From assembly GCF_008326305.1 (NCBI RefSeq), contig NZ_BIXY01000075.1:1-35859 (forward strand): a stretch of 35,859 nt of DNA. The letters are read 5' to 3'. How positions within the stretch are numbered: position 1 is the first letter of the stretch; every line of letters begins with the position of its first letter. The notes beneath the pieces are model-generated. The model worked only from the letters and a program-made list of their open reading frames with translations, did not search any database and was not told where the DNA came from. Made by a program: the position numbers and the translations under genes. This DNA comes from Dictyobacter arantiisoli (GTDB lineage: Bacteria > Chloroflexota > Ktedonobacteria > Ktedonobacterales > Ktedonobacteraceae). Positions 1 through 35,859 of the stretch are shown one piece after another.

Positions 1-99
1 GATTGGTTAGGTGCTTCCAACGTTGCAAAGTACATGCGGCATTTCTGTGCTCAGCCTCAAGAAGCAATTCAATTGCTTCTTGACAAGCTTTCGTGGTAA
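1..99 (+). CDS. C-terminal end of a possible transposase (ISAs1-like), truncated by window edge
   Basis: An open frame enters from the left edge and gives 32 residues before a TAA at 97-99. The pattern (N-V-A-K-Y-M-R-H then a short spacer and A-I-Q-L-L) resembles the extreme C-terminus of ISAs1/DDE transposases, which commonly end in an N-I-A-x-x-L-R-H ... P-x-x-L-L pattern. This is a recollection of family style, not an alignment. The stop is followed 3-23 bp later by a CAGGGCT-type end, which fits an IS boundary. A 25-bp palindrome (12-bp arms at 58-69 and 71-82, one central base) lies inside the coding end. It could equally be the end of an unrelated gene. Confidence 0.35.
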   Translation, partial: DWLGASNVAKYMRHFCAQPQEAIQLLLDKLSW

Positions 100-101
100 A
101 A

Positions 102-122
102 CGGGACTACCAAAAAGCCCTG
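102..122. repeat. Possible terminal inverted repeat of an insertion sequence (right end)
   Basis: Read on the minus strand from 122 towards 102 the sequence begins CAGGGCTTTTTGGTAG. The first bases (CAGGGCT, then TTT) match the terminal inverted repeats of the MITE at 26438-26591, which begin CAGGGCTATTT and CAGGACTATTT. Its position just after the stop of a possible transposase suggests the end of an IS whose left end lies outside the window. The next nine bases (123-131) would be one copy of the target duplication, which cannot be verified here. Confidence 0.3.
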
Positions 123-142
123 CTATCCAGTGGAGTTTCCAA

Positions 143-188
143 TTCCCTTTTTTGCCGCCTTTGGCGGCGGGATGAGAAGAGGAAAAGC
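143..188. repeat. GC hairpin with MITE-like flanks
   Basis: A perfect hairpin (GCCGCC, TTT loop, GGCGGC at 154-168) is preceded by TTCCCTTTTTT and followed by a GAGAAGAGG-type purine stretch. The order (TTCCCTTTT, GC hairpin, purine-rich tail) is the same as in the interior of the MITE near 26455-26490, so it may be a remnant of the same repeat family. There is no U-tract on the correct side in either direction, so it does not look like a terminator. Confidence 0.3.
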
Positions 189-203
189 GGGCAACATCCC
201 ACA

Positions 204-237
204 CCCCGGCAGTGGAATAGCTGTTCTACTGCCAGGG
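204..237 (-). terminator. Hairpin downstream of the E1 fusion gene
   Basis: Arms 204-217 and 224-237 pair over 14 positions with two non-Watson-Crick steps and a 6-nt loop. It lies 35 bp beyond the stop codon of the minus-strand E1 gene. There is no clear U-run after it on the minus strand, so it is either a weak terminator or an mRNA 3'-end stabiliser. Confidence 0.45.
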
Positions 238-271
238 ATTAGGAATGAAGTCAGGACATCCTATTATCGTG

Positions 272-2368
272 CTATTCAGCCAACAATTCGTTAATTTTAG
301 CTTCAATAGTGCTGGCTGTTGGATAAAAAACCTCTTCCTCAGCGGTGCTATAAGGCGCTGGAGGAGCAGGTAAGGCAGAGATAAAAGCGGGCGTTCCATC
401 TAAATCATAGAAACAATGCTGGACAATCCAGGAATGGAGATGACGTCCGAAGCTTGTTAGATCAATTTCTTCAGTGACGACAATCACCCGGTTCGCCTCT
501 TTCACAGCAGCAGCGACGGCGGCTTCATCAAAAGGAGCCAGCGTACGCAGATCAACAACTTCAATGGAGATGCCGGCACGTCTGGCTACGTTTACTGCGG
601 CTGAGCAAGCTTCCAGTACCATAGTTCCCCAGGCCATAATCGCGACACGGAGCTTTCCCTGGCCTAAACGTAGGCGGCGCGCTTTCCCAAGCGGTAGCGT
701 ATAGTATCCCTCAGGCACACTCCAGAACTCGGCCATTTCGGGAATAATTGTTCCTGACTCGTCTTTTGGTGGCTCAGAACGATAGAGTCGTCCACGTTCC
801 AGAAAAACCACGGGGGAGAGGGCCCGTGCTGCCTCCAGGAGCAAGCCTTTCGCATCAAAAGGCGAGGCGGGACAAACGGTAATCAGGCCCGGTGTGTTTG
901 TGAACCACTGTTCACCTGTATTCGAGTGCCCATATGCGCCACCACCCGCAGAACTACTGGAGATTGGGCCGCCGCCGCCACTACCAGATTTTGTACGGAT
1001 CAAGAGTGGTGAATCCCATTTCCCATTGGTTTGATACGGGAAACGCGCAGCCAGACGAATGGTCTGCGCCGACGATTGGTAATAATCGACAAACTGAATC
1101 TCCGCACAGCGCGCTTTGCCTTCCCGTAAACCTGCCCCTGAAACGATACCAACGATCACCTGTTCATTGAGTGGACTGCTAATCGCACGTCCTGGGACCT
1201 GCTTGACCAGAGAAGCAGTAGCGCCAAAAACGCCCCCTTTGGGACTTCCTACGTCCTGCCCATAAACAAAAAAACCTGGATCTCGCTGTGCTAACTCAAC
1301 TAATGCCTCGTTGATCGCGCTTAACATAGTCAGAGTGCGCACTGTGCCACGAGGAGTATTCTCATGCCATTCTGGTATCTTGACCACGTGCTCTAATACA
1401 CGCTCAGATGTAGGTTCCGGTTCCTGAATGATAATCTGTTCCGCACGTTCAATTTCCACACGAATCTCTTTGCGTATTCGCTCAATATCAGCTTCTTGCA
1501 TCAGACCCTGTTCAACCAACCAGTGCCCAAACTTCTTTACAGGATCTTTTGTCGCGCTTGTCAACGCAATTTCTTCTTTTGTGCGATACGAACGAATATC
1601 AGTACTACTTGAATGGGCATCTAATAAACCAAGGCGCAAATGCATCAGTGCGGGACCCTTGCCAGCACGAATATGTTGAACCAGGCGGCAAGACGCTTCA
1701 TAGGTCGCAATCACATCCGAGCCATCTACCTCTTCAGCATAGACACCGGCAGCTTTCGACCACTCAACTAATGAACCAGACCATTGGTGTCCACCTTTGA
1801 ACGTAATGGCCCAATCGTTATCTTCGATAATCATTAACACTGGGAGTTGATGAATACCTGCTTGTCGAAATAATGCAGTAAAATCATTCGTCGCTGCTCC
1901 ACCATCACCAGTAGAACAAACTATTAATTCATTGCCTTTTTGTTGTTTGATTGAGAAACCTACACCGCCAGCAAAGGGCCCGAGGGCCGCGACCTCACTT
2001 ACTCCGGGTAAAATATGAAACTCTTTACTTGCATAATGAGCTGGCATATTACGGCCAGCATTCATTGGCCCGGTAGTACGCGCATATGCTTCGCGTAATG
2101 GTCCATAGATATCATCAGTACGTTGTAGCCAGGCTGCCAGATCACGATAATATAAAGCCAGCCAATCATCTTCATTCAGCGCCGCTACCACCGCCGCCAT
2201 GGCCTCGTGGCCTGCACAACCAATATAAAAAGGAAATCGGCCTTGCGTCTTACGAGTTTTCAACAAGTCATTCATGACTCGAGCAGTTACCATTGTGCGG
2301 TAGAGCGCAATTACGTCCAGCGACTCTGCTGGTGTTTCCGTCTCGGTTGCGCGAACATTTATTGTCAT
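272..2368 (-). CDS. Fused alpha/beta E1 component of a 2-oxoacid dehydrogenase (thiamine-diphosphate dependent)
   Basis: The 698-residue protein joins both E1 chains of a pyruvate or branched-chain 2-oxoacid dehydrogenase. The N-terminal half is E1-alpha: a G-C-x-G-H-E-A segment near residues 50-55, the thiamine-diphosphate motif G-D-G at 154-156 with its paired Asn at 184 (E-D-N-D), and an H-S-S-S-T-D ... S-Y-R phosphorylation-type loop. From about residue 345 the sequence is E1-beta (A-L-x-E-L-A-Q-R-D-P, then V-Y-G-Q-D-V-G, P-L-N-E-Q and the transketolase C-terminal domain). Such enzymes decarboxylate a 2-oxoacid and pass the acyl group to the lipoyl arm of E2. No E2 gene is in the window, and the substrate cannot be told from sequence. 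GGAGG lies about 13 nt before the ATG. A promoter is seen at 2453-2482. Confidence 0.9.
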   Translation of the reverse strand: MTINVRATETETPAESLDVIALYRTMVTARVMNDLLKTRKTQGRFPFYIGCAGHEAMAAVVAALNEDDWLALYYRDLAAWLQRTDDIYGPLREAYARTTGPMNAGRNMPAHYASKEFHILPGVSEVAALGPFAGGVGFSIKQQKGNELIVCSTGDGGAATNDFTALFRQAGIHQLPVLMIIEDNDWAITFKGGHQWSGSLVEWSKAAGVYAEEVDGSDVIATYEASCRLVQHIRAGKGPALMHLRLGLLDAHSSSTDIRSYRTKEEIALTSATKDPVKKFGHWLVEQGLMQEADIERIRKEIRVEIERAEQIIIQEPEPTSERVLEHVVKIPEWHENTPRGTVRTLTMLSAINEALVELAQRDPGFFVYGQDVGSPKGGVFGATASLVKQVPGRAISSPLNEQVIVGIVSGAGLREGKARCAEIQFVDYYQSSAQTIRLAARFPYQTNGKWDSPLLIRTKSGSGGGGPISSSSAGGGAYGHSNTGEQWFTNTPGLITVCPASPFDAKGLLLEAARALSPVVFLERGRLYRSEPPKDESGTIIPEMAEFWSVPEGYYTLPLGKARRLRLGQGKLRVAIMAWGTMVLEACSAAVNVARRAGISIEVVDLRTLAPFDEAAVAAAVKEANRVIVVTEEIDLTSFGRHLHSWIVQHCFYDLDGTPAFISALPAPPAPYSTAEEEVFYPTASTIEAKINELLAE

Positions 2369-2452
2369 TTTGTGCTATTGCCTCCACATAGTTGTCTGCA
2401 CTGACGCTGTAGGCTTCATCGATGCTCCCAGATAATAATAAATCACAACACC

Positions 2453-2482
2453 ATTATAATGGGTGACGACAGCGAAAAGCAA
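2453..2482 (-). promoter_or_regulatory. Predicted promoter of the E1 fusion gene, overlapping a palindrome
   Basis: On the minus strand a -35 TTGCTT (2482-2477) and -10 TATAAT (2458-2453) are separated by 18 bp, about 80 bp upstream of the E1 start. The -10 lies inside the 12-bp palindrome CCATTATAATGG (2451-2462), extended on both sides by CAC/GTG, which is a possible repressor site. Confidence 0.5.
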
Positions 2483-2607
2483 TGAGCAGAAATTTTCTAC
2501 AGCGCTGTTTTTCCATCCTTTATAAGAGAGTTTTTTTCCGAGCGAAACGTTGCAGTCAAAAAAATAGTGAGCTGCATCTGGCAAATACAAACAGTCATAG
2601 CACTCAC

Positions 2608-2637
2608 TGGACATTCTCGCCGCTTGAGCACTATAAT
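2608..2637 (+). promoter_or_regulatory. Predicted promoter of the orphan E1-alpha / Nudix-like pair
   Basis: A TGGACA -35 (2608-2613) and a perfect TATAAT -10 (2632-2637) with 18-bp spacing point into the gene starting at 2733, leaving an untranslated leader of roughly 90 nt. The unit is therefore divergent from the E1 fusion gene and shares a 364-bp intergenic region with it. Confidence 0.55.
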
Positions 2638-2732
2638 GTGTCTAACTATTTTTTCATCGGAACATGTCTCACCAGTGAAATACTGGTCGATGGCAGAGAA
2701 AACAACAGGTACCCAAAGAGATGCAATAGGAC

Positions 2733-3710
2733 ATGATGCATACAGATCCATCTTCGATAGTTCTGCAAGATCTCTACACAAAGATGCTCTTAACACGCAT
2801 CGTCGATAATTGCATGTTGTGGCTCTATACAGAAGGGTACATTGATTTTGTAAGCAGTTGTCGTGGGCACGAAGCCACTCAGGTAGGAAGCGCAACCTGT
2901 ATTCAGGTTGGACAAGATTTTACCTTGCCCTTTTACCGCGATCTGGGTGTCGTGCTGACCATTGGAATGACCCCATACGAAATATTTCGGACAAGCTTGC
3001 AAACGCAACGTCAGCAAGCGGGTAGCCCGGATGGTTTCCAGGCACCACTCCAGTATTGGGGCTACCATAAACACAACACCATAACAGGATCAGCCCCCGT
3101 TGCCACACAACTGTTGCATGCAGCAGGCATTGCTTTTGCCTGTAAACTCCGCAAAGCAGCGGTGGTTACGGTAGCTTATTGCGGCGATGATGCCACCACC
3201 GAGCCAGATTTTCAGGAAGGAATTCAATTCGCCGCCATGCATCAACTACCTGTTGTTTTTATCTGTGAGCAAGATTGTACACAATTTTACTCAACCAAAC
3301 AATCTACCACCTCGCAAGCACCTTCGTGTCTGCATGCCGAGGCATTGCCGCCTCACCTCCTCTATCAACGCATCGATGGTATGGACAGTGTTGCTGTCTA
3401 TAGTGCGACACTCCGTGCAATGCAAGCTGCACGCGAGGGACATGGTCCGACACTCTTGGAAATGGCTGTTACCCGCTCATTACCCACAGTACCTCTGCCT
3501 CAATCTGAGGACCCCTCCACAGTGGTACATGGTTTGCCTTCCCTATCCAACGCCGGAACGCTTTTGGATCCCCTTGTGCGCTGTCAGCACACCCTGCAAG
3601 AGCGAGGCATGTGGAATGACGAATGGGCCACCCAACTTTCCAAACGCATGATGACTGAGGTTGAACGTGCACTCCAGGATGCGCTACGTGATACCTTACA
3701 GTCAAAATGA
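2733..3710 (+). CDS. Orphan E1-alpha-like protein with altered thiamine-diphosphate motif
   Basis: The 325-residue protein follows the E1-alpha fold throughout: an S-C-R-G-H-E-A segment near 42-48, the F-Y-R-D-L-G region near 67-72, and the region D-F-Q-E-G-I-Q-F-A-A-M-H-Q-L-P-V-V near 159-175. The cofactor motif is changed: G-D-G has become G-D-D (151-153), and the E-N-N that completes the site has become E-Q-D-C (179-182). The His/Ser/Tyr phosphorylation-type loop is not recognisable. No E1-beta gene is adjacent; instead a Nudix-like gene follows 17 bp later. Either of two ATGs (2733 or 2736) may be used, the second having better spacing from AGGA. It may be a non-catalytic paralogue or an enzyme with changed chemistry. 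Low similarity to the 272-2368 E1 makes a recent duplication unlikely. Confidence 0.75.
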   Translation: MMHTDPSSIVLQDLYTKMLLTRIVDNCMLWLYTEGYIDFVSSCRGHEATQVGSATCIQVGQDFTLPFYRDLGVVLTIGMTPYEIFRTSLQTQRQQAGSPDGFQAPLQYWGYHKHNTITGSAPVATQLLHAAGIAFACKLRKAAVVTVAYCGDDATTEPDFQEGIQFAAMHQLPVVFICEQDCTQFYSTKQSTTSQAPSCLHAEALPPHLLYQRIDGMDSVAVYSATLRAMQAAREGHGPTLLEMAVTRSLPTVPLPQSEDPSTVVHGLPSLSNAGTLLDPLVRCQHTLQERGMWNDEWATQLSKRMMTEVERALQDALRDTLQSK

Positions 3711-3727
3711 GAAAGCCGAGTTGAAAC

Positions 3728-4417
3728 ATGACATATTCACATCTTGAAAATATTGATGTGCGGCATGTAACGACCAATCAGCCTTTTTACGCAAGCACAC
3801 TCATTATTCAACAACAACAGTTGGTGGTAGCTTTATATGCAGACTCTCTGGCTACCGCAAAAGGGAATACATCTCCTATTTATCGTGTCAAAAGTATTGG
3901 TGGAGAGCAACAACCAGGAGAAAGCATATGGGATTGTGCACTCAGGGAAGCACAATCCAAACTAAAATTGCCGCTAAAATTGCTTCATACCCCCATTACC
4001 TATTTTCATGATGTCGATGACGGAGATATTTATTTACTTCAATGCATCGATAGTATTGCGCCCCTGCTCCTCGAACGTCAAAGCAACCTGTATCCCTATG
4101 CCTCTATCCGTCCTGGTCTACCAGCAGGGCCTTATACCTATGGTGGGCTTTTTCTTGCACAACCCCTGCAACCCATCATCCAGGATAGTAATATCGGAGG
4201 CTTGCTCTCTGTGCCTTTAGTCCAGTGTTCGCTCCTGCTTCAACAACCCACATTAGAAGTAGTATTACAACAAGGGGCATCATTACTGGGAGAGACAACC
4301 TTTCCCCTCAATAGTCAAATCCGGATACATCCCTGGGAAACATTGGCTCTCACGCTCCCTTTACTGGAACGACATCCTGAAGTGTGGATCACATCAGACA
4401 GCAACCAGAATAAATAG
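3728..4417 (+). CDS. Nudix-like protein with degenerate Nudix box
   Basis: The 229-residue protein has an N-terminal half arranged like a Nudix hydrolase: a beta strand, then a G-G-E-Q-Q-P-G-E-S-I-W-D-C-A-L-R-E segment near residues 58-74. The box starts well (G-G-x-x-x-P-G-E ... R-E) but ends in A-Q-S-K-L-K-L where active enzymes have x-x-E-E-x-G-U, so the metal-binding E-E pair and the Gly are missing. The remaining ~120 residues match nothing I recognise. It sits 17 bp after the E1-alpha-like gene, very probably co-transcribed. A role as a nucleotide-binding or regulatory partner is speculation. Only the resemblance to the Nudix fold is supported. Confidence 0.6.
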   Translation: MTYSHLENIDVRHVTTNQPFYASTLIIQQQQLVVALYADSLATAKGNTSPIYRVKSIGGEQQPGESIWDCALREAQSKLKLPLKLLHTPITYFHDVDDGDIYLLQCIDSIAPLLLERQSNLYPYASIRPGLPAGPYTYGGLFLAQPLQPIIQDSNIGGLLSVPLVQCSLLLQQPTLEVVLQQGASLLGETTFPLNSQIRIHPWETLALTLPLLERHPEVWITSDSNQNK

Positions 4418-4465
4418 AGACCAATAACATCTTCACGCAATCGCTATAAGAAAAGTGGAAAGGGA

Positions 4466-4511
4466 GATGTGGTGCTTATTTGTTCTCTTTACGTTGCAAA
4501 TAAGCACCACA
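4466..4511. terminator. Perfect 16-bp inverted repeat between the Nudix-like gene and beta-galactosidase
   Basis: Arms 4466-4481 (ATGTGGTGCTTATTTG) and 4496-4511 pair perfectly around a 14-nt loop, 49 bp after the Nudix-like stop codon. There is no U-tract afterwards, so it is either a factor-assisted terminator, a processing site or a protein-binding palindrome. The rest of 4418-4773 holds only the promoter/operator signals described next. Confidence 0.5.
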
Positions 4512-4593
4512 TACACGGGGGACGCGTTACGCATTTCTAGAAAAACCTCTACCTGCGAGTTTAGCGGATCTTTCCCAGAAAGCAATAAAGCTG

Positions 4594-4656
4594 TTAAAAA
4601 ACCTGATGAGTTTTGATATAATGAAAAGGATCTGTCCCCGACAGATTTATCTGACA
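4594..4656 (+). promoter_or_regulatory. Predicted beta-galactosidase promoter with overlapping palindromes
   Basis: A weak -35 (TTAAAA, 4594-4599) and perfect TATAAT (4617-4622) are spaced by 17 bp. Just downstream, where a repressor would block initiation, are two overlapping palindromes: TCTGTC-CCC-GACAGA (4631-4645) and CAGAT-TT-ATCTG (4642-4653), followed by a further CTGACA and CTCTGTCG. This is a plausible operator for a sugar-responsive regulator, but no regulator gene is adjacent. Confidence 0.4.
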
Positions 4657-4773
4657 ATGATATTCTCTGTCGAATGATCATACATGTATCTATCACCATC
4701 TATCAATCGCTCTTAGGACGGAGCCTGATGATAATGGCGTCAGTCACTTTTTACGAGGAAGTAGGATTTTTCT

Positions 4774-6789
4774 ATGCAGCACCCATTACCAGGTCACATC
4801 CTTTATGGTGGCGACTATAATCCAGAGCAATGGTCTGAAGATATCTGGCAAGAAGATATGCGTTTAATGAAACTTGCCAATGTCAATATGGTCTCAATTA
4901 ATATTTTTTCCTGGACCATGCTAGAGCCAGCAGCCGGCCAGTATCATTTTGAACAGCTTGATCGCATTATGGATCTTCTGTATGAAAATGGTATTGCGGC
5001 TGACCTGGCTACCGCAACTGCCTCACCCCCAACCTGGATGAGTCGTCTCTATCCTTCAATGCTCCCAGTTACGCGCGAGGGTGTCCGCCTGACACATGGT
5101 TCGCGGCAACATTACTGTCCCAACAGTCCTGATTATCGCCGTAAAGGGGCAGCACTGGTACAACGTCTGGCGGAACGCTACGCCAAGCATCCTGCGCTTA
5201 AGATGTGGCATTTAAATAATGAATATGGCTGCCATGTCAATCAATGTTACTGTGACAACTGCGCAGCCGCATTCCGTGTCTGGCTACAGGAGCGCTATCA
5301 GACCCTGGATGTTGTCAATAGTACCTGGGGCACAACCTTCTGGAGCCAGCGCTACTACGACTGGGAAGATATTCTGCCCCCACGTCTAAGTTCCGCCCAG
5401 AATAATCCTGGTCAAGTACTTGATTACTGGCGCTTCATGAATGACTCGCTGTTGGGTTTGTATCGTTTAGAGGAAGACATTCTGCGTGCAGTAGCTCCCA
5501 CGATTCCCTTAACCACTAACCTGATGGTCGCCTTCAAACCGGTTGATGTCTATGACTGGGCCAAACATATGGATATTGTGTCGTTTGATATGTATCCAGA
5601 ACCCGAAGCTCTGCCATCCTGGAATGCCTTGCATCATGATATTATGCGCTCGGCAAAAGGTGGCCGCCCTCATATGGTGATGGAACAGAGCCCCAGTGAA
5701 GTCAACTGGCAGCCGCAAAATCCACACAAACGCCCGGGACAAATGCGCCTTCATTCCTTGCAAACGGTTGCGCATGGTGGTGATGGTGTCCTCTTCTTCC
5801 AGTGGAGACAATCCAAAACAGGCGCTGAAATGTATCATGCCGCCGTGGTGACACATGAAGGCAATGAGCATAATCGCATCTTCAGGCAGGCCGCACAGGT
5901 CGGTGCCGAACTGGCCAAACTTTCACCGATTGTCGCAGGATCACGCATCCAGGCCGATGTCGCTATTTTACTGGATTGGGATACCTGGTGGGCGGTTGAA
6001 TATCTGCCAGGACCCAGTGACCGTATCAAATATATGGAGCTGGTCGGAAAATACTATCATGCCTTCCATCAGCAGAATGTCAATATCGATGTTGTCCGAC
6101 CCGATAGCGATTTAAGTAAGTATCGCGTAGTGGTCGCGCCTATGCTTCATATGCTGCATCGCGGTGTCGCACAGAATCTGGAACAATTTGTGTCTGCCGG
6201 TGGTACACTCCTGACAACCTTCTACAGCGGTATTGTGGATGAAAATAATCATGCTGCATTGGGTGGCTATCCAGGAGAACTACGCTCCTTATTGGGAGTT
6301 CATGTAGAGGAGTTTGATCCATTGACTCCTGAAATGCATAATGAACTTGTGATCAAAGAAGGCTCTCTGGCTGGTACGTACAATACCGATCTATGGGGTG
6401 AACTGGTTCATCTCGAGGGAGCACAGGCTATCGGCGTCTTTGGTAGCGATTATTATGCCCGAAAAGCAGCGCTGACAGTCAACAAATTTGGGGCTGGTCA
6501 TGCTTACTATCTGGCTACCTTAAATGATGCAGACTTCCTGGTTAAACTGGCCGCAGAACTGTGCCAGCAGGCGGGCATAAAACCAACCCTGCCTATTTCA
6601 AGCGAAATTGAAGTTACGAAACGCGTCACAGAGACAGGGAAAGAAATTTACTTCTTGCTCAATCATACGCAGCAAGCAAAGCAAATCACATTGCCCCACG
6701 GCACCTTTACCTCGTTGCTGGATGACTCATCTGTTCAGGGTGAGATCACTATTCCAGCCATGGATGCACTCGTGTTACAGGCTGAATAG
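4774..6789 (+). CDS. Beta-galactosidase, glycoside hydrolase family 42
   Basis: The 671-residue protein has typical GH42 length and layout: a TIM-barrel catalytic domain (about 1-390), a trimerisation domain with a Rossmann-like core (about 395-600) and a small C-terminal beta domain. The acid/base is Glu150 (N-N-E-Y-G) and the nucleophile Glu304 (V-M-E-Q-S-P). The zinc cysteines known in several GH42 enzymes are all present: Cys115 and C-Y-C-D-N-C at 158-163. There is no signal peptide, so it acts in the cytoplasm on imported galactosides. AGGA lies 7 nt before the ATG. It is monocistronic between its own promoter and the terminator at 6807-6840. The nearby sugar ABC operon is on the opposite strand. 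Confidence 0.93.
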   Translation: MQHPLPGHILYGGDYNPEQWSEDIWQEDMRLMKLANVNMVSINIFSWTMLEPAAGQYHFEQLDRIMDLLYENGIAADLATATASPPTWMSRLYPSMLPVTREGVRLTHGSRQHYCPNSPDYRRKGAALVQRLAERYAKHPALKMWHLNNEYGCHVNQCYCDNCAAAFRVWLQERYQTLDVVNSTWGTTFWSQRYYDWEDILPPRLSSAQNNPGQVLDYWRFMNDSLLGLYRLEEDILRAVAPTIPLTTNLMVAFKPVDVYDWAKHMDIVSFDMYPEPEALPSWNALHHDIMRSAKGGRPHMVMEQSPSEVNWQPQNPHKRPGQMRLHSLQTVAHGGDGVLFFQWRQSKTGAEMYHAAVVTHEGNEHNRIFRQAAQVGAELAKLSPIVAGSRIQADVAILLDWDTWWAVEYLPGPSDRIKYMELVGKYYHAFHQQNVNIDVVRPDSDLSKYRVVVAPMLHMLHRGVAQNLEQFVSAGGTLLTTFYSGIVDENNHAALGGYPGELRSLLGVHVEEFDPLTPEMHNELVIKEGSLAGTYNTDLWGELVHLEGAQAIGVFGSDYYARKAALTVNKFGAGHAYYLATLNDADFLVKLAAELCQQAGIKPTLPISSEIEVTKRVTETGKEIYFLLNHTQQAKQITLPHGTFTSLLDDSSVQGEITIPAMDALVLQAE

Positions 6790-6806
6790 AACTCAAAAAT
6801 ATCAGG

Positions 6807-6840
6807 GAGTGGCTAGCAATTATATAGCCACTCTCTTTTT
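6807..6840 (+). terminator. Rho-independent terminator of the beta-galactosidase gene
   Basis: A perfect 9-bp stem (GAGTGGCTA at 6807-6815 with TAGCCACTC at 6825-6833) is followed by TCTTTTT, 18 bp after the stop codon. It lies between convergent genes. Confidence 0.85.
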
Positions 6841-6871
6841 ACTGGTTGAAACACTCCAACAGCCGTTGATG

Positions 6872-8263
6872 CTATTCAATGTATCCAAACAGGTTATTTA
6901 AAGATTCAGCCAGCGTCGGATGAGCGAAGATACCATCCCGCAAGGTTGTATAGGGTAGTTTACCAAGCATGGCGATCTCGAGCATAGACATAATCTCTCC
7001 ACCCTCAAGACCAAGGATACTGGCTCCCAGGATCTGTTCATTGTCCGCGTCCACAATCACTTTCATCACACCCCGAGACTCATCGACTTCCAGTGCCCGC
7101 GCGACCGAACTCATGGGCATCTTTGCCACTTTAATATGACGGTTCTGCTGGCGTGCCTCAGTTTCTGTGAGGCCAACACGCCCAAGTTGAGGATCAATGA
7201 ACACAGTATAGATTGTGGCACGACCTTTGATACTGGCCTGCCCATCTTCGATTAAATTAGTGCGGAGAATACGGAAGTCATCATAAGATATATGGGTAAA
7301 GGCAGGGCCACCCTTTACATCACCCAGAGCATAAATGCCTGGCACATTCGTCTCCAGCCGCTCGTTTACCTCGATATATCCCTTCTCATTGACATTCACG
7401 CCTGCCCGCTCTAAATGGAGCAGATCCGTGTTTGGCGTACGTCCGGCAGCGCCTAACAAATGGGAGCCGGTTATGACGCGCTCCCCCTGCTTGCCGCGGA
7501 CAGTTAATTGAATCTGGCCATTACTGTCAGTAGCAACTTTAACGGCAGAGGTTTCTAATAGCACATCAATGCCATCTTCACGTAAGATTTTGGTGACTTC
7601 CTCAGCAATATCAGCATCCTCGTGAGACAAAACCTGTTTTCCGCGCTGGATAATCGTTACCTGACTGCCGAAGCGCCGGAACATCTGACCAAATTCCAGG
7701 CCCACATAGCCACCACCTAATACCAATAAATGCTCAGGTACCTGGTCCAGTTCCATCACCGAGGTAGAGTTTAGAACAGGAACCGTATCAATACCATCCA
7801 CACGCGCAGGAGATGGACGATCACCCACGTTTAAACAAATAGTATCTGCCGTCAATTGACGCACTTCACCACTCTGCAAGCGCACCTCAATCACCTTGGG
7901 ACGCACAAAGGAAGCCTCGCCCATCAAAAGATCCACACCTTTCGAACTCTCGATACGATGCTGACTTCCATCCCGGAAGCTATTAACGATTTCACGTTTC
8001 CGCTTCCGTACCACTGACATATCAACGCTAATCGGGCCCGTTTCTACCCCATAGTCGGCGGCGCGTCTGGCTAAATAAGCAACCCGAGCGCTGGCAACCA
8101 TCGTCTTGGTCGGAGAACATCCTTCATTGATACAGGTTCCTCCGACATGCTCACGCTCAATAATTGCCGTCTTCTTACCAGCCTGCCCAAATGCCGTAGC
8201 CAGCGGACCACCAGCCTGACCAGAGCCAATAATAATAACATCATAACGGGTAACGTCTGTCAT
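6872..8263 (-). CDS. FAD-dependent pyridine nucleotide-disulfide oxidoreductase (lipoamide dehydrogenase / mercuric reductase type)
   Basis: The 463-residue protein has the full family layout: FAD-binding G-S-G-Q-A-G-G (13-19), the redox-active disulfide in G-G-T-C-I-N-E-G-C (Cys44/Cys49), an NAD(P) motif G-G-G-Y-V-G-L-E-F, the second FAD motif Y-A-L-G-D-V, and the C-terminal dimerisation domain with catalytic H-P-T-L-A-E. The vicinal C-terminal cysteines and the N-terminal metal-binding domain of true MerA are absent. It is therefore either a lipoamide dehydrogenase or a related oxidoreductase of unknown substrate. It could serve as E3 for the E1 at 272-2368, but no E2 is seen. The start was chosen because GAGGA lies 7 nt before this ATG; an upstream in-frame ATG lacks that. 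Confidence 0.88.
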   Translation of the reverse strand: MTDVTRYDVIIIGSGQAGGPLATAFGQAGKKTAIIEREHVGGTCINEGCSPTKTMVASARVAYLARRAADYGVETGPISVDMSVVRKRKREIVNSFRDGSQHRIESSKGVDLLMGEASFVRPKVIEVRLQSGEVRQLTADTICLNVGDRPSPARVDGIDTVPVLNSTSVMELDQVPEHLLVLGGGYVGLEFGQMFRRFGSQVTIIQRGKQVLSHEDADIAEEVTKILREDGIDVLLETSAVKVATDSNGQIQLTVRGKQGERVITGSHLLGAAGRTPNTDLLHLERAGVNVNEKGYIEVNERLETNVPGIYALGDVKGGPAFTHISYDDFRILRTNLIEDGQASIKGRATIYTVFIDPQLGRVGLTETEARQQNRHIKVAKMPMSSVARALEVDESRGVMKVIVDADNEQILGASILGLEGGEIMSMLEIAMLGKLPYTTLRDGIFAHPTLAESLNNLFGYIE

Positions 8264-8499
8264 TCTATACTCCTCATTTGATAGCACAGTAAAATAGATA
8301 CAACTCTCTGCAATCCCTTACCGACACGTCTAAACACAACTAAAGAGAGACAATGCTATCTCTATAACGTATAACACAGATCACTCGGTGTCTTTTCAAG
8401 GCCAGATACATTCATCTCGCGCTTGAATGTTCACAGAGATTTCGCGTCAGAGCAACAGGAGAAGGGATGGGTAACAGATACACCACTTTTTGAACACAA

Positions 8500-8540
8500 A
8501 AGATCCACGCTAGCTATTTCATTTAGCCAGCGTGGATCTT
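8500..8540 (-). terminator. Terminator of the carbohydrate ABC operon
   Basis: Arms 8500-8515 and 8525-8540 form a 16-bp stem with one mismatch and a 9-nt loop. On the minus strand the stem ends in CTTTTGTG, giving a short U-run. It lies 27 bp beyond the last permease gene. The remainder of 8264-8499 holds only the leader of the flavoprotein gene; I see no further gene there. Confidence 0.75.
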
Positions 8541-8567
8541 CTTGCGGCACTGTGTCGCTTACTATTT

Positions 8568-9500
8568 TTATGCTTTCACACTACCGAGGGTTAAGCCATT
8601 CTGCCAGTAACGCTGTAAGCAGAGGAAACCAATAATCAGAGGGATGATAGATACCAGGGCTCCTGTGAGTACCAGGGTGTAAATGACCTGAGAGCCGCTG
8701 TTTGAGCTGGCGACCGCATTCCACTGCGCCAGACCGACGGTCAGTGGATAGTAGTTTGGATCATTAAGGACCAGCAAGGGCAGGAAGTAGTTGTTCCAGG
8801 TGCCAACAAAGGTTAGGAGTAACACCGTCACAAAGCCTGGTGACAGGACACGCAGCACAATACTCCAGAAGATGCGGAACTCACCAGCACCATCCACGCG
8901 AGCAGCATCCAACAATTCGTCAGGGACCGCCTGCGATGCATAAACACGCATCAGATACACGCCAAAGGGTACTGCCAGCGAGGGCAGAATAATGGCAAGC
9001 GGAGTATTAATCAGCCCTACCTTACTCAGTAACAGATAAAGAGGAATTGAGAGTGCTGTATTGGGCACCATAATCGCACCCAGTACAACGGAGAACAGGA
9101 ATCTGCGACCGGGAAAGCGAAACTTGGCAAATACATACCCGGCCAGCGCACAGAAAAATGAGGCACCAACCGCACTGATCACCGAATAGTAAGCGGAATT
9201 GCCCAACCACTTGAGATAAATGCCACCCTGGTAGGTAAACAAATCATGCAGGTTATTCCACAAATTGAAATTGGGAGCAAGCCAGAGTCCAAACGTAGCA
9301 AACAAATCAGTATTGGTCTTGGTTGTGGAAACAAGCAGCCAGAAGAGTGGCATCAGGAAATAGACAAAAAAGAGCAACATGATGACGGTCATAATAGTAC
9401 GACCAGTCCATCCTCTATGCCTACCGGGATTTTTCTGCGTCTTTGCCGATTGGCGCATTACTTCTTTTCTGGACGCTGAAATTTGTTCTGATACAGCCAT
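8568..9500 (-). CDS. Carbohydrate ABC transporter permease, MalG type
   Basis: About 310 residues with six predicted membrane segments after a charged N-terminus (residues 1-30). The EAA loop that contacts the ATPase is visible as D-A-A-R-V-D-G-A-G ... F-W-S-I-V-L-R-V-L. The protein ends in the family-typical Q-R-Y-W-Q-N-G-L-T-L-G-S-V-K-A. It is the inner permease subunit paired with the MalF-type protein upstream. The start ATG shares its A with the TGA of the upstream gene (TGATG overlap, 9498-9502), showing translational coupling, and GGAG lies 7 nt upstream. No ATPase gene is in the operon, so a shared MsmK/UgpC-type ATPase encoded elsewhere is expected. Confidence 0.93.
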   Translation of the reverse strand: MAVSEQISASRKEVMRQSAKTQKNPGRHRGWTGRTIMTVIMLLFFVYFLMPLFWLLVSTTKTNTDLFATFGLWLAPNFNLWNNLHDLFTYQGGIYLKWLGNSAYYSVISAVGASFFCALAGYVFAKFRFPGRRFLFSVVLGAIMVPNTALSIPLYLLLSKVGLINTPLAIILPSLAVPFGVYLMRVYASQAVPDELLDAARVDGAGEFRIFWSIVLRVLSPGFVTVLLLTFVGTWNNYFLPLLVLNDPNYYPLTVGLAQWNAVASSNSGSQVIYTLVLTGALVSIIPLIIGFLCLQRYWQNGLTLGSVKA

Positions 9501-10459
9501 CAATTTTCTCCATCTTTATTAGTAAACAACATGAAGACGTAGGAAAAAACAAACACAATTGCGCCCAGAGCAAATGAAACTGCCGCCGAGTAGTTATATT
9601 GCTGATTTGTAAAGGCCAAAGTATAGGCATACAGGTTAGGCGTATAGTGATCTTGAATCACATTCGGGACAATAGTGTACAAAATCTGTGGCTCATTGAA
9701 CAATTGGAGCGAGCCAATAATGGAAAAGATGACTGTTAAGACGATAGCCGGCGCTATAATCGGAATTTTAATGGCAATGGCTGTATGCCACCAGTTAGCA
9801 CCATCCAGATGCGCAGCTTCATATAATTCTTGTGGAATGGCGTGCAGGGCCGCATAAAGCACGATCATATTGTAACCCGTCCATTGCCATGTCGAAATAT
9901 TGATCAGTGAGGGAAGAATCCCTGTGGGACTGAGGAAGTTTGGCGCAGGCAGATTGAAGAAGCTGGCGATCTGCACCAGAGGGCCAAAGTGATTGCTATA
10001 GAGATATCCCCAGAGCAAGGCAGCAATAACACTGGGAATAGCATAGGGGATAAAAAATCCAATCCGGAATAGCCCTTTCAGATAGGTTGAGCCACTATCA
10101 AGCACCAGCGCAAAAAAGAGCGCCAGGATGATCATGATTGGGACTTGAATGACCAAAAAGAGCACGACATGCAGTACGCCTTGCCAGAATTCGCCATCTT
10201 GAACAACTTGTATATAGTTTGCGATACCGACAAAAACCGTACCACCGATCAACTTATCCGCAAAAAGGCTGATCCATAATGAATAGCCAAGTGGCAGGAT
10301 AAAGAAAATCAAAAAGATAAGCAAAAATGGTGCCAGAAAAAGATAGGGCAATCCCACTCGTCTACGCCAGGGGAGATTATCGCCTTTGACCGAGCGACGT
10401 GCCGAACGAGAATCTTTGATGGCAAGCGTAGCACGATCAGTCGCTAATTGCTGTTTCAT
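9500..10459 (-). CDS. Carbohydrate ABC transporter permease, MalF/UgpA type
   Basis: The 319-residue protein has a basic N-terminus, six membrane segments and the EAA loop E-A-A-H-L-D-G-A-N-W-W-H-T-A ... I-P-I-I-A-P. It is the first permease of the importer and forms a heterodimer with the MalG-type subunit. I chose the ATG at 10459 because AAAGGA precedes it at good spacing; an ATG six codons earlier is possible. It follows the binding-protein gene after 213 bp containing hairpins, an arrangement common where the binding protein is made in excess of the permeases. Confidence 0.92.
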   Translation of the reverse strand: MKQQLATDRATLAIKDSRSARRSVKGDNLPWRRRVGLPYLFLAPFLLIFLIFFILPLGYSLWISLFADKLIGGTVFVGIANYIQVVQDGEFWQGVLHVVLFLVIQVPIMIILALFFALVLDSGSTYLKGLFRIGFFIPYAIPSVIAALLWGYLYSNHFGPLVQIASFFNLPAPNFLSPTGILPSLINISTWQWTGYNMIVLYAALHAIPQELYEAAHLDGANWWHTAIAIKIPIIAPAIVLTVIFSIIGSLQLFNEPQILYTIVPNVIQDHYTPNLYAYTLAFTNQQYNYSAAVSFALGAIVFVFSYVFMLFTNKDGEN

Positions 10460-10593
10460 GAAATGTCCTTTCATCAATCAGAGATCTAGTGCAGAGGAAA
10501 AAAAGACATCTGCATGGATAAGGAGTAGGGACAACCTGATCCTTCCCACTATACAGTAAGCAGATCTCATTCAATAGCGTATATACGCCTTTT

Positions 10594-10626
10594 CCCGGAA
10601 GAGCCATCCGGGGCGCACCCGGGATG
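10594..10626 (-). other. Intercistronic hairpins after the binding-protein gene
   Basis: Two alternative stems compete: CCCGGA (10594-10599) with TCCGGG (10607-10612), and CATCCGGGG (10605-10613) with CCCGGGATG (10618-10626, one mismatch). They lie between the binding-protein stop and the MalF-type start. By analogy with maltose operons they may protect the upstream mRNA or partly attenuate transcription. Confidence 0.4.
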
Positions 10627-10672
10627 AAGGCACCGGCTGACACCAATACCACCATCCTGAATGCACATTCCA

Positions 10673-11992
10673 TTATTTATTGCTGACTGTAAATCCCTGA
10701 GCTTTAGCGTAAGAGGTCGCATCATTCTGGGCTTGTTGTAACGCTTGTGCCATCGAGGCTTTACCATTCACAGCATTACCAAGCTGCACCGTCAATTGGT
10801 TATTAATATAATCCTGGAAAGGAGTCCACTGGAAGGATGTATCAACATGAGCCGAAGATTGCGCGAAGATCTTGTTGACATTCTGTCCACCATAGAAGGG
10901 AACTGAAGTACCGAACGAAGGATCATTCAACACACTCTTCAAGGTTGGATAGAGGAAGAGTTGGTTGGAGAGCATATTGGCCGCAGTCTTGTCATGGTTG
11001 ATCCACATCGCAAACTCGGCAGCTTCTTTAGGATGCTGGCTCTGTGTAGTGACAGCATCGGTTGAACCACCCCAGTTAGCGGAGACGTTGTCTCCAGCAT
11101 TCCACTGAGGCAAGGGAGCGACACGCCACTTACCAGATGAACTGCTTGCAATGCCAGCCAGATCGGTCGGAGCCCAGGCAGCAGTGATCCAGGTAGCAAG
11201 TGTACCATTGGACAGCTCGGTATTCCAGTCATTAGCAAAATCAGGAATAGTCTGAACCGCACCAGAATTTATCAGATCATCCCAGTAATTGGCAACTTTT
11301 TGGGTTGCTTCATTGCTCAGATTGACTGAAACATTCGTGCCATTGGAGGTATAAGGACGTGCCTTCGCCTGCCAGAGATAGCTGGTAAACGCGGCAGCAT
11401 CGTTGGGGGCAAAGTTGGTCATATATACTTTTGGATCTGCTTTATGTAAAGCAATAGCCTCTTGCTGGAACTGATCCCAGGTTGTTGGCACGGCCAGATT
11501 ATATTTTTTGAAGATATCTTCCCGATACAACATGCCCATAGGACCGCTATCCTGAGGGATTGCATAGATTTTATCGCCCTGGGTGGACTGTGCCCAGGCC
11601 CAGGAAATATAATCGTTTTTATAAGCATCAGCACCATATTGTGACAGGTCAACCAGTTTACCGGTCATCGCGAAGGTTGGTAGTTCACTATACTCAAGCT
11701 GTACCACATCAGGAGCTCCGGAGCCAGCTTTCAAAGCTGTACGTAACTTGGGATATTCAGTTCCGCCCTGTCCCACATTGTCTAATTTGACTTTAATATT
11801 TGGATGGGACTTTTCGAACAAATCGACAGCCTGCTGAAAATTTGGGACCCACGACCAGACAGTAATTGTCACAGGACCATTTGATGAACTGGTGGAAGAT
11901 CCACCACAGGCAGCCAGAAAACCTGTCAATAAACAGGCCAGGGCCAGGGTCATAGCAGCTTTGCTATATTTTGAAAATAGATGGTGAGGCAT
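10673..11992 (-). CDS. Carbohydrate ABC transporter substrate-binding lipoprotein (family 1)
   Basis: The 439-residue protein begins with a lipoprotein signal peptide: basic n-region, hydrophobic stretch, lipobox L-A-A-C at about residues 26-29, then a Gly/Ser-rich linker. The mature part is a cluster-B extracellular solute-binding protein (T-I-T-V-W-S-W ... F-E-K-S-H-P-N-I-K-V near the start; A-P-D-V-V-Q-L-E-Y-S-E). It captures an oligosaccharide outside the cell for the permeases encoded downstream. GGAGG lies 10 nt before the ATG at 11992; the longer open frame upstream lacks a ribosome site. The neighbouring beta-galactosidase hints at a galactoside ligand, but this is only context. Confidence 0.92.
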   Translation of the reverse strand: MPHHLFSKYSKAAMTLALACLLTGFLAACGGSSTSSSNGPVTITVWSWVPNFQQAVDLFEKSHPNIKVKLDNVGQGGTEYPKLRTALKAGSGAPDVVQLEYSELPTFAMTGKLVDLSQYGADAYKNDYISWAWAQSTQGDKIYAIPQDSGPMGMLYREDIFKKYNLAVPTTWDQFQQEAIALHKADPKVYMTNFAPNDAAAFTSYLWQAKARPYTSNGTNVSVNLSNEATQKVANYWDDLINSGAVQTIPDFANDWNTELSNGTLATWITAAWAPTDLAGIASSSSGKWRVAPLPQWNAGDNVSANWGGSTDAVTTQSQHPKEAAEFAMWINHDKTAANMLSNQLFLYPTLKSVLNDPSFGTSVPFYGGQNVNKIFAQSSAHVDTSFQWTPFQDYINNQLTVQLGNAVNGKASMAQALQQAQNDATSYAKAQGFTVSNK

Positions 11993-12085
11993 TCTCAGTT
12001 TCCTCCAGAGACTTTTATTCTTAATTGTATCTGCAATCAAATTACAGATGGGCATCCCCGATGTGTGATTTTTTTGCACATGGAT

Positions 12086-12096
12086 GCAATCGTTGC
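12086..12096. promoter_or_regulatory. Possible LacI-family operator upstream of the sugar ABC operon
   Basis: An 11-bp palindrome GCAA-TCG-TTGC lies about 95 bp before the binding-protein start. Outer bases extend it imperfectly (ATGCAA...TTGCGT). The form resembles LacI-type catabolite or sugar operators, but only one copy was noticed and no LacI gene is present. Confidence 0.3.
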
Positions 12097-12692
12097 GTTT
12101 TCGTCTTGCCAGGAGGTCACATGAAGGAATGTAAGGATGCTTGAAAAAACGATAACCTGGGAGGAATAAGGCATTCTGAAATCAGCATGACATGACAAGC
12201 GCCTGCCCAGTCATCAAGCTATCACGGTATAAAAATAGAGATACCACTCTATATACATTGCCGTCTCATACCATGAGACAAAGAAAACCCAAGTCTATTA
12301 CTACTTTATTGCTTCCAAAATACACAGGTTCTATGTATTTCTCAATCATTCAATCCTTGAACGATAAACAAATAGTGAGAACGCATCATCGTCTTCCCAG
12401 TAGTCCTTTTTGTTACCTCATATTGTCTCCGCATAGACAAATTTCACTTTATCGTGCATAGCACAAAGAAACGAACTTATAATAAATAGAAATAAAGAAA
12501 TAATCACCGACAGTGGCAAAGATGCTATTTTATAGCATGTTCTTACTCTATTTGTATAAATGTTCCTTTATTCAGGAAGAGAACAGGTTGATTTACCGAT
12601 AAACTTCCTTAACAAGATTAAATATAACCGGGTTTATAGAGAATGTCAATATGTGGACAGCCCTGCCCAATTCACAAAAGATGGACCTTCAC
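12097..12692. other. AT-rich intergenic stretch without a supported gene
   Basis: About 600 bp upstream of the sugar operon hold no convincing gene. The only distinct structure is a perfect 7-bp hairpin ATGCTAT-TTT-ATAGCAT (12522-12538). Plus-strand open frames here have no ribosome site and no recognisable sequence. It may be decayed DNA left with the permease remnant next to it. Confidence 0.5.
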
Positions 12693-12723
12693 GGAGAAAA
12701 TGGCCTCCATCTCCGGAGGCCAT
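12693..12723 (-). terminator. Terminator left behind a decayed permease gene
   Basis: A perfect 9-bp stem (ATGGCCTCC 12700-12708 with GGAGGCCAT 12715-12723, 6-nt loop) is followed on the minus strand by TTTTCTCC. It lies 23 bp after the stop of the MalG-type remnant, exactly where that gene's terminator would be. Confidence 0.75.
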
Positions 12724-12746
12724 GAGTTACAAAAGCTGGGATAAAG

Positions 12747-13005
12747 CTAGCTCACAACCCTTCTGAGGGTGAGACCATTATGCCAATAGCGTTGGAGCAG
12801 GAGAAATCCGATAATCAGCGGCAAGATTGAAAATAATAAACCAGTAACCAGGTGCTATACACATACTGCTGCACACCACCACTGCTATAGAAAGAATTCC
12901 ACAATTGCATGCCAACAGTGACCAGGAACATGTTAGCATTGCTACTCATAACACACTGTAAGAAGTAGTTAGTCCACACAACGACAAACTGAAACAAGCG
13001 GTCGC
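12747..13005 (-). pseudogene. Frameshifted 3' remnant of a second MalG-type permease
   Basis: Reading the minus strand from about 13005 gives F-V-V-V-W-T-N-Y-F-L ... L-V-T-V-G-M-Q-L-W-N, matching the F-V-G-T-W-N-N-Y-F-L ... L-T-V-G-L-A-Q-W-N region of the intact permease at 8568-9500. After a frameshift near 12850-12870 the other frame continues L-F-S-I-L-P-L-I-I-G-F-L-L-L-Q-R-Y-W-H-N-G-L-T-L and stops at 12747. The intact gene has I-I-P-L-I-I-G-F-L-C-L-Q-R-Y-W-Q-N-G-L-T-L at the same place. Stops upstream of 13005 show the 5' two-thirds are lost. The internal differences suggest a paralogue from another sugar operon rather than a fresh duplicate. Confidence 0.85.
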
Positions 13006-13146
13006 CTGTTGCAGACTACCAAACCCTACGTTAGCACACATTCCTGGCTATTTACCATGGAGGGAGGACGGGGACTCACGGATAATAATTGGATAGTCTC
13101 TCCTCACTTACATCAGCGAGAAGGCTAACGATCCATTAAAAGTTCA

Positions 13147-13602
13147 TTAATTGTCTGCCAGGTGCTGGTCCTCTTCAGAAGAGCTTAATTGGTTACGCAC
13201 TACTGCTTGCTCTTGATGTAACAATGCGTCCTCAACACGCTGACGATGCTTGGGCAGAATATTACGCGGAAGATCATCAGGCGCAAAGTAGCGACACTCG
13301 CGAGACTCATCAGTCTCGACTAACGTACCACCCGTTATCTGACAACGAAACGTTAACACAATTTCTTGTTTTTGCGGCTTGGAATACACACCAACGAGCT
13401 GTCCAACCTCGATCTCTAACCCCGTTTCCTCACGCACCTCGCGTTGTACTGCTTCCTCAACGGTCTCCCCCAGTTCCATACCACCGCCAGGCAAATTCCA
13501 CCAATCAATGTCTCGACGTAGCGCTAAAAGCACATCTCCTTTATGAAAGATAAGCGCAGATACGCCTATACGAAAATGGTGCAACGAAAATTCGATATTC
13601 AT
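13147..13602 (-). CDS. Nudix hydrolase
   Basis: The 151-residue protein has a complete Nudix box: G-G-G-M-E-L-G-E-T-V-E-E-A-V-Q-R-E-V-R-E near residues 39-58, then E-T-G-L. The preceding strand (V-L-L-A-L-R-R) and W-W-N-L-P-G-G-G fit ADP-sugar or nucleotide-type hydrolases that cleave a nucleoside diphosphate linked to X. The substrate cannot be deduced. The tail after residue ~130 is Gln/Glu/Ser-rich and probably disordered. It is monocistronic and its intact box contrasts with the degenerate one at 3728-4417. Confidence 0.88.
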   Translation of the reverse strand: MNIEFSLHHFRIGVSALIFHKGDVLLALRRDIDWWNLPGGGMELGETVEEAVQREVREETGLEIEVGQLVGVYSKPQKQEIVLTFRCQITGGTLVETDESRECRYFAPDDLPRNILPKHRQRVEDALLHQEQAVVRNQLSSSEEDQHLADN

Positions 13603-14052
13603 GCCAGGCTCCTACAATTATTCACTATAAGCATCTAGCAAACAGCCACCGCCTGATGTTCACGCATGTAAGCTCAAGCGCAGAAGAGCAATGTATTGCC
13701 ACAGCATAACATTTCTACCGTCCCATCGCAATGGATACCCAGGATATATTCTATAGAACAAAATAGTGCAAGTAAAACGAGCAAATTCTTATTCAAGCAC
13801 GTACTGATCAACAGTATTCTAAAAAAATCACACGCTGGTCACTTACCCTCTTTTACAGGTTCCGTTGAACGAATATAGGTATTGACACTCGCTATCATCG
13901 AGGATTACTAAAAAAATGTGGACATGACTATTGCTCGCTCATCTGAAACTAAACACGTGTGCTACGCGTAATCTATTCAGTGAGACTAAATAAAATTTAA
14001 TAATTGTGTCGTCATTGTACGACAATAGACATAGGGAAAGGATGGAGATACT
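13603..14052. other. 450-bp divergent intergenic region
   Basis: No supported gene is present between the divergent Nudix and YtxH-like genes. A TTGACA (13882-13887) without a good -10, a TTCTATAGAA palindrome near 13749 and a GTCGT...ACGAC inverted repeat about 40-50 bp before the YtxH-like start are the only signals noticed. None is strong enough to call a promoter. Confidence 0.5.
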
Positions 14053-14403
14053 ATGAACAATTTTGTGAAGGGTATTCTTGTGGGTGTGGGTGTAGGTTTG
14101 ATCATCGCCCCTATGAAAGGCGATCAGATGCGTAAGCTTGTTAGTGAACGCTTTGGCGAGTTGCGTGGCTATCTACCTGAGAATGAGCAGCTAGATGTAT
14201 ACAAGTCTCAGGTTACCGACCGTGTCACACAGACAGCAGGCAACTTGAAGGATTATGCGCAACAGGCCGCAACAACAGTCAAAAGCTCAGCCAACAACCT
14301 CAGCAATATTGCGCAGAACGCCGGTTCAACCCTGAAGTCCAGTGGCAAAGATATTGCTGACACCACAAAAGATGCTGTAAACTCAAACAACAATACACTT
14401 TAA
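14053..14403 (+). CDS. YtxH-like small stress-type membrane-associated protein
   Basis: The 116-residue protein begins with a short Gly-rich hydrophobic segment (F-V-K-G-I-L-V-G-V-G-V-G-L-I-I-A-P near 4-20), the hallmark of YtxH-domain proteins, followed by a hydrophilic, amphipathic helical region rich in Ala, Ser, Gln and Asn with recurring T-x-x-N-L-x-x-x-A-Q-type spacing, as in LEA-like stress proteins. The biochemical role of the family is unknown; members are often general-stress induced. GGAG lies 6 nt before the ATG, and a terminator follows at 14513-14550. Confidence 0.75.
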   Translation: MNNFVKGILVGVGVGLIIAPMKGDQMRKLVSERFGELRGYLPENEQLDVYKSQVTDRVTQTAGNLKDYAQQAATTVKSSANNLSNIAQNAGSTLKSSGKDIADTTKDAVNSNNNTL

Positions 14404-14512
14404 TAGTGGCATCGCGTTTCTGGTGCATCCTGCCGTAATGGTATGCATTGGATAGTGACTGCGGTCAAGATAGATCGCAAACCATATGAATACACTTTTT
14501 TGTGAGAAGAAC

Positions 14513-14550
14513 CCCTCGTGCGTTATTGAAAACGACGAGGGATTCTTTTT
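14513..14550 (+). terminator. Rho-independent terminator after the YtxH-like gene
   Basis: CCCTCGT (14513-14519) pairs with ACGAGGG (14535-14541), extended inwards by CGTT/AACG, and is followed by ATTCTTTTT. It lies 110 bp after the YtxH-like stop and before the end of the convergent ligase gene. Confidence 0.8.
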
Positions 14551-14597
14551 GCCCTTCACCCATGTGCTCAATAGAGCAAGAGGCACACGCTGTTCCC

Positions 14598-15959
14598 TTA
14601 ATATTTATAAAAGTGTTGGAGCGTCTCTTCTTCAGGCGTTTTATTGGAGAAGAATGAGGCTTCAGCGCGTTTCACAGCAATATATGAGGTTGCCAATAAC
14701 GGTCCCAGGGCATCTAACAGAACAGTGTCGCGTTCCAATTCATCCAATGCCTCATCAAGCGAGAGGGGTAAACGTCGGATACCCAGTTGTTCACGTTCCC
14801 TATCACTATAGTTTCCTGGATCAACCTTCTGCGCCTGACCAGGATCAATACACTGGTTTATCCCATCCAGACCCGCTGCTAATAATGCGCCAATCGCAAG
14901 ATAAGGATTTCCGCTATGATCCGCACACTTCAATTCCAGATTACTGGATTCAGCTTCTCGTCCATAAAAGAGCGAAGGGATACGTATCGCCCCTTCTCGA
15001 TTATCAAAGCCATACGCGCCATAGGCCGAACTCCAAAAGTGTGGAAGTAAACGACGATATGAATTAGGACTGGCACAGGTAAGAGCAACCAGAGCTCGCA
15101 AATGATGCAAAACACCACCAACAAAATAAAGACCCATCTGGCTCAAACCGCCCGGTTGTGAGGCATCGTAAAAAAGATTTTGTTGCGCACGCTCACGCTG
15201 AGGCGTCCCCCACAGGCTCACATGAATATGGGCACCATTGCCACCCTGATCCAAAAATGGCTTGGGCGCAAATGATGCATAAAGATGAGAGAGGCGGGCA
15301 ACTCCACGTATCGTTTCACGAACACGGCAGACCTGATCCGCAGCGTGCAAAGCATTAGCATGGCGTAATGAAATCTCTTGCTGTGCCGGACCCAGTTCAG
15401 TATGAAATAACTCTATTGGAAATCCCTGTACCTCAAGTGCAGCCAGCATGGCATCAATGACTGTTGCCTGTTCATCCAGACCAATACTACTATAGCAACC
15501 ACTCGTATCAGCTGGCACATACTGACCATTCACAGAACGGGCCAGATAAAATTCATGTTCTACACCGACCTCGGCCTGCAATCCCTGCTCTGCCAGACGA
15601 GCGATCGTACGCTTCAAAAACGTGCGAGGACATGCTCCCCAGGGCTGGCCATCCAACTGAAACATATCGCAAAGCATGCTGGCTGTATTGGGAAGATACG
15701 GCAAGATCACAAATGTATCAGGATCAGGCATCAAACGAAATTCCCCAACCGGCCCCATTTCCGCGACAGAGGCCAGAGTCTCAACGCCCGTAAACGCCTG
15801 CATAGCCAATGTCTGACCAATACCCTCATGCAAACGACTGGCTAGCTTGTACGCATGTGTCGCCTTACCACGAATAATCCCACCATTGTCACAATACAAA
15901 AAGCGCACCAGGCGTATATTGGCAGCCTGAGTTTGTTCAATAATTTCATGAGCATTCAT
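14598..15959 (-). CDS. Glutamine-synthetase-family ligase (possible gamma-glutamyl-amine ligase)
   Basis: The 453-residue protein carries the GS catalytic-domain landmarks: V-E-H-E-F-Y-L (metal-binding glutamates), E-L-G-P-A-Q-Q-E, G-N-G-A-H-I-H-V-S-L and R-E-G-A-I-R-I-P, then N-P-Y-L-A-I-G-A-L-L-A-A-G-L-D-G-I. It differs from housekeeping GlnA: the usual G-S-G-M-H is G-N-G-A-H, and S-R-R-N-R-S is replaced by G-F-D-N-R-E. There is no adenylylation-site tyrosine motif. Related proteins join glutamate to amines such as polyamines or ethanolamine. The acceptor here is unknown and no polyamine catabolism genes are adjacent. An AAGAGGA lies about 12 nt before the ATG. Confidence 0.85.
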   Translation of the reverse strand: MNAHEIIEQTQAANIRLVRFLYCDNGGIIRGKATHAYKLASRLHEGIGQTLAMQAFTGVETLASVAEMGPVGEFRLMPDPDTFVILPYLPNTASMLCDMFQLDGQPWGACPRTFLKRTIARLAEQGLQAEVGVEHEFYLARSVNGQYVPADTSGCYSSIGLDEQATVIDAMLAALEVQGFPIELFHTELGPAQQEISLRHANALHAADQVCRVRETIRGVARLSHLYASFAPKPFLDQGGNGAHIHVSLWGTPQRERAQQNLFYDASQPGGLSQMGLYFVGGVLHHLRALVALTCASPNSYRRLLPHFWSSAYGAYGFDNREGAIRIPSLFYGREAESSNLELKCADHSGNPYLAIGALLAAGLDGINQCIDPGQAQKVDPGNYSDREREQLGIRRLPLSLDEALDELERDTVLLDALGPLLATSYIAVKRAEASFFSNKTPEEETLQHFYKY

Positions 15960-16321
15960 AGTGAAACAAATCCTCTTCTATTTGTCAGCTAGTACATACA
16001 ACCTGTAGTATTGACTGTATTATAGCAGGTAGTATTTCAATAAATAGCTCGATATAATAGGGATAGCTAGAATATACTAAAAGATGGATGATCCTTCGAT
16101 TGTGCAGTGATTTGATGAATCAATCTGAAGATCGCATTCCTCAAAAACAGCCTGGCGACAAAAGAAGAGAGAAGCAAGATACGATCACCTATTTCTCATG
16201 ACAAAAAACGAGATAAATTAATAAATCAGAGACTTGCTTTGTGCGTCCAGGATGTTTAAGATAGAACAAGATATTTCTCAACGTCGTTTTTTAAGCTGAT
16301 TACCATAGAAAGATAGAGCCA
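15960..16321. promoter_or_regulatory. Divergent intergenic region of the ligase and esterase genes
   Basis: About 360 bp contain TATAAT on both strands: on the minus strand within 16016-16024 (for the ligase gene) and on the plus strand at about 16053-16058 (for the esterase). Neither has a good -35. The motif CTGTAGTATT recurs as CAGGTAGTATTT about 25 bp later, perhaps a repeated binding site. No gene is supported here. Confidence 0.3.
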
Positions 16322-17272
16322 ATGCCGCTTGATCCGCAAGTTGAAAAACTCCTGGAACATCTCGATAGCTCAGAAGATGCCTCTTCCTATGATTTATCTC
16401 TCCCCGAGCTTCGTCAGCAAATGAATTTGAGCTCGGTCCAACAGGCAGGGGAAATTGAGCAGGTCGAGGCAATAGAGAACCTCAGCCTTCAAGGACCAGT
16501 AGGCGAATTTACAGTGCGTCTCTATACACCTGCTGGAAAGGGACCACTACCAATTCTGGTCTATTTTCATGGTGGTGGCTGGGTATTTGGTAATCTGGAG
16601 ACGCATGATGCACTCTGCCGGACATTAGCCAATCAGGCAGCATGCATCGTGATTGCAGTTGATTACCATCTATCCCCTGAATACAAATTTCCGATTGCGA
16701 TCAAAGAAGGCTATAACACCATTCAATGGATCGCAGATCAGGCCAGCTCCTTTAATGGAGATGCATCGCGCATTGCCATCGCTGGCGATAGCGCGGGCGG
16801 CAACCTCGCTGCGGCGGTTGCATTAATGATCAGGGACAAAGGCAATCCCAAATTAGCCTATCAAGTGCTGATCTATCCGTTGATAGATTATTACAGACCG
16901 TTTAAACAATCCTATCTTGATTATGGCGAGGACTATTATGTGACACGCGACGAATTAGTCTGGCACTGGCAACAATACCTCTCCAATGATCTCGAGGGAC
17001 AACATCCTTATGCCTCTCCACTACGCTCACCCCTATTGACTCAGCTCCCCCCGACTTTGGTGATCACAGCCGAATATGATCCTGTACGTGACGAAGGTGA
17101 GCTTTATGCCAGACGCCTTCAGGAATCTGGCGTACCCACGCATCTGACACGCTACGATGGGATGATCCATAGCTTCTTCAGGATGACCAATCTCCTCTCA
17201 CAGGCAAGAGATGCTCAGGCTGAAGTCTGTCAGGCGCTCCGTCAGGCATTCGCACAGACGACACGCAGATAA
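16322..17272 (+). CDS. Alpha/beta hydrolase, hormone-sensitive-lipase (family IV) esterase
   Basis: The 316-residue protein has the oxyanion-hole motif H-G-G-G-W (83-87), nucleophile Ser157 in G-D-S-A-G-G, and the probable triad partners Asp253 (E-Y-D-P-V-R-D-E) and His283 (D-G-M-I-H-S-F). The fold has the N-terminal cap typical of bacterial HSL esterases, which cleave short-chain acyl esters in the cytoplasm. There is no signal peptide. The ribosome site before the ATG is weak. It is a single gene ending 2 bp before a long inverted repeat. The natural substrate is unknown. Confidence 0.92.
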   Translation: MPLDPQVEKLLEHLDSSEDASSYDLSLPELRQQMNLSSVQQAGEIEQVEAIENLSLQGPVGEFTVRLYTPAGKGPLPILVYFHGGGWVFGNLETHDALCRTLANQAACIVIAVDYHLSPEYKFPIAIKEGYNTIQWIADQASSFNGDASRIAIAGDSAGGNLAAAVALMIRDKGNPKLAYQVLIYPLIDYYRPFKQSYLDYGEDYYVTRDELVWHWQQYLSNDLEGQHPYASPLRSPLLTQLPPTLVITAEYDPVRDEGELYARRLQESGVPTHLTRYDGMIHSFFRMTNLLSQARDAQAEVCQALRQAFAQTTRR

Positions 17273-17274
17273 TA

Positions 17275-17337
17275 ATCAAGCGTTAAATCAGGTATGGTGC
17301 CAAAGGAACTCTCTACATATCTGATTTAACGCTTGAT
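17275..17337. terminator. Long inverted repeat between convergent esterase and TrpF-like genes
   Basis: Arms 17275-17295 and 17317-17337 match over 21 bp with one mismatch (17 consecutive perfect pairs) around a 21-nt loop. It starts 2 bp after the esterase stop and ends 16 bp before the TrpF-like stop. No U-tract is present on either strand, so it is probably a bidirectional intrinsic-like stop or a remnant of a small palindromic element. Confidence 0.6.
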
Positions 17338-17352
17338 GCCAGTGCACTTTAA

Positions 17353-18021
17353 CTATGCTGAAACGGGTAATTGAGAAAAGAAGTGAGCAAGTTTTTGCTC
17401 ATCCAGAGCCCCTGCTGTACGCACGCTGCTACAGAGATCCAGGCCGAAGGGGCCAACCATGTCAATTGCTGTCTGCACGTTAGCCGGGGTCAGTCCGCCC
17501 GCCAGGAAAAGTGGGATAGAGATCTCTTCACGGATCATACGGCTCAGTTCCCAATCGTGCACGCGGCCTGTGCCTCCTAACTCTTTGATCGCCAACGATT
17601 GGTTTCCCGAATCCAGCAGCAATGCATCTACAGAGGAAGCAATCAAGCATGCTTCCTCCACCGAGCTTCGATCAACAACGTGAATAACCTGCACTAGAGA
17701 AATACCTGGAAGTGCCTCACGCAGATCCTGATACATTCCCTCAAGCAAGCGATCACAAATTTGAAGCGTGTTGACCTTTGAATGGCGTTGCTGGGCAACA
17801 ATTGATGGAACATCCTGCCTGCTGGTCAAAAGAAACGAAGCAATGGGAGGAGGAATGGTTTCTGCGATAGCCGCAATCTCCTCCTCAGAAATAATTCCCG
17901 GTCCACTGGGCATGGACGAGACCAAACCCAAAGCCGAAGCCCCATGGCGAATCGCCATCTGAGCTTCCTCAACACTACTGATACAACAAATTTTAATTCG
18001 AGGTCTCCGTGTTGGTTCCAT
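17353..18021 (-). CDS. Phosphoribosylanthranilate isomerase-like protein (TrpF family), stand-alone
   Basis: The 222-residue beta/alpha barrel shows TrpF landmarks: R-I-K-I-C with the catalytic Cys near residue 12, the general-acid Asp in A-L-L-L-D-S, then E-L-G-G-T-G-R-V-H-D-W, the phosphate-binding L-F-L-A-G-G-L-T-P-A-N-V and G-L-D-L-C-S-S-V-R. TrpF converts phosphoribosylanthranilate to the carboxyphenylamino ribulose phosphate in tryptophan synthesis. Two family features differ: the F-x-x-S-P-R loop reads M-P-S-G-P-G, and the V-Q-L-H-G strand reads L-Q-I-C-D. No other trp gene is nearby, so it could be a divergent paralogue with another substrate. Confidence 0.75.
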   Translation of the reverse strand: MEPTRRPRIKICCISSVEEAQMAIRHGASALGLVSSMPSGPGIISEEEIAAIAETIPPPIASFLLTSRQDVPSIVAQQRHSKVNTLQICDRLLEGMYQDLREALPGISLVQVIHVVDRSSVEEACLIASSVDALLLDSGNQSLAIKELGGTGRVHDWELSRMIREEISIPLFLAGGLTPANVQTAIDMVGPFGLDLCSSVRTAGALDEQKLAHFFSQLPVSA

Positions 18022-18255
18022 GATAAAGAAGCATTTCCTTTCTCAGTCAACAAGCTATTGCTGTGTTTTATTGTATCATTATTCGTCATTTTCATCGTAC
18101 AAACAATGTAAGTGCGATTTTCATTCGGCAAGAACAAAATTCAAAATGTGTTGCGAATACAATATGAGAGGTCAAGGCCGATTGAGGAAGTAATATAAAG
18201 CCTCCTCACATAAGCCTCCTCTACAGTAGATACACAAAGGAAGGTAGGAACTATT

Positions 18256-19545
18256 ATGGCAATCAACAGATCACCCATCGTCGGAGTCTTTGATGAACAA
18301 GGGAGTGCCGAACATGCCATTGAAGAGCTGTATCAGGCAGGTATCCCCAGTGACCGCATCAGTTATTCCGGCAGCCATGCCTCAGCCACTGGAGGCAATT
18401 TTATCGAGAGCATCAAAAAGCTGTTTACAGGTGGACATAATAAAACTGCTCAGGACGTCGCAAACGACTTGAATGCTATGGGTCTCTCTAACGAAGAAGC
18501 CCACTATTACGCGCAAGAATTTGATGCTGGACGGACGCTTGTTGCAGTTCAATCCGATGAACAGGGTCAGAATGCCCTTGCGATCCTGCGCAGCAATGGT
18601 GCTCATGGGTATCATGGGCAATGGAACCGCAATCCCGCTACCAAGTATGCGGATACAGCAACTACAAATACAACCTCGGACTATACACAGTCGGACCCAC
18701 AACGTAGCACTGTACAGCCAGGCATCCAGTCGGCAGGAGTTCCGCAGGATGCGAGTAGCTACACAGCTAGCGGATCAACAAACGCCAATACGTATCCTAC
18801 GACGCCAGCAGAGAATAATAGTCGCAACACGACCAGCTCCGGCTATACAGATACCAATCGTGCAGATACTACCTACAACCAGGATGTCAATGATCCTACG
18901 TACAGCAGTCAGCAGGGATATTCAGATGCCAATCGCAGCAAGCGCGGATTAAACGATCCTACTGACATCAATCGTCAGGGCTTCTCCGACCCTACACGCG
19001 CCACAAACGATTATAACCAGGATGTCAATAGTTCTGCTTATCGTAACGCACAAAGCAGCACTGATCCCAACCGCATGACCAATACGTATAATCAAAACGC
19101 CAATGATGTTGCGTACAGCAACCAGCAAGACTACAATACGCAAAATCAGCCAGTTCAGCAGGGCTATACTGATCCTGACGCCTACAACCAGAACACAACC
19201 GATCCTACCTATACCAACCAACAGGATTACAGCAATGCTAACGCTGCTGGTCAACAGGGCTATGTAGATCCTAACCGCCCTACCAATGCCTATAATCAGG
19301 ATGTCAACGATCCTTATGCCAATCAGCAAGGTTATAACAAGCCTAACCTGACTGGTCAACAGGGCTATGTAGATCCTAACCGTCCCATGAATACCTACAA
19401 CCAGGATACTACTGCTGAACGTAATCAGTTTGATGATCCTAAAACTCAGTCACAGCGCCCTGTAGAGCGTTTTGACTCAGAACGTAATCCAGACTCCGAT
19501 TACGACCGTGAGAAACGCAACTCCTTTGATAAGGATCAACTGTAA
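18256..19545 (+). CDS. Stress protein: general-stress 17M-like domain with Asn/Gln-rich repeat tail
   Basis: Residues 1-120 form a compact domain like the heat-induced/general stress 17M (YflT) family: I-V-G-V-F-D-E-Q-G-S-A-E-H-A-I-E-E-L near 8-25, a middle helix pair and T-L-V-A-V-Q-S-D. Residues ~125-429 are low-complexity, rich in Asn, Gln, Asp, Tyr, Thr and Ser, with a repeating Y-N-Q-D-V-N-D-P-x-Y ... Q-Q-G-Y-x-D-P-N-R unit. The tail lacks hydrophobic segments and should be disordered. A strong terminator follows. The molecular function is unknown; desiccation or stress protection, or phase separation, are inferences. AAGG lies upstream of the ATG at a usable distance. Confidence 0.75.
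   Translation: MAINRSPIVGVFDEQGSAEHAIEELYQAGIPSDRISYSGSHASATGGNFIESIKKLFTGGHNKTAQDVANDLNAMGLSNEEAHYYAQEFDAGRTLVAVQSDEQGQNALAILRSNGAHGYHGQWNRNPATKYADTATTNTTSDYTQSDPQRSTVQPGIQSAGVPQDASSYTASGSTNANTYPTTPAENNSRNTTSSGYTDTNRADTTYNQDVNDPTYSSQQGYSDANRSKRGLNDPTDINRQGFSDPTRATNDYNQDVNSSAYRNAQSSTDPNRMTNTYNQNANDVAYSNQQDYNTQNQPVQQGYTDPDAYNQNTTDPTYTNQQDYSNANAAGQQGYVDPNRPTNAYNQDVNDPYANQQGYNKPNLTGQQGYVDPNRPMNTYNQDTTAERNQFDDPKTQSQRPVERFDSERNPDSDYDREKRNSFDKDQL
18874..19407 (+). repeat. Degenerate tandem repeat encoding the Asn/Gln-rich tail
   Basis: Six copies of a Y-N-Q-(D/N)-started unit begin at residues 207, 253, 278, 310, 346 and 381. Spacings are 46, 25, 32, 36 and 35 residues. The last two units share a 31-bp exact DNA repeat (19247-19277 and 19352-19382, 105 bp apart), showing recent duplication or conversion, while earlier units have diverged at both DNA and protein level. 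Confidence 0.8.
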
Positions 19546-19587
19546 CATAGGAACCAATTTGACAGGCACACAGTAAAAGATTCTGTC

Positions 19588-19649
19588 AGCAAACGCAAAA
19601 AAAGGGAATCCTCTTCACCATATGAGGATTCCCTTTTTTTGCGTTTGCT
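19588..19649. terminator. Very long perfect terminator hairpin
   Basis: Arms 19588-19613 and 19624-19649 are perfectly complementary over 26 bp with a 10-nt loop. The arms contain an A7 and a T7 tract, so the structure gives a GC hairpin plus U-run in both directions. It lies 42 bp after the repeat-protein stop. The following ~195 bp to 19843 hold nothing recognisable. Confidence 0.9.
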
Positions 19650-19843
19650 AGCGTTTATCCATCTCTACTTCCGCCTCTATTCGATCATGTTATGGAATTG
19701 CTTCATCAACTTACACACATGCAGTTCCACCTTCCTTTGATAAGGGGTCAGCGTATCCTGATCCAGCCCCGGTCACAAGGAAAGTGCAGGCAAACGACTC
19801 AGTGGACGATGTAAGCCAGGCAATCTTATGTGATGAATATCGA

Positions 19844-21109
19844 TTAGCTGGTCTTCGTGCTTCTTAGCTGATCTTCATACTTCAGAGAACCAGATCCATC
19901 GCCGCGTTTATAATCGTAGAAGAGCAGGTGAGCCGGGACTGGATCGGTTGTTTTGATGAAGTCATTCACAAACTTCGCACCTAAGCGGTCGAGACCATAT
20001 TTAGCAATATCCAGGTAACTTTGGCGCAAGCCCACATTCCTGATAGAGACATTGCTCAGGTCTTCTTCGATAAAATCTTTTTTGCCTACATACATATAGG
20101 CACTGCCACCAACCAACTCAACCCCTTGATCTCTGAGAAGTGAGGTAATATCTACACGATCGTAGGTCCACTCGCGTGCATCAAAACCCTTGAGCTGTTC
20201 ATCACTTAAAATATAGAGCATTCCGTTCACAGAGTCTTTCTCTGACGGACGAACGTTGAAATAGGCGATGGTATCTGGAATGAACTCGCCGTCACCCAGA
20301 AAACTAGCCTGGCGCAATGATTGATTTTCCTCCCACTTTCCCGCAAAGCCCACATGCGACGGATTCGGCATAGCTATGTCAAATGTGCGACGCCATCCGT
20401 TAATCTTACATGGGACACAAACATCCTTGTATGCTTCCTTCAGCGTATTCTCCATACTGAACTTTGAGAGAAATGACCCATAGCCAAACATAGCAACCTG
20501 GCCAGCCTTGAGTTCGATGGTTATCGGTTTTTCATATAGTTCAGATTCTGGATAGAGTACAACGTCTGCGCCCCCTCGCTCTCGCGTGCGGAAATATTCA
20601 ATGGGAAGCATTAAATCATCGTGAGCAATGTTTGTTTTTTGGCTATCCTGAAACAAATCCCTCAGACGCGTTTCCAAAGATTTCCTGAATAGCTTTTGTT
20701 GCTGATCAGTCTGCTCCTTTAAATCTGGGGAAGGAGGCTCATCAGCATGTCTTTCCTCTTTTTTACGTAGTTCCGACTTGCCAGGACTGTATATCTCATG
20801 AGTGAGAGCAGAAGCTCCATCGGCCACGTTGTCCTTATCACTTGAAGTAATTTCAGTAGCCTTAGCAGTTGATAGTTCCCTCATATACTTCTTTTCCATT
20901 CTAATTCGATAGATACATAAAGTTCCTGAGCTGGTTTCAGTGCGATCTCCTCCTGAAAGCAAAATGAGAAACCTCACCTGTGCTTTTTTACCCTCTGGCA
21001 GCAACAAAGCCTGTTTTATTTGATGCATAACCTGGAACTTGCGCAAGTTTGCTGATTCAAGCCATGGATTGGAAAATACATTCAGCTTGTGGAGAGCATC
21101 AGCAGACAT
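19844..21109 (-). CDS. Gamma-glutamylcyclotransferase-fold protein with long N-terminal extension
   Basis: The 421-residue protein has a C-terminal domain (about 205-400) of the GGCT/AIG2 fold: F-G-Y-G-S-F-L-S (208-215) is the substrate-loop motif, and R-E-W-T-Y-D-R-V carries the likely catalytic Glu at 313, with N-G-M-L-Y-I-L before it. Family members turn gamma-glutamyl amino acids or amines into 5-oxoproline. The first ~200 residues match nothing I know; residues 85-150 are charged and probably disordered or coiled. The true start is uncertain: Met71 would give a 351-residue protein. Notably a GS-family ligase, which may make gamma-glutamyl amides, lies 4 kb away. That link is only a possibility. 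Confidence 0.65.
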   Translation of the reverse strand: MSADALHKLNVFSNPWLESANLRKFQVMHQIKQALLLPEGKKAQVRFLILLSGGDRTETSSGTLCIYRIRMEKKYMRELSTAKATEITSSDKDNVADGASALTHEIYSPGKSELRKKEERHADEPPSPDLKEQTDQQQKLFRKSLETRLRDLFQDSQKTNIAHDDLMLPIEYFRTRERGGADVVLYPESELYEKPITIELKAGQVAMFGYGSFLSKFSMENTLKEAYKDVCVPCKINGWRRTFDIAMPNPSHVGFAGKWEENQSLRQASFLGDGEFIPDTIAYFNVRPSEKDSVNGMLYILSDEQLKGFDAREWTYDRVDITSLLRDQGVELVGGSAYMYVGKKDFIEEDLSNVSIRNVGLRQSYLDIAKYGLDRLGAKFVNDFIKTTDPVPAHLLFYDYKRGDGSGSLKYEDQLRSTKTS

Positions 21110-21271
21110 TCAGTAGAATCAATACTCCACAATCGTTTCCGAACAATGTTGACAATATTGATCTTCTTACTCAGGAATATTATACCATAACGAGAGGCAA
21201 ATCCCGGATAATGAAATAGTAGTGACTATTCAGAATAGGCATGAAAAAGCGGAAAGAAGGGGATGCCTTTA

Positions 21272-21748
21272 ATACCGTGGTGGGTAGAGCCACACTCACG
21301 CGCTGAGGATGTGGGGATGAGTATCCTGAGCGGGCATCATCGAGCCTGCGGGAGAACCAGACAAACAGCAGATGTTCGCCGACTTCATCTCTCTGGGGCA
21401 TCTGGATCGTCATATTCGACGGATGCGGCAACGGTACGCGCAGAAACGACTCATCGTCATGCAAACGCTTGCTCCCATCGCACATCTTGCTCAATTACGC
21501 GGGCTGGAAGCTGGTCTGCATGCCTATCTTGAACTGGGAACCTCAATCTCTGCCACACACGTCGCACTCCTGTGCCAGAAACGCAATGTCATTATTCTCT
21601 CGATACCTACTATCCAGGTCCTCCTGAGGGCTCTGGTCTGCTTTTAGGCTATGCAAGCCTGGAGATTCCTGACATCAACTGGCCCCTTGATAAGTACAAG
21701 CATCAGATTTTTTGGATATTATCCGATACAGAAGATATGGCAAGGTAA
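21272..21748 (+). pseudogene. Frameshifted remnant of a MocR-type (GntR-aminotransferase) regulator
   Basis: Three reading frames in succession give pieces of the aminotransferase-like C-terminus of MocR/PdxR regulators: P-W-W-V-E-P-H-S-R-A (from 21272), then A-D-F-I-S-L-G-H-L-D-R-H-I-R-R-M-R ... G-L-E-A-G-L-H (about 21372-21540), then D-T-Y-Y-P-G-P-P-E-G-S-G-L-L-L-G-Y-A-S-L to a stop at 21748. The F-x-x-x-G-H-x-x-R-H-I-R-R-M-R and G-L-L-L-G-Y-A signatures are characteristic of this family. At least two frameshifts are needed, and the HTH and most of the aminotransferase domain are gone. It stands directly upstream of the sugar ABC operon. Confidence 0.7.
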
Positions 21749-21800
21749 AAGCGATACGGCAAAGACGCGAAAACGTAGGCTAGAAAGGGCATATTCAACG

Positions 21801-22943
21801 ATGAAGATACTATGTGGTCACAAATCCCAATTCCTTACCAGAGTCACCTGTCTGCTCCTCGTGATGATTGTGTTGAATGCATGCGGAACAAGCAATAGAA
21901 CAACGTCATCATCAAATACAGCAAATCATACCACCGGATGTAAACAAGTCGGAGTACTACTCCCAGATACAGCCTCTTCAGATCGCTGGCAAGCAAAGGA
22001 TCGTCCACTACTGAACTCAGCGATTACACATGCCTTGCCGGGGGTAAAAGTCGATATCGTTAATGCAGAAGGAAATGCAACGACACAACAAAATCAAGCC
22101 GATCAAGCTTTGACCCGAGGAGATTGTATTCTGGTAGTGGCTGCGGTCGATAGCGACCAAGCATCCGCAATTGTTAAAAATGCCAGCCAGCAGAACGTGC
22201 CGGTGATTGCTTATGATCGTTTGATCCAAAACAAACATCTCAAATGTTATGTATCTTTCGATAACAAACACGTCGGCGAGTTACAGGGACAGTATATTGC
22301 AGATCATTATCAAGACTACATGCAGCAAGGACAGGCGAATCTGGTCATGTTAAATGGCTCTCAGACCGACAATAATGCCCTGCTGTTCAATCAAGGAGCA
22401 ATGAATAAGTTGAAGCCGCTGATCATCGCACATAAAATCAATAAAATCTACGACATTTTTGTGCCGGATTGGAATAATGATCGAGCACGAACCGCAATGG
22501 AGCAGGCGCTGACGGCCAATCAAAATAATATTCAACTCGTCTATGCTGCTAATGATGGGCTGGCTAACGCAGCCATTGCAGCTCTACGTGCACAAAAACT
22601 CAATGGCAAAGTTCTCGTGACCGGTCAAGATAGTACCATGGCAGGCATCCAAAATATTTTGACTGGCAATCAAAGTATGACAGTCTATAAGGCTATCACT
22701 CAAGAAGCCACAGCAACAGCACAGTTAGTAGCCGCACTCAGCCGGAATAGTAACACAGCCACTCTCACACAGGGCGATACAACCAAAACTCAGGATGGCA
22801 CGGCAATTCCATCGATTCTAGAAACACCGGTGATCGTAACAAAGGATACGATCAAAAACACAATTCTGAATGACCACTATATGACAAAGGAACAAATCTG
22901 CCAAAATCTGCCGCCCAATACCGATACGCAAGGCATTTGTTAA
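21801..22943 (+). CDS. Sugar ABC transporter substrate-binding lipoprotein (XylF/RbsB family)
   Basis: The 380-residue protein starts with a signal peptide ending in lipobox V-L-N-A-C (about residues 25-29), then a Ser/Thr/Asn linker. The mature part is a periplasmic-binding type 1 domain: V-G-V-L-L-P-D near the start, V-P-V-I-A-Y-D-R-L-I, V-S-F-D-N ... V-G-E-L-Q-G and G-Q-D-S-T-M-A-G-I-Q. The Y-D-R-L-I and F-D-N motifs are typical of xylose-type binding proteins. It delivers a pentose-like sugar to the permease encoded at 23851-25080. I chose the ATG at 21801 because it begins the signal peptide; the longer open frame upstream overlaps the MocR remnant. Confidence 0.9.
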   Translation: MKILCGHKSQFLTRVTCLLLVMIVLNACGTSNRTTSSSNTANHTTGCKQVGVLLPDTASSDRWQAKDRPLLNSAITHALPGVKVDIVNAEGNATTQQNQADQALTRGDCILVVAAVDSDQASAIVKNASQQNVPVIAYDRLIQNKHLKCYVSFDNKHVGELQGQYIADHYQDYMQQGQANLVMLNGSQTDNNALLFNQGAMNKLKPLIIAHKINKIYDIFVPDWNNDRARTAMEQALTANQNNIQLVYAANDGLANAAIAALRAQKLNGKVLVTGQDSTMAGIQNILTGNQSMTVYKAITQEATATAQLVAALSRNSNTATLTQGDTTKTQDGTAIPSILETPVIVTKDTIKNTILNDHYMTKEQICQNLPPNTDTQGIC

Positions 22944-23029
22944 TCAGTCTTTGAATCGAGGATACTGTGCTTTTTTCGCTACCCGCCATAAGGCTATACG
23001 AAATTCCGTTTTGTGCCAGGAGATGTCTT

Positions 23030-23854
23030 ATGACTTTACCTGTTTTACCCAGTCCTTCCCCGGGATCATGTAAAATGCCGCTGCTAAGCATGCGAGGCAT
23101 CGGCAAAAATTTTGGAGCCGTACGCGCTTTACATAATGTGGATTTTGAAGTGTATACCGGCGAAGTTGTTGGTATCGTTGGTGACAATGGAGCCGGGAAG
23201 TCAACGCTTATTAAGACCATTTCTGGTGTTGACCCCTGTGACGAAGGTGAGATACGGATCGCTGGTCAGGTAGTCAAGATCACAACACCACAGGTGGCGA
23301 CACAGTTAGGGATTGAAACAGTCTACCAGGATCTGGCACTCTGCGATAATCTGGATGTGATCTCTAATCTCTTTTTGGGTCGCGAGACACGTACGGCATT
23401 CCACACCCTGCACAGGCTCAAAATGGAACACCGTACCCTGGAAGTACTGCGCGTCCTGGATGTGAAGATTCCATCGATTAATGCACAGGTCTCGACGTTA
23501 TCAGGAGGACAACGACAATGCATTGCCGTAGCTAAAACGATTCTCCGGAACGCAAAAATTGTGTTACTCGATGAGCCCACAGCGGCCCTTGGCGTTGCAC
23601 AAACACGTCAGGTGCTGAACTTGATCCAACGCCTGCGCGAACAAGGGTTGGCCGTCGTCATTATCTCGCATAATCTCGCGGATGTCTTTGCCGTAGTGGA
23701 TCGAGTGATTGTACTCCGTCTGGGACAATGTGTGGGGGCCTTTGAAGTGAACACGACAACACCCGAACGGGTTGTTGCTGCCATTACCGGTGCCGAATTT
23801 GGCGAGATTTCGATCACATCCAGTGAAGAGCGAGCAGGAGGACAACACTCATGA
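23030..23854 (+). CDS. Sugar ABC transporter ATP-binding protein, single-domain (XylG-like)
   Basis: The 274-residue protein holds one complete ABC domain: Walker A G-D-N-G-A-G-K-S-T, Q-loop in T-V-Y-Q-D-L-A-L, signature L-S-G-G-Q-R-Q, Walker B I-V-L-L-D-E-P-T and the switch His in I-I-S-H-N. Family members for xylose or ribose usually have two such domains (~500 residues); this one has one and would act as a homodimer. AGGAG lies 7 nt before the chosen ATG. The stop overlaps the permease start by 4 bp (ATGA, 23851-23854), so the two are translationally coupled. Confidence 0.93.
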   Translation: MTLPVLPSPSPGSCKMPLLSMRGIGKNFGAVRALHNVDFEVYTGEVVGIVGDNGAGKSTLIKTISGVDPCDEGEIRIAGQVVKITTPQVATQLGIETVYQDLALCDNLDVISNLFLGRETRTAFHTLHRLKMEHRTLEVLRVLDVKIPSINAQVSTLSGGQRQCIAVAKTILRNAKIVLLDEPTAALGVAQTRQVLNLIQRLREQGLAVVIISHNLADVFAVVDRVIVLRLGQCVGAFEVNTTTPERVVAAITGAEFGEISITSSEERAGGQHS

Positions 23855-25080
23855 GTATCGTTAATCAGAACACACAGGTGACCGCTGGCAGCAATGGAGT
23901 AGAGACCCCTTCCTGTTATTCCAAACAATCACTGGGACAGTTGCTACGTAACAATCTGGGCTTTCTACCAGTACTGTTCACGCTGATTATCATTGCCGTC
24001 TTTTTCCAGATCACGACGCACGGCCTGTTTTTGACGCCTCGCAACCTGACACAATTGATATTGCAGATTACAACTATCGGCACCCTGGGATTAGGTGTAG
24101 TCCTGGTGCTGTTATTGGGAGAGATTGATCTCTCGGTCGCGGCAGTCGCCACGCTCTGCTCTGTCGTCATGGGAATGCTCTCCGAGCGCCTGGGTTATCC
24201 GGCGTGGATTGCTATTTCCGCAGCAATCGCAACGGGAGCGATGATTGGTTTTATTAATGGCTTCTTTATCGCTTACTTGCGTGTACCATCTTTCATTGTC
24301 ACGCTCGCCGCCTCAATTAGCTACTCGGGACTGTTAATCTATCTTTTACAAGGGCAGGCCACATTAATCATCAATAATGACTTCATCATTGGCCTCGCCA
24401 ATAACTATCAAACAGGGTCACTGGTAGGAATAGGACTGCCCGTCCTTGTATTGACGCTCTACATTGCAGGAACACTCTCTACAAACTACCAACGGCGCAA
24501 GATGCATTTAACACCATCTTCATCACTCCGCATGGCTGCAACGATTGGTACTCCAGTTCTGATTGTAATAGCCGCACTTGTACTTTTCCACGCTTATCTT
24601 GGAGTGCCACAGGCACTGTTGATTCTAGCATCACTGATTTTACTCTGCTGGCTCTTGCTCACAAAGACACCATATGGTCGCCATGTCTATGCCGTAGGTG
24701 GCAATACAGAGGCTGCCAGACGTGCTGGTATTCATGTGGTAGGCATTCGTATCACCATCTTCACCCTCTGCTCAACCCTGGCCGCCATTGCGGGCATACT
24801 GGCAACGTCACGCGCCAGTGCAGTCGCCAGTCAGATTAATCCAACTTTGCTATTGCAAGCAATTGCCGCAGCAGTGATCGGTGGCGTCAGCCTGTTTGGA
24901 GGGCGTGGCTCTGTCTGGTCCATTGTGCTCGGTGCTTTAATTATCGGTAGCCTGGGAAATGGACTAGATCTCAATAATCAGCCTGTCGAAATCAAACAGA
25001 TGATCGAAGGAGCCGTCCTCTTACTCGCTGTTACCAGCGATGCGCTCATTCGCCGGGCACAGACACGTACTGGCCGCTGA
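23851..25080 (+). CDS. Sugar ABC transporter permease (XylH/RbsC family)
   Basis: The 409-residue protein has about ten hydrophobic membrane segments. Landmarks of the BPD-transp-2 family are visible: G-E-I-D-L-S-V (near 90), the long loop with Y-A-V-G-G-N-T-E-A-A-R-R-A-G-I, and I-G-G-V-S-L-F-G-G-R-G-S-V-W-S near the C-terminus, ending in N-G-L-D-L. These motifs are most like xylose permeases. It completes the operon that begins at 21801. The operon end has no hairpin before the convergent P450 gene 28 bp away. Confidence 0.92.
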   Translation: MSIVNQNTQVTAGSNGVETPSCYSKQSLGQLLRNNLGFLPVLFTLIIIAVFFQITTHGLFLTPRNLTQLILQITTIGTLGLGVVLVLLLGEIDLSVAAVATLCSVVMGMLSERLGYPAWIAISAAIATGAMIGFINGFFIAYLRVPSFIVTLAASISYSGLLIYLLQGQATLIINNDFIIGLANNYQTGSLVGIGLPVLVLTLYIAGTLSTNYQRRKMHLTPSSSLRMAATIGTPVLIVIAALVLFHAYLGVPQALLILASLILLCWLLLTKTPYGRHVYAVGGNTEAARRAGIHVVGIRITIFTLCSTLAAIAGILATSRASAVASQINPTLLLQAIAAAVIGGVSLFGGRGSVWSIVLGALIIGSLGNGLDLNNQPVEIKQMIEGAVLLLAVTSDALIRRAQTRTGR

Positions 25081-25108
25081 CGCTACAAAATTCCATCCTG
25101 GCCCCGGG

Positions 25109-26311
25109 CTAACGACCTGTAAAGACGACAGGGAGACGCCTGGGACCAAGAATAAAGGTACTGTGTACGGTTTCTATGGGCTGGTTATGGTTACGACGCA
25201 AGTGTTGAGTGCGCTCTAAGAGGATTTCCAGGGCGATTTTAGCCTCTAGTCTAGCCAGGGGTGCTCCCAGGCAAAAATGAATACCATGTCCAAAAGCGAG
25301 GTGACGATTGGGAGTGCGCTCGATATCGAAGCGTTCCGGTTGCGGAAATTGTTCTGGATCAAAGTTGGCACTGGCAGTCCAGCCGATAATCATTTGTCCA
25401 CGTGGGATAATGTGCTCATTAATAGTAACGTTGCGAGTGGTATAACGTCCAATAAGTATGGCTGGCGCTCGATAGCGCAGTATCTCCTCAATTGCCTGCG
25501 GTAGCAGGTCTGGCTGTGCCTGTATGCGCTCAAGGGTATCCGGATTTTCATCAAAGCATAACATCGTGTTGCCAATCAGATTAGTGGTAGTGATATTCCC
25601 AGCTATGAGCAAGAGAGCGCAAAACGAGAGGATTTCTTGCTCGGTGAGGGATTGGCCGTCTATTTGTGCCGCCAGGAGATCGCTGATAAGGTCGACCCGA
25701 GGCAGCACACGCCGCTGCGCAAGGATAACGCGAAAGTAGTCATAGAGTTCATCCAGAGTACGGCGCACAACTGCCTGCATGCGTGCATTATATGCTGCGA
25801 GATTATCACGCGTCACATCCTCATACTCGCTTATCACCATGTCATCGGACCATTTTTTGAAACGAGCGCGATCTTCAGATGGTACGCCAAGCATTTCAGA
25901 GATGACAATCACTGGCAAAGGATAGGAAAAGTCGGCAATCAGATCCATCTCACCACGCTGGATGGTCTGATCAAGAAGATCATTGGTGATCGCAGCAATA
26001 CGTGCGGTCATGCGAGCCAGGGCGCGTGGAGTAAAGGCCTGAGTCACAAGGGAACGTAGCTGACGATGGCGTGGAGGATCAAGATTGAGAATAGTTTTAT
26101 CCTCTTCCCAGGACTCCGCTCGTTCGACAAACGGTGAACCATCCGAGGAAAACGTTTCTGGATCAGATGTTAACATGAGCACATTATCATAGCCAAACAC
26201 TTCCCAGAACTTACCATCTTGATTATAAGAAACAGGACCATATGTCTCACGTAACGCTGTAAAAGCTTCATAGGGATAGAGTAACTGATTCAATAAACTG
26301 CGTGGATTCAT
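25109..26311 (-). CDS. Cytochrome P450 with atypical I-helix
   Basis: The 400-residue soluble P450 has the heme-binding F-G-H-G-I-H-F-C-L-G-A-P-L-A-R-L-E with the Cys ligand, the E-E-I-L-R-Y-R K-helix motif and the P-E-R-F segment. The I-helix reads L-I-A-G-N-I-T-T-T-N where bacterial class I P450s normally have A-G-x-(D/E)-T-T; the acidic residue is Ile, the following Thr is kept. No ferredoxin, reductase or biosynthetic cluster is nearby, so the substrate and redox partner are unknown. It is the sole gene in its unit; the ribosome site before the ATG is weak. Confidence 0.92.
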   Translation of the reverse strand: MNPRSLLNQLLYPYEAFTALRETYGPVSYNQDGKFWEVFGYDNVLMLTSDPETFSSDGSPFVERAESWEEDKTILNLDPPRHRQLRSLVTQAFTPRALARMTARIAAITNDLLDQTIQRGEMDLIADFSYPLPVIVISEMLGVPSEDRARFKKWSDDMVISEYEDVTRDNLAAYNARMQAVVRRTLDELYDYFRVILAQRRVLPRVDLISDLLAAQIDGQSLTEQEILSFCALLLIAGNITTTNLIGNTMLCFDENPDTLERIQAQPDLLPQAIEEILRYRAPAILIGRYTTRNVTINEHIIPRGQMIIGWTASANFDPEQFPQPERFDIERTPNRHLAFGHGIHFCLGAPLARLEAKIALEILLERTQHLRRNHNQPIETVHSTFILGPRRLPVVFTGR

Positions 26312-26428
26312 ACTCGCTCGCCCTTTCCATCACGTACATATCCACCCTGGGTAACGTATCACCAATATTTCAGATGATACCAATACATATCATCATAACG
26401 CAAAATTGTGCAGAAGAACAACTTTATT

Positions 26429-26600
26429 AATCGAGTCCAGGACTATTTAATTTTCCCTTTTCCCGCCGCAGGCGGGGGAACGGAAGAGAGGAGCGAGGAC
26501 TGTCATGCCCCCGGCATGCCTGCCATCGCGCTCCGGTCAAGGTCTGCCGCCCCTAACAACCCCGCTTTTTTCCGAAAATTAAATAGCCCTGAATCGAGTC
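26429..26600. mobile_element. 154-bp MITE with 18-bp inverted ends and 9-bp target duplication
   Basis: The element (26438-26591) has ends CAGGACTATTTAATTTTC on the left and the complement of CAGGGCTATTTAATTTTC on the right (17 of 18 matching). It is flanked on both sides by the direct repeat AATCGAGTC (26429-26437 and 26592-26600). The interior is non-coding with two hairpins: CCCGCC-GCA-GGCGGG (26462-26476) and CATGCC-CCC-GGCATG (26504-26518). No transposase is encoded, so it must be moved in trans. The CAGGGCT ends resemble the possible IS end at 102-122. It lies between the P450 promoter side and the 3' end of the GNAT gene. Confidence 0.88.
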
Positions 26601-26651
26601 CGACAGATAACTATCAGAAAAGGGCTAGAACAAGCGCTACCACTATTTCAT

Positions 26652-27092
26652 TTAGCGAGTATAAATATCAGTATCAAGTTTTTCCATAAAACGATCTGGC
26701 ATCTGCAAGGGAGAGAAACCTGTCTTCTTGTAGAGCTCATGTGCATCTCGGGTCGCTAATACCCAGCGCCGTAGACCCTGCAGATCAGGATGGGCAGCCA
26801 CTACTTCCATAAGCCACTTGCTCAAGCCTTGACCCCGAAATGCTTCCAGAATAAACACATCTGCAATATAGGCAAAGGTCGTGTAATCAGTAATCACACG
26901 TGCCAGACCAACTTGCTGCGCCCCACGATAAACACCAAATGAGAGTGAATGCTCTAGTGCTCGCTCAACGGTGGCTCGTGGGATGCCTGGTGACCAATAA
27001 ACTGTCGTTAAAAAACCGTGGATTGTATCAATGTCTAATTTAGCCTTATCGGTACTGATAAGATAATCTCCTTGCTGCCATTCCTGCTGCAT
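26652..27092 (-). CDS. GNAT-family N-acetyltransferase
   Basis: The 146-residue protein has the GNAT core: V-G-L-A-R-V-I-T-D (strand 2-3), A-Y-I-A-D-V-F-I (strand 4), the acetyl-CoA loop R-G-Q-G-L-S-K-W near residues 87-94, and W-V-L-A-T-R-D-A-H-E-L-Y-K-K-T-G-F towards the C-terminus. Proteins of this small subgroup acetylate amino groups of small molecules or peptides; the acceptor is unknown. AGGAGG lies about 8 nt before the ATG. It is monocistronic, divergent from the Sua5 gene. Confidence 0.9.
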   Translation of the reverse strand: MQQEWQQGDYLISTDKAKLDIDTIHGFLTTVYWSPGIPRATVERALEHSLSFGVYRGAQQVGLARVITDYTTFAYIADVFILEAFRGQGLSKWLMEVVAAHPDLQGLRRWVLATRDAHELYKKTGFSPLQMPDRFMEKLDTDIYTR

Positions 27093-27189
27093 AGGTCAAT
27101 TCCTCCTAAATATAAGTGTGCTTGCTCTATAGTAAAGGGGAAGCGCAAAAAAGTCCAGACGGCAGAAGATAAAAATTTGAGAGGATGGA

Positions 27190-27219
27190 TTGTGACGGCT
27201 GGGTGGGACATGCTATACT
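27190..27219 (+). promoter_or_regulatory. Predicted promoter of the Sua5-type gene
   Basis: TTGTGA (27190-27195) and TATACT (27214-27219) are separated by 18 bp, about 70 bp upstream of the start codon. Confidence 0.5.
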
Positions 27220-27287
27220 CTAGCAAATAGCTGGAGCAGAAAGATTATTGTAGCTGAACGCTGAACATAGCCATTCACAGGAAGACC

Positions 27288-28370
27288 ATGAGATCCATGC
27301 AAAAGATAGAAACACGACTGATAAAGATTGATGCACAAACAGTAGAGACACGCGATAAAGATCAGATTGAGCAGGCAGCTGAGATGCTACGCCATGGAGA
27401 ACTGGTTGTCTTCCCGACTGAGACCGTCTATGGATTAGGCGCAAATGCATTGGACCCACAGGCGGCGGAACAGATCTTTCGCGCCAAGGCACGCCCCTTT
27501 AGCGATCCATTAATTGTACATATTGCAGATATATCAGCATTAGAAGCTCTGGTAACAAGTGTGCCGGAGAACGCCTGGCGGCTGGCACAAGCTTTCTGGC
27601 CCGGTCCATTGACGATGATTTTGCCAGCCAGTGCAAAGATCCCCGGACTGATTACGTCAGGACTCCCAAACGTTGCCATACGCATGCCCAATCATCCAAT
27701 CGCACGAACGTTAATCCGCGCAGCAGGGATACCGGTTGCCGCTCCAAGCGCAAACCGCTTTATGCATGTCAGTCCTACCACAGCACAACATGTCTATGAT
27801 GATCTCAACGGTCGTGTGCCTCTCATTCTGGATGGCGGACCCTGTACAGTCGGCGTCGAATCAACAGTTCTAAATCTCTGTTCTGAGGTGCCAACCATTT
27901 TGCGACCGGGAGGAATCAGCCTGGAAGCATTGCGAGCTATTATTCCACAGGTACAACCTCCATCGCCCCGCTCAATCAATACCGAACAGGAGATAGCACA
28001 GGCAGCCCCGGGTCAGATGTTAATCCATTATGCACCGCAGGTGCCGGCATACCTGTTTGATGGCTCTCCTGAGGCGATGAGGATAGCAATGCTTGAGGAA
28101 ATACAACAGCGCCAGCAAGAAGGCGAGTTGGTAGGAATACTGATCGCGGATGATGATCTGGTAGCCTTTCAGGATAGTAATGCAATTGTCTATAGCCTTG
28201 GGAATACACCAGAGCAAATAGCCACCCGCCTCTTTGCAGGTCTGCGCACCCTGGAAGCTGCAGGAGTACAAACAATCCTCTGCCGAAGCTTTGATGCTCA
28301 GGGATTAGGCCTGGCAGTGCATGATCGCTTACTTAAAGCTACCGGGGGAAAGATTAAAAAGCTCGACTAG
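27288..28370 (+). CDS. L-threonylcarbamoyladenylate synthase (Sua5 type)
   Basis: The 360-residue protein makes threonylcarbamoyl-AMP from threonine, bicarbonate and ATP, the first step of the t6A tRNA modification at position 37. The N-terminal YrdC domain (about 25-230) shows V-V-F-P-T-E-T-V-Y-G-L-G, the K-A-R-P-F-S-D-P-L motif, W-P-G-P-L-T and A-P-S-A-N-R. The extra C-terminal domain (about 245-355; Q-M-L-I-H-Y-A-P linker) marks it as Sua5 rather than short TsaC. Length is normal. AGGA lies 6 nt before the ATG. It is convergent with the PucR-type gene, whose end is only ~30 bp away. Together with MiaB at 31591-33129, two position-37 modification genes lie within 6 kb. Confidence 0.93.
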   Translation: MRSMQKIETRLIKIDAQTVETRDKDQIEQAAEMLRHGELVVFPTETVYGLGANALDPQAAEQIFRAKARPFSDPLIVHIADISALEALVTSVPENAWRLAQAFWPGPLTMILPASAKIPGLITSGLPNVAIRMPNHPIARTLIRAAGIPVAAPSANRFMHVSPTTAQHVYDDLNGRVPLILDGGPCTVGVESTVLNLCSEVPTILRPGGISLEALRAIIPQVQPPSPRSINTEQEIAQAAPGQMLIHYAPQVPAYLFDGSPEAMRIAMLEEIQQRQQEGELVGILIADDDLVAFQDSNAIVYSLGNTPEQIATRLFAGLRTLEAAGVQTILCRSFDAQGLGLAVHDRLLKATGGKIKKLD

Positions 28371-28401
28371 TCATATGCTATCACCTATCCAGGCAAGTGG
28401 C

Positions 28402-30033
28402 CTAGTGCTTTTTCAGATGGTGGATTTTCAGTGCGATTTGCAATGCCAGTCGTAGTTCAGGATCTTCCAGAGAACGGCCTAATAAAGATTCAATGCGATT
28501 TAAGCGATAGAGCAGCGAATTGCGATGGAAATGCATCGTTCTCGCCATCTCACTTAGATTACAGTTACTGCGGAAGAAGCCTTCCAGGGTATCAACGTAG
28601 GTACTATCGTGATTCAATAAAGGCCCTAACGTTTCATAGTAGAAATCATCCAACTCACTGTGTCCATTGAGGTGGAAGAGCAAGCGATAAATCCCCAGAC
28701 GCGCAAAAGAATGAAGATTGCCCTCACCAAATAAGCGACGTCCAATTTCGAGTGCTTGCTGCGCCTCACGAAACGAGAGCGGAATCCCCTGCAAATTCTT
28801 AGAAATGCGACCCATTCCACACGAATAAATTGCGCGGGTGGAGCCATTGCTCTTCTGGGAGGAAATACGCGAAACAACACGCTCTAAACGTGAATAGAGG
28901 GCTGTCTCATGTTCCCGTTCAGTTTCGGGCTGACTATCAAAAGGAGCTAAAGGAATAAGCGCTATGACGCGGCGTGCATCATTTTGGACCCAGCAAGCCG
29001 ACCACTCACGCAACAATTCCTCACGGATACGCCTGCTCCATTGAGCATAAGCGTTGTTAGAAGAAAAATCGTGCTCATTGGGAGAAATCTCAAATAATAC
29101 CACAGCCTGCGGCGTCGTGAGATCATAACCGAGTAGGCGTGCTCGGGCCATCATCTCTTCGGGTTGTTGATAATGTCCCTGAATGACATCAGTAAAGGCT
29201 TCGTATTGATAACGACTCTCAACCTCGGTGCGATCACGCTCATGTGCAAACTCAATAGCAATGATTGGCGTAGCCTGACTGAGGATGATCCGTTCTAAAT
29301 AGTCAAAATCGCTCTCACTGCCAACCAGGGAAAGATAACCTGCAATCTCATGCCTGCTGCCTGGGATGGGTTCGACGACGCGAGCCAGACCCTGGAGACG
29401 TAACTGATCATCGGTCAGGGGACTGGATAGCAGCAAGGGAGCCATACCAGCAGGGGCTGCTTGAAAACGGACATGCTGATCAGCATCTTGTATGACGACC
29501 CATTTACCACGATTCGTCGCAAGATACTCACTAACGCCTTGTATACCAGCCCCCTGATAGCTTAGCTGCATCAACTGGCTGGCAATCTCTGTCGCCTTGC
29601 GTTCAATTTCGCCACGAAAGCTGACAACGAACGTGATGACCTCACGCTCAATTTCTTCGAGCTGCGCGTGCAGAGGAAGTAAAATGAGTGGTAAATGCAT
29701 CTGGTCTGCGAAATCTCGCGCTTCCGCACTCAGCGCATCTAACGAGGCAGCGGAAACAGCCACGACGGCCACACCTGCCTGGTAGAGACTTTTTAGCAGA
29801 TGAGGAAGGGTTTCATCCAGACGTCGGAGTTGGGTGAGCGTCAATAATGCGAGCTCACCGCCCTGAACGCTTTCAAACGCCGGGAGACGCGAGCGCATAC
29901 GACACGCCCACGTCACTCGACGCTCTAAACCATCCCCACCGGCCACTAATTGTGCGTCACGTGAGGCAAGCAGAGCTAAAATGTTTCGGACTGAAGCCGA
30001 AGATTGTGATTGCGATGGTGACAAACTGCTCAT
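28402..30033 (-). CDS. PucR-family transcriptional regulator
   Basis: The 543-residue protein has an N-terminal PucR domain (about 10-140; V-R-N-I-L-A-L-L ... V-T-W-A-C-R-M), a middle region with a GGDEF-like fold of the CdaR/PucR type (about 290-430), and a C-terminal helix-turn-helix (about 485-540) with N-L-S-E-M-A-R-T-M-H-F-H-R-N-S-L-L-Y-R-L-N-R-I. Known members activate purine, proline or polyamine catabolism on sensing a small ligand. No obvious target operon is adjacent. The ATG at 30033 has only a weak GTGAG upstream. The small gene at 30065-30178 may be co-transcribed. Confidence 0.9.
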   Translation of the reverse strand: MSSLSPSQSQSSASVRNILALLASRDAQLVAGGDGLERRVTWACRMRSRLPAFESVQGGELALLTLTQLRRLDETLPHLLKSLYQAGVAVVAVSAASLDALSAEARDFADQMHLPLILLPLHAQLEEIEREVITFVVSFRGEIERKATEIASQLMQLSYQGAGIQGVSEYLATNRGKWVVIQDADQHVRFQAAPAGMAPLLLSSPLTDDQLRLQGLARVVEPIPGSRHEIAGYLSLVGSESDFDYLERIILSQATPIIAIEFAHERDRTEVESRYQYEAFTDVIQGHYQQPEEMMARARLLGYDLTTPQAVVLFEISPNEHDFSSNNAYAQWSRRIREELLREWSACWVQNDARRVIALIPLAPFDSQPETEREHETALYSRLERVVSRISSQKSNGSTRAIYSCGMGRISKNLQGIPLSFREAQQALEIGRRLFGEGNLHSFARLGIYRLLFHLNGHSELDDFYYETLGPLLNHDSTYVDTLEGFFRSNCNLSEMARTMHFHRNSLLYRLNRIESLLGRSLEDPELRLALQIALKIHHLKKH

Positions 30034-30064
30034 TACTCACACGCAAAAACTATGAGTCTACGAC

Positions 30065-30178
30065 TTAATGACGGGCTGTTGCTGCAGTAGCGCCCGCCTT
30101 TTGAGCCTGCTCTTTTTCTTTTAATTTTCTGGCCTTGTTTAAATGTTTGTGCCAGGCAACTTTTTTAGCTTTATTCAT
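30065..30178 (-). CDS. 37-residue very basic small protein
   Basis: From the ATG at 30178 the frame gives M-N-K-A-K-K-V-A-W-H-K-H-L-N-K-A-R-K-L-K and then E-K-E-Q-A-Q-K followed by an Ala-rich end. It is about one-third Lys/Arg/His and predicted to be one long helix. Similar short Lys/Arg-rich proteins annotated as hypothetical are, from memory, common in Chloroflexi, and RNA or ribosome binding would fit the charge; this is inference. The upstream extension of the same frame (to 30373) has unrelated composition and is unlikely to be translated. The gene ends 31 bp before the PucR-type start, same strand. A ribosome site is weak. Confidence 0.55.
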   Translation of the reverse strand: MNKAKKVAWHKHLNKARKLKEKEQAQKAGATAATARH

Positions 30179-30484
30179 CTTTTTCAATCGCGCAGATACC
30201 CCTGCATACACGCATGAGAAGAAAGCGCGTTCCTTTCTTTTTCCTTTATATAAACCAAATTTCCCTTGCGGGCAGGAGTGCAAAAATGCGGTTTCCACTC
30301 CTTGCCAGAGATGGCTGGCACCCTTTTCCGCACAAAATAATGGTTGCCTCGACGAAGATATCGGTCTGCACACCCCTTACGCATGGTGTAGAACCCCAGC
30401 TCACTGGTTAACGCAAGAGTTATAGAGCAATAGGCTGGCAAACACCCATTGATACGTTCTGAAACACTGCCGATATCGTAGCCC

Positions 30485-30570
30485 GCTAGCCTTACGGCCC
30501 TGGCTGGGTCTGGTCAGGTTCAGGCTTGAAGCAGTCGGGCAGAAATCACCCCAACTCCAAGCCCCCGCAT
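30485..30570 (+). ncRNA. ffs: Signal recognition particle RNA, small type (probable)
   Basis: The conserved SRP core is visible at 30513-30534: GGTCAGG, a short stem-loop (TTC-AGGC-TTGA), then AGCAG, matching the G-U-C-A-G-G ... A-G-C-A-G internal loop bound by Ffh. On either side helix pairs can be drawn: GGGT-CTG before the core with CAG and ACCC after it, and GGCT further out with AGCC. The 5' and 3' ends are approximate. Downstream a CCCCCGCA/TGCGTGGGG hairpin (30561-30582) may be the 3' end or terminator. SRP RNA guides membrane and secreted proteins to the translocon. The 30179-30484 stretch upstream holds no supported gene. Confidence 0.6.
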
Positions 30571-30600
30571 GACTGCGTGGGGTACCTGACCGGGAAAAGG

Positions 30601-31416
30601 TTACTCTTCGATATCGTTGCCGCCTTCAAATTCAAACTCGTTCAGCTCTTCCGCATCATCACCACCATCATAATACTCATCATCGCTGCCTAACTCATCA
30701 TCATCTTCACGATCATGACGCAAGATAGAATCTTTGATGTAGGCACGAACAGTCTCACCGCTGCCCTGGGAGGGGAAGCTAACCGTACCGAAGAGTTTAG
30801 GATGCTGATATTCTTCGCGAATGATAAGTCGAACAAGCCCCAAATCAAGAGCCAGGATACCTGCCACATAACGATTGCCTTCGTTAATATAGCCGATCAA
30901 ACGGCTCGCCAGACGAGGCTCAACCTGTCCGATGATTTCCTGGCCTGAATTCTTCGCCAGTAATCGATGACCATCAACAACGAGATTGATCCGATCACCA
31001 ACGCCAAGACGCGCCAGCACGTTAATAGAGCCCAGATTGATCAATTCAGTAAAACCAGTCTTCCCGGTCTCTTCAATAAAGAGTCGGGGATCAATGCGCT
31101 CAACGCCCACGGTGCCGGGGCCTGCCGAGTCTTGCAAGGTTTGCAGACGCTCCAGGTTCTTCTTCGCAATCGTGTTCGATGGGTTGTATTTCAAGGTTTG
31201 CGAATAAGCCTGCCGAGCTTCTGAATACTGACCCAATTCACTATATGCTTTTCCCAGGCGGTTATAAGCGTCTGGCTCCTGAGGAAAGATATTCAGAATG
31301 CTCTTATTGGTTGAAGCTGCTTCCCCCCATTGCCCTTCTTGCGCCTGTTTAATGGCTAAATCTGTCCACTGTTTCTTTAAACTTAACTTTTCCTCAGCTG
31401 ACAGTGTTTGCGTCAT
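30601..31416 (-). CDS. TPR-repeat protein with acidic tail
   Basis: The 271-residue protein starts with tetratricopeptide repeats (about residues 5-95: W-T-D-L-A-I-K-Q-A-Q-E-G-Q-W-G-E-A and A-Y-N-R-L-G-K-A-Y-S-E-L-G-Q-Y-S-E-A), then an unrecognised beta-rich middle domain (about 110-220, with Arg-rich strands such as V-L-A-R-L-G-V-G-D-R-I), and a strongly acidic C-terminal tail (last ~35 residues mostly Asp/Glu). TPRs mediate protein contacts; the tail suggests binding to a basic partner such as nucleic-acid-binding proteins. The start is set by GGAGGAGG 8 nt before the ATG; a longer frame exists but runs through a CAACA-rich leader. Function unknown. Confidence 0.8.
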   Translation of the reverse strand: MTQTLSAEEKLSLKKQWTDLAIKQAQEGQWGEAASTNKSILNIFPQEPDAYNRLGKAYSELGQYSEARQAYSQTLKYNPSNTIAKKNLERLQTLQDSAGPGTVGVERIDPRLFIEETGKTGFTELINLGSINVLARLGVGDRINLVVDGHRLLAKNSGQEIIGQVEPRLASRLIGYINEGNRYVAGILALDLGLVRLIIREEYQHPKLFGTVSFPSQGSGETVRAYIKDSILRHDREDDDELGSDDEYYDGGDDAEELNEFEFEGGNDIEE

Positions 31417-31590
31417 CAAAGCCTCCTCCAACTTCGTGGGATATGTTGTGTTGTGTTGTTTTGTTTGCTGCATATATAATGCGATGAGAAACAGGTCTAT
31501 CGCTTTCGTACACTGACCACCCTTATGCAAACATCTCCTCGTTCTGAGCGGATTAATGTATGCATATATAAACGGTCGAGGGAATAAAAT

Positions 31591-33129
31591 TTATAGCGCC
31601 ATCTCTACCGCAACCGTGTCACTTTGTAATGACCAGGCTGTCGCCCGTTCGATACGCACCTGCACAAAGTCACCAGGTTGAAAGACCTTCTGACTCACGG
31701 ACGTATCCGGCTCTGGACAGAAAACAAGCTTATTGGCGCGATTACGCCCTTTCAGTTGTCTGTGTCCGCGAGATACATTGATATCCTCAACCATTACTTC
31801 CTCCACCTTCCCTACATAAGACTGATTCAGTTCAAGCGCAATTCTGGCTTGTACCTCTTCAACCGCGTGCAAACGGCGCTTCTTCTCTGCCAGAGGGACA
31901 TCGTCCTCCCAGCGTGCAGCGACCGTTCCCGGACGAACTGAGTATGCAGCGACATGCACTACATCAAAACGGATCTTCTCTAACAAATCCAACGTATGCT
32001 GAAACTCAGCTTCAGTTTCACCGCAAAAACCGACGATAATATCAGTTGATAACGTGATATCAGGCCAGAGCTCACGCACGCGCTCAATACGCTCAACATA
32101 CTCTTCAAGAGAGTAGCCACGCTTCATACGCTTAAGCATATCATTATCACCTGATTGGACTGGAATATTCAAGTGCTCACATACTTTTGGCAGGTGAGCC
32201 ATACGTTCAATCATACTATCCGTCATATGGCGAGGATAAGAGGTCATAAAGCGTATACGAGATAAACCATTAATCTCACTCAGGTTGGTCATTAAATCCG
32301 CCAGATCAGGGGTATCGGGTAAATCCAAACCATAGGCTTCTACAGTCTGGCCCAGCAGAGTCAACTCTTTGGCACCTTTAGCCACCAGAGAACGAGCCTC
32401 GATCATCAGCTCATCCATTGGACGGCTACGCTCACGGCCACGTCGATAAGGAACTATACAATAGGTACAGACCTTATTACAACCAAGCACAATCGGCAAC
32501 CAGGCCGAAGGGCTAGCCTGAGCGGGCTCAATTTTGGTAGGATAATGGGCAATCCTATCTCCTGGCTTTGGTGTAATAGCCATCGGGAGGACAGTACGTT
32601 TCCCAATGCGATTGGTTGAGGTCGCAAAAGTAGGCTGGATCAATGGGGTAGGCGTTGCTACCATGGCATCAAACGCTGTTTCAAACTCAACTTCATGCGC
32701 GCTACTTTCAGGCAAGAAGTCGATATCCAGACAACCAGCCCCAGAAATAGGAGTCCAGCGCTCTTCGAGAAATTGCGGAAGAATATCCGCCTGCTCAACT
32801 TTCATAAACAGATCAATATGTGGATAGCGTTTGCCGAGTGTATCGATGGTCTTTTGATTGCCAATCATACATCCCATCAAAGCAACCAGCAGATCATCCC
32901 GTTGATCCTTGGCACGCCTGAGCTGAGCAAGTAAATTGTGAGCCTTCTCTTCAGGAGCCTGGCGCACACTGCAGGTATTCAGAACCACCAGATTGGCCTG
33001 CTCCATGCTTGCTTCTTCCCATCCCAATTCGTCAAGCATAGTCTGAATGCGCTGAGAGTCAGCCAGATTCATCTGACAGCCTACAGTCCAAATATGATAT
33101 TTTCCCCGTGGAATACTCGTTGTCGTCAT
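31591..33129 (-). CDS. miaB: tRNA-2-methylthio-N6-dimethylallyladenosine synthase
   Basis: The 512-residue radical-SAM enzyme adds a methylthio group to i6A at position 37 of tRNAs. The N-terminal UPF0004 domain carries Cys18, Cys53 and Cys87 for the auxiliary iron-sulfur cluster. The radical-SAM motif is C-N-K-V-C-T-Y-C (217-224). The C-terminal TRAM domain begins near 435. It is longer than usual: 130 residues separate Cys87 and Cys217, against about 74 in E. coli MiaB, because of a Pro/Thr/Ser-rich insert around 130-205. GAGG precedes the ATG, and a good promoter lies at 33221-33249. It could be a related MTTase, but the sequence style favours MiaB. Confidence 0.9.
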   Translation of the reverse strand: MTTTSIPRGKYHIWTVGCQMNLADSQRIQTMLDELGWEEASMEQANLVVLNTCSVRQAPEEKAHNLLAQLRRAKDQRDDLLVALMGCMIGNQKTIDTLGKRYPHIDLFMKVEQADILPQFLEERWTPISGAGCLDIDFLPESSAHEVEFETAFDAMVATPTPLIQPTFATSTNRIGKRTVLPMAITPKPGDRIAHYPTKIEPAQASPSAWLPIVLGCNKVCTYCIVPYRRGRERSRPMDELMIEARSLVAKGAKELTLLGQTVEAYGLDLPDTPDLADLMTNLSEINGLSRIRFMTSYPRHMTDSMIERMAHLPKVCEHLNIPVQSGDNDMLKRMKRGYSLEEYVERIERVRELWPDITLSTDIIVGFCGETEAEFQHTLDLLEKIRFDVVHVAAYSVRPGTVAARWEDDVPLAEKKRRLHAVEEVQARIALELNQSYVGKVEEVMVEDINVSRGHRQLKGRNRANKLVFCPEPDTSVSQKVFQPGDFVQVRIERATAWSLQSDTVAVEMAL

Positions 33130-33220
33130 TGCATAGCCTCTTCTAGAGCATCTATAGCTTGCGCGGTAGCATAATATGGGATGTCTCTCACCTACTCGTC
33201 CTTATTCTAAGATGCAGGGT

Positions 33221-33249
33221 ATTATACACCATGCAGCGTTGCCTGTCAC
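33221..33249 (-). promoter_or_regulatory. Predicted promoter of miaB
   Basis: On the minus strand GTGACA (33249-33244) and a perfect TATAAT (33226-33221) are spaced by 17 bp, giving an untranslated leader of about 85 nt. The rest of 33130-33454 has no gene and no other clear signal. Confidence 0.65.
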
Positions 33250-33454
33250 CATCAATACCCCTGATTTTTCACCAATTAGGCCAACAAAATAGCCTCATAC
33301 TGTATCCAGACAACGTGTAATCGCCCTTTTTCATGGACCAGGAGCGTGTAACCACCTATATACACTCTAGTATACAACGAGCAGCAGTATAGAAAAAGGG
33401 GGAGAGAGCAGTGATAATAGAGATATCAGCTCTTTCCCACTTAGCCAGATAGCC

Positions 33455-34801
33455 TTATTTACGCCGTAAATCCTCGACACGGGCACTGGCAGTCTTAGAT
33501 TCTCCACCAGTTGCACGCGGTAAACTATCCTGCGCCACAAGCTCAACTTTCGGAGTGTTGCCTGTAATAGATTTTACTGCTGCTGCCATATGTGCCTGTA
33601 ATGTTTTCACACGCTCAGTATCAGCCAGAACCGTAGCATCATTAATCTCAACTTTCAAAGCAAAAGTATCAAGATCATTTTTGCGATCAACAATAATGCG
33701 GAAATTGGCAGCGGTCTCCGGAAATTGTACCAGAGCAGCCTCAATCTGGCTAGGAAACACGATCAAGCCGCGGATCGAAACAGCATCATCACTGCGCCCC
33801 TTAATGGAAGCAATTTTAGGATGTGTCCGACCGCAGGCACAGCGCTCATCCCACCAGAGGCGTGAAAGATCGCGGCTCCGATAGCGAATCATCGCAGTAC
33901 CATCACCTGTAAGCCAGGTCCAGACCAATTCACCATCCTGCCCCTCGGGCACCGGCTCGCCCGTCTCTGGATTAATACACTCAACCAGGAAATTATCCGC
34001 CCAGGCGTGCATCCCATTGCGCTCTTCGCACTCGCACGTCATCCCAGGACCAAGGAACTCGGTCATACCAAACTCATCAAAGGCGGTGATATTGAAGAGC
34101 TTCTCAATCTTCAAACGCGTCTCCCACGGCCAGGGCTCGGCTCCAAAGAGACCAATCTTCAATTTAGTATCACGGAAGTCCATCCCGATCTCAGCGGCTT
34201 TATTGCCAACATAGAGGCCAACGGATGGTGTCATACAAAAAGCTTTCACGCCAAAATCATTGATGAAATCAAACATGCGCTCATACTGCCGCGCATCTGA
34301 TCCCATAGGAATGGACATCACATCCATCGCCATAGCCCCATAGTGAAAGCCGAAACCGCCGGTGGGCAAGCCATAGCCGTAGCAATTCATCATCACATCG
34401 CCAGGGCGCAAACCAACCATCCACAATTCGCGAGCATTGAGCTCAGCCCAATTTTGAATATCCTTCTTCGTCGCGAACACAGGCACACTCTTACCAGTGG
34501 TACCACTGGTTGCATGGAGCTGTAACGCCCCCCCTTCACCGCCGGGAGTATGCATAGCAGTCCCATAGGGATAGGCTGCCCGCACGGTCTTCTTCTCAAG
34601 GAAAGGGAGCTTACGAATATCATCGAGCGATTGAATATCTGAGGGTTTCACGCCTGCTTCATCATAGAGACTACGATAAAACTGATTTTGCGTATAAGCC
34701 CGTTCCACAACCGCTTGCAGACGCTCTAATTGCAAAGCCTGCAACTTCTCTTTTGGCAGCGTCTCCATCTCTTCATTGAAGAACTTGCGATGACTTATCA
34801 C
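33455..34801 (-). CDS. paaK: Phenylacetate-CoA ligase
   Basis: The 448-residue adenylate-forming ligase activates an aryl acid with ATP and CoA. The AMP-binding loop is A-T-S-G-T-T-G-K (97-104); the D-E-F-G-M-T-E segment, Y-R-S-R-D-L and the C-terminal R-S-D-D-A-V-S-I-R-G domain match PaaK. GGAGG lies 8 nt before the GTG at 34801; the longer frame upstream starts from an ATG with no ribosome site and adds residues foreign to the family. No other phenylacetate catabolism gene is present, so it may act on phenylacetate or another aryl acid taken up from outside. The symbol reflects family membership; the substrate is not proven. Confidence 0.85.
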   Translation of the reverse strand: MISHRKFFNEEMETLPKEKLQALQLERLQAVVERAYTQNQFYRSLYDEAGVKPSDIQSLDDIRKLPFLEKKTVRAAYPYGTAMHTPGGEGGALQLHATSGTTGKSVPVFATKKDIQNWAELNARELWMVGLRPGDVMMNCYGYGLPTGGFGFHYGAMAMDVMSIPMGSDARQYERMFDFINDFGVKAFCMTPSVGLYVGNKAAEIGMDFRDTKLKIGLFGAEPWPWETRLKIEKLFNITAFDEFGMTEFLGPGMTCECEERNGMHAWADNFLVECINPETGEPVPEGQDGELVWTWLTGDGTAMIRYRSRDLSRLWWDERCACGRTHPKIASIKGRSDDAVSIRGLIVFPSQIEAALVQFPETAANFRIIVDRKNDLDTFALKVEINDATVLADTERVKTLQAHMAAAVKSITGNTPKVELVAQDSLPRATGGESKTASARVEDLRRK

Positions 34802-35094
34802 AGAGTATCCTCCAATCCATATCTCATCCCAACAAGCCGCCAGGTCACTCGGTACCAGCATCCCATGATGAGGCAACCAGGTAAACTACATACAACGCGC
34901 GGGAATATGATAGTATCAACATAGAAATATTTCGGCGTCTGCATCTCTTTAAGATAGGCGCCATTTCATCAGAATAGATATATTGATTCAAAAGCGTTGG
35001 CTTCGCTCCATTCTATCATGCTGACCCGCACGCGTCTATGTAGCTCGTCAGAAGTAAGGGGGCTGCACAAACAACGCAGAGGAGTATGTTTCGT

Positions 35095-35775
35095 ATGACT
35101 GATTACATCCATGCAGTCATCTGGGATCTGGATGGCGTGATCATCGATAGTGGAGAAGAACATAAACGCTCATGGTATCGCGTAGCAGCGGAGGAAGGTC
35201 TCCCGTTCAGCGATCAACAGTTTGATGCGACCTTTGGCATGCGTAATGATGCCATTATTCCTTTAATCTGGGGCGTGACTGACAAGAAACGCATTCAAGA
35301 ACTCGCTGATAAAAAGGAAGTCTATTACCGCGAGTTTATTCATATTGCTGCCACCGCCCTACCCGGCGCGCTTGAATTGCTTTCCGCATTGAAAGAGGCT
35401 GGCTATAAACAAGCATTAGCATCCTCAGCACCAGGGAAGAATATCGAAGCAGTGAGTGCGGCGCTGGGACTGGAACAGTATCTGGACGTTTTAGTCTCGG
35501 GAGAGACGGTTCCTCATGGCAAACCCGCTCCCGACGTTTTTCTAAAAGCGGCGACAGAACTGGGTGTTGAACCGGCCCACAGTCTGGTCATCGAAGATGC
35601 AGTGGCGGGAGTGCAGGCAGCAAAAGCAGGAGGCATGTTTTGCCTTGCCGTCGCGGGTGAGCGCGATCTACCCGGCTTACGCGCCGCCAATCTGGTCGTA
35701 AAAAGTCTGGCAGAGGTAAAAGTAGCAACAATCCGCCAGGGCTTTTTGGTGTACCCGAAAGTCCCGAAAGAGTAA
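35095..35775 (+). CDS. HAD-superfamily hydrolase, beta-phosphoglucomutase-like
   Basis: The 226-residue protein has the HAD motifs in order: I with D-L-D-G-V-I-I-D-S (catalytic Asp pair near residues 11-13), II with A-S-S-A-P-G-K-N, III with H-G-K-P-A-P-D-V-F, and IV with V-I-E-D-A-V-A-G-V-Q-A-A-K-A-G. A helical cap follows motif I. The subfamily contains beta-phosphoglucomutase and small phosphosugar phosphatases, and sequence alone does not separate them. The ATG at 35095 is preferred because GAGGAG lies about 10 nt upstream; an ATG three codons earlier is too close to it. The last ~80 bp of the window hold no supported gene. Confidence 0.88.
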   Translation: MTDYIHAVIWDLDGVIIDSGEEHKRSWYRVAAEEGLPFSDQQFDATFGMRNDAIIPLIWGVTDKKRIQELADKKEVYYREFIHIAATALPGALELLSALKEAGYKQALASSAPGKNIEAVSAALGLEQYLDVLVSGETVPHGKPAPDVFLKAATELGVEPAHSLVIEDAVAGVQAAKAGGMFCLAVAGERDLPGLRAANLVVKSLAEVKVATIRQGFLVYPKVPKE

Positions 35776-35859
35776 AAAAAGGAGCCATATCTTGCTAAAA
35801 TAGGAAAATCATTACGCACCTATGAAAGCGAGAAATGGCTTGGATGTACCTTAACATAT

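Follow-up and report, generated by a model that had tools for sequence, protein, structure and literature searches.

The analysed window, a whole contig of 35,859 nucleotides, comes from the 7.2-Mb genome of a Dictyobacter, a soil-dwelling genus of the Ktedonobacteria (Chloroflexota). It carries a gene for an E1-alpha-like protein (325 aa; 2733..3710, + strand) lacking both the catalytic-His loop and the N-N of the TPP motif. On a narrow balance of probability, the product is a maintained, catalytically dead E1-alpha paralogue that acts on a divergently encoded E1-alpha/beta fusion, either as an accessory subunit or as a regulator sensing a cofactor, with a Nudix partner in some genera. The gene itself was identified from Pfam, an AlphaFold model, active-site columns, and dN/dS. 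The fusion (698 aa; 272..2368, - strand) contains the Pfam domains E1_dh, Transket_pyr, and Transketolase_C and, according to the motif columns, keeps GDG, the second Asn, and the catalytic-His loop. The Nudix-fold protein (229 aa; 3728..4417, + strand), in which the E-E of the Nudix box is changed to S-K, was recognized from its AlphaFold model, fold match, and box alignment. The initial annotation of a two-gene unit with intact frames was correct: the E1-alpha-like and Nudix-like genes are separated by 17 bp, both frames are open, and they are probably expressed as a single transcript. Further downstream are genes for a GH42 beta-galactosidase (4774-6789, + strand) and a pyridine-nucleotide-disulphide oxidoreductase of the dihydrolipoamide-dehydrogenase type (6872-8287, - strand).

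Within the family-level group to which the window belongs, 21 of 29 genomes have an orthologue of the E1-alpha-like gene (~50-72% identity); the remaining matches in the class were canonical E1-alpha proteins with 33-42% identity. The orthologues formed one clade (support 100/100) on a long stem of 1.28 changes per column, and its candidate sister, a two-subunit E1-alpha family (f3) of the same order, was weakly supported (69/89). According to the coordinates, gene and fusion are arranged head-to-head in all 21 of these genomes, a conserved linkage such as a regulatory partner of the fusion would show. The co-occurrence check suggested with the initial annotation thus revealed a conserved neighbourhood, in which the Nudix gene, where present, follows the E1-alpha-like gene (7/7). 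A scan of 84,980 species with the two most conserved peptides retrieved 18 proteins that belong to the E1-alpha-like clade, exclusively from Ktedonobacterales, and 29 ordinary E1-alpha proteins. An E1-beta adjoined or was fused at 27/29 ordinary loci outside Ktedonobacterales; the two exceptions are partial or run off the end of a contig. The other two E1-alpha genes of the window's genome (C12 and C19) are each accompanied by an E1-beta and an E2. In the neighbourhoods examined, no cognate E1-beta was found beside the E1-alpha-like gene. The earlier remark that E1-beta is missing therefore holds for a free subunit only, since the neighbouring fusion includes a complete E1-beta domain, the only beta nearby.

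The E1-alpha-like protein scored 164 bits against Pfam E1_dh (cut-off 22). Its AlphaFold model (pLDDT 84.7) gave the best fold matches to E1-alpha subunits of the BCKDH/PDH type (Thermus 1umb, human BCKDH 1x7z, and Geobacillus PDH 1w85), with the same full-length fold (Foldseek E 5e-21, TM 0.75). It shares with them 30% identity, the structural invariants, and the Tyr-Arg of the diphosphate site, but lacks the N-N of the TPP motif, the catalytic-His/phosphorylation loop, and a partner E1-beta gene. The low-confidence stretches of the model (190-192, 252-258, and 261-272) correspond to the changed loops. The active-site comparison covered 14 E1-alpha-like, 4 fusion, and 32 canonical E1-alpha sequences. 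The choice of columns was guided by structures of human BCKDH E1, in which Glu193, Asn222, and Tyr224 lie at Mg and His291 is catalytic. The latter residue is also named in the titles of structures 1ols/1olx.

The Tyr-Arg pair of the diphosphate site was present in 14/14 E1-alpha-like proteins (Tyr in 30/32 canonical ones), and the acidic residue of GDG in 13/14 (canonical, 32/32). The first Asn of the TPP-motif pair was found in 0/14 E1-alpha-like versus 29/32 canonical proteins and is Asp in the fusion. The Mg-ligand Asn was kept in 1/14 E1-alpha-like proteins (Asp in 10) versus 32/32 canonical proteins and is Asn in the fusion, while the catalytic His occurred in 0/14, compared with 26/32 canonical proteins and 4/4 fusions. 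The third GDG residue was Gly in 7/14 and Asp in 4/14 (canonical: Gly in 30/32), GDD being common to all four close Dictyobacter genomes, and one protein, from Thermosporothrix, has lost the motif (DHA). The TPP motif of the window protein reads GDD...QD in place of GDG...NN with its Mg ligands. The replacements first noted, G-D-D for G-D-G and E-Q-D-C for E-N-N, are both as described, and the active-site damage is real and confined to that site. GDD is not the defining lesion, as half of the proteins (7/14) keep GDG, and GDG to GDD is a local change only; the N-N pair and the catalytic-His/phosphorylation loop are what is lost family-wide, the loop having been overlooked. In canonical E1-alpha, 36 columns reach 90% conservation or more; among these, the clear losses (G153, G158, N165, N180, and N181) fall in or beside the TPP motif, and Y68, R69, G45, E47, D62, G78, F160, E162, G216, R234, G238, P239, D279, and P280 are retained. 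Because nearly all canonical invariants outside the active site are kept, the alignment argues for targeted loss, not general decay. From these residues we infer a protein without catalysis. The Asp replacing the Mg-binding Asn could still hold a metal, so TPP binding and some chemistry would remain within its reach.

A retained TPP- or diphosphate-binding pocket would also suit a free-standing sensor that signals how much cofactor is present, its target being something else than the fusion. The diphosphate-site Tyr-Arg in all orthologues and the nearly invariant Asp of GDG favour this explanation, as does the precedent of yeast Thi3, a non-enzymatic pyruvate-decarboxylase relative that binds TPP and acts as a sensor (PMC11304959). 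Both are relatives of TPP enzymes that lost catalysis and became regulators, presumably so for the E1-alpha-like protein; Thi3 differs in belonging to another TPP-enzyme family and in working with transcription factors, the likeness being one of function without shared ancestry. Such a sensor is unlikely here, given that the E1-alpha-like protein has no DNA-binding or signalling domain and that its invariant position beside the fusion points to the fusion enzyme. Still less probable is an altered living enzyme, in which the E1-alpha-like protein replaces the alpha domain of the fusion and uses its E1-beta domain for other chemistry or another substrate. The preserved fold and TPP diphosphate site, the potentially metal-binding N to D change, and purifying selection are consistent with this, but the catalytic-His loop (HSS...YR), including its YR motif, is gone in every orthologue, GDG itself has disappeared in Thermosporothrix, and there is no free beta subunit.

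Selection was estimated as dN/dS by the Nei-Gojobori method. For the E1-alpha-like gene, values of 0.08-0.22 were obtained in six pairs of relatives and of 0.13-0.16 between the window and members of its genus; in several of the latter pairs dS is saturated or nearly so, and the ratio is a bound only. Unsaturated pairs within Thermogemmatispora (dS 0.18-0.41) gave 0.08-0.11. The ratio was ~0.1 for the Nudix-like gene where dS was unsaturated and 0.04-0.07 for the fusion. Thus, both genes of the pair are well below 1, and the earlier impression that they look maintained, not decaying, was borne out. The loss of catalytic residues throughout the clade under purifying selection is the mark of a pseudoenzyme.

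The promoter of the E1-alpha-like gene had been called good, and it is a strong match (TGGACA-18-TATAAT, 11/12; 2608..2637, + strand) conserved in relatives together with the 95-nt 5' leader (2638..2732, + strand), which contains a small hairpin CCAG...CTGG. In four Dictyobacter species, promoter and leader are 86-97% identical, compared with 39-63% for the control spacer between the Nudix and GH42 genes. Purifying selection is seen here too, as in the two proteins. The -10 element is invariant in the four Dictyobacter genomes, and TATAAT was found 5' of the gene in most orthologues among the matches listed. A riboswitch in this leader was considered and is unsupported, since a search of 2200-4900 gave no Rfam match and the leader folds no better than its shuffles (z 0.10, no significant overall fold).

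These data bear on whether the gene is what is left of a two-subunit E1, fading slowly after the loss of its beta subunit. The decay of the active site, the continued drift of GDG in several genomes, and at least two complete losses of the gene agree with fading, but dN/dS stays at ~0.1 across several genera, the frames are open in all genomes except one indel-ridden assembly, and promoter and leader are conserved, so that a remnant is very improbable. In the assembly of D. kobayashii, the E1-alpha-like, fusion, and GH42 genes are split by frame breaks, and in that of D. vulcani the GH42 gene is; both are probably sequencing errors.

The fusion is nearly class-wide (44/47 genomes above the threshold, a count that includes G028 and G029, which have only a 33% match and no true fusion). 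The family genomes without the E1-alpha-like gene are G028 and G029, G030, the Ktedonobacter-like G031-G034, and G046, in which the contig ends within the fusion. In G030 and the four Ktedonobacter-type genomes, the fusion is present without the E1-alpha-like gene and the flanking gene order is largely kept; the gene is cleanly absent from a preserved fusion-GH42 order in 3/4 Ktedonobacter-like genomes, and a search for its remnant in Ktedonobacter found none. In the fusion tree, several inner branches of which are weak, genomes without the gene are nested among carriers in two places, and the history reads as one gain and two independent losses. As the gene would have been lost twice with the fusion kept, it appears accessory, not essential. 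No fusion column separates the genomes with and without it, i.e., no fusion residues track its presence. The initial proposal that the divergent fusion could be the target gained strong positional support (21/21) and none from covariation. That Ktedonobacter does without the gene and that no fusion sites covary with it speak against a structural subunit of the obligate kind; partners that are not obligate need not leave covarying fusion residues. Since the fusion survives alone and none of its residues covaries, the E1-alpha-like protein is at most accessory to it. That the protein instead serves the co-directional GH42 beta-galactosidase or its neighbours, the adjacency to the fusion being an accident of long-kept gene order, is also very unlikely: GH42 starts 6 to 36 bp behind the E1-alpha-like gene in several genomes, but Ktedonobacter keeps GH42 beside the fusion without the E1-alpha-like gene, and GH42 is absent near that gene in several genomes still having the fusion.

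The Nudix-like protein scored 17.9 bits against Pfam NUDIX, below the cut-off of 21.1. The structure prediction revealed a Nudix fold (pLDDT 81.7; VIA Z 11.6 to an ADP-ribose diphosphatase, 142 residues aligned), and its fold matches were ADP-ribose/MutT-type Nudix proteins. Whole-genome search yielded the gene in seven genomes (five of the Dictyobacter-type genus, G019, and Ktedonosporobacter), in all of which (7/7) it lies directly 3' of the E1-alpha-like gene, the two genes overlapping by 4 bp at one extreme and lying 60 bp apart at the other. A pattern search with the protein in the 85,000-species collection found no relative. In 14/21 genomes, the E1-alpha-like gene occurs without it, and the supposed pair is thus not obligate. 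The window box, GEQQPGE-SIWDCAL-REAQSKLK, departs from GX5EX7REUXEEXGU in E-E to S-K and G to K. The protein shares the fold of ADP-ribose pyrophosphatase/MutT-type hydrolases (1g0s and 1su2) but lacks both glutamates of EExG. The first reading, a half-kept box without its EExG end, is true of the window and does not extend to an ancestrally dead box, as three relatives have it intact or nearly so: REAYEELG, the complete form, in strain brp13 (L057/L090), REAREELS in Ktedonosporobacter, and REAHEELC in G019. Three Dictyobacter species have REAQEKLQ, REAWEKLK, or RGAKEKLQ; all four close Dictyobacter genomes share the change of the second Glu to Lys, to which the window has added Glu-to-Ser. 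The box thus decays stepwise within Dictyobacter. The most conserved stretch of the protein, LLERQSNLYPYxxxRPGLPxGxYTY, lies outside the box; it matched no Pfam or NCBIfam model and would fit a kept ligand pocket. Distant single Nudix proteins of Tengunoibacter and a Ktedonobacter-like genome (L012 and L013; 33% over ~70 aa) lack the ERQSNLYPY stretch and are a possible source family of the gene.

The favoured explanation, a maintained accessory or regulatory pseudo-E1-alpha, would operate as follows. The protein has kept the fold of E1-alpha and, in the TPP pocket, the Tyr-Arg that binds diphosphate, but neither the Asn-Asn pair nor the catalytic-His loop. It may bind the fusion enzyme via retained E1-alpha surfaces, or it may titrate or report TPP/Mg. 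The Nudix-fold protein, encoded downstream in Dictyobacter, Ktedonosporobacter, and one further genus, would descend from a hydrolase and is a probable ligand binder in those species of Dictyobacter that are nearest to the window. A physical partnership with the fusion and ligand sensing by the system are both presumed; neighbouring genes need not have products that interact, and GH42, too, lies in this block, close behind the E1-alpha-like gene. More tentatively, a non-catalytic E1-alpha might gate or tune E1 in response to the state of TPP or nucleotides, and in some genera it would be coupled to a Nudix protein changing stepwise from hydrolase to sensor; this would be a bacterial pseudo-subunit control of E1.

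Non-catalytic E2-like subunits are known in 2-oxoacid dehydrogenase complexes (the E3-binding protein). No description of a maintained non-catalytic E1-alpha was found in the open-access literature. If the pseudo-E1-alpha regulates the fusion, it would represent a new kind of control point where 2-oxoacids enter central metabolism. For the Nudix protein, a parallel is the NUDT9-H domain of TRPM2, a protein that a nucleotide ligand activates; invertebrates have a canonical box in this domain and vertebrates a vestigial one (PMC6461439). The likeness lies in this contrast between lineages, and the difference is that NUDT9-H is a eukaryotic channel domain. At a single locus, the Nudix gene presents boxes ranging from intact to broken, a natural series suited to testing the change from enzyme to sensor.

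The fusion has its own conserved promoter and leader (2369..2480, - strand), identified by comparison with relatives, in which GTCARYGYAGAC (motif core 2394-2405) stands ahead of the Shine-Dalgarno sequence GGAGG. This motif or a close form precedes the fusion in many family members and in f2 (L136), and with that spacing to GGAGG it occurs as a single copy in the window's genome; it is a possible site of post-transcriptional control, with no counterpart in Rfam. A 14-codon uORF, MKPTASVQTTMWRQ* (2375-2419, - strand), ends 6 nt before the fusion start and is kept in four Dictyobacter genomes. It was rejected as a leader peptide, and the conserved element is more likely the nucleotide motif, because the frame or start of the uORF is broken in L057 and L044. 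Elsewhere in the genome, C8 (L144, 4455-6600) carries an apparently fragmented 2-oxoacid dehydrogenase, with a short piece resembling E1 and pieces of E2; either the operon is broken or the assembly has errors.
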